Positions 1 to 61,198 of a stretch of DNA of 61,198 nt are shown here, piece after piece. The stretch is from an uncultured Bacilli bacterium (GTDB taxonomy: Bacteria > Bacillota_I > Bacilli_A > RF39 > UBA660). The notes under the pieces are model-generated. The model was not told where the DNA came from. It ran no database searches and worked only from the letters and a program-made list of their open reading frames with translations. The stretch covers positions 1 to 61,198 of the forward strand of contig CALVIP010000004.1 of NCBI GenBank assembly GCA_944331715.1, in the 5' to 3' direction. The position numbers and the translations under genes were made by a program. Each line of letters opens with the position of its first letter. Position 1 is the stretch's first letter.

Positions 1-68
1 TCTATATATGAAAATTTAGTACAATCAATTTATACCAAATTTTTCTTCATAAAATTTAGTATAAATTG

Positions 69-404
69 CTAAACATTGTACCACAAATGCACTCTTGCTT
101 CGTTTTTTATATCTAATTTTATATTTAAATCACTTAATAAATCTTCTATATATTTAATAACTATGTCTTCTTTTTCATAAGAGGTATCTTCATCATAATA
201 GACAATATCATAATCATTTATATTTTCATCTATCCTAAACCCGTGAAGATAGTTAAAGACAGTTTGGTTAATACATCCTGCTCCTACATAATAGTTTTTT
301 AAATTAGCCTTTTCTAATCGTCTTAATACTTCTTTTAAAGTTTCATTTTTAAATAGTATTTCTTCTAAGTCTTTTAACTGTTCATTTAAGTTTTTACTTT
401 CCAT
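69..404 (-). CDS. NTP_transf_6-like nucleotidyltransferase, C-terminally truncated (probable pseudogene)
   Basis: The 111-residue product resembles the N-terminal half of the NTP_transf_6 (DUF925) family of putative nucleotidyltransferases: a YYVGAGCINQTVFNYLHGF segment near residues 38-56, a DYDIVYYD acidic motif near 64-71, and NEARVHLWY near the end. Family members usually run to about 190 residues. Here the frame stops right after HLWYNV. In another frame just downstream (about positions 18-48) the sequence reads YEEKFGI, which is how the family normally continues, and that frame also stops soon. The gene therefore looks frameshifted and decaying. The start is supported by an AAGGAG site. 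The family assignment is from motif recognition only. Confidence 0.65.
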   Translation of the reverse strand: MESKNLNEQLKDLEEILFKNETLKEVLRRLEKANLKNYYVGAGCINQTVFNYLHGFRIDENINDYDIVYYDEDTSYEKEDIVIKYIEDLLSDLNIKLDIKNEARVHLWYNV

Positions 405-412
405 AGTACTCC

Positions 413-1639
413 TTAATGTCTTATTTTATGAATTAATTTAATTAAATAATAGATAGGAGATGTCTTTATTTCAAATTCACCTATTAACTCTTCTATATAA
501 CCATTAAAACCTGTTTTAAACTCATAGATACCATAATCTTTATCATTTTTATCATCAAAAGTATTAGGTATTCCATAGAAATTATATCTATCATAACCAT
601 TATCAATAGCATATTTAATCATTTCCCACTGGATTAAGTACTGTGAATTATAAGATAAGAATTCTTCATAATTACCACTAGATAGATATACTACTTCTCT
701 TTTAGTCATTATAAACATAGAACCTGATAGAGTGATAACATCTCCATACTTTTCTTTTTCTTCTTTCGCTAGTTCTATTTTCTTATTTAGACCATTAATA
801 GTCTCATCTAAAGCTTTTCTTTTACCATCATTATTTTTATTATCACTAAGTTTATTTTTCTTAGCAATATTACTTTCTAATTCATTTTCTAACATTTTAA
901 TATATTTAGATAAATCTAGTTTAGTTACTAAATACTTTATTTCATTTTTCTTACTAAACAAGTCATACATATTTTTATAATAGTTAATATTTCTAATATC
1001 AAATCCTTTTCTTGAACCAGTACTTTGCATTATTTTATAAAATTCATCTAAATTATCTTTTGTTAGTTCTACTATCTCTACTCCGTTTTTAATATTTTTT
1101 CTAATTAAGTTTCTAGTGTTAGGTTTCATATTTTTCATTATTTCATCTTCTGTTTTATCTTTTGTATCTAAAGCATACATAAAGGTTACTTGTTCTCTAT
1201 CATCATAAGGAACACTAGTAAATCCTGTATTTAAAATAGTATTTACAATGTTTGTATTATCATAACCATCTTTAATTATTTCTCCTTTACCATTACGTTC
1301 TTTGTAAGGTACATAAGGGTCAATTCTTAGAACATAACCATTATGTTTTTTGACGAAATCTGTTAGTAGTTTTAAAAATGTTGTTAGTATCTTTTCATCA
1401 GTATAATCTACTAAAGGTCCTCGTGGAGCGTAAAATTCATATTTATTAAAATGTCTTTTCTTACCTACTAGAAGAGTCGCTCCAACTAGTTTATCATTAT
1501 CATATAATCCTAAATAATAAGGAGTCCAACCATTAAGTTTTCTTAGTTTACCTATTTCTTCTGTTTGCATAAAAGTCCTATTAGGACTCTTCTTAGCATA
1601 ATTTTCAAACGTCTTAACATCTATTTCTTTTAATGTCAT
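413..1639 (-). CDS. FemAB/MurM-type aminoacyltransferase (peptidoglycan interpeptide bridge)
   Basis: This 408-residue protein belongs to the FemABX family, which moves amino acids from aminoacyl-tRNA onto the lipid II stem peptide at the inner face of the membrane. Visible family features are the early FMQTEEIGKLRK segment, the core APRGPLVDY near residues 71-79, LRIDPYVPY near 104-112, a charged coiled-coil insertion at about 242-298 (the arm typical of Fem ligases), and the C-terminal YEFKTGFNGYIEELIGEFE signature. The start sits 7 bases after an AGGAGG site that lies inside the last codons of the flippase gene upstream, so the two genes are translationally close. The amino acid added cannot be told from sequence. 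Confidence 0.88.
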   Translation of the reverse strand: MTLKEIDVKTFENYAKKSPNRTFMQTEEIGKLRKLNGWTPYYLGLYDNDKLVGATLLVGKKRHFNKYEFYAPRGPLVDYTDEKILTTFLKLLTDFVKKHNGYVLRIDPYVPYKERNGKGEIIKDGYDNTNIVNTILNTGFTSVPYDDREQVTFMYALDTKDKTEDEIMKNMKPNTRNLIRKNIKNGVEIVELTKDNLDEFYKIMQSTGSRKGFDIRNINYYKNMYDLFSKKNEIKYLVTKLDLSKYIKMLENELESNIAKKNKLSDNKNNDGKRKALDETINGLNKKIELAKEEKEKYGDVITLSGSMFIMTKREVVYLSSGNYEEFLSYNSQYLIQWEMIKYAIDNGYDRYNFYGIPNTFDDKNDKDYGIYEFKTGFNGYIEELIGEFEIKTSPIYYLIKLIHKIRH

Positions 1640-1640
1640 T

Positions 1641-3311
1641 TTATTTCCTCCTAAACTTACTAGTTATCTTATTTATTAGTTTACTCCCAAATACTTCTTC
1701 TATTAAATTAAATTTGTGTGCAACAAAGAAATATACTAATACACCAATAAGAGCATAAATAGCGATAATTGGAATGTTTAATAATCTTACTGATGATGAA
1801 ATTGGTATTACTAGTTTTACAAGTGATAAAACAATAAGCATAGCGATATCTGCTAGAAGTATTTTACCTAAAAGTTTAACTGTTGGCATATAACTTACAC
1901 CACATTTTCTTTTTAGGAAGATTAGACATAGAATAATTCCTACGGCATAACCTAGTATAGTTGCAGTTATTGAACCATAAACAGGGACAAAACCTAAGTT
2001 ATGGAAAAGATTAATTAGTGGAACATTTAATACTAATTTTATTAATACTCCTACTACTAGAGAAATTAAAACTTCTTTATAGTATTTTAAAACTTGTACT
2101 ATTGATACTAAAGCTGTATAAGTTGATATTGTTAAAGCGACAAAGACAAAGTATTTAATTATAACAGCTCCATATTCACTATTATTACCATAGAATACTT
2201 CCCAGACAGGTTCACTTAAGAAAGATAGTCCTAAAGTCATAGGAACTGATATGAATAGTAATACTTGTAGAGTTTGATTTATTTTATGATGAATATCTTT
2301 TTTATCTTTTTTTACTGAAGCTGATGTAAGGTTTGGTATTAAACTTACAATGATACCTGTTGAGATAGATACAATAATCATATTGATTTTATTACCCCAA
2401 GTAGAGATTACACTCATAATGTTTTCAGCTTGGGCAGTTGTATAACCAATATCATTTACCATTGTTTTAACAATAGTTGTCATATCAATAAAGTCATAAC
2501 ATGATTTAAAGACATCTATCATAATGAAAGGTAAGGCATACCAGAATATTTTTATTAATATTTCTTTAGTTCTAATTACCGGCTCATCGACATCAAGAGC
2601 TTTTTCATGTAGTTGTTTTTTATTTTTTTTAACTTTATCTAATAGATAGAAATAAGCGAATATCGCTCCTGCTGTCGCACCAAATACGGCAACTCCTACT
2701 CCTGTTTGTAAAGATAAGTTAAAGACATTAATAGCGAAGAAACTACCTGCTACTATAATAATTACTCTTACTAATTGTTCTAATACTTGACTAATAGATG
2801 GAGGGGTTATAAATTTATGTCCTTCTAAATAACCTCTATAAATACTAAGTGTTGGTACAATAAGTATAGCAGTGGCAATTACTCTTACTACCATTGTTAC
2901 ATCTTCTAGTGTATTACCACCTTCTAAGTCTCCAAGAATCGCTTTGGCAATATCAGGAGCGAAGATAAAGAGAATTATAAAGATAGTAATTCCCATAATA
3001 ATGGCAAGTCGTCTACCTAGTTTAAAAGCTTTCTCTTTAGCATTATAATAACCTAATGTCTGATACTCACTAATTATTTTACTAATAGCATTAGGAATAC
3101 CTGCACAGGATAAAGATTGAAATAAGTTATAGATTGTATAGGCATAACCATATAAGGCTCCTCCCTGTCCTCCAATAATTGCATAAAATGGTATTACATA
3201 AAGCATACCTAGTATTTTACTACCTACTATACCTAATGTAGCAATAAAGGCTCCATTTAGAAAGGAATTTTGTTTTAATTCTTTATTTTTCTTTGTCTTT
3301 GTTTTTGCCAT
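1641..3311 (-). CDS. murJ: MurJ/YtgP-type lipid II flippase (MOP superfamily)
   Basis: This 556-residue polytopic membrane protein has a basic N-terminus followed by about fourteen hydrophobic segments. It resembles the SpoVB/YtgP branch of the MOP exporters; YtgP acts as MurJ in Bacillus, flipping lipid II across the membrane. Recognisable parts are the NGAFIATLGIVGSKILGMLY start, GGALYGYAYTIYNLFQSLS, and the GIPNAISKIISEY loop near residues 75-87. The ATG follows a GGAGG site. It lies directly upstream of one FemAB ligase and divergent from another, which fits a job in peptidoglycan precursor handling. A sporulation-specific SpoVB role cannot be excluded. Confidence 0.8.
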   Translation of the reverse strand: MAKTKTKKNKELKQNSFLNGAFIATLGIVGSKILGMLYVIPFYAIIGGQGGALYGYAYTIYNLFQSLSCAGIPNAISKIISEYQTLGYYNAKEKAFKLGRRLAIIMGITIFIILFIFAPDIAKAILGDLEGGNTLEDVTMVVRVIATAILIVPTLSIYRGYLEGHKFITPPSISQVLEQLVRVIIIVAGSFFAINVFNLSLQTGVGVAVFGATAGAIFAYFYLLDKVKKNKKQLHEKALDVDEPVIRTKEILIKIFWYALPFIMIDVFKSCYDFIDMTTIVKTMVNDIGYTTAQAENIMSVISTWGNKINMIIVSISTGIIVSLIPNLTSASVKKDKKDIHHKINQTLQVLLFISVPMTLGLSFLSEPVWEVFYGNNSEYGAVIIKYFVFVALTISTYTALVSIVQVLKYYKEVLISLVVGVLIKLVLNVPLINLFHNLGFVPVYGSITATILGYAVGIILCLIFLKRKCGVSYMPTVKLLGKILLADIAMLIVLSLVKLVIPISSSVRLLNIPIIAIYALIGVLVYFFVAHKFNLIEEVFGSKLINKITSKFRRK

Positions 3312-3350
3312 GTTACATCCTCCAATTTCTTTAAATATAATACCATATTA

Positions 3351-3379
3351 TTGAAAAGTTTTAAAGTAACTTGTATAAT
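3351..3379 (+). promoter_or_regulatory. Sigma-A type promoter of the rightward FemAB gene
   Basis: TTGAAA (3351-3356), a 17-base spacer and TATAAT (3374-3379). It lies inside the longest possible ORF, which argues for the downstream ATG at 3402 as the true start. Confidence 0.8.
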
Positions 3380-3401
3380 TAAAGAAGATAGAGGTGATTT
3401 A

Positions 3402-4652
3402 ATGGAACTTAGAGAATTAACGAAAAAAGAGTTTGACCAGTTTGCTCTTAATCACCCTTTAGGTAGTTTTCAACAAACAAGTTCTTGGGGGAGATTTATG
3501 GAAGGTGATAAATTCCATGCTTATTATGTAGGGGGATTTATTAAAGAACATTTAGTAGGAGCGAGTTTACTTCTTTCTTATGAGAGAAAAAAAGATAAGG
3601 AGAGATTATTCTATGCCCCTCGTGGATTTTTAATAGATTATAAGAATGAAGAATCATTAAAAGAGTTCACAGAAGAAGTTAAGAAGTTTATTATTGAAAA
3701 ACATGGTGTCTTTTTAAAGATAGATCCTTATATTTTAGTAAGAGATAGAAATAGTGAAGGAAATATCATAGAAGGTGGAGTCTATAATGACTTTGTAGAG
3801 GTTAATCTTACTAATGCTAACTTTATTAAAGTTAATGATAGGATTCAACCTAAATGGCTTAGTAGAATTAATTTAAAAGAGAAGACTATAGATGATATCT
3901 TTAATAACTTTAGTCCTAAAGCAAGACAGACTGTTCGAAGAAATGAAAGACTAGGATTCAAAGTAAGAGACTTTGATTTTAAGGATATTGATAAATTTAT
4001 AGGTATTATAGATAATGAAAGTAAAAAATATCGTACTATCGTACCTACTAAAACTTTCTATCTAGACTTAAAACAGGCTTTTGATGGTAATATTAAGTTT
4101 ATGGAAGTTTATTTTAAGAGGGATGAAGTTACCAACAATATTGATAAGATGATTTCAGAGGTAATAAAAGAAAAAGAAGTTAGAATAAATAACTATCACA
4201 ACTCAAAGATGACTGCAGAATATTTTATTGATAAAGAACTTGAAGATGAAGAAGAGATTAAAAGATTAGAGAGTTTAAAAGAATATTTTTCTAAATGTAG
4301 CGATGATGTTAGTATGGGTATTTATATGTTTATAACCATTGGTAATGAAGTTGTGGCATTAAATGGTGGAATTGTGGATGAATATAATAAGTTAGATGCT
4401 TCTTATACACTTCATTATGAGATGATTAGGTATGCAATAGAGAATGGTTATAAGTATTATAATTTATATGAAATTGGAGATATTAATGATTCTAATAATA
4501 AATTAAAAAATTCTTATAACTATAAAAAGAACTTTGGGGGACAAGTTGTTGAATTAGTTGGAGAGTATGATTTAGTAATTAATCCTAAATATACCAATAT
4601 GGCAAGAAAATACTTTCCAGAGTATTTAGGAGTTAAAACTATATTTAAGTAA
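3402..4652 (+). CDS. Second FemAB/MurM-type aminoacyltransferase
   Basis: This 416-residue FemABX-family protein is paralogous to the ligase at 413-1639. It shares the QQTSSWGRFM start, YAPRGFLIDY near residue 74, LKIDPYI, a charged helical insertion around 235-300, and the YNYKKNFGGQVVELVGEYD C-terminal signature. I place the start at 3402 because GAGGTG lies six bases upstream and a good promoter lies between 3351 and 3379; a longer frame from 3351 would begin inside the promoter. It is transcribed away from the flippase gene. Two different Fem ligases beside one flippase suggest stepwise building of a multi-residue bridge (inference). Confidence 0.87.
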   Translation: MELRELTKKEFDQFALNHPLGSFQQTSSWGRFMEGDKFHAYYVGGFIKEHLVGASLLLSYERKKDKERLFYAPRGFLIDYKNEESLKEFTEEVKKFIIEKHGVFLKIDPYILVRDRNSEGNIIEGGVYNDFVEVNLTNANFIKVNDRIQPKWLSRINLKEKTIDDIFNNFSPKARQTVRRNERLGFKVRDFDFKDIDKFIGIIDNESKKYRTIVPTKTFYLDLKQAFDGNIKFMEVYFKRDEVTNNIDKMISEVIKEKEVRINNYHNSKMTAEYFIDKELEDEEEIKRLESLKEYFSKCSDDVSMGIYMFITIGNEVVALNGGIVDEYNKLDASYTLHYEMIRYAIENGYKYYNLYEIGDINDSNNKLKNSYNYKKNFGGQVVELVGEYDLVINPKYTNMARKYFPEYLGVKTIFK

Positions 4653-4667
4653 TTCATACCTGATACT

Positions 4668-4696
4668 TTGACATTAATATAAAATTATGATATTAT
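4668..4696 (+). promoter_or_regulatory. Strong sigma-A promoter for an unassigned transcript
   Basis: TTGACA (4668-4673), a 17-base spacer and TATTAT (4691-4696). It reads rightwards into about 150 bases with no convincing ORF that end in a strong terminator. Confidence 0.75.
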
Positions 4697-4702
4697 GTAT
4701 TT

Positions 4703-4850
4703 AGCAAAGAGATTTGCAATAAGAATAGATGCTTTCAAAAGTGATTTGGTTTGCATCTAATTCAAGAATTAGATGTCTTATTTATTGTTAAATAAGGGAG
4801 ATAATAATAGGAGGAAGAAAAATAACTTAGTATGTTATTTTTCTTTTGTA
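4703..4850 (+). ncRNA. Candidate small structured RNA, unknown family
   Basis: A near-consensus promoter ends at 4696 and a perfect 10-bp terminator hairpin lies at 4817-4843. The transcript would contain a GCAAA-GAGA-TTTGC hairpin (4704-4717). It also holds two mutually exclusive pairings: GATGC (4728-4732) with GCATC (4753-4757), or a 9-10 bp hairpin 4754-4775 that reuses the same GCATC. Unpaired GGGAGA and AGGAGG stretches lie near 4795-4815. The only ORF is a 20-codon frame from ATG at 4729 without a good ribosome site. I recognise no known RNA family. It could be a trans-acting RNA, an attenuated leader, or a small-peptide gene. Confidence 0.5.
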
Positions 4851-4856
4851 TTTTTT
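4817..4856 (+). terminator. Rho-independent terminator, probably bidirectional
   Basis: Perfect stem GAAAAATAAC / GTTATTTTTC (4817-4826 and 4834-4843) with a 7-base loop, followed by TTTTGTATTTTTT. It ends the rightward transcript and, on the other strand, lies just after the stop of the small gene at 4855-5025. Confidence 0.8.
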
Positions 4857-5025
4857 AATAATAAATTATCATAGCAGAAAAACAATATATCTGCTCTTCT
4901 CCACTAGGAAAAGAACTAACAGCATACTTAATATCTACAACTTCTCCATCTAAATCACCTAAAAACTCATTCATTGCTTTTTGTAAATCACTCTCATCTT
5001 CATAGTCGAATATTTTTACTTTCAT
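4855..5025 (-). CDS. Cse60-like small sporulation protein
   Basis: This 56-codon ORF encodes a small acidic protein beginning MKVKIFDYEDESDLQKAMNE and ending EEQIYCFSAMIIYY. The MKVKIFD start, the VVDIKYAVSSF middle and the EQIYCFSAMIIY end match the Cse60 family (Spore_Cse60, DUF2758). In Bacillus subtilis cse60 is a sporulation gene under sigma-E; its biochemical role is unknown. A weak AAAGG site lies about 10 bases upstream. It is monocistronic, between the leuS terminator and a bidirectional terminator. A sporulation-class protein agrees with spo0A elsewhere in the window. Assigned by motif memory; function uncertain. Confidence 0.7.
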   Translation of the reverse strand: MKVKIFDYEDESDLQKAMNEFLGDLDGEVVDIKYAVSSFPSGEEQIYCFSAMIIYY

Positions 5026-5060
5026 ATAGTCACAGCCTTTCTACTATATTTTAGAACACT

Positions 5061-5083
5061 TTATCCACAAAAATTGTGGAAAA
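5061..5083. repeat. Palindrome of two convergent DnaA-box-like sites
   Basis: TTATCCACA (5061-5069) faces TTTTCCACA on the other strand (5083-5075), forming TCCACAA-AAA-TTGTGGA. The same 7-base arms with a 3-base spacer recur at 55980-55996. It sits between the cse60-like gene and the leuS terminator. TTGTGG here is 16 bases upstream of a TATAGT that could be the -10 of the cse60-like gene. Function is not shown. Confidence 0.45.
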
Positions 5084-5114
5084 AAGCAAAGAGAAATAAC
5101 TTTTTCCTCTTTGC
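5081..5114 (-). terminator. leuS terminator
   Basis: On the minus strand, GCAAAGAG (5114-5107) pairs with CTCTTTGC (5093-5086) and is followed by TTTTTT. It lies directly after the leuS stop codon. Confidence 0.8.
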
Positions 5115-5124
5115 TTGTCTATAC

Positions 5125-7518
5125 CTATTTTACAACTATATTTACTATTTTACCTTTGATAACAATGATCTTAACTATTTCTTTACCTTCAGTGAATTTC
5201 TTTACATTTTCTTGGACTAAAGCTTTTTCTTTAACTACATCTTCACTATCATTAACATTTATTGTTATAGTAGCACGTACTTTACCATTTACTTGGACTG
5301 CTATTTTTTTCTCTTCTTCTATTAAGTACTTTTCTTCATATATTGGATAAGACTCATTATGAATAGAATATTTATTACCAATACTTTGCCATAATTCTTC
5401 TGCTATATGTGGTGCAAATGGTGCAAGTATAAGAAGTAATTTTTCTATATAATATCTAGGAATACCACTTTGTTCATACTTTGATAAAATGTTAGTGTAT
5501 TCCATTATTCTAGCCATAGATGTATTAAATTGAAATTTTTCTATGTCTTCTCTTATTGATTTTAAAGAATTATGTAATACTTTATCAATTTCAGTTATTC
5601 TTTCATCACTTTCTTTTATAGCATTAGTTAAACGTTCAATTTTATGATAAAACTTGTTAATAGAAATTATACCATCATCAGTCCAAGGACCACCATCTAT
5701 ATAGTTAAAGCCAAACATTAAATAGCCTCTTAATACATCTGCTCCATATTTTTCTACTAATGGATCAGGTGCTACTGTATTTCCTTTGGATTTAGACATT
5801 TTCTCACCATCTGGACCTAATATAGTACCTTGATGAACTAAAGATAAGAATGGTTCATCAAAGTTTAGATATCCCATATCTCTTAAAGCTTTAGTAAAGA
5901 ATCTTGCATATAGTAAGTGCATACAAGCATGTTCTATACCACCTACATATTTATCAACAGGTAGTATTTTATTTATTAAATCTTTATTAAATGGTTCCTT
6001 ATCATTATGAGCATCAGGATATCTTAAATAATACCAACTAGAGCATACAAAGGTATCTAGGGTATCTGCTTCTCTTTTAGCTTTCTTACCACATTTAGGA
6101 CATGTACAATTCATAAAAGAGTCACATTTTTTTAAAGGACTTTCCCCATCTGGAGTAAATTCTACATCCATTGGTAATTTTACTGGTAAATCTTTTTCTG
6201 GAACTGGTACTATTCCACAGTCTTCACAGTAAATAATAGGAATAGGAGCCCCCCAATATCTTTGACGAGATACTAACCAGTCTCTTAATTTATATGTTGT
6301 AGTTTTCTTTCCGAAGCCTTTCTCTTCTAGATAAGCATTCATTTTATTTAGAGCATCTTCTTTATTCAAACCATTTAAAAAGTCTGAATTAATGTGAAGT
6401 CCATCACCAACAAAAGCTTCTTTAGATAAGTCTCCTCCTTCTAAAACTGGTATTATCTCTAAATTAAATTTTTTAGCAAATTCATAATCTCTTTCATCAT
6501 GAGCTGGTACTGCCATAATTGCACCTGTTCCATATGTTGCTAAAACATAATCACTAATCCAAATAGGTATTTTTTTATTATTTACAGGATTAATAGCATA
6601 TGCCCCTGTAAAGACACCTGTCTTTTCTTTAGTAGTACTTGTTCTTTCAATATCACTTTGTTTACTAGCTTGTTCTTTATATTTATTAACTTCTTCTTTT
6701 TGAAGAGAAGTAGTTATTTTGTCAACTAATGGTAATTCAGGTGCTAAAACACAATAAGTTGCCCCAAATAAAGTGTCGCACCTAGTTGTAAATACTGTAA
6801 ACTTTTCATCAGTACCATCTACTTTAAAGTCAACATAAGCACCTACACTTTTACCTATCCAATTTCGTTGAAGATTTTTAGTTCTATCAGGCCAGTCTAA
6901 TTTATCTAAGTCATTTAATAGTTCTTCAGCATAATCAGTAATTTTAAAGAACCATTGACTCATATTTTTTCTAATAACTGTGCTACCACATCTTTCACAG
7001 TTTCCTGATATTACTTGTTCATTAGCTAAAACGGTATTACATGATGGACAGAAATTAACAGGAGCTTCTTTTTTATATGCAAGTCCTTTTTCATATAGTT
7101 TTAAAAACATCCACTGTGTCCATTTATAATAATCTTCTTTACAAGTTTTTATTTCATAATCCCAATCCCATGAGCCACCTATTCTACTTAGTTGTTTTTC
7201 CATAGTTTCAATATTTTTATCAGTACTTATAGCAGGATGTATCCCTGTTTTGATAGCATAGTTTTCGGCTGGCAATCCAAAAGCATCGAAGCCCATTGGA
7301 TGGAATACATTATAACCATCCATTTTTTTAAATCTTGCCCATGTATCGGTAACACCATAATTATACCAATGACCCATATGTAATTTAGCACCACTTGGAT
7401 AACTGAACATTTCTAAACAATATAGCTTTTCTTTTTTGCTTTCAGGATTAAACTTATAAAGTTTATCTTCTTTCCACTTTTTTTCCCATTTTTCTTCTAT
7501 TTCATTAAAATTAATCAT
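5125..7518 (-). CDS. leuS: Leucyl-tRNA synthetase
   Basis: LeuS charges tRNA-Leu with leucine in the cytosol. The 797-residue product has the class I HIGH motif as HMGH at residues 47-50 ([10 protein letters not shown]), zinc-type cysteine pairs CPSC and CERC around 158-178, an inserted editing (CP1) domain with [12 protein letters not shown], a second cysteine cluster (CEDCG, CPKCGKK), SSWYYLRY, and KMSKS at 573-577. Length is normal for bacteria. It overlaps the preceding small membrane gene by 8 bases, and both lie downstream of a leucine T-box, so expression should rise when uncharged tRNA-Leu accumulates. A terminator follows at 5081-5114. Confidence 0.98.
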
Positions 7519-7867
7519 TCTTACAACATCCTTTCTTCTTGTATATTCTTCCTACTATATCATAACTTACAATTATTAATAGCATTATTAAGACAAATCC
7601 TATCAATAACTGTAGATAAAAACTATCTAATAATGAGACTATTGTTACTACTAATGAAATATCAAAAGCACTAACGGCACTAATTATATTTAAGAGTCTC
7701 TTATAGTTTAGTTTATCTAAATCAAGGTTATATTTACCTATCAAGTAATTAACCTCAACTGGTTTCTTTCTTCTTTTATCTTTTTTAGATTTTCTTACTA
7801 AAAATAATTCATAGATTATAAAAACTAGTAAGAAAGTCATAATAAATAATATTAACTCATCTAACAT
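7511..7867 (-). CDS. Small conserved membrane protein co-transcribed with leuS
   Basis: The 118-residue product has an N-terminal hydrophobic segment (about residues 4-23), a basic stretch [11 protein letters not shown] near 26-36, and two further hydrophobic segments (about 62-84 and 86-106) before a lysine-rich tail KKKGCCKND. It probably has three membrane spans. I do not recognise the family. It starts after a TTAGGAGGAG site directly below the leucine T-box and overlaps leuS by 8 bases, so it is made together with leucyl-tRNA synthetase. That suggests a link to leucine supply, but nothing in the sequence proves it. Confidence 0.75.
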
Positions 7868-8088
7868 AATACTCCTCCTAACAAAAATAGATTCCTATTA
7901 ACAAGAACGAGTTAAACCCGTGGTACCATCTTGCTTCATAGAAATCTATGCACTTTAAAGTTATATCGGACTTATCCGTAAATGTTTAAGGTTATCAAGT
8001 TCAAAAAGTTATTTTATTTGTTTCCACCAACCACAAACTCTCTATTAAAATAGGTCTTTTTTACTACTACAACCACATTTAAAATCTA
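7868..8088 (-). promoter_or_regulatory. T-box riboswitch (leucine) upstream of the leuS operon
   Basis: The leader contains the T-box core AAGATGGTACCACGG (7932-7918 region), a stem I apical element GGTTGGTGGAAAC and an AGTA motif further upstream. A CTT triplet at 7999-7997, in GAACTTGATAACC, is a plausible leucine specifier codon. A long terminator hairpin (arms 7949-7929 and 7906-7887) ends in TTTTT at 7887-7883. The leader lies just upstream of the small membrane gene and leuS. Uncharged tRNA-Leu would be expected to stabilise the antiterminator. The specifier assignment is the least certain part. Confidence 0.88.
7882..7949 (-). terminator. T-box regulated attenuator hairpin
   Basis: The segment at 7949-7929 pairs with 7906-7887 with few mismatches; both arms carry ATAGATT/AATCTAT and CAAGA/TCTTG blocks. 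A U-run follows. The left arm precedes the T-box sequence that would form the competing antiterminator. Confidence 0.75.
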
Positions 8089-8093
8089 GTATT

Positions 8094-8122
8094 ATTATAC
8101 GAAATATTGTGAGGTATTGCAA
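8094..8122 (-). promoter_or_regulatory. Promoter of the T-box/leuS operon
   Basis: On the minus strand, TTGCAA (8122-8117), 17 bases, TATAAT (8099-8094). It abuts the stop codon of the preceding TPR gene. Confidence 0.65.
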
Positions 8123-8983
8123 CTACTTTTTGTTAATACTATACGTCTTTTCTCTGTAAATTCTATCAGTATGAACAATAGAATTACATATTGGAAGCAT
8201 ATCTTGTTTTGAAAGATAACAAAGACTAGAAGACTTTCTATTAAAAGTAGGAAACATTGTAATTATCTTATTAGTATTAGGAATCGTTGCCACCCTAAAA
8301 AAGTTTAAACTTAAACCAGTTTCACTTCTACCAATATCTTTAAAATAAAATATATAGGTATCTGAGAAGTCCCACTTAAGTTTTATTTCTCTTTTTTCAA
8401 ATTCTATATTTCTAGTAGCTACTAAAAATAGTTCTTCTAAATCATAATGACTATAAAATATAGAACTAGTATTTTCATTAGGATTATTATTAGGACTAGT
8501 ATGTCTTAATTCAATATGTTCTAAGGCCCTATTATAATCGTATTTTACATATTGCTGTTCTTTATAATCTAACTCTTTAGGTATTTCTATTCTTTTACTT
8601 ACAAATAATTTTAGAAATACTTGTACTCTTTTTAAATATTGTGATGCTTTTTTTAAATCTTTTTCTTTCTTTAAATCTTGGAAGTTTCTATTTTTACTTT
8701 TCTTCCATAAATTGTATAATTTATCATATTTTTCTAACTTGATATATATTTCTGAAAGTGATTTAAACACACAAAAGTAATTAGAATCTTGTCCTTTTAA
8801 TATCTCTAATGCTTCCTTTAGTTTTCCTCTTTGTGTGTAAATGTTAGCAAGAGTACTTGATATTTCTGGGTCATTATTAAAATCAAGATATCCTTTGAGT
8901 AAAGCTTCTGCTCTATTTATATCTCCGTTTTCAATGCATTCTTTAGCTTCTTTTAAAATTGTCTTCTTTATTTCGTTTTCCAT
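8123..8983 (-). CDS. TPR-repeat protein of unknown function
   Basis: The 286-residue protein has an N-terminal half of helix-turn-helix repeats that look like tetratricopeptide repeats, for example CIENGDINRAEALLKGYL, ANIYTQRGKLKEALEIL and LSEIYIKLEKYDKLYNLWKK (about residues 15-95). The C-terminal half is not recognised; it is rich in aromatic residues and includes YNRALEHIELRH near 155. No signal peptide or membrane span is evident, so it is probably cytosolic. A GGAGAAG site precedes the ATG. It resembles, in architecture only, the longer TPR protein at 54266-55834. TPRs usually mediate protein-protein contact; the partner is unknown. Confidence 0.65.
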   Translation of the reverse strand: MENEIKKTILKEAKECIENGDINRAEALLKGYLDFNNDPEISSTLANIYTQRGKLKEALEILKGQDSNYFCVFKSLSEIYIKLEKYDKLYNLWKKSKNRNFQDLKKEKDLKKASQYLKRVQVFLKLFVSKRIEIPKELDYKEQQYVKYDYNRALEHIELRHTSPNNNPNENTSSIFYSHYDLEELFLVATRNIEFEKREIKLKWDFSDTYIFYFKDIGRSETGLSLNFFRVATIPNTNKIITMFPTFNRKSSSLCYLSKQDMLPICNSIVHTDRIYREKTYSINKK

Positions 8984-9058
8984 AGCTCTTCTCCATTTTA
9001 ATCATTGTAGTACAGAATGAGAAGATGAGCAAGTGGAAATTATAGGCAAATAATGACA

Positions 9059-9682
9059 TTATTTTGTTTTCTTTTTTACTTTAGAAGATAGTTCACTTAC
9101 TAAATTACCATACATAAGTCCCATATAAGCTCCTACAGCTGTAATTAAAATCCAAAAAGCTGTATCTTCCATATTTACTTTATTACTTTCTCTTACTGTT
9201 ATTACACTATTGTAATTGATAGTTTTTATATTTATTTCTTCTAGAATATTTTCATAACTTGCTGGTAACTCTCTAGATTCTACTTGATAATCATCATAAT
9301 TGTCATAATTACTAATTGATAATAGAGCATTTCCATTCTCAAATTGATTTTGTTTTGTGGTTATTTCTTCATCTGTTAAACTACCAATTGTAAAGCCATA
9401 TAACTCTACATCATAATTATCTCCAGCTTGTGTATAGCTTTTTACCTCTAATTTATTCATTTCTTCTATCTCATCAGATGTTAAAAACTCTGAAGTTGGA
9501 TTTAATCTAGTTAAACCTTCTGTTGTCCTAATAGTGGCATCTGTGGTTACTTGATAAGTCTCTATATAATCTTTTATAAATGGTTTACTATCATTTAAGG
9601 CAAGAGTTCCTCCGCCTACAATTAAACCTCCTGAGACAGCTCCTATTGTTAAATTTCTAACATATTTATTTTTTCCTTGCAT
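9059..9682 (-). CDS. Membrane protein of unknown function with two terminal hydrophobic segments
   Basis: The 207-residue product has a hydrophobic glycine-rich segment at about residues 11-29 (TIGAVSGGLIVGGGTLAL) and another at about 173-194 (FWILITAVGAYMGLMYGNLV), separated by an acidic, polar domain. The simplest topology is an extracellular middle domain held by two membrane anchors with a lysine-rich cytosolic tail. I do not recognise the family. It has its own promoter and a GAGGAGG site. It lies downstream of, but separated by a terminator from, the operon at 9816-11518 and may belong to the same surface system (inference). Confidence 0.6.
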   Translation of the reverse strand: MQGKNKYVRNLTIGAVSGGLIVGGGTLALNDSKPFIKDYIETYQVTTDATIRTTEGLTRLNPTSEFLTSDEIEEMNKLEVKSYTQAGDNYDVELYGFTIGSLTDEEITTKQNQFENGNALLSISNYDNYDDYQVESRELPASYENILEEINIKTINYNSVITVRESNKVNMEDTAFWILITAVGAYMGLMYGNLVSELSSKVKKKTK

Positions 9683-9708
9683 ACTACTTCCTCCTCAAGA
9701 TACTCTTT

Positions 9709-9736
9709 ATTATAACATCTTTTCTTTTATAATCAA
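9709..9736 (-). promoter_or_regulatory. Promoter of the 207-residue membrane protein gene
   Basis: TTGATT (9736-9731), 16 bases, TATAAT (9714-9709) with a TG one base upstream of the -10. It starts two bases after the preceding terminator hairpin. Confidence 0.7.
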
Positions 9737-9737
9737 C

Positions 9738-9762
9738 AAAAAAGAGACATTTTTTGTCTCCC
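9738..9762 (-). terminator. Terminator of the 10559-9816 operon
   Basis: On the minus strand, GAGACAA (9760-9754) and TGTCTC (9749-9744) form a hairpin with an A-rich loop, followed by TTTTTTG. Confidence 0.75.
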
Positions 9763-9815
9763 CTTTAATCATCTCAAATATTATTACCTTTTATTGTTAT
9801 ATTTTTTATATAATA

Positions 9816-10559
9816 CTACTTATTTAAGTCATTATTTTGGTATTGTTTCTTTAGTTCACTTGGTTCATTATTACTATATACATTATTATTATTAGTATAA
9901 TTAGAATTAACATTAACATTAGTATTTGCAGTAGTAGATGTTTCTACTTTGTTTATAGATGTGTTACCTACATTATAATTATCTGTATTAGCATTAGTAG
10001 TAGTACTATTATTACTTATATTTTCATTATATGGGTTTATTGTATTAGTTTCTTTAGTGGCATTAATTACGTTATTAATAATATCTTTATTTTGATTTTC
10101 TAATGGCATTTTCTCTTGCTCATTTATATAAGTTCCATTTTTCTGTTCTTTCTTTAATTTAAAATATAAAACTATTGCATAAATTAGTAGTCCAAGGGTA
10201 ACAAGATTATATACCGCATTAACCTTACTATTAATATCTGCTGGTAAAAGGGTATAAGAATTTTCTACACCATTTATATTAGTAGTAAATGTTCCTGTTA
10301 ATAAGGGTATGAAAACTAAAATAAGACCAACAGGTTTACTAATAGTAAGCTTACCTAACAAATATATATTAACTAAAGGTATAAAGGCCATGGGTGTGCC
10401 TTTTCCATATTTTAATTTGTTGAACTTATTTAAAAATATTCCTATTACAATATATATTATAATTACAATAACTAAGATTATTATAAGATAAGTGGCTAGG
10501 AATTGAAACATTCCTGTAAAAGTGTCATCCATATTTATGCTTGTATAAGTATTATCCAT
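9816..10559 (-). CDS. Membrane protein with asparagine/threonine-rich tail, unknown function
   Basis: From the preferred ATG at 10559 (AAAGGAGG five bases upstream) the product has 247 residues. A longer frame to 10580 is possible but has no better ribosome site. Three or four hydrophobic segments lie in the first 140 residues, including LATYLIIILVIVIIIYIVIGIFL and PVGLILVFIPLLTG. The last 90 residues form a low-complexity tail rich in Asn, Thr and Ser, with runs such as NSNYTNNNN. The segment TPMAFIPLVNIYLLGK is like that seen in some small Gram-positive membrane proteins, but I cannot name the family. It is the second gene of an operon with the secreted protein upstream. Confidence 0.6.
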   Translation of the reverse strand: MDNTYTSINMDDTFTGMFQFLATYLIIILVIVIIIYIVIGIFLNKFNKLKYGKGTPMAFIPLVNIYLLGKLTISKPVGLILVFIPLLTGTFTTNINGVENSYTLLPADINSKVNAVYNLVTLGLLIYAIVLYFKLKKEQKNGTYINEQEKMPLENQNKDIINNVINATKETNTINPYNENISNNSTTTNANTDNYNVGNTSINKVETSTTANTNVNVNSNYTNNNNVYSNNEPSELKKQYQNNDLNK

Positions 10560-10570
10560 ATTTACCTCCT

Positions 10571-11518
10571 TTAAATCCATTTACTTTTTGATATTACAAT
10601 AAAGCCTATACCTATGATAGCAAATAATGATGATGCTATATAAATAACTGTAGGAACACTCATAGAAGTATTACCTGTCTTAACAATTTCTGTTGGTTCA
10701 TTTTGATTTTCTGTAGTAGTATTATTATCTATTGATGTATTATTTTCCTCATCAAGAATAGCTTCAGTAACAAGATCACTATTATGTAACATAAGGATAT
10801 AAGAGTTTACAGAAGTATTTGTTTCTTCAAAATTATCAGCATCTGATAAAGTTAAATAATCCATCATACCCATACTTGAATTAACATAAGTATTAGTACT
10901 TTCGTTTCCTTCTAAACTTGATAATACATCAACTCCAGTAATGAATTCTTCTACATCATTTTCCTTAGAATATTTTGCCACTTCTAAAATTTGTGATGTT
11001 TGAGCATTTAATTCTACATCTTCTATTCCTTTACTAAAAAGGGAAAATGCAGATTCTAATATATTTAAGTGATAAATACTCTTATAAGTACTAGGTACTT
11101 CTGTAATATTATAATTAACTACTAATTCTGCATAATAACTAGTATTATTGTTAATATTTGGTAGTTGTGTTTTTACTAATCTTTCTATATCATCACTATC
11201 TACATTTAGATTTAAATCTATATATGAACCTGTAGAACCATCACTATTTGAAACTGTTTCTTCAGGCTCATAAGATATTATCTCATCCTCTAAAGACACT
11301 GGTATGGTATAAAGTAGATTTTTATTACCATTAAAATAGTTAGGAATATCATATTCCCCAGTACTACCATCATAAATATTAATGTTAAAACCATTTATAG
11401 TATAGGAAATACCATTACTAGTATTATATACACTACCGCTAGTTTCAGCATTTACATTAGTAACACTTATAACTAAAATTGTTACTAAAAAAACTATTTT
11501 TAAAACTCCTTTTTTCAC
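10571..11518 (-). CDS. Secreted, membrane-anchored protein of unknown function, possible sortase-type substrate
   Basis: The product (about 315 residues) begins with a clear signal peptide (KKGVLKIVFLVTILVISVT, likely cleaved after NVNA). It ends with a threonine/asparagine-rich linker, EIVKTGNTS, a hydrophobic helix (VPTVIYIASSLFAIIGIGFIVI) and a short charged tail SKSKWI. That ending resembles a cell-wall sorting signal with a non-canonical VKTG in place of LPxTG. It could equally be a plain C-terminal membrane anchor. The start is GTG; I prefer 11518 (GGAGG seven bases upstream) over GTG at 11524. The middle domain is not recognised. It heads the operon that continues into the 247-residue membrane protein. 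Confidence 0.62.
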   Translation of the reverse strand: MKKGVLKIVFLVTILVISVTNVNAETSGSVYNTSNGISYTINGFNINIYDGSTGEYDIPNYFNGNKNLLYTIPVSLEDEIISYEPEETVSNSDGSTGSYIDLNLNVDSDDIERLVKTQLPNINNNTSYYAELVVNYNITEVPSTYKSIYHLNILESAFSLFSKGIEDVELNAQTSQILEVAKYSKENDVEEFITGVDVLSSLEGNESTNTYVNSSMGMMDYLTLSDADNFEETNTSVNSYILMLHNSDLVTEAILDEENNTSIDNNTTTENQNEPTEIVKTGNTSMSVPTVIYIASSLFAIIGIGFIVISKSKWI

Positions 11519-11634
11519 ATTCACTCCTCCTTTTTTGTTTTGAATAGAAAAATAACAATTTAAAAAGCATTATTATTTCTATTAACAAGTTAATTAGATA
11601 ATTATTACTCATTAAACACCTTCTATTCTTTTTT

Positions 11635-11643
11635 ACTATAACA
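11635..11643 (-). promoter_or_regulatory. Extended -10 element for the 11518-9816 operon
   Basis: TGTTATAGT on the minus strand, an extended -10 (TGnTATAGT). No convincing -35 is seen. The 271 bases between the divergent genes (11525-11795) otherwise hold only this element, AT-rich sequence and the ribosome sites. I see no clear promoter for the rightward gene. Confidence 0.45.
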
Positions 11644-11795
11644 TATTTTGTTGAAACGTTGCACTATTTTTGTTATTATTTGTCATCTTGTTTACAAATA
11701 GTGAGTAAAAACTACACCATTTTTGATAGATAATATTTATATAAAGCAAAATATTAAGTTATTTGGGAATAATATTTACAAAATGAGGTGGTTTT

Positions 11796-12224
11796 ATGGA
11801 ATTTAAAAAGGATGATGAAAACTATATTTACGAAGTTATAAGTAAAAATGTAAAAAAGTATAGAAAACTAAAAGGGTGGACTCAAGAAAAACTTGCTGAA
11901 GAGATAAATTATTCTCTATCATTTATAAGTGGAATAGAATCTACTTATCATCAAACATTTTCTTTGGGGGCTATTTGGAGAATATCAAGAGCTTTAGGTG
12001 TAGATTTTGCTAAATTATGTGAAGATGATTCCTTGTCTAATAAATCTAAATACATTAACTATAAATGTAATAAATGTGGTGAGGAAACTAAGCTTCCTAT
12101 TGAAATGGTTAAACTTTTCAAAGATATTAATGAAATTACTGGCAATAAAAACTTACCATCATTTGATTGTACTAAAGAAGATTGCAATGGTAAAATTACT
12201 CCTACTAATCCTATGGATTTTTAG
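11796..12224 (+). CDS. XRE-family transcriptional regulator with C-terminal zinc-ribbon-like region
   Basis: The 142-residue protein carries a Cro/CI helix-turn-helix at about residues 12-70 (KYRKLKGWTQEKLAEEINYSLSFISGIES), followed by a linker and a C-terminal part with CNKCGEE near 88-94 and CTKEDC near 129-134. The spaced cysteine pairs could bind zinc. Helix-turn-helix proteins of this type bind DNA as dimers and are often repressors of adjacent genes. It is divergent from the membrane/secreted operon at 9816-11518, so control of that operon is a reasonable guess. The start follows a GAGGTGG site. It converges on rplQ. Confidence 0.82.
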   Translation: MEFKKDDENYIYEVISKNVKKYRKLKGWTQEKLAEEINYSLSFISGIESTYHQTFSLGAIWRISRALGVDFAKLCEDDSLSNKSKYINYKCNKCGEETKLPIEMVKLFKDINEITGNKNLPSFDCTKEDCNGKITPTNPMDF

Positions 12225-12231
12225 AAAGCAA

Positions 12232-12258
12232 ACAAAAAAGAGACATTATTTTGCCTCT
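12232..12258 (-). terminator. Terminator of the S10-spc-alpha operon
   Basis: On the minus strand, AGAGGC (12258-12253) pairs with GTCTCT (12244-12239) with one G-U pair and is followed by TTTTTTG. It overlaps the rplQ stop and may also end the convergent regulator transcript. Confidence 0.65.
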
Positions 12259-12614
12259 TCTTTAGTCTCTTCATCTACTAATTTGATGATAGCAAGTAAT
12301 GCTCCATCTCCACGACGTTCACCAAGTTTTAAAATCTGTGTATATCCACCATTTCTACTTGCATAAAGTGGAGCTAGTTCATTAAATATTTTATTTACAA
12401 CAGCTTTATCATTATGTAAGAAAGCTAGGGCTCTACGACGACTACCAAGATCTCCCTTCTTACCATAAGTAATCATTTTATCAACAGCTTTTCTAACTTC
12501 TTTAGCTCTTGTTTCAGTAGTTGTTATTTGGCCATTCATAATTACTTGTTTAGTAAGAGTTGCTAACATACTTCTTCTGTGTTTATTATCAACGCCTAAT
12601 TTTCTATATGCCAT
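12246..12614 (-). CDS. rplQ: 50S ribosomal protein L17
   Basis: L17 is a large-subunit protein near the peptide exit region. The 122 residues show the family start MAYRKLGVDNKHRRSMLATL and the later ALAFLHNDKAVVNKIFNELAP and RNGGYTQILKLGERRGDGA. Length is normal. It is the last gene of the long ribosomal operon, 12 bases after rpoA, and the operon terminator overlaps its stop codon. Confidence 0.97.
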   Translation of the reverse strand: MAYRKLGVDNKHRRSMLATLTKQVIMNGQITTTETRAKEVRKAVDKMITYGKKGDLGSRRRALAFLHNDKAVVNKIFNELAPLYASRNGGYTQILKLGERRGDGALLAIIKLVDEETKEEAK

Positions 12615-12626
12615 AAGTTTACCTCC

Positions 12627-13577
12627 TTAATCATCATCTCTTAGGTCAAGCCCTAATTCTTTAATTTTATCTAATACTTCTTTTAATGATTTCTTTCCTA
12701 AGTTACGGATTTTCATCATATCGTTTTCACTCTTATTAACTAAGTCTTGTAAGGTATGAACACCTGCTCTTTTTAAGCAGTTATATGCTCTTACTGAGAA
12801 GTCTAAATCTTCAATAGATGTTTCTAATGCTTTTGTCTTAGGATCTTCTGTTTTTTCTATCATCATACCACTTACATTAGAGATATCACTTAATTCTGTA
12901 ACTAGTTTAAAGTGTTCAATTAAGATTTTAGCAGCTAAAGCGATAGACTCTTCTGGTTTAATAGAACCATTAGTCCATACTTCCATTACTAATTTATCGT
13001 AACTTTCATCTTGTCCAACTCTAGCGCTTTCTACTTCATATGAAACTCTTTCAATTGGAGAATAGATTGCATCCATAGCGATGAAACCATTTTTCTTATC
13101 ATCTTCTCTAAGATTAGAGTCTTCACTCTTAACATAACCACGACCATTAGTAACAATCATAGTCATGTTTAAAGCACCACCTTTAGCAAGATTTGCAATT
13201 ACATGGTCTTTATTGATTATTTCAATATCACTATCTGCTTCAATATCAGCAGCTGTTACTACTCCTTCTCCTTCTTTTTTAAGAGTAATTATTTTTGTAT
13301 CTTCTGTATGATTCTTAACAACTACTCCTTTTAAGTTAAGGATAATTGTAGTTACATCTTCTATAACTCCATCCATTGTTTGGAATTCATGTAATACACC
13401 ATCAATTTTAACAGCACTAATTGCACTACCTGGTAGTGATGATAACATTACTCTTCTTAAAGCATTTCCTAAAGTTGTACCAAAACCTCTTTCTAGTGGT
13501 TCTAGTTCAAATTTTCCATAGAAATTATTTTCTACATAATCAGTAATTTTATAAACTGGTTTTTCAAATTCTATCAA
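12627..13577 (-). CDS. rpoA: DNA-directed RNA polymerase subunit alpha
   Basis: RpoA dimerises to start assembly of RNA polymerase, and its C-terminal domain contacts UP elements and activators. I place the start at a TTG at 13577 (IEFEKPVYKI follows) with GGGAGG eight bases upstream. The frame is open further to 13652, but that would overlap rpsK and lacks homology. The 316-residue product has the N-terminal core with LERGFGTTLGNALRRVMLSSLPG and LHEFQTMDGV, and a C-terminal domain with FSVRAYNCLKRAGVHTLQDL and RNLGKKSLKEV. It sits between rpsK and rplQ as in other Bacilli. Confidence 0.97.
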   Translation of the reverse strand: MIEFEKPVYKITDYVENNFYGKFELEPLERGFGTTLGNALRRVMLSSLPGSAISAVKIDGVLHEFQTMDGVIEDVTTIILNLKGVVVKNHTEDTKIITLKKEGEGVVTAADIEADSDIEIINKDHVIANLAKGGALNMTMIVTNGRGYVKSEDSNLREDDKKNGFIAMDAIYSPIERVSYEVESARVGQDESYDKLVMEVWTNGSIKPEESIALAAKILIEHFKLVTELSDISNVSGMMIEKTEDPKTKALETSIEDLDFSVRAYNCLKRAGVHTLQDLVNKSENDMMKIRNLGKKSLKEVLDKIKELGLDLRDDD

Positions 13578-13596
13578 TTTATTAACCTCCCTTTTA

Positions 13597-13980
13597 TTAT
13601 CCACGAGGACGCTTTGGTGGACGGCATCCATTATGTGGAATTGGTGTAACATCAGTAATTCCTGTTACTTCAAGACCTGCTGTTTGAAGTGATCTAATTG
13701 CTGTTTCTCTTCCTGGTCCTAATCCTTTAACAAATACTTCTACTTTACGCATTCCCATATCATATGCAGCTTTTCCTGCTTGTTCTGCTGCCATACCTGC
13801 TGCGAATGGTGTTGATTTCTTACTTCCTTTAAATCCTAGTGCACCAGCTGATGCCCAACTTACAGTGTTACCTTCTTTATCAGTAATAGTAATAATTGTA
13901 TTATTAAAAGTTGCACCAATATGTACTACACCTTCAGGTATATTCTTTTTAACTTTTCTTTTTCTTGTTTTATAAGCCAT
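13597..13980 (-). CDS. rpsK: 30S ribosomal protein S11
   Basis: S11 lies on the platform of the small subunit near the mRNA exit site. The 127-residue product has [17 protein letters not shown], the [20 protein letters not shown] block, and the C-terminal [15 protein letters not shown] expected of the family. It follows rpsM by 13 bases and precedes rpoA. Confidence 0.97.
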
Positions 13981-13993
13981 AATAACCTCCTAA

Positions 13994-14359
13994 CTACTTT
14001 TTCTTGTTAGCTACTACTTTACCTTTACCCTTACGAGTACGAGCATTTCTATTTGTTCTTTGACCTCTTACAGGTAATCCTTTTTTATGACGTGTTCCTT
14101 CATATGAATTAATTTCCATTTTAGTTTTAATATTCATATTAACTTCACGACGTAAATCACCTTCAGTTGGATGTTTATTGATTTCATCTCTTAAGGCAAT
14201 TAACTCTTCTTGAGTTAAGTCTCCTGCTTTTTTAGTTGGGTCAACTTTAGCATTTTTACAGATTTTTTTTGCTAAACTTCTACCAATACCATAGATATAT
14301 GTAAGTGATATACATATATGCTTGTCATTTGGAATATCTACACCTTTAATACGTGCCAT
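13994..14359 (-). CDS. rpsM: 30S ribosomal protein S13
   Basis: S13 is in the head of the small subunit and contacts tRNA and the large subunit. The 121-residue product starts [13 protein letters not shown], contains [14 protein letters not shown] and ends in the basic [15 protein letters not shown] tail. A GGAGGAG site precedes the ATG. It follows rpmJ directly. Confidence 0.97.
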
Positions 14360-14374
14360 AACTTCTCCTCCTTA

Positions 14375-14488
14375 TTAACCTTGTACTTGTTTGTGTTTTG
14401 GATTTTCACAAATTACTCTGATTTTACCTTTTCTTCTTACTATTTTGCATTTTGGGCAAATTTTCTTTACACTTGCTCTTACTTTCAT
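14375..14488 (-). CDS. rpmJ: 50S ribosomal protein L36 (zinc-binding form)
   Basis: This 37-codon gene begins [15 protein letters not shown] and ends NPKHKQVQG. Cysteines 11, 14 and 27 and histidine 32 form the zinc-ribbon ligand set of the C+ type of L36. GGAGGG lies five bases before the ATG. It sits between infA and rpsM, the normal place in Bacilli. Confidence 0.95.
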
Positions 14489-14502
14489 TTTTATCCCTCC
14501 TA

Positions 14503-14718
14503 TTATTTACGATAGGTAATACGCCCACGTGTTAAATCATAAGGTGATAGTTCTAACATAACGGTATCCCCCGGTAAGATGCGAATGTAGTTCATTCGTA
14601 TTTTACCAGAAACGTGAGCTTCTACTATATGTCCGTTTTCTAGTTGTACTTTGAACTTACCACCTGGTATAATTTCTAGAACTTTACCTTCAACTTCAAT
14701 AACATCATCTTTAGCCAT
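14503..14718 (-). CDS. infA: Translation initiation factor IF-1
   Basis: IF-1 binds the ribosomal A site during initiation. The 71-residue product is a single S1-like OB fold: [30 protein letters not shown], then [17 protein letters not shown] and the C-terminal [11 protein letters not shown]. Its start follows the map stop by four bases with AGGAGAG nearby, so the genes are coupled. Confidence 0.97.
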
Positions 14719-14722
14719 TCTT

Positions 14723-15469
14723 TCACTCTCCTGTTAATATAATAACTCCTTCATTAGTAATCGCTATTGTATGTTCAAAATGTGCTGATAATGAAGAGTC
14801 TTCTGTTTTAACGGTCCAGTCATTATCTTCAACATAGATATCTGGACTTCCTAAAGTTAACATTGGTTCAATGGCAATAACCATGCCATCTCTAATTTTA
14901 GGTCCTGTTCCTTTAGTACCATAGTTTGGAACATCAGGGGACTCATGTACACTGGTTCCAACACCATGTCCTACTAATTCTTTAACGACACCTAGGTTAT
15001 GTTCTGTCGCATATTTTTCAACAGCATAACTGATATCGCCTATTCTATTACCGACTTTCGCTTGTTTAATACCTTCATATAAAGCTTTTTCTGTATGTTC
15101 TAATAGGTATTTAGCATCATCACTTACTTTACCTACTGTGTAAGTCCAAGCTGAATCGCCATGATAACCTTTATAACAAGCGCCAATATCTATTGATATT
15201 ATATCACCATCTTGTAGAACTCTATCACTTGGAAAGCCATGAACAACCTCATCATTAATACTTATACAAAGTGTTGAAGGAAATCCTTCATAACCTTTAA
15301 ATGATGGTGTCGCTCCTTTACTTCTTATGAATTCTTCGGCAAGTCGGTCTAACTCTTTTGTTTTGATACCAGCTTTAATATGGGGACGTAAATACTGATG
15401 AGTAAGATAGACAATATGTCCAGCTTCTTTTAATAACTCAATTTCTCTTTTACTTTTTAAAGTAATCAT
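14723..15469 (-). CDS. map: Methionine aminopeptidase, type I
   Basis: MAP removes the initiator methionine from new proteins using a two-metal centre. All five metal ligands are present in the 248-residue product: D94 and D105 ([17 protein letters not shown]), H168 (ELVGHGVG), E201 (AIEPML) and E232 (HFEHTIAIT). H77 and H175 fit the substrate-binding histidines. There is no N-terminal zinc-finger extension. The stop codon is TGA (GGA GAG TGA), direct evidence that TGA is not read as Trp here. It lies between adk and infA. Confidence 0.97.
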
Positions 15470-15472
15470 TAT

Positions 15473-16132
15473 TTACATCCCCTTTTTTAAAACGGCATCT
15501 ATTCTTTTAGAAACTTCCTCAACTGAGTCATTTCCATTGATTACATATAATATACCTTTTTTAGCATAATAGTCAAGTAGTGGTTTAGTTTTTTCTATAT
15601 ATAAATTATATCTATTCTTAAATGAAGTTATGTTATCATCGTTTCTTTGATATAATTTACCATTACATTTATCACAGATTGACTCTTGTTTAGGTTTCTC
15701 ATTATCGGAATTTATGTTATAAACACTTCCACAGTCTTCACAGATTCTTCTTCCAGTTATTCTTTTCTCAAGTATTTCTTCAGAAATATCTAACTGAATG
15801 ACATAGCCTAGTTCTTGATTAAGACTATTAAGTATCTCATCATATTTATAGGCTTGCTCTATGTTTCTTGGAAAACCATCTAAGATATAACCATTTTTAC
15901 AGTCATCTTGTGATAAACGATTTCTTAGAAGTTCATAAGTAACTTCATCTTTTACTAAGCCTCCACTACTTAATACTTCAGAAATATATCTACCTAACTC
16001 ACTATCTTTTTTAGATTCTTCTCTTAAGATGTCTCCTGTTGAGATATGTGGTAGGTTATATTTCTTTTCTAAAATAGCACTTTGGGTCCCCTTACCTGCA
16101 GCAGGTGGGGCGATAAAAATTATATTTTTCAT
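15473..16132 (-). CDS. adk: Adenylate kinase (zinc-containing LID)
   Basis: Adk interconverts AMP + ATP and two ADP. The 219-residue product has an N-terminal phosphate loop with GKGTQ (FIAPPAAGKGTQ, slightly changed from the usual GPPGAGKGT), HISTGDILRE, the AMP-binding LDGFPRNIEQA, and a LID domain with CEDCG and CDKCN cysteine pairs that bind structural zinc, as in many Gram-positive enzymes. The start codon overlaps the end of secY by four bases. Confidence 0.97.
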   Translation of the reverse strand: MKNIIFIAPPAAGKGTQSAILEKKYNLPHISTGDILREESKKDSELGRYISEVLSSGGLVKDEVTYELLRNRLSQDDCKNGYILDGFPRNIEQAYKYDEILNSLNQELGYVIQLDISEEILEKRITGRRICEDCGSVYNINSDNEKPKQESICDKCNGKLYQRNDDNITSFKNRYNLYIEKTKPLLDYYAKKGILYVINGNDSVEEVSKRIDAVLKKGM

Positions 16133-17391
16133 CTTCTACTATAACCCTTCTTATAATTTCTAGAAAGAAGACTTCCTTCTATTTGTTTATAAGTTTCTAG
16201 GGCAACTCCTACAACAATTAGTAAACCTGTACCTCCAATACTAACACTTGTTGGTAAACTTGTTACATTAGAGAATATTATTGGTAAGGCTACGATAATT
16301 GCTAAGAAGACTGAACCTAGACAAGTTATTCTTGTTAATACTTTTGATAAGTAAGTTTTAGTTTCATTACCTGGTCTAATTCCTGGAATGTAACCTCCAC
16401 TTTCTTGAAGATTTTTAGCAAAGTCTTCTGGTTTGAAAACCATATAAGTATATACAAATCCAAATAGGAATATAAATATTACATAGATTATAAATCCTAC
16501 AGGTGTTGTATATGTTAAATAGTTTTGAACGAAAAGACTAAAGCTTTCATTATTTATTAAGCCTGCGATAATTCCTGGAATTGCCATTAAGCTTGATGCG
16601 AATATCACAGGTACAACCCCAGCGGTATTTACTTTAATTGGAACATAAGATGCGCTTTGTCCATATGTTGTTGATTTATTAGCATATTGAATTGGAACTT
16701 TTCTCTCTGCCATTTGTACGAAGATAACTCCAACGATAATAGCAAAGTAGATTATTGCAAATAGGATAAATTTAACTACTCCTAATGTTATTTCTTGAGC
16801 AGTACCATCAAATACTACTAATCCTTGGAAAGCATCAATAAACATCTGTGGTAGTGTGGCAATAATTCCTGCCATGATTATTAGACTTAAACCATTACCT
16901 ATACCTTTTCTTGTAATTTGATCTCCTAACCAAAGTAGGAATGCTGTACCTGCTGTTAATACTACTGATATATAGATATATTCAGTGGCACTTGCACTTC
17001 TACCTAAGAACATAAATGAGAAGGCATAACCTTGAATGAAGGCAAATAATATTCCCATATATCTTGAATAGGTATTAATTTTTTGTCTACCTACATGTCC
17101 TTGTTTATTTAGCTCTTGGAAATAAGGAATTAGCTCTCCTAATAGTTGCATAACAATCGTTGCTGTAATATAAGGCATAACACCTAATGCAAAGATTGAA
17201 AAGTTTTGTAAAGCTCCACCACCCATAGTATTAACTAATTCTAGAAATCCTAGGTTTTTAGTAATACTTTCAGTTCCTGGAACTTGAATAGTTGTTCCTA
17301 TTATAAATATTGCTAATGCTACTAAAGTAAAACCAATTCTTTTTAATAAATCTCTATTTGTGGGCTTAAATAATTGCTTCAATAGAGGCAT
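16129..17391 (-). CDS. secY: Protein translocase subunit SecY
   Basis: SecY forms the channel for protein export across the cytoplasmic membrane together with SecE (encoded at 53868-54164). The 420-residue product has ten predicted membrane spans, the plug region after GTTIQVPGTE, the NTMGGGALQNFSIFALGVMPYI block, and the conserved cytosolic loops containing AERKVPIQYA and KPEDFAKNLQESGGYIPGIRPG. It follows rplO by one base and overlaps adk. Confidence 0.97.
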   Translation of the reverse strand: MPLLKQLFKPTNRDLLKRIGFTLVALAIFIIGTTIQVPGTESITKNLGFLELVNTMGGGALQNFSIFALGVMPYITATIVMQLLGELIPYFQELNKQGHVGRQKINTYSRYMGILFAFIQGYAFSFMFLGRSASATEYIYISVVLTAGTAFLLWLGDQITRKGIGNGLSLIIMAGIIATLPQMFIDAFQGLVVFDGTAQEITLGVVKFILFAIIYFAIIVGVIFVQMAERKVPIQYANKSTTYGQSASYVPIKVNTAGVVPVIFASSLMAIPGIIAGLINNESFSLFVQNYLTYTTPVGFIIYVIFIFLFGFVYTYMVFKPEDFAKNLQESGGYIPGIRPGNETKTYLSKVLTRITCLGSVFLAIIVALPIIFSNVTSLPTSVSIGGTGLLIVVGVALETYKQIEGSLLSRNYKKGYSRR

Positions 17392-17392
17392 C

Positions 17393-17836
17393 TTAGATCA
17401 CCTCGGCTTTACTTCCTGATTCTTCTATTTTTCTTAAAGCACTACTTGAAAATCTATGAGCTTGTATAGTTAATTTCTTTTCAAGTGTACCATTTCCTAA
17501 TACTTTAATTCCATTAAGTTGTTTTTTAACAATTCCTTTTTCTTTAAGTAATGCTGGTGTAACAACATCTCCATCATTAAATACATTTAAATCTCCGACA
17601 TTGATAACTGCATATACTGTTTTAAAATCATGATTACTAAATCCTCTTTTTGGAAGTCTTCTATATAGTGGTAATTGTCCACCTTCGAATACTGGTGAAA
17701 CTCCTCCACCACTACGAGCGTTTTGTCCTTTTTGTCCACGGCCTGATGTTTTTCCTGATCCTGAACCAGGTCCACGTCCTACTATCTTTTTACGGAAAGT
17801 AGCGCCTTCGTTTTTCTTTAATTCATGTAACTTCAT
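17393..17836 (-). CDS. rplO: 50S ribosomal protein L15
   Basis: L15 is an assembly protein of the large subunit. The 147-residue product has the glycine/arginine-rich start [20 protein letters not shown] and the [17 protein letters not shown] motif. Its start overlaps the rpsE stop by one base. In most Bacilli rpmD (L30) lies between these two genes; here there is no room for it. Confidence 0.97.
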
Positions 17837-18345
17837 TATCCCAAAATCTCCTCTACACTTTTACCACGAAGTTTTGCAACTTCTTCTGGTGTTTTAATAC
17901 TCTTAAGACCATTTATAGCAGCATTTGCCATATTTAGTTTAGTTCTAGCTCCAAGAGATTTTGATACAACATCACGAACTCCAGCTAGTTCAAGGACAGC
18001 TCTTACACTACCTCCAGCAATGATACCAGTACCTTCTTTAGCTGGTTTTAACATTACTCTAGCAGCTCCACTTACTCCTATTACTTCATGAGCAATAGTT
18101 CTTCCATCAATTAATTCTATAGTAATCATATTCTTATTAGCATTGCTTATTGCTTTCTTAATAGCATCTGGTACTTCAAAAGCTTTACCTGTACCGATAC
18201 CAACATGTCCTTTACGATCTCCAACAACAACAACTGCTGAAAAACGACGTTGACGTCCACCTTTTGTAACTTTAACTACACTTTTAAGTTGAACGACTAG
18301 TTCTTCAGTTTGTTTTTCTTTGGCATCGTTTGTTTGTTTTTGCAT
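17836..18345 (-). CDS. rpsE: 30S ribosomal protein S5
   Basis: S5 helps decoding accuracy and mRNA unwinding at the entry site. After a charged N-terminal tail of about 20 residues, the 169-residue product shows [38 protein letters not shown], and the C-terminal [28 protein letters not shown] site precedes the ATG. Confidence 0.97.
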
Positions 18346-18356
18346 ATTTACCCTCC

Positions 18357-18719
18357 TTAGAACTCTAGTCCATTTTCACGTGCAGCATCTGCTAATGCTT
18401 TAACACGTCCATGATAAAGATATCCACCTCTATCAAATACTACTTTTTTAATGCCAGCTTCATTACATTTTTTTGCAATACTAGCACCTACAGCAGTAGC
18501 TGCTTCAATGTTTGATTTATTCTTTAAATTTAAATCTTTATCTCTAGAAGAAGCAGATACTAAAGTAGTAGAACTCTCATCATCAATAACTTGAGCATAT
18601 ATTGCTGTATTTGATCTAAATACATTTAGTCTTGGTGTGGCAGCATTTCCACTTAAATGAGTTCTAATTCTAGCATGACGTACTTGTCTCATGCTATTTC
18701 TTGATTTTTTATTAATCAT
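18357..18719 (-). CDS. rplR: 50S ribosomal protein L18
   Basis: L18 binds 5S rRNA. The 120-residue product has the basic start, [20 protein letters not shown], and the C-terminal [28 protein letters not shown] typical of the family. It is in normal order between rplF and rpsE. Confidence 0.97.
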
Positions 18720-18742
18720 ATATTTCTCTCCTTCCTACTAGC

Positions 18743-19273
18743 TTAAGCAGCTTTCTTTCCTTCTTTACGTCTAATATGTTCATCTTTATAGCGAATACCT
18801 TTACCTTTATATGGTTCAGGGCGACGTACTTTTCTTACGTTGGCAGCAAATTCACCAACTAAGGCTTTATCAATACCTTTAACTGTTATTTCTGTATTAG
18901 ATGATGCTTCTACAGTAAGCCCTTCAGGTATAGTCATTTCTACAGGATGAGAATACCCAGCATTGATAGTTAATTTTTTACCACTTACATTGAAACGATA
19001 TCCAACACCTACTATTTCTAGTCCCTTCTCATATCCTTTAGTTACACCTGTAATCATATTTTGAAGAAGTGCATTCATTGTTCCATGCATTGCTTTTACT
19101 GCATCGCTTACTCTTGTTAATGTTATTTCATTATCTTTTTGTTCCATTGAAATACCTTTCAACATCTTTTGGCTCAAGCTTCCCTTTGGGCCAGTAACTG
19201 TTACGATTCCGTTTTCTTCTGTAACTGTTACTCCTGCGGGAACTTCAATTTTACGATTTCCAATACGGCTCAT
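18743..19273 (-). CDS. rplF: 50S ribosomal protein L6
   Basis: L6 lies near the factor-binding site of the large subunit. The 176-residue product has two L6 repeats: MSRIGNRKIEVPAGVTVT at the start, the centre LEIVGVGYRF, and the end RRPEPYKGKGIRYKDEHIRRKEGK. Position and length are normal. Confidence 0.97.
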   Translation of the reverse strand: MSRIGNRKIEVPAGVTVTEENGIVTVTGPKGSLSQKMLKGISMEQKDNEITLTRVSDAVKAMHGTMNALLQNMITGVTKGYEKGLEIVGVGYRFNVSGKKLTINAGYSHPVEMTIPEGLTVEASSNTEITVKGIDKALVGEFAANVRKVRRPEPYKGKGIRYKDEHIRRKEGKKAA

Positions 19274-19288
19274 TCAAAACACCTCCTT

Positions 19289-19690
19289 TTACCATACATA
19301 AGCTAAGACTTCGCCACCAAGTTTTTGTCTTCTTGCTTCTTTATCTGTCATAATTCCCTTAGATGTAGAAACTATTGCAATTCCTAGTCCATTTAATACT
19401 ACTGGAATTTCATCAGTTTTAGCATATACTCTAAGTCCTGGTTTAGAAATTCTCTTTAAGCCTGTTATTACTCTTTCTTTGTTTTCACCATATTTTAATG
19501 TTAGAACGATTGTACCTTGTACATCATTTTTTTCTAACTTGTAATCTTTAATAAATCCTTCTTCTTTTAAAATTCTTGCTATTTCTAATTTTAATTTTGA
19601 TGAAGGAACTTTTACTTCTTCATAACGCATAGCGTTAGCATTACGAATACGAGTTAACATATCTGCAATTGTATCTGTAACTACAGCCAT
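19289..19690 (-). CDS. rpsH: 30S ribosomal protein S8
   Basis: S8 is a primary 16S rRNA binder. The 133-residue product has [41 protein letters not shown] and the C-terminal [18 protein letters not shown] and GGEVLAYVW. In enteric bacteria S8 represses the spc operon; I see no such site here. Confidence 0.97.
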
Positions 19691-19718
19691 CTTTTTTCCT
19701 CCTTTTCTTTACCAGTCT

Positions 19719-19904
19719 CTACCAACTTGATTTTTTAACGCCTGGTATTTGTCCTTTATAAGCCAATTCACGGAAGCAAATACGGCAGATTCCAAATTTA
19801 CTCATAACTGCATGTGGTCTGCCACAACGTGAACAACGTGTATATTCACGTACTTTGTATTTTGGCTTTCTACTTTGTTTTACAACCATACTTTTTCTTG
19901 CCAT
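19719..19904 (-). CDS. rpsN: 30S ribosomal protein S14, type Z
   Basis: The 61-residue product is the short zinc-binding S14 of Gram-positive bacteria. The ligands are in [10 protein letters not shown] and [12 protein letters not shown]. It is encoded inside the operon between rplE and rpsH. No zinc-independent copy is present in this window. Confidence 0.96.
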
Positions 19905-19917
19905 CTTTTACCCTCCA

Positions 19918-20454
19918 TTACTTTCTAAAAGGAATTCCTAAACCTTTTAATAAGTCATAAGCTTCTTCATTAGTTTTAGCAGTTGTTACGAATATAATAT
20001 CCATACCACGTACTTTTACTATTTCATCATAGTTTATTTCACTAAAGATTAATTGTTCTTTAATACCTAATGTATAGTTACCACGACCATCGAAAGATTT
20101 TGGATTAACTCCTCTAAAATCACGAACTTGTGGAAGTGAGATAGAAATTAGTTTATCAACAAAGTTATACATGTTATCACTTCTAAGTGTTACTTTACAA
20201 CCTATCTTTTGTCCTTCTCTAATCTTGAAACCAGCGATTGATTTCTTTGCTTTTGTAACTACTGGTTTTTGTCCTGAGATTTTTTCAAGGTCTGATACTG
20301 CAGCATCTAATAGTTTAGAATTTGTAGTAGCATCTCCAACACCCATATTGATAACAACTTTTTCTAGTTTTGGTACTTCCATTATTGATTTATAACCATA
20401 TTTACTCATAAGAGCTGGAACTACTTCTTTATTATACTTTTCTTTTAATGTCAT
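19918..20454 (-). CDS. rplE: 50S ribosomal protein L5
   Basis: L5 binds 5S rRNA and contacts the small subunit. The 178-residue product has [36 protein letters not shown], and [20 protein letters not shown] with the C-terminal [11 protein letters not shown]. It lies in normal order after rplX. Confidence 0.97.
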
Positions 20455-20472
20455 TTATGTAACCTCCTTCCA

Positions 20473-20781
20473 CTAATCTAGTACTTCTTTAGATTTTGTA
20501 CTTATTCTTACTTTTTTTCCATTTTTGTCTGTTGTATGTCCGATTCTTGTGCCTTTTTCAGTCTTAGGATCAATTATCATTACATTAGAGGCATCAATAG
20601 GTGCTTCTATTTCAAGAATTCCACCTGAGTTATTTCCTGTAGGTTTTTGATGTTTCTTAACAATATGTACTCCTTCTACAATAACTTTATTTTCGCTTCT
20701 AAGTGTTTTGATTATTTTTCCTTCTTTACCTTTATCAGCACCACTTATAACAACGACTTTATCTCCAACTTTTAACTTCAT
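20473..20781 (-). CDS. rplX: 50S ribosomal protein L24
   Basis: L24 starts assembly of the large subunit. The 102-residue KOW-domain product begins MKLKVGDKVVVISGADKGKEG and contains VIVEGVHIVKKHQKP and the GGILEIEAPI stretch. It follows rplN by 11 bases. Confidence 0.96.
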   Translation of the reverse strand: MKLKVGDKVVVISGADKGKEGKIIKTLRSENKVIVEGVHIVKKHQKPTGNNSGGILEIEAPIDASNVMIIDPKTEKGTRIGHTTDKNGKKVRISTKSKEVLD

Positions 20782-20792
20782 AACTTTCCTCC

Positions 20793-21161
20793 TTATAGTA
20801 CTTCTTTCGCAAGACTTACTATCTTCATATAGTCTTTATCACGAAGTTCACGTGCTACTGGACCAAAGACACGAGTTCCGACTGGACTTTTATCATCTCT
20901 AATGATTACACATGCGTTATCATCAAATTTGATATAACTACCATCTTCACGTCTTACTCCTCTTTTGCTTCTTACGATTACAGCTTTTACAACTTTACCT
21001 TTAGGAAGTGGTGAATTTGGTATAGCATTTTTAACGGTTCCAACAACTACATCTCCGATATTTCCAGTTTTAACATGACTTCCTCCTAGCACTCTGATTA
21101 CTAATAATTCACGTGCTCCTGAGTTGTCTGCAACTTTTAATCTACTTTCTTGTTGTAACAT
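20793..21161 (-). CDS. rplN: 50S ribosomal protein L14
   Basis: L14 contributes to an inter-subunit bridge. The 122-residue product begins [19 protein letters not shown] and contains [33 protein letters not shown] and [17 protein letters not shown]. All parts match the highly conserved family. Confidence 0.97.
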
Positions 21162-21186
21162 AGATTATCCTCCTTTACCTTAAGAG

Positions 21187-21447
21187 TTATAGAATAACTG
21201 CTTCTTTTACGATTTCTTTTAAGTAGAAATGTTTAGTCTTAGAAATTGGTTTTGTTTCAACGATTCTAACTACATCTCCTACTTTTGCTTTATTTGTTTC
21301 ATCGTGTACACTGTATTTTTTAGATGATTTAACTCTTTTGTGATATTTTGGGTGCATTTTATGTGTTTCTACTAAAACTGTAATAGTTTTATTGTTTTTT
21401 GTACTAACAACTTTACCAACTAATTCATGTGTCATTTTCTTTTCCAT
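21187..21447 (-). CDS. rpsQ: 30S ribosomal protein S17
   Basis: S17 is a primary 16S rRNA binder with an OB fold. The 86-residue product has [37 protein letters not shown] and [19 protein letters not shown]. It lies between rpmC and rplN. Confidence 0.96.
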
Positions 21448-21457
21448 AACTTACCTC

Positions 21458-21661
21458 CTAATCAACCTTTTCTTCTTTCTCACGTTCTTTTAAAACGGTT
21501 TTTAGTCTTGCTACTTGGTGTCTTAATTCTCTAAGGCGTGAAGGTTTTTCTAGGTTACCCATTGCTCCACTAAATCTTAAGTTGAATAGTTCTTCTTTAG
21601 ATTCTTTAAGTTTTGCATTGATCTCTTCGTTTGATAATTCTCTAATTTCTTTAACCTTCAT
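21458..21661 (-). CDS. rpmC: 50S ribosomal protein L29
   Basis: L29 lies at the peptide exit tunnel near the SRP and trigger factor dock. The 67-residue helical hairpin begins [15 protein letters not shown] and contains [23 protein letters not shown]. The start at 21661 follows GGAGGTG by seven bases; a GTG nine bases further upstream would overlap that site. The gene overlaps the end of rplP by 11 bases. Confidence 0.95.
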
Positions 21662-22091
21662 TAGTAACACCTCCTGCTACTTTATCTTCTTTCTTTACAA
21701 ATTTGCAAGTTATTGGTAATTTATGGCTTGCTAGTCTTAATGCTTCACGAGCTACTTCTTCAGAAACACCTGCTACTTCAAACATGATTTTTCCTTCTTT
21801 AACTACTGCTACCCATTCTTCAACATTACCTTTACCTTTACCTTGACGAGTACCGATAGGCTTTTTAGTTAGTGGCATGTGTGGGAATATGTTTATCCAT
21901 ACTTTACCACCACGTTTCATATAACGAGTCATGGCAACACGAGCTGCTTCAATTTGATTTGCTGTAATCCATGCTCCTTCTTTGGCTTGTAATCCATACT
22001 CACCAAAGTGTAACTCACGATTACCTCTTGATTTGCCTTCGTAAGGTAATCTGTGAACACGACGATATTTAGTTCTTGATGGTATTAACAC
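21651..22091 (-). CDS. rplP: 50S ribosomal protein L16
   Basis: L16 helps position tRNA at the A site. The 146-residue product starts [14 protein letters not shown] and contains [39 protein letters not shown] and [19 protein letters not shown]. It follows rpsC by one base. Confidence 0.97.
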
Positions 22092-22092
22092 T

Positions 22093-22785
22093 CTAATTAC
22101 CTCCTTTAGCTTTTCTTTCTTTTCTTTCTTTAGTATCTTTACTTACTTTTTTCTTTGATGGTAGGATTTCGCCTTTGTAAATCCATACTTTTACACCAAT
22201 TTTACCATATGTTGTATCTGCTTCACTTGTAGCATAATCAACATCTGCTCTTAATGTATGTAGTGGGATAGTTCCTTCTGTATATCCTTCACTACGAGCC
22301 ATATCAGCACCACCTAAACGTCCTGATACTTTTGTTTTGATACCTTTAGCTCCTGCTTTCATTGCATTTCTAATTGCACGTTTTTGAGCCATTCTAAATG
22401 ATGCTCTATTTGTAATTTGACTTGCAATTGAATCTGCAACTAGTTGTGCATTAAGGTCTGCTTTCTTAATATCAACGATTGATATATTAATGTTTTCACC
22501 AACGACTTTTGATAGTTTATCCTTAAGTTTTGTAATTTCTTCTCCACCACGACCGATGATAACACCTGGACGTGATGTATGGATAGAAACTTCACATTTC
22601 TTTGGAGTTCTTTCTATTTCGACTTTGGCAATTCCTGCATTTTTAAGATTTTTTTCAAGGTATTCTCTAATCTTAATATCATTTACTAATGTTTTAGATA
22701 CTTCACCTTTAGGAGCATACCATTTAGCTTCCCAATCTTTGTTGATGCCAAGTCTTAGTCCGTTTGGATTAACTTTTTGTCCCAT
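22093..22785 (-). CDS. rpsC: 30S ribosomal protein S3
   Basis: S3 forms part of the mRNA entry tunnel. The 230-residue product starts [18 protein letters not shown] and has the KH domain with [17 protein letters not shown], the [26 protein letters not shown] block, and a basic lysine-rich tail. It is placed normally between rplV and rplP. Confidence 0.97.
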
Positions 22786-22800
22786 TATAGTTCCTCCTTA

Positions 22801-23133
22801 TTATTTTGTAGCCACTACAATAACTATGTGACTTGTTCTTTTATCATTATGTCCGATGCGTCCACGTGAATCGAATAATACTCTTTTCATTACTGGACCA
22901 GCATCTACACGTGCTTCCTTTACATATAAATCGTCAGCTTCCATACCGTTATTATTAACGGCATTTGCTACTGCTGAATTTAAGACTTTCTTAGTAAGGC
23001 GAGCCGCTTTTTTATTTGTATTTTCTAATATTGCTAGAGCATCACTTACTTTTTTACCACGGATAGTATCAATTACTAAACGAGCTTTAATAGGTGATAT
23101 TCTTTGCATTTTAGCGATTGCTTTTGCTTCCAT
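22801..23133 (-). CDS. rplV: 50S ribosomal protein L22
   Basis: L22 lines the peptide exit tunnel; changes in its loop give macrolide resistance in other bacteria. The 110-residue product has ISPIKARLVIDTIRGKKV, SAVANAVNNNGME and the C-terminal RGRIGHNDKRTSHIVIVV. No unusual loop insertion is seen. Confidence 0.97.
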   Translation of the reverse strand: MEAKAIAKMQRISPIKARLVIDTIRGKKVSDALAILENTNKKAARLTKKVLNSAVANAVNNNGMEADDLYVKEARVDAGPVMKRVLFDSRGRIGHNDKRTSHIVIVVATK

Positions 23134-23155
23134 TTTTAACTCCTCCTAGTCTTTA

Positions 23156-23422
23156 TTATTTTTTGTCAGAGCCATGTCCACCATTTTTACGAGTTAAAGC
23201 AAATTCTCCTAATTTGTGTCCAACCATGTCTTCAGTAACATAAACGGGGATAAATTCTTTACCGTTATGAACTGCAAAGGTGTGGCCGATAAATTCAGGA
23301 AAGATAGTAGAACGGCGTGACCAAGTTTTTATTACTTCTTTTTTTCCAGTTTCATTTAATTTTTGAACCTTTTTTAATAGTCTTGGAAATACATAAGGTC
23401 CTTTCTTTAAACTTCTAGCCAT
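23156..23422 (-). CDS. rpsS: 30S ribosomal protein S19
   Basis: S19 pairs with S13 in the head of the small subunit. The 88-residue product begins [18 protein letters not shown] and contains [23 protein letters not shown] and the [13 protein letters not shown] motif. It follows rplB by 11 bases. Confidence 0.97.
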
Positions 23423-23433
23423 ATTTTATCCTC

Positions 23434-24264
23434 CTATTTACTATTACGACGACGTACAATAAATTTGTCTGTCTTTTTATTATTTCTTGTTTTATATCCA
23501 AGAGCAGGTTTACCCCATGGAGTAAGAGGTGCCTTACGTCCAACTGGAGCACGTCCTTCACCACCACCGTGTGGATGGTCATTAGGGTTCATAACAGAAC
23601 CACGAACTGTTGGGCGAATTCCCATATGACGTTTACGTCCTGCTTTACCAAGTTTAACTAAGCTAGCATCTTCGTTACCAACAACACCAACTGTAGCCAT
23701 ACAAGTACCAAGTACTTTTCTTTGTTCTCCACTTGATAATCTAATCATTACATATTTTCCTTCACGTCCTAGAATTTGAGCAGAACTACCAGCACTTCTT
23801 GCTAGAGCAGCTCCTTTTCCTGGGCGAAGTTCAATGTTATGAATAACAGTACCTACTGGAATATTCATAATAGGAAGAGCATTTCCTACTTTGATATCTA
23901 CGTTTTCACCGCTTATTACTTTATCTCCTACTTTTAAGTTCTTAGGAGCGATGATGTATCTCTTTTCTCCATCCATATAGTTGATTAATGCAATGTTTGC
24001 TGTTCTATTTGGATCGTATTCTATGCTTGCTACAACACCAGCGATATCTTTCTTATCTCTTTTGAAATCGATAAGACGATATTTTCTTTTAACTCCGCCA
24101 CCTTGATGACGAACAGTTATTTTTCCTTGATTGTTACGTCCAGAGTTTTTCTTAAGTGTTACTGTTAAGCTTTTCTCTGGAGTAGATTTAGTAATCTCTT
24201 CGTTTGTTAGAGTACTCATTTTTCTACGTCCTGGTGTAGTAGGTTTATAATTTCTTATTGCCAT
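23434..24264 (-). CDS. rplB: 50S ribosomal protein L2
   Basis: L2 is needed for subunit joining and peptidyl transfer. The 276-residue product starts [16 protein letters not shown] and contains the [16 protein letters not shown] block, [17 protein letters not shown] and the functional C-terminal [21 protein letters not shown]. Length is normal. Confidence 0.98.
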
Positions 24265-24280
24265 ATTTTAGTTCCTCCTT

Positions 24281-24562
24281 CTAACCAAGATCAATTTGTT
24301 CACCATCAGCTAGAGTTACAATAGCTTTCTTATATCTATTTGTAAGTCCAGTATAGCGACCAACTCTTCTTTTTTTAGGTTTAACATTTAATGTTCTTAT
24401 TTCTTTTACATGTACTTTAAAGATTTTTTCAATAGCTTGTTTAATTTCAATTTTATTAGCTTTAGAAGAAACCTTAAATACATATTGATTCTTCTCTCCT
24501 AGAGAACCACTTTTTTCAGTGATAACAGGAGCTTTGATTATTTCTAAGTATTTAGTATCCAT
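24281..24562 (-). CDS. rplW: 50S ribosomal protein L23
   Basis: L23 is a docking site for trigger factor and SRP at the tunnel exit. The 93-residue product contains IIKAPVITEKSG, YVFKVSSKANKIEIKQAIE and VKPKKRRVGRYTGLTNRYKKA. Its start overlaps the rplD stop by one base. Confidence 0.96.
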   Translation of the reverse strand: MDTKYLEIIKAPVITEKSGSLGEKNQYVFKVSSKANKIEIKQAIEKIFKVHVKEIRTLNVKPKKRRVGRYTGLTNRYKKAIVTLADGEQIDLG

Positions 24563-25188
24563 TATTTAAGAGCCTCCTCTATCTTTTTAATAGCTTCACT
24601 AGTAAAGACTACGACATCAGAGTTAACTAAGTCTAATACATTTAATTCATTAGCTGCTATTAATGCTACATTTGGAATGTTTCTAGATGCTAATATTACA
24701 TTTTCTGTAAAGTCCTCTACTACGAATAGTACTTTCTTATCAGCTATTTTTAATGTATTTAATAATGTAATCATTTCTTTTGTCTTTGGAGTAGTAAATG
24801 ATAACTCTTCCATAACGATTACTTCATTATCATTAAACTTATGACTTAAAGCACTCTTTAATGCTAATCTTCTTTCTTTACGATTTTGTTTCTTGCTGTA
24901 ATCTCTTGGTACTGGAGTTCCATATCTTCCTCCACCTACCCATTGTACAGCTCTAATTGAACCTTGACGTGCATGTCCAGTTCCTTTTTGTCTCCAAGGT
25001 TTACGTCCTCCACCACTAACTTCTGAACGATTTTTAGTAGAGTGAGTTCCTTGTCTTAATGATGCTCTTGCTAATATGATTGCATCATATAATACTTTAT
25101 CATTTGGGGTAATAGAAAATATTTCTTCATTTAATTTTAATTCATTTACTTTTTCACCTTTAAGATTTAAAAGATCTATCTTTTTCAT
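24562..25188 (-). CDS. rplD: 50S ribosomal protein L4
   Basis: L4 lines the exit tunnel and in several bacteria represses its own operon by binding the S10 leader. The start at 25188 (MKKIDLLNLKG) has AAAGGAGG seven bases upstream; the frame extends 18 bases further without a better site. The 208-residue product contains LRQGTHSTKNRSEVSGGGRKPWRQKGTG, split here as two family blocks, and the tunnel loop RQGSIRAVQWVGGGRYG. Confidence 0.97.
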   Translation of the reverse strand: MKKIDLLNLKGEKVNELKLNEEIFSITPNDKVLYDAIILARASLRQGTHSTKNRSEVSGGGRKPWRQKGTGHARQGSIRAVQWVGGGRYGTPVPRDYSKKQNRKERRLALKSALSHKFNDNEVIVMEELSFTTPKTKEMITLLNTLKIADKKVLFVVEDFTENVILASRNIPNVALIAANELNVLDLVNSDVVVFTSEAIKKIEEALK

Positions 25189-25241
25189 ACTTTTTCCTCC
25201 TTTCACTACATAACATAATTTTATTTAAACTGTAGTGATGA

Positions 25242-26009
25242 TTATTCGTTTGTTGTTTCTGTTGACTCAGTAGTTGCAGCTTCTACTACTTCTTCAGTAT
25301 TAGTATTTTCTTCTACTTCAGTAGTAACTTCAGCTTCTTTCATCTCTTCATAAGTGATTAAGTCTTTAGCAGTATTTTTCTTACCTGGCTTCTTAACAGC
25401 TGTTTTAATTACTACTAGCCCTTCTTTTGGTCCAGGCACATTACCTTTAATTAAAATTACATTATTTTCTAAGTCTACTGCTACTACTTCTAAGTTTTGA
25501 ACAGTAGAGTTTACGTTACCCATTTGTCCTGGTAATTTCTTACCTTTTAATACGTGCATTGGTCTCATTGTTCCAAGAGATCCTACTCCACGATGATATT
25601 GTGAACCATGTCCCATAGGTCCACGACTTTGATTGTGACGTTTAATTACACCTTGGAAACCTTTTCCTTTGCTAACTCCACTAACGTCTACAATTTCACC
25701 AGCTTCAAATACGCTAGCATCTAATACTTGTCCTAAAGTGTAATCAGCTACATTTACGCCTTTTATTTCTCTTAAGAAGCGCTTAGGTTCAGTATTAGCT
25801 TTAGTGGTATGACCCATCTTTGGTTTGTTACTTAGTTTTTCTCTAACTGTTTTATAACCTAATTGAATTGCTTCATAACCATCTGTTTCATTAGTTTTGA
25901 TTTGTGTAACAACATTAGGTTCAACTTCTACAACAGTTACAGGAATAAGTTTACCATCAGTAGTGAATACTTGAGTCATTCCTTTTTTTGTACCTAAGAT
26001 TCCTTTCAT
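25242..26009 (-). CDS. rplC: 50S ribosomal protein L3 with acidic C-terminal extension
   Basis: L3 starts large-subunit assembly and reaches the peptidyl-transferase centre. From the ATG at 26009 (GGAGG eight bases upstream) the product has 255 residues; an ATG two codons earlier is too close to the site. The core is ordinary: [32 protein letters not shown] and [19 protein letters not shown]. After about residue 210 comes a tail of about 45 residues made mostly of Glu, Thr and Ala ([19 protein letters not shown] and onwards), absent from typical L3 of about 210 residues. Confidence 0.97.
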
Positions 26010-26026
26010 TTTCATTTCCTCCTATT

Positions 26027-26338
26027 TTAGATTGTTTTGATTTTGATATCGACACCACTTGGTAAATCAAGATGTGCTAATGCATCAATCGTTTCTTTAC
26101 TTGGGCTTTTAATGTCAATTAATCTCTTGTGTGTTCTTCTTTCGAATTGTTCACGACTATCTTTATATTTGTGAACAGCTCTTAAAATTGTGAATTTCTC
26201 AATTTCTGTTGGTAGAGGTACAGGTCCAACTATATCTCCTCCAGTTCTTTTGATTGTTTCAACAATTTTAGTTACAGCATTGTCAAGTATCTTATGATCA
26301 TATGCTTTTAACTTAATACGAATCTTTTGTGTTGACAC
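26027..26338 (-). CDS. rpsJ: 30S ribosomal protein S10
   Basis: S10 is a head protein of the small subunit and also the NusE partner of NusB in antitermination. The 103-residue product contains [34 protein letters not shown] and [19 protein letters not shown]. The start codon is GTG, nine bases after GGGAGG. It is the first gene of the superoperon, preceded by a structured leader. Confidence 0.97.
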
Positions 26339-26340
26339 TA

Positions 26341-26457
26341 TTTACGTCCTCCCTTCGCCTATATCTAGTATAGACTTGCTCCGTGTGAATAACCCGATAG
26401 CTGATTAACAACTTAACCTGGCGTATCGACAACCTCCCACATCTAAGCAGTCACACG
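26341..26457 (-). promoter_or_regulatory. Structured leader of the S10 operon (possible ribosomal-protein autoregulation)
   Basis: The 5' region of rpsJ folds into an outer stem CGTGTGA / TCACACG (26457-26451 with 26388-26382) enclosing about 60 bases with GATGTGGGAGG and further short helices. S10 operons of many bacteria are controlled by L4 binding such a leader; that role here is an inference from position. The GTGGGAGG block recurs in the rplA leader. Confidence 0.5.
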
Positions 26458-26463
26458 TAATTA

Positions 26464-26492
26464 ATATTATCATAGAAATCCCCATAATACAA
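26464..26492 (-). promoter_or_regulatory. Probable promoter of the S10 operon
   Basis: TTGTAT (26492-26487), 17 bases, TAATAT (26469-26464) with TGA directly before it as an extended -10. It is the only good match upstream of the leader. Confidence 0.5.
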
Positions 26493-26521
26493 GCATTTTT
26501 TGAAAGTTTTTTGTAAAAAAA

Positions 26522-26551
26522 TTGACATTTATACCTTATAGAGCAGATAAT
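26522..26551 (+). promoter_or_regulatory. Promoter of the DUF1835-like gene
   Basis: TTGACA (26522-26527), 18 bases, GATAAT (26546-26551). It is divergent from the S10 operon promoter. Confidence 0.65.
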
Positions 26552-26583
26552 GAGATAAATAAATTGTGTAAAGGAGTCTAATT

Positions 26584-27198
26584 ATGTTTACAGAAAAAGT
26601 GATAGATAATAAAAATATGAACAAATTAGATGTGTTTTTTGGTTATGCTGCTTTTACTCCGCTTTATAAAAGTAATTTAATTAATAACGACTTATATGCC
26701 TTTTATGAAGATTTTACTATAGGAAATATTCAAGATGTAGATATTCCTATAAATATTGATAAGGATAAAACTGTTAGAATTTGGAGTAGTCGTAATAACA
26801 CTCAAGAGTATTTAAACTTTCTTTACTTTTGTTATAAGCTTCCTAATCAGATATCTGTTATATTTGCAAATGAATATAATAGATATGTTAATAGTGTTGG
26901 GGAAACTGTGCCAGAGGAGATTAAAGAATTATTAAAGTATGAACATAAACTTACTGATGAAGAGAAAGATAGATATAAAAATGAGTGGATAAAATTAGCA
27001 GATGAAAATAGTGAAATAAGGCTTTTCCAAAATGGTAAAATAATTAGTACTAACTATAACTATTTAAATAGTTATATTGACAAGTACTATGATAGAAATA
27101 ATATAAGGCGGACTGTTGCTACTCTTATGGGGAATGATACTGAAAACAATTTAAGTTCTGATATTTATAACTTTTTAATTGAAAGAAAACAAGAGTAA
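26584..27198 (+). CDS. DUF1835/DUF3658-like protein
   Basis: The 204-residue protein resembles DUF1835 proteins in its first part: LDVFFGYAAFTPLYKS near residues 14-29 and the acidic YEDFTIGNIQD near 40-50. RIWSSRNNTQEYLNFLYF near 67-84 follows. The second part, from HKLTDEEKDRYKNEWIKLADENSEIRLF (about 120-147), resembles DUF3658. These domains occur together in Firmicutes and have no known activity. No membrane span is seen. It has its own promoter and an AAAGGAG site. The family call is moderate because similarity is judged by eye. Confidence 0.6.
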   Translation: MFTEKVIDNKNMNKLDVFFGYAAFTPLYKSNLINNDLYAFYEDFTIGNIQDVDIPINIDKDKTVRIWSSRNNTQEYLNFLYFCYKLPNQISVIFANEYNRYVNSVGETVPEEIKELLKYEHKLTDEEKDRYKNEWIKLADENSEIRLFQNGKIISTNYNYLNSYIDKYYDRNNIRRTVATLMGNDTENNLSSDIYNFLIERKQE

Positions 27199-27239
27199 TA
27201 ATGGTATTTCATACTCTTGTATTATTAATATCATTTAAT

Positions 27240-27288
27240 ATAGCAATAAAAAGTTAATCTTATTTATATTTTAAATTGCTTTTTTTAG
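27240..27288 (+). terminator. Probable terminator after the DUF1835-like gene
   Basis: AGCAAT and ATTGCT arms (27242-27247 and 27275-27280) enclose AT-rich sequence and are followed by a run of T. The T-run overlaps the next promoter. Confidence 0.45.
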
Positions 27289-27304
27289 GGAAATAGTGTA
27301 TAAT
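27276..27304 (+). promoter_or_regulatory. Promoter of the Fic/PHP gene pair
   Basis: TTGCTT (27276-27281), 17 bases, TATAAT (27299-27304). Confidence 0.65.
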
Positions 27305-27333
27305 ATGATAAATTTTAAGAGGGGGAAAGTTTT

Positions 27334-28221
27334 ATGTTAACAAGAGAATATGTAGAGAAAATGAGAAAGTCAGGTGATATACCAACTGTTAATTTAAAAA
27401 TATTTGATAGTATTTATTCATTACCATTTAGTCAATTTGTAGTAGATCATGAAAACGATACGGAAGAACTTTATACACATTATATAAATGATGTTTTAGA
27501 ACTAAAAGATGATGATCTTATTTCTTATCTAAATGCTATTAAATCTGTAGAAATAGTAGATAATCAGTCTTTAGAAAAAGAAGATAGTTTTTTAATGAGT
27601 TTATATATGCAAACTGAGAGAACTAATGCAATTGACTTTCTAATTAATAATGGAGTTACTCTTAATAGAGATGCTTTTATAAATGCTCATAAACTAATTT
27701 TAAAAGGAACAAGTAGTCAGAAATTTTCTGATAAAGACCATAGAATAGATAATGAAGCATTTGTTGTTAGAGTAGAAAATGGTAATCCTATGATTCGTTA
27801 TTTTGCTCTACCTTATACTGATATTGAAGAGGCAATTAAGAAAATTATGGAATTTTACAATTCTGATACCTATGATGATAGAATATTTCTAAAATCACAA
27901 ATAATTCATGGACTAGTAGCATCATTACAATTATTTGACGATGGCAATACTAGATATGCACGTATTTTACAAAATCTTAAATTAAGTGAACTTACCAATA
28001 AAAAATATAACTATAATCTTCCATTACCTGCTTTGTATGGTACTAGAGCTTATTTCCCACACAGAAGTAAATATCGCGAATTGATTAGCAACCTTGCTAT
28101 TAATCCTAATTATGAAAATTGGGATGCTTGGTTTAATTTTAATCTAAATAGAACAGAAGATGCTATTTTCTTTATAGATAATAAATTAACAGCATATAAG
28201 AAAATGATTTATAGAAAATAG
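27334..28221 (+). CDS. Fic-domain protein with altered catalytic motif
   Basis: The 295-residue protein has a Fic core at about residues 85-235. The usual active motif HPFx(D/E)GNGRxxR appears as Q199-L-F-D-D-G-N-T206-R-Y-A-R210, preceded by the conserved helix with IIHGLVAS. Glutamine replaces the catalytic histidine and threonine the second glycine, while the D/E, GN and both arginines remain. Canonical Fic enzymes transfer AMP or related groups to proteins using that histidine, so AMPylation looks unlikely; binding or a different chemistry is possible. AGGGGG precedes the ATG. The PHP phosphoesterase gene follows within 11 bases, so the two are probably co-transcribed. Confidence 0.78.
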   Translation: MLTREYVEKMRKSGDIPTVNLKIFDSIYSLPFSQFVVDHENDTEELYTHYINDVLELKDDDLISYLNAIKSVEIVDNQSLEKEDSFLMSLYMQTERTNAIDFLINNGVTLNRDAFINAHKLILKGTSSQKFSDKDHRIDNEAFVVRVENGNPMIRYFALPYTDIEEAIKKIMEFYNSDTYDDRIFLKSQIIHGLVASLQLFDDGNTRYARILQNLKLSELTNKKYNYNLPLPALYGTRAYFPHRSKYRELISNLAINPNYENWDAWFNFNLNRTEDAIFFIDNKLTAYKKMIYRK

Positions 28222-28232
28222 AGGTGAATTTT

Positions 28233-29126
28233 ATGAACAGACTTATAGATTTACACATTCATAGTAATTTATCTGATGGAGAATTATCTCCTAAAGAAAT
28301 AATTGATAGAGCTGTTAATAATGGGGTTAGTGTTATAGCAATTGCAGACCATGATACAACTCTTGCTTATAATGATGATTTATTTAATTATGCGAAAGAG
28401 AATAATGTTAAATTAATCACCGCTGTAGAAATATCTACTAAGTATAAGGGAATAGGTATTCATGTATTAGGATATAACTTTGATATTAATAATAAAAAGT
28501 TTACTGATAAGTTATACTCGATTAGAAATGCTAGGCATATTTATTTACATGATGTTGCTACTAAATTAAAAGAATTGGGTTATATCATTGATGTAGATTC
28601 TTTAGATAAGATTGATGCTGTTACTAAAGCTCATATTGCTCTTAATATTGTAGAAAATGAAGATAATAAAGAATTACTATTAAAAACTTTTGGACATATT
28701 CCTAGTAAAGGTGAGTTTATTGAAACAATAATGAATGAAGGATGTCCTTGCTATGTAGAAAAAGAAGCTATTAGTCCTAAGGAAGCTAGTGATTTAATAA
28801 GAGAAGCTGGTGGTAAAGTAGTTCTTGCTCATCCTGTCTGTTATAAATATGAAGATGGATTAAATGATGACGATATATTAAACCTAGTTAAAGAAATGAA
28901 GCCTGATGGTATTGAAGCTAATTACATTTATTTAGATATAAATGGTAATAAAATCAATGAAAGTACTCATTGGAATAACTTTGCTAAACATCATAATCTA
29001 ATAACGACAATAGGTTCTGACTTTCATAAGAATGACGGTATTCACTCTGACATTGGTTTAATTAATGAAGATATTGTGCTAAATGATAATGAGATTAACT
29101 CTATTATTGATAATCTTTTAAATTAA
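28233..29126 (+). CDS. PHP-domain phosphoesterase
   Basis: The 297-residue product is a PHP-domain metal-dependent phosphoesterase of the COG0613 type, whose characterised members hydrolyse nucleoside bisphosphates or trim RNA 5' ends. Metal-ligand motifs are visible: DLHIHSNLSDG near residues 5-15, IADHDTT near 37-43, AVEIS near 65-69, GIHVLGY near 77-83, VLAHP near 197, and GSDFH near 267. I use the ATG at 28233, eight bases after GAGGTG; the frame extends to GTG at 28224 inside that site. The substrate cannot be told from sequence. It follows the Fic gene. Confidence 0.85.
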   Translation: MNRLIDLHIHSNLSDGELSPKEIIDRAVNNGVSVIAIADHDTTLAYNDDLFNYAKENNVKLITAVEISTKYKGIGIHVLGYNFDINNKKFTDKLYSIRNARHIYLHDVATKLKELGYIIDVDSLDKIDAVTKAHIALNIVENEDNKELLLKTFGHIPSKGEFIETIMNEGCPCYVEKEAISPKEASDLIREAGGKVVLAHPVCYKYEDGLNDDDILNLVKEMKPDGIEANYIYLDINGNKINESTHWNNFAKHHNLITTIGSDFHKNDGIHSDIGLINEDIVLNDNEINSIIDNLLN

Positions 29127-29162
29127 GTTTTTCCACAAAAGCTGTGCAAAAAACTTTTTTTA
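29125..29162. terminator. Bidirectional terminator between convergent genes
   Basis: AAGTTTTTCCACA (29125-29137) and TGTGCAAAAAACTT (29143-29156) form a hairpin with one mismatch, flanked by A- and T-runs. It lies between the PHP gene and the Y-family polymerase gene. Confidence 0.7.
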
Positions 29163-30371
29163 TTGTCTTCTTTCGATATTATAATCTTCTTCTTTTTTAC
29201 TAGCTCTTATAACACTACCTTTTCCATATTTTTTAATAATACTATCCATTACTTCCTCTACCTTATCTACCACTTTCACATCAGATTCTTCAAATAAAGA
29301 CATTTGACTAACTGCTTTCTCTTTTAAATCACCTAATCTTACTCCTATATTTCTAATAGGGTCTTCTTTCCAGCTAGCTTCAAAGATTGTTTTAACTCCT
29401 TTATAGATTTCTTCTGTTACATTAGTAGGATTATCTAAAGTAATTTGATGAGAATAGTTTTTAAATAAATTATTTCTATAAGTAACAGCGATAGTTCCTG
29501 TATATAGTTTTTGGCTTCTTAAAGTAAAAGAGACTTCTTCTGTTTCACTAAATAATATTTTTAATAAGTCTTCTTTTCTCGTTACATCATAAGGCAATGT
29601 TCTTGAGATACTAATACACTTATTTTTAGCATTTCTAGGTTCTACTTTACTATAATCTATTCCTAAAGCTGCTTCTTTAAAGTAATCACCCTGGCTTTTA
29701 AAATGTCTTCTTAATAAATTGATATTAGACTCAGCTAAATCTCTAATAGTATATATTCCTAAGTCATTTAATTTTTTAGCAGAACTTTTACCTAACATAA
29801 ATAAATCATTTACTTTTAAAGGCCACATTTTAGTTTCAATTTCATTTAAATAAAGAGTATGTACTTTATCTGGTTTTTCAAAGTCACTTGCCATTTTTGC
29901 ACATAGTTTATTTTCTCCTATTCCAACATTGACTGTGAAACCAAACTTTTCTTTGATTTCATCTTTTATTTTGTGAGCTAGTGATACATAATCATTACCA
30001 TAAAGAAGTGTAGTACCTGTAAGGTCAAGAAAACATTCATCAATAGAGTATTGTTCTATTACAGGAGTATACTGTGATAGATAATTATATAACTTTTTAG
30101 ACTGTTCTTTATAAAAAGCATAGTTAGGAGAAAATACTTGTAAGTCTTTACATTTACTTCTAGCACTATATAATGTTTCTGCTGTTACTATTCCATATTT
30201 CTTAGCGATAGGACTTTTAGCAAGAACAATACCTCGTCTTGCTTTTTCATCTCCACCTATAACACTAGGAATCTTTCTAATATCTTGTTTATAGCCATGA
30301 TTTAAAAGATAAATAGCAGTCCAAGATAAAAAAGCATTATTAACATCGATATGAAAAATAATTCGCTGCAT
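29160..30371 (-). CDS. dinB: Y-family DNA polymerase (DinB/Pol IV type)
   Basis: The 403-residue protein is a translesion DNA polymerase. The palm has both acidic motifs: IFHIDVNNAFLSW at residues 4-16 (metal aspartate D8) and QYSIDECFLDLTG near 105-117. KARRGIVLAKSPIAKKYG, NVGIGENKLCAKMASDFEKPD, a helix-hairpin-helix with LGKSSAKKLNDLGI, and a little-finger domain follow. Length and the absence of a long C-terminal extension fit DinB. There is no beta-clamp motif I can name with confidence. GAGGAGGG precedes the ATG. Such enzymes bypass damage at the cost of errors. Confidence 0.92.
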   Translation of the reverse strand: MQRIIFHIDVNNAFLSWTAIYLLNHGYKQDIRKIPSVIGGDEKARRGIVLAKSPIAKKYGIVTAETLYSARSKCKDLQVFSPNYAFYKEQSKKLYNYLSQYTPVIEQYSIDECFLDLTGTTLLYGNDYVSLAHKIKDEIKEKFGFTVNVGIGENKLCAKMASDFEKPDKVHTLYLNEIETKMWPLKVNDLFMLGKSSAKKLNDLGIYTIRDLAESNINLLRRHFKSQGDYFKEAALGIDYSKVEPRNAKNKCISISRTLPYDVTRKEDLLKILFSETEEVSFTLRSQKLYTGTIAVTYRNNLFKNYSHQITLDNPTNVTEEIYKGVKTIFEASWKEDPIRNIGVRLGDLKEKAVSQMSLFEESDVKVVDKVEEVMDSIIKKYGKGSVIRASKKEEDYNIERRQ

Positions 30372-30425
30372 AGTTTTCCCTCCTCTTTACTCTATTATAT
30401 AATACGTTAGTTCTATTTAAAAGAG

Positions 30426-30450
30426 AAAAAAATAACCAATTAATGGTTAC
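30426..30450 (-). terminator. Terminator after the 173-residue gene
   Basis: On the minus strand, GTAACCA-TTAA-TTGGTTAT forms a hairpin followed by TTTTTTC, overlapping the stop codon. Confidence 0.75.
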
Positions 30451-30968
30451 TTTGTTCTATTTAATCTTTCTTGTACATCTTTTCTTTTCATAATTTTAAC
30501 AAACATTTTAGATTTTTCTTCTTCATTAGATTTATTATCACCTAGGTTTATAAATTTACCATAAAAAATTCCTGTATGATAAAAGTCAATATCAATGTTT
30601 TTAGGTTTTCCAAAACACATATCCTTATATATAACACTATCTTTATCGAAATCTTTACTTCTTCTTTCTTCTATCTTTCCACATCTCATGCACATACAAT
30701 TCCAGTATATTCTACCTTCATAGTCATCTTTTGTGGCGCCCATAAAATACCAAACAGGATGTGTACAAAGTTCTTGTCTAGCATGGTAAGCTTTCTTACT
30801 TACTATATCTGTTTCTTTTTCTAATTTTCTATATTCTTCATCTGTTTCAGAGAACTTTTTAACTTCAGGTATTTCTAGTAACTCTGACCTTATCTCCATA
30901 AGCTCATTTATTCTTTTACGTTTTTCTTTTAATTCCTCTTCTATTTCTTGTAACTCTTCATTTGTCAT
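30447..30968 (-). CDS. Coiled-coil protein with CxxC motif, unknown function
   Basis: The 173-residue protein has an N-terminal charged coiled coil (about residues 3-65; EELKEKRKRINELMEIRSEL), then CTHPVWYFMGATKDDYEGRIYWNCMCMRCGKIEE at about 68-101, where CMCMRC could be part of a zinc site. The C-terminal part is charged and not recognised. No signal peptide or membrane helix is seen. It follows gpmI and ends in a clear terminator, so it may be the last gene of that transcript. I do not recognise the family. Confidence 0.6.
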   Translation of the reverse strand: MTNEELQEIEEELKEKRKRINELMEIRSELLEIPEVKKFSETDEEYRKLEKETDIVSKKAYHARQELCTHPVWYFMGATKDDYEGRIYWNCMCMRCGKIEERRSKDFDKDSVIYKDMCFGKPKNIDIDFYHTGIFYGKFINLGDNKSNEEEKSKMFVKIMKRKDVQERLNRTK

Positions 30969-31008
30969 AATTAAACCCTCCTACTTATAGGATAGCTCAT
31001 CTAACCAT

Positions 31009-32505
31009 TTAAATCAAGTTATTTCCAGTCATTTCTTCTGGTTTTTCTATATCCATATATTTTAGTATTGTAGGAGCGATATCTCCTAGTTTACCTGTTT
31101 TAATTTCTTTTATATTATGGTCCGTAATAATAAATGGTACAGGGCTAGTGGTGTGAGCAGTTATTACTTCTCCTTTATTGTCTTCCATAATTTCAGAGTT
31201 ACCATGGTCTGCTGTTACAAACATAGTAAAGCCTTTTTCTTTACTTGCTTTATATAGTCTTCCTACATTTTCATTAACAGCTTTAACAGCTTCTACAACT
31301 TTATCAAATTTACCAGTATGTCCTACCATATCACAGTTAGCAAAGTTTAAAATGATTAAATCGTATTTATCCATAACTTCTATTAATTTATCTGTTACTT
31401 CATAAGCACTCATAGCAGGATACATATCATAAGTTGCTACATCTTTTCTTGGTATGATTATTTTATCGGTATTAGGGATATCTTTTTCTTCTCCTCCATC
31501 AAAGAAGTAAGTAACATGAGGATATTTACTAGCTTCTGCTATTCTTAGTATCTTTAATCCTTTTGATGCAGCATATTCTCCTAAAGTATTAGTTAGATGC
31601 ATTGGCGGAAAAGCAGGAGTGGCAATAACAGTATGTTCTGGAGTCATCATGGTAACTAGTTTTACATTTTTAAAATCTACTCTTGGGAACTCTTTAAAGT
31701 CTTTATTAGTTAGAGCAGTGAAAGTTTGAGTAATACGGTCTGGTCTAAAGTTTAGCATTACCATACCATCATTTTCTTTAAGGGTTCCATCTTCTATTAA
31801 TTTAGCAGGTACAATGAATTCATCCATAATATTTTGTTTATAAGAGTCTTCTATATAATTTTTATATGAATCTATTTTTACTCCTTCTCCATGAACTAAT
31901 AAATCATAATACTTCTTAGTAACATCCCACATTCTTTCTCTATCCATAGAATAATATCTTCCAGAAATATCTGCTAGTTTACCAAAGCCTAGTTCATTAA
32001 GCTTATTAGTTAGAGAATCTAGGAAGGTAAGAGCGACGTCTGGAAGAGTATCTCTACCATCAAGAAACGCATGAACATAGACATTATGAAAGTTTTCTTT
32101 TTTACATAAGTCTAACATTGCAAAGAAGTGATTAATATGAGAATGAACTCCTCCATCACTTAATAGTCCAAATAAATGTAGAGATGAATTATTTTCTTTA
32201 CAGTGATTAATTATATCTAGTAAAACTTCATTTTTAAAGAAACTTCCATCTTCTATAGCATGATTAATTTGCATAAGTGGTTGGTCTACAACACGTCCTG
32301 CTCCTATATTTAAATGTCCTACTTCACTGTTACCCATTTGTCCAGCTGGAAGTCCTACTGCTTCACCACTTGCTTCCAAAGTAGTATGAGGGTATTCTTT
32401 CCATAGATTTATTATATTTTCTGGGTTAGCTGCAATAACGGCATTACCTTTCTTCTCTTCTCTATATCCAAAACCATCTATTATTGTTAATAATACTTTT
32501 TTCAT
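31009..32505 (-). CDS. gpmI: 2,3-bisphosphoglycerate-independent phosphoglycerate mutase
   Basis: GpmI interconverts 3- and 2-phosphoglycerate in glycolysis with two divalent metals (manganese in Bacillus). The 498-residue alkaline-phosphatase-fold product has LTIIDGFGYREEKKGNAV with the first metal aspartate, the catalytic serine S60 in GQMGNSEVGHLNIGAG, HAFLDGRDT, FRPDR, NFANCDMVGHTGK and the TADHGNSE metal site near the end. The manganese form is pH-sensitive in spore-formers and is switched off in the forespore, which is of interest given spo0A nearby. The ATG follows AAGGAGAG. Confidence 0.97.
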   Translation of the reverse strand: MKKVLLTIIDGFGYREEKKGNAVIAANPENIINLWKEYPHTTLEASGEAVGLPAGQMGNSEVGHLNIGAGRVVDQPLMQINHAIEDGSFFKNEVLLDIINHCKENNSSLHLFGLLSDGGVHSHINHFFAMLDLCKKENFHNVYVHAFLDGRDTLPDVALTFLDSLTNKLNELGFGKLADISGRYYSMDRERMWDVTKKYYDLLVHGEGVKIDSYKNYIEDSYKQNIMDEFIVPAKLIEDGTLKENDGMVMLNFRPDRITQTFTALTNKDFKEFPRVDFKNVKLVTMMTPEHTVIATPAFPPMHLTNTLGEYAASKGLKILRIAEASKYPHVTYFFDGGEEKDIPNTDKIIIPRKDVATYDMYPAMSAYEVTDKLIEVMDKYDLIILNFANCDMVGHTGKFDKVVEAVKAVNENVGRLYKASKEKGFTMFVTADHGNSEIMEDNKGEVITAHTTSPVPFIITDHNIKEIKTGKLGDIAPTILKYMDIEKPEEMTGNNLI

Positions 32506-32517
32506 TTTACACTCTCC

Positions 32518-33795
32518 TTAATATAATTGTTCATTTAAACAGAATATAGCATATATAGGTAGATACCTAACATTTTTCTTTGTTGAAAAGTTACTTTCTG
32601 TAATACGATAGGCATCTGTTACAATATATTTTTTCATAAAGACTGATAGACTCTTTACTTTAGAACCTTGTTTAGTTGCAAGTTCTATAGGAATAATCTT
32701 ACCCATTCTATTTTGAATAACAAAGTTTACTTCTGCTTTTCCTTCTGACTGATAATAGTATAGGGAATAACCTGCTTCTACTAAAGTATGAGCGATATGA
32801 TTTTCATATAAGGCTTGTTTAATATTATCATCTACTCTTAGTCTATCTTTAGTTAAGTTATATCTCATACTTAAAAGTCCATCATCTGGTAGATATAGTT
32901 TAAAACTATCAAGTTCTCTACAACTAGATAAAGGAGACTTTGCTACTCTTATTTTGTATGAACGATAAACTAATTGATTAATTACTAAAAAGTTAATTGA
33001 GTTCTCATACTCTTTAGCTCTTCTACCATAACCTAATACACCATATTGAAACTTTTTATTATCTTTTTCTAGTTGTTTAGGAATACTTTCCATAACTTCG
33101 ATACCACGTTCTATATCTATTAAGTTTTTACTATTTAATAGTTCACTTTTATTTATATCAAAGACTCTTTCTTTAATACTATCAAGATATCCATAATGTT
33201 TTTTAGTAGCAAAGGCATCTACTACTTCAGGAAGTCCTCCTGTTATTAAATAGCCATAAAAGAAATCTAAAGCTTTAGTATGAACACTACAACTTCTATG
33301 ATTATCATAAGCATATCTTATTTTATCTGCTGTTTCTTTTTCTCCAATAGCCCACAAGAATTCTTCATAGTCCATTTCTGTCATTATTTTATATTGAAAT
33401 TCTTCTCCTCTAAACTTTAATAGAGAATCTCTACTTGATGTAATAGCGATAACATGATAATCATTCTTATCATAACCAAATAGTTTTATTCCTTTAATTA
33501 TCTCTTCATCTGTAACATTATCAAAGATTATTAAGGTATCATTTTTAACAATAGGAACTTCTGATATTATACTTAAAGCTTCTGCTAATCTTGTAATAGA
33601 TCTTTCTTTTTTAAATAAGTCTTTTATAATTGTGTTATGGTCAGTATTAAAGTAAGCGACATACTGATAGTTTTGTTTACCAAAGTCTAAGGCTGTATAA
33701 GTCTTACCTACTTGTCTTGTTCCAATGATTAATAATGGTTTTCTTATTAAGTCTGTTTTCCATTTCAATAAAAATTTATTAATTTTTCGTTCCAT
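32518..33795 (-). CDS. AAA_14/DUF4143 family ATPase
   Basis: The 425-residue protein has an N-terminal P-loop ATPase domain: Walker A in IGTRQVGKTYT at about residues 24-34, and an aspartate after hydrophobic residues in DTLIIFDNVTDEE (Walker B-like). The C-terminal part with YGRRAKEYENSINFLVINQL and the nuclease-like EVNFVIQNRMGKIIPIELATKQG matches the DUF4143 ending seen in this family. Members are common in gut bacteria, and their role is unknown; some have been discussed as helicase-like or toxin-linked. It has its own promoter and lies between spo0A and gpmI, unlike its neighbours in function. Confidence 0.85.
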   Translation of the reverse strand: MERKINKFLLKWKTDLIRKPLLIIGTRQVGKTYTALDFGKQNYQYVAYFNTDHNTIIKDLFKKERSITRLAEALSIISEVPIVKNDTLIIFDNVTDEEIIKGIKLFGYDKNDYHVIAITSSRDSLLKFRGEEFQYKIMTEMDYEEFLWAIGEKETADKIRYAYDNHRSCSVHTKALDFFYGYLITGGLPEVVDAFATKKHYGYLDSIKERVFDINKSELLNSKNLIDIERGIEVMESIPKQLEKDNKKFQYGVLGYGRRAKEYENSINFLVINQLVYRSYKIRVAKSPLSSCRELDSFKLYLPDDGLLSMRYNLTKDRLRVDDNIKQALYENHIAHTLVEAGYSLYYYQSEGKAEVNFVIQNRMGKIIPIELATKQGSKVKSLSVFMKKYIVTDAYRITESNFSTKKNVRYLPIYAIFCLNEQLY

Positions 33796-33828
33796 TTAGT
33801 GTAGTCACCTCCCACATCTTCTAATATA

Positions 33829-33857
33829 AGTATATATTTATTCTTTTGTTTAGTCAA
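33829..33857 (-). promoter_or_regulatory. Promoter of the AAA_14 ATPase gene
   Basis: TTGACT (33857-33852), 17 bases, TATACT (33834-33829). The short leader contains GATGTGGGAGG, which supplies the ribosome site. Confidence 0.75.
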
Positions 33858-33866
33858 TATTTTTGC

Positions 33867-33896
33867 AAAATAAAAAGACTACTACTGCTCGTCTTA
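33867..33896 (-). terminator. Probable spo0A terminator
   Basis: AAGAC and GTCTT arms (33895-33891 and 33879-33875) around an 11-base loop, followed by TTTATTTT on the minus strand. The stem is short. Confidence 0.5.
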
Positions 33897-33905
33897 ATAA
33901 TATTA

Positions 33906-34682
33906 TTACTGCCTAATTGCATCTTGATGAAATTCAAGACGAAGTTTATCTGCGACTGTGACAATAAATTCTGAATTAGTTGGTTTTGCTTTATCAATAT
34001 CAACACTATGTCCAAAGATTTCTTCCATTAACTGCCAATTACCTCTATTCCAACTTACTTCAATAGCATGTCTTATAGCACGTTCTACACGAGAGACTGT
34101 TGTATCAAATTTCTCTGCTATATCAGGATATAGTTCTTTAGTAATTCCACCTATTACTTCAGGATGTTCATAAAGGACTGTTATACCTTCTCTTATATAT
34201 TGATATCCTTTAATATGAGATGGTACACCTAACTCATGTAATATCTTTGTTATTGATACTTGTAAGTTATTATATTTCATATCAATAGTTTTCTTATCAT
34301 AATCATTCTTACTACTACACTCTAATATTCTTTTCTCTAGTTCTGTTAATTCAAAAGGTTTCAATATAAAGTAACTAATACCTAATTCACTAGCTTCTCT
34401 TATAACTTCTTGAGTATTAAATGAAGTTAATACTATTACTTTCTTATCTAGTTTCTTTTCTCTCATATCTTTTAGAACACTCATACCATCTTTATTAGGC
34501 ATAATTAGGTCAAGAACAATTACGTCATACTCATCTTGGTTATTTTCTATTAAGTTTAATCCTTCTATTCCATCGTTTGCAGTTAAAGTGACATCTATTT
34601 CTTTATTATCTTTAAAGTACTCCTTCACCATTTTAACTAGTTCAATATTATCATCAATCATTAATACGTTGGTCTTTTTCAT
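33906..34682 (-). CDS. spo0A: Sporulation transcription factor Spo0A
   Basis: Spo0A is the phosphorelay-activated master regulator of entry into sporulation. The 258-residue product has a receiver domain with VLMIDDN (D10, D11), the phosphoacceptor D58 in [18 protein letters not shown] and LKPF. The Spo0A-specific C-terminal DNA-binding domain follows, with [19 protein letters not shown] near residues 200-220 almost unchanged from Bacillus. I use the ATG at 34682, five bases after AAGGAGAG; the frame extends 15 bases further. It lies in a run of glycolytic genes. A TGTCGAA 0A-box match lies 83 bases upstream. Phosphorelay partners are not in this window. Confidence 0.96.
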
Positions 34683-34764
34683 TTTCTCTCCTTCCATATA
34701 CTACCACGCATCTTAATTATATAACAGAAAGATAAATAGTTAAAGAGTAAAAAAAGAGAGAATT

Positions 34765-34771
34765 TGTCGAA
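34765..34771 (+). promoter_or_regulatory. Candidate Spo0A box upstream of spo0A
   Basis: TGTCGAA in the context TTTGTCGAAAAA matches the known 0A-box consensus (TGNCGAA). It lies between spo0A and the preceding gene. A 7-base match can occur by chance; position favours a role in autoregulation. Confidence 0.45.
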
Positions 34772-34784
34772 AAAGAAAAAAGTT

Positions 34785-35318
34785 TTAATCTTTAATAGAT
34801 AAAACTTTGTGTTTAGGCAATTCCAGTTTAGGAACTGAAGCTATCACTTCAAAGGCTACATCAAATACACCTTCTGGTTCTATTTTTTCAAAACTATAAT
34901 TATCATTTTTTGCAAAAGCTTCTATATAGGAAAGCCTTAAAAACCATTTATCAGCCTCATTCTTTCCTGTAAAATAATATATTGGATCATTTTCTATATT
35001 TATGTGGTCAAAATAATTGTCACTATTAAGAATACTAAACGTATTGTTAAATGGTATTTTATTAAAAAGCTCAGTAGTTAATTCATCATTATCTTTTTCT
35101 ACTATTTTACCACAGTCTTGAATAGTAAATAAGTCCATATTTAATGTTAGTCGCTCATTAGCTTTTTTAGTTAGGTATGAAATAACGTATTCAGTATAAT
35201 ATCTAGCACTACTTTCTCTTATAAACTTTTCTATTCTCATTGTTTCTATTTCAAATTGCTTTTGGTATTCTTTAATTGCTTCTTCCCTTATCTTTATTAA
35301 TTCTTCTAAATTTGGCAT
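34785..35318 (-). CDS. Protein of unknown function between tpiA and spo0A
   Basis: The 177-residue protein starts with a charged helical region (about residues 2-55; LIKIREEAIKEYQKQFEIETMRIEKF) and continues with a mixed, acidic domain without motifs I know. There is no signal peptide or membrane helix, so it is probably cytosolic. An AAGGAAGTG site lies before the ATG. It is 20 bases after tpiA and upstream of spo0A on the same strand, so it may share their transcript. Confidence 0.6.
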   Translation of the reverse strand: MPNLEELIKIREEAIKEYQKQFEIETMRIEKFIRESSARYYTEYVISYLTKKANERLTLNMDLFTIQDCGKIVEKDNDELTTELFNKIPFNNTFSILNSDNYFDHINIENDPIYYFTGKNEADKWFLRLSYIEAFAKNDNYSFEKIEPEGVFDVAFEVIASVPKLELPKHKVLSIKD

Positions 35319-35338
35319 AATATCACTTCCTTAGCTTA

Positions 35339-36028
35339 CTATTGTAACTTATCAAGAAACTCTTGTAAAGAAGAAAGTTTTAAAGATATTCCTCCTAATA
35401 GAAAGCCATCTATATTTTTAACTTGTTTTAATTCATCAATATTCTTTTCATTAGCACTACCACCGTATAACACTTTCTTATGATATGTTTCTTTTAACAT
35501 AGTAGTTACTTTTTCGATATCGTCATTAGTTGGAACAATACCTGTACCTATTGCAAAAATAGGTTCATAGGCAATAATAAAGTCTTTAGATTTATCTATA
35601 TCACTTAGTAGATAGTCCATATCTTTTTTTATTTTATCAACATAAGTACCACTTTCATGTTCTTCTAAAGTGTCTCCTATACAGATAATTGGTATTAAGT
35701 CATTAGAAAAAGCTTGTTCTAATTTTTGTTTACTAATATCAAGATTTTCATTCATCTTAGTAGTTCTTTCACTATGATTAATTAATGTATAAGTAGCCCC
35801 TAATGATTTAATGGCTTTTGCAGTAACTTCTCCTGTATAAGCCCCCATTGTTTTACTACTTACATCTTCTGAAGCATATGTTATGGTATCTGGTATTAAT
35901 GGTAAGTAACAGACACTAGGTATTAGAATCATTTCATGATTATAGGTATTTAAGTTTTTATAATCTTCTAAGTACTTTAGTATCTCATCTTTCGTAAAAT
36001 TACTCTTGTGATTTAAGGCTACTATCAT
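35339..36028 (-). CDS. tpiA: Triosephosphate isomerase, divergent
   Basis: TpiA interconverts dihydroxyacetone phosphate and glyceraldehyde 3-phosphate. The 229-residue product keeps the catalytic set: N6 and K8 (ALNHKSN, where most enzymes have NWK), the histidine in LINHSERTT, and the glutamate in IAYEPIFAIGTG that precedes loop 6. VLYGGSANEKNI and FLLGGISLK form the phosphate-binding end. It is about 20 residues shorter than usual. I use the ATG at 36028, because the one at 36040 sits on top of its ribosome site. It overlaps the end of the glycosyltransferase gene by 29 bases. Confidence 0.92.
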   Translation of the reverse strand: MIVALNHKSNFTKDEILKYLEDYKNLNTYNHEMILIPSVCYLPLIPDTITYASEDVSSKTMGAYTGEVTAKAIKSLGATYTLINHSERTTKMNENLDISKQKLEQAFSNDLIPIICIGDTLEEHESGTYVDKIKKDMDYLLSDIDKSKDFIIAYEPIFAIGTGIVPTNDDIEKVTTMLKETYHKKVLYGGSANEKNIDELKQVKNIDGFLLGGISLKLSSLQEFLDKLQ

Positions 36029-37277
36029 TTTTCTTTCCATCCTTCCATTTATTTTTTATTTTTTCCACAAGTCTTGTTGATAAAGCTTGTTTCTTATTGT
36101 GTTTTGTTATCGCTACTTTATAAACTTCTAAGACAGAGTCAGCAAAGCTTGATAAAGAATATTTCTTAACAGATCCTTCGGCTTTATCTGTTAAATTATC
36201 AAGTTCTAATTTATTAGTAGATAACTCTTCTACTATTTCTAAGCATTCTTTTTCATCTTTAAAGATACAGCCATTAAAGTTATCAACAACTGCACTCTTA
36301 AAGGCATCATCATCAATACATATTACTGGTAAGGATGCTGCTAAGGCTTCTATTACTGTTAACCCCTGTGTTTCTGTAGTTGATGCTGTTATAAAAGCAT
36401 TAGAGACATGATAATAGTTTGGCATATCAATCCAAGCAACTTTACCTGTAAACTTTATTCTATCTTCAAGGCCTCTTTCTTTAACTTCTTTTTTATAATT
36501 CTCTTCATCTGGACCATAGCCTACTACTAATAGTTTGATATTCTTATTTTTAGTCTTTTCTATAATATCAAAAAGAAAAGTAACATTTTTCTCTTGAGCA
36601 AGTCTTCCTACAAATAACATGACAAAGTCTTTTCTTTTATATCCTAAATAACGTCTTAAACGGGTTACTTTTAGTTTGTCGCTATTTTCTTTATAAAACC
36701 TTGAAGCATCTAATCCTGTAGGTACTATATATATATCTTTGTCATAATGATATTCATCTCTAAATAAGTGATATGTCTTTACAGTTGGAACGATAAAAGC
36801 ATCTGCTGTGTTATCACAATAGAATTTACTTATATATTCAACGGCTTTTTTACATCCCATATCAAAGAATTTAATATTTCTTGAAACATACCAAGTATAG
36901 TCTTTATACATTGTATGATAAGTGTGTACTAACGGTATATTATATTGTTTAGCGAATAGTCTTGCAAATATTCCCATACTAAGTTCAGTGTGAGAATGAA
37001 TTAAATTTAAGTTCCAAGATTTAATTAGATTAATTACTTTTAAAGGATAAATACTAGACATTCTATAATCATAAATTCCTAAAGGAATACCGGGAATTTT
37101 TAGTATTCTTTCTTTTTCATTATAGTCATAGGTCTTACTATCCTGTCCTACGGTAACTATGTAGACTGTATGACCTTTCTGTTCAAGAGCTTTTTTTAGT
37201 GTTTCAACACTAGTTACTACTCCATTAACAGAAGGTACATAAGCATCTGTAAATAGACCTATATGCATTCCAGTCAT
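36000..37277 (-). CDS. GT4 glycosyltransferase, probably diacylglycerol glucosyltransferase
   Basis: The 425-residue product is a GT-B fold, family GT4 enzyme. The N-terminus MHIGLFTDAYVPSVNGVVTSV and HTYHTMYKDYTWYV resemble the processive-initiating 1,2-diacylglycerol 3-glucosyltransferases of Acholeplasma and streptococci, which make the glucolipid of the membrane or the lipoteichoic acid anchor. The donor site has FVGRLAQEKN near residue 222 and the acidic STTETQGLTVIEALAAS motif near 300. A lysine-rich C-terminal tail could bind the membrane. AAGGAGGG precedes the ATG. It sits between pgk and tpiA. Lipid specificity is an inference. Confidence 0.83.
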   Translation of the reverse strand: MTGMHIGLFTDAYVPSVNGVVTSVETLKKALEQKGHTVYIVTVGQDSKTYDYNEKERILKIPGIPLGIYDYRMSSIYPLKVINLIKSWNLNLIHSHTELSMGIFARLFAKQYNIPLVHTYHTMYKDYTWYVSRNIKFFDMGCKKAVEYISKFYCDNTADAFIVPTVKTYHLFRDEYHYDKDIYIVPTGLDASRFYKENSDKLKVTRLRRYLGYKRKDFVMLFVGRLAQEKNVTFLFDIIEKTKNKNIKLLVVGYGPDEENYKKEVKERGLEDRIKFTGKVAWIDMPNYYHVSNAFITASTTETQGLTVIEALAASLPVICIDDDAFKSAVVDNFNGCIFKDEKECLEIVEELSTNKLELDNLTDKAEGSVKKYSLSSFADSVLEVYKVAITKHNKKQALSTRLVEKIKNKWKDGKKNDSSLKSQE

Positions 37278-37301
37278 AAATCTCCCTCCTTTAGTAATAT
37301 T

Positions 37302-38480
37302 TTATTTTTCAGGTATATTTTTTAGTCCTGGTAGTTCTTTTCCTTCAAGATATTCTAGAGTTGCTCCTCCCCCTGTTGAGATATGATATAGTTTATCTGT
37401 TACATTACAAGATGAAGCGGCTGCGACTATATCTCCTCCACCAAGGACTGTTTTAGCATTAATTTCTGTTAAGTAAGTTAGAACATCATTTGTACCTTTA
37501 ACATAGTTTTTAAACTCATATACACCTAGTGGTCCATTCCACATAACTGTTTTAGCATTACTTAAGTTATTCTTAAAGATATTAACAGTATTAGGACCAA
37601 TATCTAAGCCCATCTCACTATCAGTTAGTTCTGTTATATCTTTAACAGTTCCTTCAGTATCCTCATACTTGTTATTACAAACAACATCTACTGGTAATAT
37701 TATTTTATTTTCATTTTCTTTTAATATTTTTTTACAGAAATCAAGGGACTCTTCATCTAATAGAGAATTACCAATATTATAACCTTCTGCTTTTAAGAAA
37801 GTAAAAGCCATACCTCCTCCAATTAGAATCTTATCACATTTAGGAAGTAAATTCTCAATTAGTCCTATCTTATCACTAACTTTAGCGCCTCCTAATATTA
37901 TCATAAATGGTCTATCAGGATTAAAAAGATAAGATAAAGCATTTAATTCTTTTTCGACAAGTAGTCCTACACAACTTGGTAAGTATGTACTTATACCAAC
38001 ATTTGAAGCATGAGCACGATGTAGAGTACCAAAGGCATCGTTAATGAAGAACTCTCCTAAACTTGCCCAGTATTTAGCAAGTTCCATATCACAACCACTT
38101 TCTTTTTTACCATCTAAATCTTCATAACGAGTATTTTGCATTAGAACAATATCTCCATCTTTCATATTAGAAGTAGCTTGTTCTAGTTCTTCTCCTCTTG
38201 TAGAATTTACAAAAGTTACATTTTTATCTAGTAGTTCACTAAGTCTAGTTGCAACAACACTCAAATCATTCTTAGTTTTATCTTCTTCTGTTTTTACACG
38301 TCCTAAGTGAGACATTAAAATTATTTTAGCATTATGTTCTAGGCAATATTTAATAGTAGGTAGGCTCTTTACTATTCTTGTGTCATCAGTAATCTTTCCT
38401 TCTTTTATAGGTACATTAAAATCACATCTAATTATTACCTTTTTATTATCAATATTTAAATCTTTTACTGTTTTCTTCAT
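37302..38480 (-). CDS. pgk: Phosphoglycerate kinase
   Basis: Pgk makes ATP from 1,3-bisphosphoglycerate. The 392-residue monomer has the N-terminal substrate site (VIIRCDFNVPIKEGKITDDTRI near residues 14-35, MSHLGR), the hinge region with AFGTLHRAHAS, KVSDKIGLIENLL, and the nucleotide-binding end with MWNGPLGVYEF and ISTGGGATLEYLEGKELPG. Length is normal. It has its own promoter after the gap terminator and is followed by the glycosyltransferase and tpiA. Confidence 0.98.
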   Translation of the reverse strand: MKKTVKDLNIDNKKVIIRCDFNVPIKEGKITDDTRIVKSLPTIKYCLEHNAKIILMSHLGRVKTEEDKTKNDLSVVATRLSELLDKNVTFVNSTRGEELEQATSNMKDGDIVLMQNTRYEDLDGKKESGCDMELAKYWASLGEFFINDAFGTLHRAHASNVGISTYLPSCVGLLVEKELNALSYLFNPDRPFMIILGGAKVSDKIGLIENLLPKCDKILIGGGMAFTFLKAEGYNIGNSLLDEESLDFCKKILKENENKIILPVDVVCNNKYEDTEGTVKDITELTDSEMGLDIGPNTVNIFKNNLSNAKTVMWNGPLGVYEFKNYVKGTNDVLTYLTEINAKTVLGGGDIVAAASSCNVTDKLYHISTGGGATLEYLEGKELPGLKNIPEK

Positions 38481-38501
38481 ATATATAATCCTCCTAATAA
38501 T

Positions 38502-38530
38502 ATTGTAGTATTTTTCTTGTTTTTTTTCAA
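38502..38530 (-). promoter_or_regulatory. Promoter of the pgk operon
   Basis: TTGAAA (38530-38525), 17 bases, TACAAT (38507-38502), followed closely by AGGAGG and the pgk ATG. Confidence 0.65.
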
Positions 38531-38563
38531 TGTTTCTTACATTTATAACAGTATTGTAATGTC

Positions 38564-38588
38564 AAAAGAAAAAGAGCTTCATGCTCTT
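38564..38588 (-). terminator. gap terminator
   Basis: AAGAGC-ATGAA-GCTCTT hairpin on the minus strand followed by TTTCTTTT; it begins at the gap stop codon. Confidence 0.7.
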
Positions 38589-39591
38589 ATAGATTTGCAA
38601 CGTATTTTGCTACTCTTACGTACTGTGCAGTATAACTCATTTCATTATCATACCAAGCTACTACTTTAACTAGTTGTTCTCCATCTACTTCACTAATTGA
38701 TGTAAGTAGACTATCAACTAAACTACCATAATGCATTCCTATTGTATCACTTGATACGATTGGATCAGTTGTATATCCTAGAGTTTCATTAGTATTATTT
38801 TTTAATACTTCATTGATTTCTTCAACTGTAGTATTTTTATTAAGTTTTAATACTAAATCAACAACTGAACCTGTAGTTACAGGAACTCTCATTGCTGCTC
38901 CTTCCATCTTTCCTTCAAGGTTAGGTAATACTTTACCGATAGCAGAAGCTGCTCCAGTTGATGCTGGAACGATATTAGCAGCACTTGCTCTACCACGACG
39001 AGCTTTTATTCCTTTTTTATGAGCAACATCTAGTGTAGCTTGGTCATTTGTATAAGCATGTACTGTTGTCATATATCCTTGTTTAATACCAAAGTTATCA
39101 TCTAATACTTTTAGAACAGGTGCAAGACAGTTAGTAGTACAACTAGCAGCAGAGATAATCTTCTCACTTCCATCTAGTATGTCATGATTAACATTATAGA
39201 CAATAGTTTTAACATCTCCTTTAGCAGGTGCAGATATAATAACTTTTTTAGCACCAGCATTAATATGAGCCATAGCTTTCTCATCACTTGTAAATTTACC
39301 AGTACATTCTAGTACAATATCAATATCTAAATCTTTCCATGGTAATAGATTAGGATCTGTTTCAGCATATACTTTAATCTTCTTATCTCCTACTACAATA
39401 TTATCTCCTTCAAAAGATATTTCATTTTCTTTATATCTTCTATGTGAAGTATCATATTTAAGTAAGTAAGCAAGTTGTTCTGCATCTGTTAAATCATTAA
39501 TAGCTACTACTTCCATTTCTGGATCTTCATCTAATAATCTAAATGCTAACCTTCCTATTCTTCCAAACCCATTAATTGCAACTTTTTTCAT
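38587..39591 (-). CDS. gap: Glyceraldehyde-3-phosphate dehydrogenase
   Basis: The enzyme oxidises glyceraldehyde 3-phosphate with NAD. From the ATG at 39591 (AGGAGG nine bases upstream, [20 protein letters not shown]) the product has 334 residues; the open frame extends 42 bases further into the preceding gene. Motifs are the NAD fold GFGRIGR, the catalytic cysteine in [37 protein letters not shown] and the final [18 protein letters not shown]. The aspartate in NDLTD after the second strand fits NAD preference. Confidence 0.98.
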
Positions 39592-39595
39592 ATTC

Positions 39596-39781
39596 TTATT
39601 CCTCCTCTTCATCACTTGGTACAAACATACCATCTTCTTTTTCCACAGTTTTTACTGGGGAATCTTTTTCTATTCCATTATTGTAGGCTAAAACCATAAC
39701 TGCTATAAGTACAATGATAAAGATACCTATAAATATTAGCATTGTACTCATACCAAAACCTTTATTATTAAGTTTAACCAT
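39596..39781 (-). CDS. Small membrane protein with prepilin-like N-terminus
   Basis: The 61-residue product has a short basic leader, NNKGFG, followed at once by a hydrophobic helix ([23 protein letters not shown], about residues 11-33), then an acidic tail ending SDEEEE. A short leader ending in glycine before F and a hydrophobic helix resembles class III/IV prepilins, but the glutamate at +5 expected of true pilins is missing. It may be a small regulator or an inner-membrane peptide instead. It lies between the nucleotidase and gap genes, five bases before gap, and supplies part of the sequence used as gap's ribosome site. Confidence 0.6.
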
Positions 39782-39796
39782 TTTATCACCTTCTTA

Positions 39797-40399
39797 TTAA
39801 ATTATTTCAACGGCAGCGAATTTATTGATGATTTCTTGATATATTTGATACCAAGAATATACTCTAATAACATTTTTGCCTGTACAATCCTGATTGTATG
39901 GGGCATCAAAAACCATAACGGGAATTATTTTAGAAATATCATTAACATTGCTAGCTTTATCTTCAATCATTAAATCAAGTCCTATACTTAAGCATTTTTC
40001 TCTTTTATTACTTGTATTAATTACTAGCTCATCATATTCAACATTATACTTATTTAACCAAGCTTTAACATAGTAATCTATCATACCACTATATTGATGA
40101 GTTAAATACTGATTATCACGTGCTGATAATATTATTATTTTGTGTCCATCTTTACGTAGTTTATGAATAACTTCACTAGCATAAGGTCTTATTGGAATGG
40201 CGATTAATAAATCAAAGATATATTGCCGCCAAAACTCTATGTTCTCTTCACTTGTTAAGTGGAATTGATCTTCCATATAATAACCTTTAGGATTAAAGCC
40301 TCGGTTTATATTTTGTTCTAAACAAAACTTAGAGCCACAGGCAAAATGCCACTCTGCTACATCGTTTAATACGCCATCTAAATCAACACCTATACGCAT
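39797..40399 (-). CDS. NT5C-like 5'-nucleotidase (HAD superfamily)
   Basis: The 200-residue protein is a HAD-fold hydrolase like the 5'(3')-deoxyribonucleotidase family (NT5C). Motif I is at the start, GVDLDGVLND, with the nucleophile D6 and acid D8. Motif II is IILSAR near residue 110, and a late acidic motif is in LDLMIEDKASNV near 155. Such enzymes dephosphorylate pyrimidine deoxynucleotides, though YqfW-like relatives are uncharacterised. I use the ATG at 40399, after AAGGGA; a TTG start three codons earlier is possible. It begins the transcript leading to gap. Confidence 0.78.
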   Translation of the reverse strand: MRIGVDLDGVLNDVAEWHFACGSKFCLEQNINRGFNPKGYYMEDQFHLTSEENIEFWRQYIFDLLIAIPIRPYASEVIHKLRKDGHKIIILSARDNQYLTHQYSGMIDYYVKAWLNKYNVEYDELVINTSNKREKCLSIGLDLMIEDKASNVNDISKIIPVMVFDAPYNQDCTGKNVIRVYSWYQIYQEIINKFAAVEII

Positions 40400-40437
40400 T
40401 TTAACCAATCCCTTCTTATATCATTGTAACAAAATAC

Positions 40438-40479
40438 ATAAAAAAAAGGAATAGTGTTTATAAAATTTGACACTATTCC
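40438..40479 (-). terminator. rpoBC terminator
   Basis: Perfect 10-bp stem GGAATAGTGT / ACACTATTCC on the minus strand followed by eight T. It overlaps the rpoC stop codon. Confidence 0.9.
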
Positions 40480-43400
40480 ATAAATTCATCTTCTAGTTTT
40501 TCTAATGGTTCTTCATCAGCGAACTCATCTTCTAATGTATATTCAACATCACGGTATTTCTTTAGACCAGTTCCAGCAGGTATTAGTTTACCAATTAGAA
40601 CGTTTTCTTTTAATCCTTCAAGATGGTCTACTTTACCATGAATTGCAGCATCTGTTAAGATTCTTGTTGTTTCTTGGAATGAAGCTGCTGATAAGAATGA
40701 ATCTGTTTCAAGAGAAGCTTTAGTAATACCAAGTAGTACTGGACGACCTGTTGCAGGACGTTTACCACTGATGATTACTTCTTTATTACCTTCTGTAAAC
40801 TCTCTAAAGTTAACTAGAGAACCAGGTAAGAATTTAGTATCTCCTCCTTCAACGATTCTAATCTTAGAAATCATACGACGAGCGATAATTTCAATATGTT
40901 TATCAGCGATATCAACACCTTGAGAACGATATGTATTTTGTACTTCTTTTAAGATGTACTCTTGTGTTGTAATTGGATCTGTTACATCTAGTAATTCTTT
41001 TGGTGAGATAGCTCCTTCTGTTAATTTATCTCCACAAGAAACTGTATCACCTTTTTCTACACAAAGTTTAGCACCATAGTTAGTTGTATGTTCTTTAGTT
41101 TCAACTTTGTTTGTAATACTGATTTTATATTTACCATGATCTTCAGCGATTTTAGTAACTTTACCATCAATTTCAGCGATAGTTGCTTTACCTTTAGGAT
41201 TACGTGCTTCGAATAACTCTTGAACACGTGGAAGACCTTGAGTAATATCTTCACCACCAGCAACTCCACCTGTATGGAAGGTACGCATTGTTAACTGAGT
41301 ACCAGGTTCACCAATTGATTGGGCAGCCATAACACCAACTGCTTCACCAATTTCAACGATATTACCTGTTGCAAGGTTTCTACCATAACATTTACGGCAT
41401 ACACCTTTTTCAGTGTTACATGTAAGAATTGATCTAATTTCAACTTCTTCAATACCTGCTGCAACTATTTTATCTGCAATAGCTTCAGTAATATATTCAT
41501 CTTTATCAACAATTACTTCTTTTGTTTCAGGATTAATTACTTTCTTACTAGCAAATCTACCAACAATACGGTCATATAGACTTTCAATAACTGCACCTGT
41601 TTTTTCATTAACAAAGGCACGAGCTACTAATCCTTGTTCTGTACCACAATCATCTTCTTTAACGATGATATCTTGAGATACATCAACAAGACGACGTGTT
41701 AAGTAACCTGAGTCTGCAGTTTTTAATGCTGTATCGGCACTACCTTTACGAGCAGAGTGAGTTGATAAGAAGAATTCTGATACTGATAGTCCTTCTTTAA
41801 AGTTTGAGATAACTGGTATTTCAATTGGGTCTCCATTTGGTTTTTGCATTAGTCCACGCATACCAGCAACTTGAGTAAACTGAGAAATACTACCACGTGC
41901 TTTAGAGTGCATCATGATGAAGATTGGGTTATCTACTTGTTCTTTAGAGATATCTTCAAGTTCAGCTTGAACTTTATCTTTAACTCCATACCAAGTTTCA
42001 ATAACTTTCTCATGACGTTCTTCTTCAGTGATTAAACCACGAGTATATTGTTTATTAATCTTATTAACTAAAGCTTGTCCTTCATCTATATATTCTTGTT
42101 TATGTTCACTTGTTGCAACATCACTCATTGATATTGTGATACCAGCGATAGTTGAATAATAGAATCCTAAATCTTTCATCTTATCAAGCATTTCTGATGT
42201 TTCTGTAGTCTTATAACGTTTAAATACTTGGTCGATTACTTTTTCAAGTGTTCCTTTTGCAAAAGGTTTTACTAAAGGCATTTTACTAATTTCTTCTTTA
42301 ATATTAGCACCTTTAGGTAAGAAATACTTATTAGGTGTAATATTTTGAATATTATCATCAGTTGGTTCATTAATATATGGGAATGAATCTGGTAGGATTT
42401 CATTAAATTTAATTTTACCAACAGTTGTTATTAAGTATTTACCTTTTTGTGATGATGTAAATAACTTGTATTTAAATGAATCTACAGGAACGGCAATTCT
42501 TGTATGAAGAGTTATTTCACGTCTTTCATAAGCCATTAGAGCTTCATTAGAGTTTTTAAATACTCTTCCTTCTCCATCTTCGCCGGCTTTTTCCATAGTT
42601 ATATAGTAGTTACCTAAAACCATGTCTTGAGCTGGAGTAACGATTGGTTTTCCATCTGAAGGTTTCAAGATGTTTCCTGAACCTAACATTAGAGTTCTTG
42701 CTTCTGCCCCAGCTTCTTCAGAAAGTGGTACATGGACTGCCATTTGGTCTCCATCGAAGTCAGCATTGAAAGCAGGACAAACTAATGGATGTAGTCTTAT
42801 CGCTTTACCACCTACTAAGATTGGTTCAAATGCTTGGATACCTAATCTATGTAGTGTAGGGGCACGGTTTAATAATACAGGATGTTCTTTAATTACATCT
42901 TCTACAATATCCCAAACTACTGGATCTCTATTTTCAATAAGACGTTTAGCAGCTTTGATATTATGAGCGATATCACGGTCTACTAAGCCATTGATAACGT
43001 GTGGTTTGAATAATTCTAGTGCCATTTCTTTTGGAATACCACATTGATACATCTTTAGTGATGGTCCAACAACGATAACTGAACGACCAGAATAGTCAAC
43101 ACGTTTACCTAATAGGTTTTGACGGAAACGTCCTTGTTTACCTTTTAACATGCTAGAAAGTGATTTTAAAGCACGATTTCCTGCACCTGTTACACTTCTA
43201 CCACGACGTCCATTATCAAATAGAGCATCAACTGCTTCTTGTAACATACGTTTTTCATTTTGAATAATGATACCAGGGGCACCTAAATCAATAAGTTTCT
43301 TTAAACGATTATTACGGTTAATAACACGACGATATAAATCATTTAAATCACTTGTTGCAAAACGACCACCATCTAGTTGAATCATAGGACGAAGTTCTGG

Positions 43401-44105
43401 AGGTATTACGGGAATACAGTCTAGAATCATCCATTCAGGTTTTTGATCAGAACGATAGAAAGCATCTAGAACATCTAGTCTTTTTAATAGTCTTGTTCTT
43501 TTTTGCCCTTGAGCATTTTCTAGTTCTTTATTAATTTCATCAATATCATGTTTTAAGTCTACTTTCTTAAGTAGTTCTTTAATCGCTTCTGCACCCATAC
43601 CTACTTTAAATCCGTTACCATATTTTTCATAGTATGCACGATATTCTTTTTCTGATAGGGTTTGTTTGTTTTCTAAAGGAGCATTACCTTTATCAATTAC
43701 AACATAACTAACAAAGTATAATACTTCTTCTAGGTCTCTAGGACTCATATCAAGAACAAGTCCCATTCTTGAAGGAACTCCTTTAAAGAACCAGATATGA
43801 GAGACAGGACTAGCAAGTTCAATGTGTCCCATTCTCTCACGTCTTACTTTAGATTGAGTTACTTCAACACCACAACGGTCACAAACTATATTTTTATAAC
43901 GAACTCTTTTGTATTTTCCACAAGCACATTCATAATCTTTAGTTGGTCCAAAGATTTTTTCACAGAATAAACCATCACGTTCTGGACGAAGAGTACGGTA
44001 GTTAATTGTTTCTGGTTTCTTTACTTCACCGTAACTCCATTCACGAATTTTTTCAGGAGAAGCGATACCAATTTTAATAGCATCAAATTTATTTACTTCT
44101 ATCAT
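40473..44105 (-). CDS. rpoC: DNA-directed RNA polymerase subunit beta'
   Basis: RpoC holds the catalytic magnesium of RNA polymerase. The 1210-residue product has the zinc finger C60, C62, C75, C78 (CACG and CDRCG), the active-site [16 protein letters not shown] near residue 450, the bridge helix region around [24 protein letters not shown], the second zinc cluster with [19 protein letters not shown], and the C-terminal [28 protein letters not shown]. The tail is acidic ([11 protein letters not shown]). Its ATG overlaps the rpoB stop codon as TAATG. Length fits the Bacilli form without large insertions. Confidence 0.99.
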
Positions 44106-47100
44106 TATTCTTCATCTCCTTTACTAAGTTCGTCTTCTACATTTATTATATCTTCTTCGAAGTCTTCATCATCTGTTTCTTCTTCATCTTCAGTTTCAGA
44201 AGTTTCTTCTTTAGCATCTTCTGTATTTATTTTAGTGATGTTTACTTCTTCATTTAGTGGTTCTCCCACATCATCATCACTTTCTTCTATTTGTTTTAAG
44301 CCAAGAGACTCTCCATCTTCATTGATGATTGAAATATCAAGTCCTAAAGCTTGGAATTCTTTCATTAATACTCTAAATGATTCTGGAACTCCTGCTCTAT
44401 TTACTTCTTCACCTTTAACTATCGCTTCATAGACTTTAACACGACCAATGACATCATCTGATTTAACGGTCATCATTTCTTGAAGGGTATAGGCTGCACC
44501 ATATGCATATAGAGCCCAAACTTCCATTTCTCCAAATCTTTGTCCACCAAATTGAGCTTTACCTCCAAGTGGTTGTTGAGTTACTAGTGAGTAAGGTCCA
44601 GTACTTCTTGCATGTAGTTTATCATCTACCATGTGGTGTAGTTTAATCATGTACATTACACCAACAGAGATACGGTTATCAAATGGTTCACCTGTACGTC
44701 CATCGTATAGAACTGTTTTACCATCTTTATCCATTCCAGCTTCTTCCATGATTTCTTCAATATCATCGATATGAGCACCATCGAAGACTGGTGTTGCGAT
44801 ATGTACGCCTAATTTCTTAGCAGCCATACCCATATGTAATTCTAGAATTTGTCCTAAGTTCATACGAGATGGAACACCTTGTGGGTTAAGCATAATATCT
44901 ACTGGACGTCCATCTGGTAAGTAAGGCATATCTTCTTGAGGTAATATTAAGGAAATTACACCTTTATTACCATGACGACCTGACATTTTATCTCCTACTT
45001 GAATCTTACGTTTTTGAATGATGTAAACTCTAATTACTTTAGATACACCTGCTGGTAGTTCATCATTATCTTTACGAGAGTAAATCTTAATATCATGAAC
45101 AATACCATCTCCACCGTGTGGTACACGAAGTGATGTATCTCTTACTTCACGAGTCTTTTCACCAAATATTGCATGTAATAGTTTTTCTTCACTAGATAGT
45201 TCAGCCATTCCTTTTGGAGTTACTTTACCAACTAAGATATCTCCTTCTTTAACTTCAGTACCAATAGTTACGATACCATTTTCATCAAGGTTCTTTTTAG
45301 CTTCTTCACTAACGTTTGGAATATCACGAGTAATTTCTTCTGGTCCTAGTTTAGTTTCACGACATTGCATCTCATAGTCTTCTAGATGTAGAGATGTATA
45401 TTTATCATCTTTAACTAGGTTTTCATTAAGGATTACAGCATCCTCATAGTTATATCCATTGTATGTCATGAAAGCGACTACAACGTTTTTACCTAATGCA
45501 AGTTCTCCATTATCACAACTATTACCATCAGCGATAATATCACCCATTTTAACTTTATCACCAACTCTAACAATTGGTCTTTGATGTGAACAAATACTAG
45601 AGTTTGCAAGTTCAAAGTTTGCTAGATAATATGTGTCTTTTCCTTTGGCATTAGCGATAATTATCTTCTTAGCATCAACGTAGTCAACAATACCATCTGC
45701 TTTAGCGATAACACAAACTCCTGAGTCTTTAGCAGCGACATGTTCAACACCTGTTCCAATGAATGGAGCTTCTGTTTTTAATAGTGGCATTGCTTGACGT
45801 TGCATGTTAGCACCCATCAAGGCACGAGTTGCATCGTCATGCTCTAGGAATGGAATACAACTTGTTGTTACTGATACAACTTGTTGAGGTGATACATCGA
45901 TATAGTCAACTTGTTCTGGTTTTGCAAGAATATTTTCATCACGGAATCTTGCAGCGACTGTTTTATCAATGATTACATTATCTTCATTTGTATTTACTGT
46001 TGATTCAGAAATAATATAGTCTTGTTCTTCATCTGCTGTGAAGTAAACTACTTCATCTGTTATCTTACAATCAACAACTTTACGATATGGAGTCATAATA
46101 AATCCATATTCATCTATTTTGGCATAACTTGCAAGTGAAGTTATAAGTCCAATGTTTTGTCCTTCTGGCGACTCGATAGGACAGATTCTACCATAGTGTG
46201 AAGCATTAACGTCACGTACTTCTACACCTGCTCTATCACGAGAAAGTCCACCTGGTCCTAAAGCTGATAAACGACGTTTATTAGTAAGCTCAGCGATAGG
46301 GTTAGTTTGGTCCATGAATTGTGATAATTGAGATGAACCAAAGAACTCTTTCATAGCAGCGGTTACTGGTCTGATGTTGATTAATGTCTTAGGTGTTACT
46401 TCTTCCATTTCTTGAGTAGTCATTCTCTCACGAATAACTCTTTCCATACGAGAAATACCAATTCTAAATTGATTTTGTAATAATTCTCCTACTTGTCTAA
46501 TACGACGGTTACCTAAATGGTCGATTTCATCATAATTACCAACACCGTGTAATAGGTTTAAGTAATAAGAAGTTGCAGCATAAACATCTGATATTGTTAG
46601 ACGTTTAGAATCTATTGTTTGGTCATTACCAATAACAATAAGTTTTTTCTTCTTATCAAATGGATCATAAATAGTAACTTTTTGAATCTTGTTATAGGTA
46701 TCAAGTTCATCATTAATTTTAACTTCTTCTACACCATAACCATTGGCAAATATTTCTCTTAAATCTTCTAAAACATCTTTAGTTACAACTGTTCCTTTAG
46801 CAAATTTAGTTTCTCCATCTACTACGATATCTTCTGCTAATGTTTGATTTAATAGACGATCAACAATATTTAATTTACGATTAAATTTATAACGTCCTAC
46901 TTTTGCTAAATCATATCTAAATTCATCAAAGAATCTAGTTATAATATGGTTTTTAGATGAATCTAGTGTTGCTGGTTCACCTGGTCTTAATTTTTCATAT
47001 ATTTCGATTAATGCTTCATCTAAGTTCTTAGTAGCATCTTTAGCGATAGTGTTCTTAAGGAAATCATCTTCTCCAAATAGTTTTAAGATATCATCATCAC

Positions 47101-47707
47101 TAGAAAGTCCAAAAGCACGTAATAGTGTTGTTAAGGTTACTTTTCTAGTTCTATCTATTCTTACATATAATACATCTCTAGCATCTGCTTCAAATTCTAA
47201 CCATGTACCACGTGTAGGAATAATTTGTGATGTGATTAACTCACGTCCATTCTTATCTATTTCTCTATTATAATAGACACTTGGTGAACGTACTAATTGA
47301 GAAACAATAACACGTTCTGCTCCGTTTATTATAAATGTTCCACTATCAGTCATGATAGGCATATCACCTAAGAAGATTTCTTGTTCTTTTACTTCGCCTG
47401 TCTCACGATTAAAAAGACGCACTTCTACTTTTAGTGGTGCTGCATAAGTAGTTTCTCTATCTTTGCTAGCTTTAATAGAATATCTTGGTTCTTCAAAATG
47501 ATAATCACCAAACTCTAAAGATAGTGTACCTGAAAAGTTTTCAACTGGAAATAAGTCTTCAAAAACTTCTTTTATTCCTGTTGTAACAAACCAATCATAT
47601 GATTTCTTTTGAATTTCTAATAAATCCTTTAGCTCATAAGTATTTCTTATTCTTGAATAATTTCTTCTTTCACGTTTTTTTCCATATTTTACAATTTTAT
47701 ATGACAC
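44105..47707 (-). CDS. rpoB: DNA-directed RNA polymerase subunit beta
   Basis: RpoB forms the other jaw and the rifampicin pocket of RNA polymerase. The 1200-residue product has [33 protein letters not shown] (rifampicin cluster), GPFGxx-type fork-region sequences, [15 protein letters not shown] and the C-terminal [31 protein letters not shown]. The last 60 residues are strongly acidic ([17 protein letters not shown]). The start is GTG after GGGGTG, which fits the first family residues. Rifampicin-site residues look wild type by eye (Q, D, H/N, S region retained). Confidence 0.99.
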
Positions 47708-47777
47708 TAAAATTCACCCCATTACCATAGTTTTTTTACATTTATTATTCCAAAAAATAATACATTGCCAATTTATA

Positions 47778-47806
47778 TTATTAGCATAACTTTATCAACA
47801 AGTCAA
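47778..47806 (-). promoter_or_regulatory. Promoter of rpoBC
   Basis: TTGACT (47806-47801), 17 bases, TAATAA (47783-47778) with TGC just upstream of the -10. It overlaps the end of the methyltransferase gene and leaves a leader of about 65 bases. Confidence 0.65.
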
Positions 47807-48393
47807 CACTTTTTTGCACTAATTATATAAAAACCTTTACTTTTCTTAACAATACTTACATCATAATATTTTTTTAAGTCGAGAATTGTCGATTTCGCTC
47901 CCTGTTCTTTTCTTATTACTAAGTACAAAGTTCCGTCAGGTTCTAAATGATTTCTAGCATTAAGCAAGATATCATAGACTATTTTTTTACCTGCTCTAAT
48001 CGGAGGATTTGTAATAATAGTCTTATACTTTTTAGTGACATTTTCATAACAGTCACTTGCGAATACATTTATATTAATACATTTATTTTCTTTTACATTT
48101 CTTTTAGATAGATGTAAGGCTCTTTTATTAACATCTACCATATCTACATCTAAATTAGTCTTTTTATTAACAATAATGCCTAGCACCCCATAGCCACAAC
48201 CAACATCTAGTACTGGTCCTTTTAATTCTTCATACGGCAGAGACTCTAAAAGTAATCTACTACCATAATCTAGACCGTGTTTAGCGAAGACGCCATTATC
48301 CGTATAAAAAATAAAATTCTGATTAAAGAGTGTTGTTGTAGTCTTTTTTAAATTACTAGGGAGATTCTGGTCATTTTCAAAATAATGACTCAT
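47803..48393 (-). CDS. RsmC-like class I SAM-dependent methyltransferase
   Basis: The 196-residue protein matches the short RsmC-like methyltransferases, of which Bacillus YbxB lies in the same place upstream of rpoB. It starts MSHYFENDQNLPSNLKK, contains FIFYTDNGVFAKHGLDYGSRLLLE, the SAM motif VLDVGCGYGVLG near residues 60-71 and the NPP motif ITNPPIRAG near 120, which in N-methyltransferases binds the target base amino group. It probably methylates 16S rRNA. The ATG at 48393 follows GAGGTG; the frame extends 36 bases upstream into a leader hairpin. Confidence 0.88.
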   Translation of the reverse strand: MSHYFENDQNLPSNLKKTTTTLFNQNFIFYTDNGVFAKHGLDYGSRLLLESLPYEELKGPVLDVGCGYGVLGIIVNKKTNLDVDMVDVNKRALHLSKRNVKENKCININVFASDCYENVTKKYKTIITNPPIRAGKKIVYDILLNARNHLEPDGTLYLVIRKEQGAKSTILDLKKYYDVSIVKKSKGFYIISAKKC

Positions 48394-48417
48394 TAACATC
48401 ACCTCAAAACAAAGAAA

Positions 48418-48454
48418 GAGACAAGCCATTATACAAAAGTATATAGTTTGTCTC
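48418..48454 (-). promoter_or_regulatory. Leader hairpin of the methyltransferase gene
   Basis: GAGACAA and TTGTCTC arms (48454-48448 and 48424-48418) with extra inner pairs close a hairpin in the 5' leader, followed by TTTCTTTGTTTT. It could be a weak attenuator or terminator. Confidence 0.4.
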
Positions 48455-48467
48455 CTTTCGTAGTGTT

Positions 48468-48496
48468 ATAATACACTATTTTTTCTATTTCGTCAA
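48468..48496 (-). promoter_or_regulatory. Promoter of the methyltransferase gene
   Basis: TTGACG (48496-48491), 17 bases, TATTAT (48473-48468). Confidence 0.8.
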
Positions 48497-48564
48497 CACT
48501 TTTTTTCGAAGTTATTCTCTAAAACTGTCATTTTACAGTTTAGGTACCATACCAGATTTCTTTT

Positions 48565-49203
48565 TTAATAACATATTACTCTTATAATAATAGTTATCAT
48601 TGTAACTAGAAGATATAATGTAGATATCATAAATACAAGATAACTTATAGCATGACGATTTAATAATTTATTTTTAATAGTAGTTATTACAAATTTGAGT
48701 ATAGTGAAGACTATAAGTATTACTATTGGTATTAATAAGAAAGATAGGTAGATTCTATGTCCATTGTTTGCCAGTGCCACTGGTAGGAAAAAGGGAAAAC
48801 AAATACTAACACCTGCAAAAATACTAAAGTATAAGTTTAATATTAATGATAGTGATGAGAAGTTTTTATAATAAATGAATAATGCTAGAGGTATAAATAT
48901 TATTAACCAGATAGGATAATTAGTTATAACTTTGAAAAGGAAAGGATAATCTTCAATATAAGTAAAGTAATAGTAACTTAGGGCGTATGCTAGTAATATT
49001 ATGATAATGCTTATAACTAAAAGGGGAATTTCTTTCTTAAAGCTAAACTTCTTATTTCTTACATCATCTTTAAAACTTTCATAAGAACTTTTCTTTAAAT
49101 CTACTTCTTTTATATCTTTATATATTTCTTTATTAATAGTTCCACAATATGGACAACTAAATAAGTTATCTTTATATTCATTTTTACAATTAGTGCATTT
49201 CAT
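48565..49203 (-). CDS. Zinc-ribbon membrane protein, unknown function
   Basis: The 212-residue product starts with a zinc ribbon: MKCTNCKNEYKDNLFSCPYCGTIN gives two CxxC pairs (residues 3-6 and 17-20). A charged linker and about five hydrophobic segments follow, starting with IPLLVISIIIILLAYALSYYYF near residues 59-80. The ribbon should be cytosolic. Such zinc-ribbon membrane proteins are common in Firmicutes and mostly uncharacterised. It follows the PgeF-like gene by six bases without a clear ribosome site, so it probably depends on coupled translation. Confidence 0.68.
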   Translation of the reverse strand: MKCTNCKNEYKDNLFSCPYCGTINKEIYKDIKEVDLKKSSYESFKDDVRNKKFSFKKEIPLLVISIIIILLAYALSYYYFTYIEDYPFLFKVITNYPIWLIIFIPLALFIYYKNFSSLSLILNLYFSIFAGVSICFPFFLPVALANNGHRIYLSFLLIPIVILIVFTILKFVITTIKNKLLNRHAISYLVFMISTLYLLVTMITIIIRVICY

Positions 49204-49209
49204 AATTAT

Positions 49210-50004
49210 TTAATCAATAAAAACAGCTCCTGCAATAAATCTACCATTTTTATTAAGGTCTCCTTTCTTATAAGCTACATGGGAATAGAAATCATTATCT
49301 GTTCTTGTGTCTTTATCAGAAATTATCATATTTTCTTTTTGTAGACCTTTTGATAATAACTGATTTACAATAGCTTTTCTTAAATCTATATAATAAAAAT
49401 CTTCTCTTTGTTCAATTGCATTTTTCCAAGCATCTTTATTTGATGCCACTGGTGGATATTTATCATAATCATAACTTTCTTTTGAAATGCATGGAGTAAT
49501 ATATGCTTTTATATATTGTGGTTTAACATTGCTTTCCTTTATTAAGGCATCTACCATTTGTTGAGGCAATAGTCTATTTATATATTCACCTCCACAATGA
49601 GCAAGTGCTATCATCCAGTTTTCTTCTTTTATTTTTGCTAATAAAATTAACATTGGACAATCTGCTACTTTATCCACTACTAAAATGTTTTTTATATTAC
49701 TATCCATAATTAAGAAATCATCATGAAAATATTTCTCACCTTTTAAATATTTAGTAACATTTTCTTTTGTTAATATTTCATAAGTTCCATCTTGATAATT
49801 AAACGTTTCATCTTGTTCTTCATAAATTGTTTTTTGAATCGGTATTAATATATTGACGTTATCTAGATTATACTTTTGTAAAAAGTTCTTCTTATTTAAT
49901 TCAAACTTGTTTTTTCTTTCTTCTTCTGTTAAATTAGGATAAAATATTTCATCATCCGACATGATACTATCTTCTCTTTTTGAATAAATAATTTTAAGTT
50001 CCAT
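49210..50004 (-). CDS. PgeF/YfiH (laccase-domain) family protein, divergent
   Basis: The 264-residue protein has the fold signature of the PgeF/YfiH family (COG1496), whose members act on purine nucleosides or edit peptidoglycan precursors. The metal site in the family is His-Cys-His. Here VADCPMLILLAK keeps the cysteine and MIALAHCGGEYINRLLPQQ keeps the second histidine (HAGWRG in relatives), and NGRFIAGAVFI is the usual end. The first histidine, normally in a QVHG-like motif, is replaced in IPIQKTIYEE. It could thus be an altered enzyme. It sits in an unusual place, between rplL and rpoB. Confidence 0.68.
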   Translation of the reverse strand: MELKIIYSKREDSIMSDDEIFYPNLTEEERKNKFELNKKNFLQKYNLDNVNILIPIQKTIYEEQDETFNYQDGTYEILTKENVTKYLKGEKYFHDDFLIMDSNIKNILVVDKVADCPMLILLAKIKEENWMIALAHCGGEYINRLLPQQMVDALIKESNVKPQYIKAYITPCISKESYDYDKYPPVASNKDAWKNAIEQREDFYYIDLRKAIVNQLLSKGLQKENMIISDKDTRTDNDFYSHVAYKKGDLNKNGRFIAGAVFID

Positions 50005-50039
50005 AATTTTCTCCTTTGTTTAAGTATAACAATTTTTAC

Positions 50040-50066
50040 TAAAAAGAAAAAGAGGTTTGTTTTCCT
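50040..50066 (-). terminator. Terminator after the 236-residue anchored protein gene
   Basis: AAGAGG and CCTCTT arms with an A-rich loop on the minus strand, followed by TTTCTTTTT. It overlaps the start of the promoter region of the PgeF-like gene (extended -10 TGTTATACT nearby). Confidence 0.6.
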
Positions 50067-50069
50067 CTT

Positions 50070-50780
50070 CTATTGATTATTACTTGCATCGTTTATTATA
50101 GGAGCTAGGTCATAAAGTGTTCCATCTTTAGTTTGAGCAAGAATAGTAACACTACTCCCTACGGGATTCCTTATGGCCATTACTGAATAAAATTTAACTA
50201 CGTCTTTTAAATCTTGTAATGTTCCATATGATGTTAAACCATCTACTCCGCCAGTTGATAGAGCTTTATATACTGGAATATATTCAACAGTACCATCATC
50301 CATCAAGAATAAGATAATATCGCCAGACATGTCTTGACCAATACCTCCAACATATACATCTTTAATTCCTTGAGTAAATGTTATGGTTTTATCTTCAACA
50401 GTTCCTTCTACTACACCTGTAGTATCCCAATTTAAACCGTAAGTGTCAGAAAGAGTCTTTCTATTAAAGCTTAGGGTAGCTATTTTTCTTGTATTATCTA
50501 GTCTAACATTGATTGTACCATTATAATTTTGTAGTTCATATGAATCGGCAGTACTATTAACAATCTTACTAGTATCAAAATCTAGTGAATTATCGCTTAC
50601 CTCTTCTTCTGCTTCATTGTTTTCTTCATTATTAGTTTCTGTTTTTTCAGTTTCTTCTACTTGATTAAATGTTAAATAACCTAGACTATATGTTGCAAAT
50701 ACTACTCCTCCACAAATTATTATTCCTAATAATATGCCTACAAAAACATGTAACCCCGTTTTACTCTTCTTATTTTCCAT
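50070..50780 (-). CDS. Membrane-anchored extracytoplasmic protein, unknown function
   Basis: The 236-residue product has a short basic start, a hydrophobic helix at about residues 10-33 (HVFVGILLGIIICGGVVFATYSL), an acidic linker (EETEKTETNNEENNEAEEE) and a predicted beta-rich outer domain with YNGTINVRLDNTRKIATLSF and DGTVEYIPVYKALSTGGVDGL. It is probably anchored with the domain outside; there is no lipobox. I do not recognise the family. The ATG at 50780 follows AAGGAAGGTG. It lies between rplL and the PgeF-like gene and ends in its own terminator. Confidence 0.62.
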   Translation of the reverse strand: MENKKSKTGLHVFVGILLGIIICGGVVFATYSLGYLTFNQVEETEKTETNNEENNEAEEEVSDNSLDFDTSKIVNSTADSYELQNYNGTINVRLDNTRKIATLSFNRKTLSDTYGLNWDTTGVVEGTVEDKTITFTQGIKDVYVGGIGQDMSGDIILFLMDDGTVEYIPVYKALSTGGVDGLTSYGTLQDLKDVVKFYSVMAIRNPVGSSVTILAQTKDGTLYDLAPIINDASNNQ

Positions 50781-50832
50781 TACTTTCACCTTCCTTATGA
50801 TAAGTTTAACACAAAAGTAGATAAAATTGCAT

Positions 50833-50859
50833 AAAAAAAGAAGCTAGTTATTTAACTTC
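50833..50859 (-). terminator. rplJL terminator
   Basis: GAAG-TTA / TAG-CTTC hairpin at the rplL stop codon followed by seven T on the minus strand. Confidence 0.7.
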
Positions 50860-51222
50860 TACTGTAGCACCAGCTTCTTCTAATTTAGCTTTGATTTCAT
50901 TAGCTTCTTCAACAGAAATGTTTTCTTTAATTGGTGAACCAGCATTATCAACTAAATCTTTAGATTCTTTTAATCCTAATCCTGTAATTTCACGAACTAC
51001 TTTGATAACTGCAACTTTAGTAGCTCCTGCATCAGTGATTGATACTGTAACTGTAGATGGAGCAGCATCTTCTGCAGCACCAGCAGCTCCTGGAGCAGCA
51101 ACTGCAACAGCTGATGGATCTACACCAAACTCTTCTTTCATTGCGTCTACTAATTCTTTAATTTCTAAAAGATTCATTTCTTTTAATGAGCTAATAAATT
51201 CTTCTTTTGTTAATTTAGCCAT
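50848..51222 (-). CDS. rplL: 50S ribosomal protein L7/L12
   Basis: L7/L12 forms the stalk that recruits translation factors. The 124-residue product has the N-terminal dimerisation helices ([30 protein letters not shown]), an alanine/glycine hinge near residues 38-52 and the globular C-terminal domain with [24 protein letters not shown] and the final [16 protein letters not shown] precedes the ATG. It follows rplJ and ends in a terminator. Confidence 0.98.
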
Positions 51223-51243
51223 GTTTATTTTCCTCCTCTAATA

Positions 51244-51738
51244 TTAATTTTCTTCTTTTTGTTCACTATATAAATTTAAGCAGATAGATAGGTCGCGAAC
51301 AAGTCCTATCATACCACCTGCAAGCATAGTAAGTAAGCCATCTCTTGATGGAATCTTTGCATATTCACTAAGTTTAGCTTGATCTGCAACTTCTCCATCA
51401 ACATAACCAATCTTTAATGTTAAATTCTCATGATCTTTAGCAAAATCTGATAATACTTTGATTGGAGCTATTTGGTCAGTACTATAAGCAAATGCACTTG
51501 GTCCTTCTAAAGCTTCTTTAACATCAATGTTTAAATCATTGAATGCTCTAGCCATTAAAGTATTTTTATATACTTTATAAGTAGCACCTGCATCTCTTAG
51601 GGCACGTCTTAGCTCTTTAATCTCAGCATCTGTTAGACCACGATAATCAAATAATACGAAAGTCGCACTATTATTAACATTATCTTTGATTTCATCAATA
51701 ACTTCTTGCTTCTTTGCTAAGATTTTTTGATTAGCCAT
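51244..51738 (-). CDS. rplJ: 50S ribosomal protein L10
   Basis: L10 anchors L7/L12 to the ribosome and, in Bacilli, represses rplJL by binding its leader. The 164-residue product has QEVIDEIKDNVNNSATFVLFDYRGLTDAEIKELR, GATYKVYKNTLMARA and the C-terminal helix SICLNLYSEQKEEN that binds the stalk. GGAGGG lies before the ATG, downstream of an L10 leader with its own strong promoter. Confidence 0.97.
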   Translation of the reverse strand: MANQKILAKKQEVIDEIKDNVNNSATFVLFDYRGLTDAEIKELRRALRDAGATYKVYKNTLMARAFNDLNIDVKEALEGPSAFAYSTDQIAPIKVLSDFAKDHENLTLKIGYVDGEVADQAKLSEYAKIPSRDGLLTMLAGGMIGLVRDLSICLNLYSEQKEEN

Positions 51739-51756
51739 TTTTCCCTCCTATTTTTT

Positions 51757-51885
51757 AGTCAGTTTAAATAGTCCCTAGAAAGTTTAAAAGTTCTCGAGAT
51801 TTTCCCCAAGAACTTTTATTTATAGTAATTAGTCCTCGGTAGGATTTACGTTTTTACCTACTGTCTTGGGTACTTGTTAACTGAT
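51757..51885 (-). promoter_or_regulatory. Ribosomal protein L10 leader with attenuator
   Basis: The leader has the conserved core CCAAGACAGTAGGT, AAATCCTACCGAGGA (51870-51833 region), which forms the L10-L12 binding element of the known L10 leader family. A terminator-like hairpin follows, with arms AAAAGTTCT (51817-51809) and AGAACTTTT (51794-51786). Binding of L10(L12)4 is expected to favour termination. Confidence 0.88.
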
Positions 51886-51894
51886 TTCTTTCTT

Positions 51895-51923
51895 ATTATA
51901 TTCTATAATCTTCTATTTGTCAA
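51895..51923 (-). promoter_or_regulatory. Consensus promoter of rplJL
   Basis: TTGACA (51923-51918), 17 bases, TATAAT (51900-51895), a full match to the sigma-A consensus, overlapping the last codons of rplA. Confidence 0.9.
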
Positions 51924-52611
51924 AAGAATTAATTTGAATCTTAATTCCAGGACCCATAGTAGATGAAATAGATATATTTTTAATATAGTCTCCTTTTACT
52001 GTAGCAGGTTTAATTTTGATGATTTGGCTAACTACAGCATTTAGGTTTGCTAATAGGTCTTCTTCAGTAAATGATACTTTACCAATGATAGTATGGATAT
52101 TACCAAAACTATCTGTACGGTATTCAACACGTCCTGCTTTAGCATCTGTTACTGCTTTAGCAACATCTGTTGTTACAGTTCCTGTTTTAGGGTTAGGCAT
52201 TAATCCTTTTGGTCCAAGGATACGTCCTAACTTACCAAGTAAAGGCATCATATCTGGAGTTGCAATCATAGTATCAAATTCAAACCAATTTTCATTAGCA
52301 ATTTTATCTAAATAATCTTGATCTCCAACATAGTCTGCTCCAGCTTCTGTAGCTTTTTTAGCATTATCACCTTTAGCAATTACTAAAACACGATTTGTTT
52401 TACCTGTTCCTTTTGGTAGAACAATAGCACCTCTTAGTTGTTGATCTGCTTTTTTAGTATCAAGATTTAAGTTCATTGCAACTTCTACTGAAGAATCAAA
52501 CTTAGTAATACTAGTTTCTTTAACTAATTTTACTGCTTCTTCTTTAGTATATAGTTTGTTCTTTTCTACTTTAGTAGCAGCTTCACTATATTTTCTACTT
52601 CTTCTTTTCAT
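51913..52611 (-). CDS. rplA: 50S ribosomal protein L1
   Basis: L1 forms the E-site stalk and often represses its own operon. The 232-residue product has [30 protein letters not shown], the [25 protein letters not shown] signature and the end [10 protein letters not shown]. The ATG follows AAGGAGG, which directly abuts the closing arm of a leader stem (52625-52670). Confidence 0.97.
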
Positions 52612-52680
52612 TATTTTTCCTCCTTATGTGGTTATTCGGGTAAGCAATTAGTGTTACATCCTCCCACATAGGTATAACCT
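52612..52680 (-). promoter_or_regulatory. Structured leader between rplK and rplA
   Basis: TATGTGG (52670-52664) and CCACATA (52631-52625) form a 7-bp stem enclosing GGGAGGATG. The rplA ribosome site begins two bases after it. This could be an L1 target that covers the ribosome site, but no such binding is shown. Confidence 0.45.
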
Positions 52681-52693
52681 ATATGTTTAGTTT

Positions 52694-53137
52694 TTAATCT
52701 TCTTCTTTTGTTTCAACGGCAACACCCATGTTTTTAGCTGTTCCAATTACTGTTTTCTTAGCTGCTTCAATATCATAGCAGTTTAAATCTGGTAATTTAG
52801 TTTCAGCTATTTCTGTTACTTGGGCATCTGTTAAGGTTGCAACTGTTTCATTCTTTCCTTTTGTTGATCCTTTATTGATTTTAGCATACTTCTTAATTAA
52901 GAATGGAACTGGTGGAGTCTTAATTATAAAGTCAAAGCTTCTATCTTCATAAATAGAAATTTCAACTGGTAAAATATCTCCCATCTTATCTCTTGTTGCA
53001 TCATTATATTTTGTACAAAATTCCTGTAAGTTGATTCCAGCAGGTCCTAAAACTGTTCCAACTGGTGGTGCAGGTGTTGCTTTACCTGCAGGAATTTGTA
53101 ACTTTATTTTCTTTACAACTTCTTTTTTGTTTGCCAC
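52694..53137 (-). CDS. rplK: 50S ribosomal protein L11
   Basis: L11 lies in the GTPase-associated centre and helps activate the stringent response in other bacteria. I place the start at GTG 53137 (ANKKEVVKKIKLQIPAGKA), downstream of AAAGGATG; the frame is open to 53191 but that region holds a leader hairpin. The 147-residue product has PAPPVGTVLGPAGINLQEFC and the C-terminal DLNCYDIEAAKKTVIGTAKNMGV. Confidence 0.96.
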   Translation of the reverse strand: MANKKEVVKKIKLQIPAGKATPAPPVGTVLGPAGINLQEFCTKYNDATRDKMGDILPVEISIYEDRSFDFIIKTPPVPFLIKKYAKINKGSTKGKNETVATLTDAQVTEIAETKLPDLNCYDIEAAKKTVIGTAKNMGVAVETKEED

Positions 53138-53278
53138 GAAAAACACATCCTTTCTTACTCGTTTTCGCGAGTGGTTATAATAGCTTTTCAATATCAGGAT
53201 TGTTTAATCCCAACATTTTGCATTTTATGCACTTTTTGCTTCCCACTAATATTAATCTATATATAAAATTAATATAGC
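53138..53278 (-). promoter_or_regulatory. rplK leader, structured
   Basis: About 140 transcribed bases before rplK with two small hairpins: GGATT-AAAC-AATCC and ACTCG-CGAAAA-CGAGT (53171-53157), the latter just before the ribosome site. Possible ribosomal-protein control; not recognised as a named family. Confidence 0.4.
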
Positions 53279-53284
53279 CCCTAA

Positions 53285-53313
53285 ATAATAGCATACTTTT
53301 TCTTATTTGACAA
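53285..53313 (-). promoter_or_regulatory. Promoter of rplK
   Basis: TTGTCA (53313-53308), 17 bases, TATTAT (53290-53285), just after nusG. Confidence 0.78.
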
Positions 53314-53320
53314 GAGAAAA

Positions 53321-53854
53321 CTATGCTTTTTCTATTTGAGTTAATTCAACTTCAACTTGAGTTTCTTGTCCAAATAAATCAACATTAAGAACAATTTTCT
53401 CATTAGCACTATCAACTTCTTCGATAACTCCATACATTCCTGTGAATGGTCCACCGATGATTTTAACTTTAGTACCAGGTTGTAATTCTTTATCAATATC
53501 AATTCTGCTAATACCCATATTTCTTAAGATATGGTCTACTTCACTAGGTTGTAATGGTGTAGGTTTAGCACCTTTACCACTTGATCCGATAAATCCTGTA
53601 ACTCCTGGAGTATTACGAACTATATACCATGCTTCATCTGTCATAATCATTTCTACTAAGATATATCCTGGGAATAGTTTTTTTACTTTAGTCTTTTTAA
53701 CTCCATCTTTAATCTCAGTTTCTTCTTGTTCTGGAACAATTACTCTAAATATATAATCTTGCATATTCATTGATTCAGCACGCATTAAAAGTTTTTCTTG
53801 AACTTTTTTCTCATGTCCTGAATAAGTATTAACGACATACCATTGTTTTTCCAT
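53321..53854 (-). CDS. nusG: Transcription termination/antitermination protein NusG
   Basis: NusG binds the clamp of RNA polymerase and controls pausing and termination. The 177-residue product has the NGN domain (KQWYVVNTYSGHEKKVQEKL, LFPGYILVEMIM, VRNTPGVTGFIG) and a C-terminal KOW domain (GTKVKIIGGPFTGMYGVIEEV). I prefer the ATG at 53854 (AGGAAGG eight bases upstream) to that at 53860. It follows secE by about 13 bases. Confidence 0.97.
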   Translation of the reverse strand: MEKQWYVVNTYSGHEKKVQEKLLMRAESMNMQDYIFRVIVPEQEETEIKDGVKKTKVKKLFPGYILVEMIMTDEAWYIVRNTPGVTGFIGSSGKGAKPTPLQPSEVDHILRNMGISRIDIDKELQPGTKVKIIGGPFTGMYGVIEEVDSANEKIVLNVDLFGQETQVEVELTQIEKA

Positions 53855-53867
53855 AACCATTTCCTTC

Positions 53868-54164
53868 CTATTTACCTAATGAATGAAGTGCTGCTATTAT
53901 TACATCTATTAAATAGAAGAATAATGAGCAACAAATAATAAATATTATAGTGGCAATAGAGTATTTAACCATTTCTTTTCTTGAAGGCCATTTTACTCTT
54001 TTAAATTCTGTTTTTACACCACTAAAAAAGTTAGCTATTTTGGTAAATACACTTACCTTTTCTTTCTTTTTGCCTTTAGAAGAAGTCTTTTTATTTTCTT
54101 TTTTAGATACTTCTTTTAAAGAGTCTTTTTTAATTTCTTTAGTTTCTTCTTTTTTCTTTGCCAT
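53868..54164 (-). CDS. secE: Protein translocase subunit SecE
   Basis: SecE clamps SecY in the export channel. The 98-residue product has a lysine/glutamate-rich N-terminal stretch of about 45 residues, then the family signature FFSGVKTEFKRVKWPSRKEMVKYS and one membrane helix (IATIIFIICCSLFFYLIDVIIA). That is the single-span Gram-positive form with a longer basic start. I use the ATG at 54164 after GGAAG. rpmG, often just upstream of secE, is not present here. Confidence 0.95.
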   Translation of the reverse strand: MAKKKEETKEIKKDSLKEVSKKENKKTSSKGKKKEKVSVFTKIANFFSGVKTEFKRVKWPSRKEMVKYSIATIIFIICCSLFFYLIDVIIAALHSLGK

Positions 54165-54199
54165 ATACACATCTTCCTTTGTATTTTTTTCTAAAAGAA

Positions 54200-54252
54200 A
54201 AACACTTTCCAGTGCTTAAGCATACATTACCACAAAGTGTTTCTTTAGTCAA
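54200..54252 (-). promoter_or_regulatory. secE promoter overlapping a terminator-like hairpin
   Basis: TTGACT (54252-54247), 17 bases, TAATGT (54229-54224) preceded by TGG. AAACACTTT (54243-54235) inside the spacer pairs with AAAGTGTTT (54208-54200), which is followed by TTCTTTT. Upstream transcripts could thus end here while the promoter starts secE. Confidence 0.5.
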
Positions 54253-54265
54253 TATTTTTTAAACA

Positions 54266-55834
54266 TTAATTTTTAGAAAAGTTTCCCTGGTTTATATATA
54301 ATTTTTTTCTTTTTGCAATTCCTTCGATATTTTTTCTTTGATAATAACCCTTATTTTCTTTTAGTAGTTGTTCTATTCTTTTATTAGCTTCTGTTATTCT
54401 ACCATTTCTATACATTTCTTTTATTCTTTCTAATTCTTTACATAATTCTCTATCATTACTAATTCCATTATATTCTAAATCAAAAAATTCTTCTGATAAT
54501 ATTAAATTATGAGATACTGCAAATTTATGAACATCAAAGTCTTTATCATTTCTTCCTTGATTCATTATTATATTTATTATTCTATCTATTCTTATATCTT
54601 CAAAATTAATATCAAAAGTGTTAACAATTAATTTTTGTAAATATCTTATTTTTTTTGCTGATTTTATTTTCTTATTAGTAACTTCTATTACAACTAAATA
54701 TAATAATGCTTTTAAATATTTTTCTCCCCCATTTTCTATATAATTTTTAAAACATTTATAAGCCTCGTCTTTATTCTTATTTTTATATAATATTTTACCT
54801 ATGTAATAATCAAAAATAGGATGGTTTGTAATATATTTCCCATAAGTATAATAATCATAGGCGGTAGATAAATTGTTATCATGGTATTGTTCTCGACCTT
54901 TTGTAATTGCTTTAGCATATACTTCTTTTTGTTCTTTTCCCAATTCCTGATAGGCTCTTTCTTCATTTATTTTATTTTTTAAATATCGTATTTGAGGTTG
55001 ATAATTTACTGATTTATGAGATAGTTCTTCTAATAATTTGGTAGCAGTTTCAAGATCTTGTTTAATCATTTTATCTATAATTATTAGTTGTTGTTTTATA
55101 TCTAACCTTTTAATCATTAAATATGTTTCTTCAGCATTATTTGGACTATCTATTAATTTATTTATAATATCATTTCTTCCGTTAGTAATTTGTATATAGA
55201 CATCCTTAACTTCTTCTTTTAATTTTACTGCTAATAGTAATATTTTCTCTATATCAACTGACATATTTTTGTTATCAACTATGTCATTCAATTTTTGTAA
55301 TTCTACTATTAACTCGGTATAATCACGATTATTTAAAGCTATTATTGCCTTATGATATGTTTCTAAAGCGGTTTTATCTAGAAATTTGTACTCATATAAT
55401 TGGTCTGTTAAGGCTATTTGGTAATCCGTTTTAAAATATAACAATGGTTTTCTTTCTAAATCTAGTATAATTTCTAACATTGTTAGTGGTAAACTTATTT
55501 CTATTTTTTTACTTTGATACTTTTCTTTATATTGGAATAAATCCAAATAAGCATCTTCAAAATTACCTTCTAACACATCAATTTTATAAAGGTGATAATA
55601 TGTACTAGCTTGTTCATATCCATTGTCAATCATATTCGTTAAGAAATATTTTGCTTCAGCTATGATATTAAATTTTAATAATATTTTTGCCATAGTTAAA
55701 TCATAATACTGATTGTCTATTCCCGCTTCTTTTAATTTATTTAACAAATAAATTGCTTTTCTCCATTCATATGGTTGTGTCTCTTTGGCATAAATTATCT
55801 TTTTTATCTTTAGCTTAATTTTTTCTGTTTCCAT
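54266..55834 (-). CDS. Large TPR-repeat protein, unknown function
   Basis: The 522-residue protein consists largely of helical pairs resembling TPRs, such as KAIYLLNKLKEAGIDNQYYDLTMAKILLKF near residues 27-56, YYHLYKIDVLEGNFEDAYLDL near 78-98, and KYITNHPIFDYYIGKILYKNKNKDEAYKCFKNYI near 330-365. No signal peptide or membrane span is seen. It is very rich in Lys, Ile, Asn and Tyr. The ribosome site is weak (AAAGATG). It lies between uvrB and secE on the same strand. Together with the shorter TPR protein at 8123-8983 it suggests a family in this genome, but function is unknown. Confidence 0.65.
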   Translation of the reverse strand: METEKIKLKIKKIIYAKETQPYEWRKAIYLLNKLKEAGIDNQYYDLTMAKILLKFNIIAEAKYFLTNMIDNGYEQASTYYHLYKIDVLEGNFEDAYLDLFQYKEKYQSKKIEISLPLTMLEIILDLERKPLLYFKTDYQIALTDQLYEYKFLDKTALETYHKAIIALNNRDYTELIVELQKLNDIVDNKNMSVDIEKILLLAVKLKEEVKDVYIQITNGRNDIINKLIDSPNNAEETYLMIKRLDIKQQLIIIDKMIKQDLETATKLLEELSHKSVNYQPQIRYLKNKINEERAYQELGKEQKEVYAKAITKGREQYHDNNLSTAYDYYTYGKYITNHPIFDYYIGKILYKNKNKDEAYKCFKNYIENGGEKYLKALLYLVVIEVTNKKIKSAKKIRYLQKLIVNTFDINFEDIRIDRIINIIMNQGRNDKDFDVHKFAVSHNLILSEEFFDLEYNGISNDRELCKELERIKEMYRNGRITEANKRIEQLLKENKGYYQRKNIEGIAKRKKLYINQGNFSKN

Positions 55835-55979
55835 TTTAATTTCATCTTTCTACTATGTTCAAGATATACTCTATTTTTAAAACTTTAACATAGATTTTTA
55901 ATTAATTATTATTTTTTCAAGTTGTCATCAATAATAGGTGGCTATACACATGTTGTTAAAATTTATTATACTATATTTT

Positions 55980-55996
55980 TCCACAAGAGTTGTGGA
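55980..55996. repeat. Palindrome with DnaA-box-like arms
   Basis: TCCACAA-GAG-TTGTGGA, with a T-run before it (TTTTTCCACA) and the same 7-base arms as at 5064-5080. It lies in the 180-base gap between uvrB and the TPR gene. That gap is otherwise AT-rich with a TATAAT near 55968 and no ORF. Confidence 0.45.
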
Positions 55997-56014
55997 TTTC
56001 TGCTTTTTTCTGTT

Positions 56015-57967
56015 TTATTCACTCTTCATTTCAAATAAAGCATTTCTTAACTCCATAGCTCTTTCAAAGTCAAGACTCTTAGCTGCTTCTTTCATTTCTT
56101 GTTCAATTCTCTCTAGTTCTAACATCTTTTCTTTCTTAGTTAATTTCTTCTTAGGTTTAGTAGAGTCTTTTGTATCGATGTTACTAATAACTTCTCTTAT
56201 TTCTTTTTCTATTGTTTTAGGAACTATGCCATGTTCTTTATTATAGGCTTCTTGGATTTCACGACGACGTTTTGTCTCTTTAATTGCTTTATCCATAGAT
56301 TCTGTAATATTATCTCCATACATAATAACATGTCCATTAGCATTTCTTGCACAACGTCCTATTGTTTGAATAAGACTTCGCTCACTTCTTAAGAATCCTT
56401 CTTTATCGGCGTCTAATATAGCGATTAATGATACTTCTGGGATATCTATACCTTCACGTAATAGGTTTATTCCGACAACAACATCATAGATTCCACATCT
56501 TAAGTCATGAATGATTTGTAAACGTTCTAAAGTTTTTATTTCAGTATGAAGGTATGCTACTTTAATATCTAGGTCTTTTAAGTAGTTAGTTAACTCTTCA
56601 CTCATTCTAATAGTTAAAGTGGTTATTAAGACTCTTTCATTTTTCTTAATACGTTCATTTATCTCTCCTACTAAGTCATCTATTTGTCCTTCTGTCTTTC
56701 TAACTTCAATAGTTGGGTCAAGTAGTCCTGTTGGTCTAATGATTTGTTCTACAAACTTACCATGTGTTTTTTCAAGTTCATAATCACCTGGTGTTGCTGA
56801 TACATATATCGCTTGTTTTATTTTCTTTTCAAATTCATCAAACTTTAAAGGACGGTTATCAAGGGCACTAGGTAGACGGAATCCATAATCAACTAAGTTT
56901 TGTTTTCTTGCTCTATCTCCATTATACATTCCTCTTACTTGAGGTAGAGTTACGTGGGATTCATCTACTATTAAAAGATAATCATCACCAAAGAAATCCA
57001 TTAGGGTTGTAGGAGTTTCTCCAGGCTTACGTCCTGCCATAGGTGCTGAGTAGTTTTCAATACCATGACAGAAGCCTGTTTCTTCTAGCATCTCTAAATC
57101 ATAGTTAGTTCGTTGTTCAAGACGTTCTGCTGCTAGTAACTTATTTTGGCTTTTAAGTTCTTCTAATCGTTCTGCTAATTCTTTTTTTATCCTTTTAATC
57201 GCTTCTTTTAATTTATCATCACTAATTACAAAGTGACTGGCTGGGAAAATACTAACGTTTTTCTTATTAGATATTACTGTTCCTGTTAAAACATCTATTT
57301 CACTAATTCTATCTATTTCACTACCAAAGAATTCTATTCTATAACCTGTTTGATTTTGATTAGTAGGAATTATTTCTAAGACATCTCCTCTTACTCTAAA
57401 AGTACCACGATGGAAATCTAAATCATTTCTTGCATATTGCATTTCTACAAGTTTCACTAGGACTTCATTTCTATCTATTTCTTCTCCTATACTTAGTGTT
57501 AACATTTTATTTTTATATTCTTCTACTTCTCCAATACCATAGATACAAGAAACACTTGCGACAACAATAGTATCTTTTGATGATAGTAATGCAGATGTGG
57601 CAGCATGACGAAGTTCATCTATTTCATCATTTATAGATGAGTCTTTTTCAATATAAGTATCAGTACTAGGAACATATGCTTCCGGCTGATAATAGTCATA
57701 GTAACTGACAAAATAACAAACATGATTCATAGGAAATAATTCTTTCATTTCACTGTAAAGTTGTCCTGCTAGAGTTTTATTATGAGCGAGTATTAGTGTT
57801 GGTTTATTAACTTCTTTAATAACATTAGCCATGGTAAAAGTTTTACCTGTTCCTGTTGCACCTAATAAAACTTGTTCTTTCTTACCTTCTTTTATTCCTT
57901 CTACTAGCTCTTTTATCGCTTCTGGTTGGTCTCCACTTGGCTTAAATTTTGATACTAATTTAAACAT
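56015..57967 (-). CDS. uvrB: UvrABC excision repair subunit B
   Basis: UvrB is the damage-verifying helicase-like subunit of nucleotide excision repair. I use the ATG at 57967 (GGAG eight bases upstream; [18 protein letters not shown]). The 650-residue product has Walker [15 protein letters not shown] near residues 34-47, the beta-hairpin [25 protein letters not shown] (Walker B type), the helicase motifs [24 protein letters not shown] and QTIGRCARN, and a C-terminal UVR motif with [26 protein letters not shown] that binds UvrC. UvrA and UvrC are not in the window. Confidence 0.98.
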
Positions 57968-57987
57968 AGGCATCACTCCTTGCAAGT

Positions 57988-58016
57988 ATTATATCATTAA
58001 GATCATACACTGACAA
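57988..58016 (-). promoter_or_regulatory. Promoter of uvrB
   Basis: TTGTCA (58016-58011), 17 bases, TATAAT (57993-57988). I see no LexA/DinR-type operator (CGAAC-N4-GTTCG) near it. Confidence 0.8.
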
Positions 58017-58084
58017 AGAAATTTACTTTTTAAAAATTTTTTATTTATAATGCAATAGTATATATAGTGACAAAGTCTATAATT

Positions 58085-58411
58085 TTAAGATATCTTTAAG
58101 CCATCTTCGACTTTACTATCTAGGTTTAGTAAAACTACACCGTTATTAGTTACAACTCCTAATACTAGAACTTCACTTGTTACCTCTGAGATATGAATAG
58201 GCTTAAAGTTAACTACTGCGATTATTTGCTTTCCTATTAAATCTTTTTCTTTATATAAATCTGTAATCTGAGCGGATGATTTTTTTATACCTAAAGGACC
58301 AAAATCTATCTTTAACTTATAAGCTTTCTTTCTTGCTCCTTTATTAATACTTGCATCTATTATCGTACCAACTCTTAAATCTATTTTATTAAAATCTTCT
58401 AATGTTATCAT
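58085..58411 (-). CDS. csaA: CsaA-like tRNA-binding domain protein
   Basis: The 108-residue protein is a single tRNA-binding (EMAP/Arc1p-like OB) domain: FNKIDLRVGTIIDASINKGARKKAYKLKIDFGPLGIKKSSAQIT at the start, then IAVVNFKPIHISEVTSEVLVLG. Bacillus CsaA has this form and was described as an export-related chaperone; the fold also occurs at the C-terminus of MetRS. Length equals CsaA. AAAGGAG precedes the ATG. It lies between the M23 hydrolase terminator and uvrB. Confidence 0.88.
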   Translation of the reverse strand: MITLEDFNKIDLRVGTIIDASINKGARKKAYKLKIDFGPLGIKKSSAQITDLYKEKDLIGKQIIAVVNFKPIHISEVTSEVLVLGVVTNNGVVLLNLDSKVEDGLKIS

Positions 58412-58425
58412 ATTTCTCCTTTATA

Positions 58426-58450
58426 TTAAAAGCATAGGACTAGCCTATGC
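58426..58450 (-). terminator. Terminator after the M23 hydrolase gene
   Basis: GCATAGG-CTAGT-CCTATGC hairpin on the minus strand followed by TTTTAATAT. Confidence 0.75.
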
Positions 58451-58455
58451 CATAA

Positions 58456-59613
58456 TTATCTTCCATTCCACCAAACTCTTAGTCCTGATGGGAATCCTAT
58501 ATATTGTCTTGGATTAATTGTACTTTTTTGATATGTTGCCCAAGTACAACCACCACCAGCATGCCAATCACAAGTTGTAAGTTCTAGGTGTAAGTGTGCT
58601 CCGAAAGAGTATCCTGTATTACCCATTCTACCAATTACAGTATCTGGTGTTACTACATCTCCTACATTTACATACCATGCTGACAAATGTGCATATGTTG
58701 AGTAAATATATCTACCATTAACATTATGTCTTATTTTTAAAACTAAAGCTCCATATGTATCATAGTATTTTGCAAAGACTACTCCACTTGCTACTGGATA
58801 TATTTCTATTGTTTTATTTGTATTTGATAAATCAATTCCTAAATGTCCAGCATTCATCCAATTTTGTGTAACATAACCACTAACCATTGGACGATAGAAT
58901 CCTGATGCTGATGGAACAGAATTACCATTTACTCTCATTTCACAAGCAGTTATATCTTCATTTTCTCCACATCCAAGTTTTTTATAATAAGCTAGTTGTT
59001 TTTCTGCTTCTTCTTTTTGTTTTTCAACACTTGGCATTGCATCTTTAATAGCAGCAGTTTCGGCATTAATCTTAGACTGTTCTGCTTCTAGTTCATCTGT
59101 TAATTTTTCCAACTCTTGATTTTTTACAGCAAGTTCTTCTTTTCTTTGTTTATTATCTTCAATTAGTTTTGTAAGATCATCCATAACTTGCTCATTATAT
59201 TCTGTTAATTGCTCGACTATAGCCATACGATAAACCATATCAGTAACATCTGTCGCTCCAAAAATATACTCTACATAAGCATTTTCTCCTTCACTAACTT
59301 GAAGATATTGAAATAAAGATTTACTTTGTTCACTTTTTTCAGCGATTTCATTGTTTGATTCTTCTATTTCTTGCTCTAAAACTTCAGTTTCACTTTTTAT
59401 TGAGCTAATTTGATTTTCATAATCAGCTATTTTTTGTTTTATTTCTGCTACTTCAGCATCATTTGCAGCGATTTGATTATTCTTACTTTCAAGGTCTGCT
59501 GTAAACTTATTTACTTCATCTTCTAGTTGTTTCAAAGTTTTAGCATTTGTATTAACTGGTATTATAAATACTGCTAATAAAATTAATAATATAACTGAAC
59601 TTATCTTTTTCAT
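58456..59613 (-). CDS. Secreted M23 peptidase with coiled coil (FtsEX partner, PcsB/EnvC/CwlO-like)
   Basis: The 385-residue protein has a signal peptide (KISSVILLILLAVFIIPVNTNA), a long coiled coil (about residues 27-215) and a C-terminal LytM/M23 domain. The zinc motifs HLGID near residue 255 and HLHLE near 347 are present, so the domain looks active. Proteins of this plan (EnvC, PcsB, CwlO) are switched on by FtsEX through the coiled coil to cut septal or side-wall peptidoglycan. Its gene lies 30 bases after ftsX, supporting that link. Because the zinc ligands are kept it may itself be a hydrolase, unlike E. coli EnvC. Confidence 0.9.
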   Translation of the reverse strand: MKKISSVILLILLAVFIIPVNTNAKTLKQLEDEVNKFTADLESKNNQIAANDAEVAEIKQKIADYENQISSIKSETEVLEQEIEESNNEIAEKSEQSKSLFQYLQVSEGENAYVEYIFGATDVTDMVYRMAIVEQLTEYNEQVMDDLTKLIEDNKQRKEELAVKNQELEKLTDELEAEQSKINAETAAIKDAMPSVEKQKEEAEKQLAYYKKLGCGENEDITACEMRVNGNSVPSASGFYRPMVSGYVTQNWMNAGHLGIDLSNTNKTIEIYPVASGVVFAKYYDTYGALVLKIRHNVNGRYIYSTYAHLSAWYVNVGDVVTPDTVIGRMGNTGYSFGAHLHLELTTCDWHAGGGCTWATYQKSTINPRQYIGFPSGLRVWWNGR

Positions 59614-59642
59614 TGAAACACCTCCATTTATTCTCTTTTATC

Positions 59643-60542
59643 TTATACTTTTAAATACTTTCTAACAGCAGAAGCTGAACCTATCATACCTACAATTATA
59701 CCTATTACTAAGACTATTCCTGATACCATATAGATAAATGGTTCTGGCTCGATTAAAGTTATCATTCTACTATATAAATAACCATCAAAGTGATTATATA
59801 GAGCAATATAGCCAAAGCATACTATTAATATTGGAATAATTGAACCTAATAGTCCTAAGACCATACCTTCTATTATAAATGGTGTTTTAATTGTAAAGTT
59901 AGATGCTCCTACTAGTCTCATTATAGATATTTCTCTTTTTCTTGAGAAGATTGTTAGTTTAATTGTATTGATAATTAAGAATACTGTTACTAGTATTAAA
60001 GCTATTACCATTCCATATGAGACATTTTGTGCTGCTTCAAATGCTTCTATTAAGTTATCTACCATACCTTCACCATATTTAACAGAACTTACTTTATCAA
60101 TCTTCTCTATATTTTTTGCTGTGTTTGATATTCTTTCAACTACTTTTACTTTTACTTGAAAAGTATCTTTTAGTGGATTATCTTCATCATCCCAAGTACT
60201 CATTACTTCATTGAAAACTTCATTTTCTTGGCTCATTTCTTCTTTTACTGAAGCTTTACTTTGATAAGTCAAAGACTCAACATTACTCATAGATTCTAAT
60301 TTATCTCTTATCTCTTCTACTTCTTCTTCAGTTGTATCAGTGTCTAGAAATACAACTATTGTTAAATCTTTTTCCATTTCTTTAGTAAAGTTTTGAACAT
60401 TGAAAGTAACTATTATTGAAATTGCTACAATAATTAGTGTAATTGTTATACATGAGATAGAGGCAAGTGAAAGGCTAAAGTTTCTAAAGACACTTTTGAA
60501 AGCATCTCTTATACTTCTTCTTAACATTCTAAAAAATTTCAT
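59643..60542 (-). CDS. ftsX: Cell division protein FtsX
   Basis: FtsX is the membrane part of the FtsEX complex. The 299-residue product has an N-terminal membrane helix (SLSLASISCITITLIIVAISIIVTFNV near residues 23-49), an outer domain to about 170 that carries the partner site, then three further helices near 175-198, 222-248 and 270-290, with the FtsX-domain motif SRKREISIMRLVGASNFTIKTPFIIEG between. Its start overlaps the ftsE stop by four bases. It would pass the ATP signal to the M23 hydrolase encoded next. Confidence 0.97.
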   Translation of the reverse strand: MKFFRMLRRSIRDAFKSVFRNFSLSLASISCITITLIIVAISIIVTFNVQNFTKEMEKDLTIVVFLDTDTTEEEVEEIRDKLESMSNVESLTYQSKASVKEEMSQENEVFNEVMSTWDDEDNPLKDTFQVKVKVVERISNTAKNIEKIDKVSSVKYGEGMVDNLIEAFEAAQNVSYGMVIALILVTVFLIINTIKLTIFSRKREISIMRLVGASNFTIKTPFIIEGMVLGLLGSIIPILIVCFGYIALYNHFDGYLYSRMITLIEPEPFIYMVSGIVLVIGIIVGMIGSASAVRKYLKV

Positions 60543-61198
60543 TCTTCATAGCCTCCTTTCTCAAGATGTTTAATAAGTCTACCATCCTTTAGGAGTACAA
60601 CTTCTTTTTGCATTTTATTAACTATTTCTTTGTCATGAGTTGCCATGATGATGGTTGTACCACATGTTTTATTGATTTCTTCTAGAACTTTGACTATTTC
60701 CATACTACGTTCTGGATCAAGGTTTCCTGTAGGCTCATCACAAAGTAATATTCTTGGTTCATTAACAATCGCTCTTGCTATGGCAACACGTTGTTGTTCT
60801 CCTCCTGATAATTGGTCTGGGTAGTTATGTATCTTAGCTTTAAGTCCTACTAGTTCTAAAGCTTTTAAGACTTTTTTTCTTGTTTCCTGTTTAGTCGCAC
60901 CAATTGATTCCATTGTAAAGGCAACATTTTCATAAACTGTTAACTTTGGTAATAAGCGATAATCTTGGAAGACAATTCCTAATTTACGTCTTAATTTATA
61001 TACCTTACTATTTCTAAGTTTTGCAACATTAATACCACCTACATAGATTTCCCCACTAGTTGGTTTTTCTTCACGGTATAACATCTTGATAAAAGTACTT
61101 TTACCAGAGCCTGAACCACCTATTACAAAGACAAAAGAACCTTTCTTTATATTAAGGCTTAAGTCATAGATAGCAGTTACACCATTTTTATATTGTTT
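60539..61198 (-). CDS. ftsE: Cell division ATP-binding protein FtsE (partial, runs off right edge)
   Basis: FtsE is the ABC-type ATPase that drives FtsX. Reading continues to the window edge at 61198 without a start, beginning [20 protein letters not shown]; only about eight residues should be missing. Walker A is [10 protein letters not shown], then the Q-loop [16 protein letters not shown], the signature [14 protein letters not shown], Walker [14 protein letters not shown] and the switch histidine in MATHDKE. An ATG at 61084 opens a shorter frame, but that would lose Walker A and is not the true start. Confidence 0.96.

Follow-up and report, generated by a model that had tools for sequence, protein, structure and literature searches.

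In the 61,198-nt stretch of DNA analysed here (the window), a promoter and several hairpins lie in a gap between two genes, with no apparent gene of their own. What is encoded in this gap, and where does it come from? A first-pass annotation had described it as an orphan transcription unit in which a near-consensus promoter and a perfect 10-bp terminator frame a transcript of ~148 nt, proposed to be a small regulatory RNA or a self-contained switch. The unit is very probably best explained as a truncated copy, lacking the toxin, of a type I toxin–antitoxin-like module that occurs in many copies in Candidatus Onthousia and the family around it. Promoter, hairpins and the lack of a gene were described correctly, but the unit is incomplete: it is one of many copies of a module, and a damaged one.

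The locus between two flanking genes

The locus comprises the following features.

3351–4652, plus strand: ORF of a presumably FemXAB-like gene, synteny marker on one side
4668–4696, plus strand: promoter of the antisense-type RNA, with −35 box TTGACA (4668–4673), −10 box TATTAT (4691–4696) and TG ahead of the −10 box
4704–4717, plus strand: hairpin H1, GCAAAGAGATTTGC, conserved across the family as GCAAG/CTTGC, GTCAA/TTGAC and TGAAG/CTTCA variants
4724–4736, plus strand: what is left of hairpin H2, namely its 3' arm AATAGATGCTTTC; a deletion has removed the 5' arm together with the A-rich linker (23 model positions absent)
4753–4787, plus strand: hairpin H3, followed by a T-rich tail and predicted to terminate the RNA
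4778–4815, minus strand: remnant of a toxin gene, 3' end (C-terminal codons), by comparison with the copies L022 and L033; includes AGGAGG on the plus strand (4809–4814)
4816–4844, no strand assigned: AT-rich hairpin where the cse60-like gene ends, outside the module
4855–5025, minus strand: 56-aa gene that we take to be cse60-like; synteny marker, no NCBIfam match

The promoter TTGACA-N17-TATTAT is one of two 11/12 matches in the 12 kb that were scanned, and its −10 region is shared with sister copies when these are compared side by side. Across the same 12 kb, promoter-like sites occur overall at chance level for AT-rich DNA (77 found vs 81.7 expected), and the distal hairpin at 4816–4844 contains just 2 G-C pairs among its 11 pairs. 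Thus, neither the promoter alone nor this hairpin alone is evidence for a transcription unit. The hairpin had been annotated as the terminator; it exists, but it is missing from the list of the terminator scan. Since it immediately follows the cse60-like gene on the opposite strand, and since none was seen in the full modules that relatives have at the femX/cse60 junction, the RNA itself probably terminates elsewhere. We consider the hairpin no part of the module and probably the terminator of the cse60-like gene, possibly a bidirectional one. Sister copies instead place the predicted terminator of the RNA at H3, which would result in a transcript of ~86 nt and not ~148 nt.

Between the FemXAB-like and the cse60-like gene, the plus strand contains no ORF longer than 35 aa, in agreement with the annotation. 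The 20-codon plus-strand frame at 4729 was rejected as a gene: it spans the H2 remnant and H3, and the conservation of these two elements is explained by RNA pairing. Short plus-strand ORFs were likewise dismissed, since the sense-strand control described below, which covers hydrophobic ORFs, is almost empty of them. A search of the unit with the Rfam covariance models, which the annotation had suggested, yielded no match at gathering score and chance-level hits only.

A repeated module with a covarying RNA and an opposite-strand peptide

By DNA search of 60 relatives, we found near-identical copies of the element in close congeners and copies of 67–82% identity elsewhere, with several copies per genome. 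The named records that contain it are Candidatus Onthousia and Bacilli or Tenericutes metagenome assemblies. Read side by side, most copies proved longer than that of the window, with a frame of ~25–27 codons (e.g. MNKREKSFFIIIIILLFIIISLIYR) behind a Shine-Dalgarno site on their opposite strand. With a covariance model, the element was detected in all 35 Candidatus Onthousia genomes searched, with 16 matches in the genome of the window and up to 26 in other genomes of the genus. In a sample of the order, it is present in 214 of 288 genomes (~74%), the listed ones all belonging to one family; in a sample of the class, a single genome outside that family (G545) contains it. These genomes are metagenome assemblies, and the copies in the window's own genome were read from individual regions. 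Among eleven further copies there, ten have an intact peptide frame, including one on contig 42 whose leader side is cut by the contig end, and one is degenerate. Seven loci with full copies had no Rfam match at gathering score. A phage origin was considered and dropped, as neither an exact pattern search in viral contigs nor blastn of one copy against phages resulted in a find.

Tandem arrays are common, with two or three modules ~350–500 bp apart (L022, 1000–1850; L104, L111, L125, L166). The module of G545, on contig 32 (L156/L173), has an intact peptide frame, MKKRIFVIKVLRYLSIILLLQIIMIIVIKK; horizontal transfer and a contaminating contig are the candidate explanations for its presence.

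Intact copies across the family have in common an RNA of ~110 nt with the hairpins H1, H2 and H3. In the RNAalifold consensus, 15 of the 17 pairs have changes on both sides. When the H1 and outer H2 pairs are added, there are 153 double-change cells compared to 39 in shuffles. Sliding the partners by one base reduces the paired cells from 90% to ~40%, a control that favours the structure because part of that structure came from the alignment being tested. Stronger evidence for an RNA structure comes from the double changes.

This scaffold also bears on the idea of a self-contained regulatory RNA, in which alternative pairings of a ~148-nt transcript would sense a signal. Such pairings exist in predicted folds, where GATGC (4728–4732) and the H3 arm GCATC (4753–4757) can form an exclusive pair, and the stretch 4702–4853 folds more stably than its shuffles (z −4.67). 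However, the competing geometry is absent from full copies since H2 has its own 5' arm there; in the window copy, GATGC is free to pair with GCATC of H3 because that arm is deleted. Furthermore, no downstream plus-strand gene exists that could be controlled, and there is no Rfam match. The tract AGGAGG (4809–4814), previously read as a free purine tract, is the complement of the codons CCT CCT ATT ATT of the deleted opposite-strand peptide gene and is thus accounted for as a toxin remnant. We therefore regard a switch as scarcely credible, whereas the unit is a small RNA gene by origin, namely that of an antisense RNA with covarying hairpins.

The second component of the module is the peptide. 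A hydrophobic ORF with a Shine-Dalgarno site is present on the antisense strand in 83 of 102 distinct full-length loci, although one or two of these (e.g. L067) are likely chance frames, and is missing in the other 19; the sense strand has one in 102 and local shuffles have 1.3%. The ORFs start 210 ± 18 nt from the RNA start and encode 18–37 aa, mostly 24–33 aa, which is short enough for ordinary gene finding to miss. Intact sister modules encode a short hydrophobic peptide that has a single membrane-spanning stretch, and its frame has a ribosome-binding site. Several peptide types occur on the one RNA scaffold (MKTKTF.., MNKKDFL.., MxKRE.., MRKTEK..), and three types are represented by MNKREKSYFIIIIILLFIIITLISR, MKTKTFIIKVLKLIAIILFLLIIMIVVIKK and MNKKDFLILSLVIIIFLLLFLLFIVLI. 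No Pfam or NCBIfam family scores above cut-off for the peptides, which also match no known toxin family. Within groups, dN/dS is 0.12–0.37 and second codon positions are the least changed; as the pairs are not independent, these values are indications, and not tests, that the peptides are under purifying selection.

Purifying selection and high copy number are also compatible with a useful small membrane protein that is controlled by an antisense RNA and is no toxin. However, the many dispensable, dispersed and degenerating copies with swapped peptide types resemble toxin–antitoxin modules more than a housekeeping gene, and we consider a useful protein unlikely. For the intact modules, the case for a toxin–antitoxin system, as judged from their sequences, is strong.

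Predicted layout of intact modules and known type I systems

On the plus strand, a T-rich run follows H3; on the toxin strand, behind H2, comes a T-run, the complement of the conserved ATAAAATAAAAA (mean 9.8 of 14 bases). The predicted transcripts thus overlap from H2 to H3, and their convergent 3' ends are perfectly complementary over ~80 nt. By sequence, the module contains a putative antisense RNA that has its own promoter, covaries and is complementary to the predicted toxin mRNA over this overlap. The toxin mRNA leader is predicted to pair with its own 3' end at −34.3 kcal/mol, compared to −22.1 with the tails of foreign toxin types, and the Shine-Dalgarno site is hidden to some extent (pairing probability 0.78 vs 0.58 with shuffled flanks). 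A second contact, between H2 of the antisense RNA and the toxin leader, is barely above foreign pairs and is not relied on.

From the repeat family, the RNA covariation, the peptide conservation and the overlap geometry, all observed computationally, we infer transcription, toxicity, neutralisation and the participation of RNase III as follows. One promoter would give rise to the ~110-nt antisense RNA H1-H2-H3, ending at H3, and a convergent mRNA, ending at H2, would encode the single-helix hydrophobic peptide. Because the transcripts overlap over ~80 nt of perfect complementarity, the antisense RNA could bind the 3' end of the mRNA, and the duplex would most likely result in RNase III degradation and/or a translation block. 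Pairing of the leader with the mRNA's own 3' end would keep the full-length toxin mRNA closed. In hok-type messages, the full-length form is held closed by leader/3'-end pairing.

Gram-positive type I toxin–antitoxin loci are laid out as convergent RNAs whose 3' ends overlap, together with a small hydrophobic peptide (PMC4147584, PMC6563280, PMC7472228). In TxpA/RatA and BsrG/SR4 of Bacillus subtilis, the 3' overlaps are ~75 and 120 nt (PMC4147584). The Onthousia modules have the layout of these two systems: the convergent RNAs overlap at their 3' ends (by a predicted ~80 nt), the peptide is small and hydrophobic, and the antisense RNA is predicted to make contact at the mRNA 3' end. They share no toxin homology with them, as judged by Pfam and NCBIfam cut-offs only; their peptides are shorter and without Pfam match. 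In contrast to both systems, one RNA scaffold serves several peptide types. Furthermore, BsrG and TxpA belong to prophage or skin elements, whereas the Onthousia modules are dispersed at 10–26 sites in many genomes of the genus.

The modules also resemble par/Fst of pAD1 and the Fst/Ldr family (PMC7472228) in their convergent RNAs, the hairpin terminators in the overlap and the leader structures that mask the Shine-Dalgarno site. However, the listed peptides have no PXXXG motif and no Pfam match above cut-off, which sets them apart from the Fst/Ldr family. Where these systems have one shared bidirectional terminator and direct repeats, we predict two staggered terminators, H2 and H3, and the leader and RNA repeats are inverted. 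With CD2517.1-RCd8 of Clostridioides difficile and its relatives (PMC6563280), the modules share convergent overlapping genes, several copies per genome and previously unannotated toxins. The C. difficile toxins differ in that they are 34–53 aa long, have lysine-rich C-terminal regions and reside mainly in prophages and near CRISPR arrays, and the relation is judged only by the absent Pfam/NCBIfam match. Similar to Ibs/Sib of Escherichia coli (PMC4147584), where the antisense RNA has ~140 nt, the module is repeated in multiple copies and places a tiny hydrophobic peptide opposite an antisense RNA; yet Sib spans all of ibs, ribosome-binding site included, whereas the Onthousia RNA should by prediction stop at H3 and reach the mRNA 3' end only. 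Our literature searches, largely outside subscription journals, found nothing that links Onthousia to toxin–antitoxin systems. The modules apparently form an undescribed, highly multiplied group of type I toxin–antitoxin-like systems.

The window copy and its possible activity in trans

The family model matches the window at 4687–4789 (55.2 bits, E 1.9e-6), with 23 H2 positions missing. The window copy has no intact toxin gene: start codon and leader are absent, and behind H3 there are C-terminal codons only, and compared to L033 and L022 a piece is missing within them. Deleted are the toxin start, the leader, the toxin promoter and one H2 arm; what survives is H1 and H3 with the RNA promoter, and a fragment of the toxin frame. 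Relatives have complete modules at the same femX/cse60 junction (e.g. L016, L017, L020, L038), and where the gap between the two genes was measured in relatives it is ~380–390 bp, compared to ~200 bp in the window. The comparison is thus most simply explained by a loss of ~180 bp in the window clade. The orphan, toxin-less form is present in ten congeners. We conclude that the window copy is probably a relic, which would at most make a short RNA without cognate toxin. In L009 (near 180–260) and L010 (near 95–180), the orphan remnant is interrupted by GGTTCTTCGACATTAAAGGGTGCTGAG.., resembling an insertion-sequence end.

Could the relic still act in trans? The window RNA might be a working antitoxin against a sister toxin of the same type, i.e. 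an anti-addiction copy. With the one MxKRE-type toxin mRNA examined in the same genome (L021), the predicted duplex reaches −58.1 kcal/mol compared to −27.3 ± 2.8 for the shuffled orphan, and the orphan occurs in ten congeners. This duplex is, however, much less stable than the one formed by the cognate antitoxin (−146.6 kcal/mol) and is a consequence of common descent. H2 is damaged, and the other eight of the nine toxin mRNAs tested in this genome form no clear duplex with the orphan RNA. The orphan block is less divergent than neighbouring DNA, a comparison that is disturbed beyond ~5300 by two leuS versions. We rejected this as proof of function: the RNA part is no more conserved than the dead toxin remnant, so that conservation does not decide whether the remnant functions. 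According to the predicted duplexes, a role in trans is possible, and a working antitoxin is in our estimation improbable. Equally speculative is a more general scheme, in which many reduced genomes have 10–26 sites with a family-wide antitoxin scaffold and exchangeable micro-toxins, and copies without toxin persist as trans antitoxins that tame matching sister toxins.

With the window copy read as a truncated module, an unexplained gap is turned into a relic; the group of type I modules behind it, in uncultivated gut Bacilli, appears to be large and undescribed, and the covariance model now finds its members. The main interest lies in the family behind the window unit and not in a switch. The copy number in genomes of 0.9–1.7 Mb, the pattern of one scaffold with several toxins and the frequent toxin-less copies offer a natural test of spread, decay and tolerance.

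Several further observations concern the surroundings of the locus. Congeners (L007, L008, L016, L020, L038) differ strongly in the adjoining leuS gene (5125–7518, minus strand): of its two versions, one has ~49–54% protein identity to the window's copy and the other 89%, which suggests that leuS was replaced at the syntenic place. Two FemXAB-like genes (413–1639, minus strand; 3351–4652, plus strand) flank a MurJ-type lipid II flippase-like gene (1641–3311, minus strand), as named by sequence inspection only. Elsewhere in the window, Rfam matches at gathering score identify three leaders on the minus strand: a T-box leader (7900–8080), an S10-Clostridia leader (26355–26453) and a ribosomal protein L10 leader (51775–51888).
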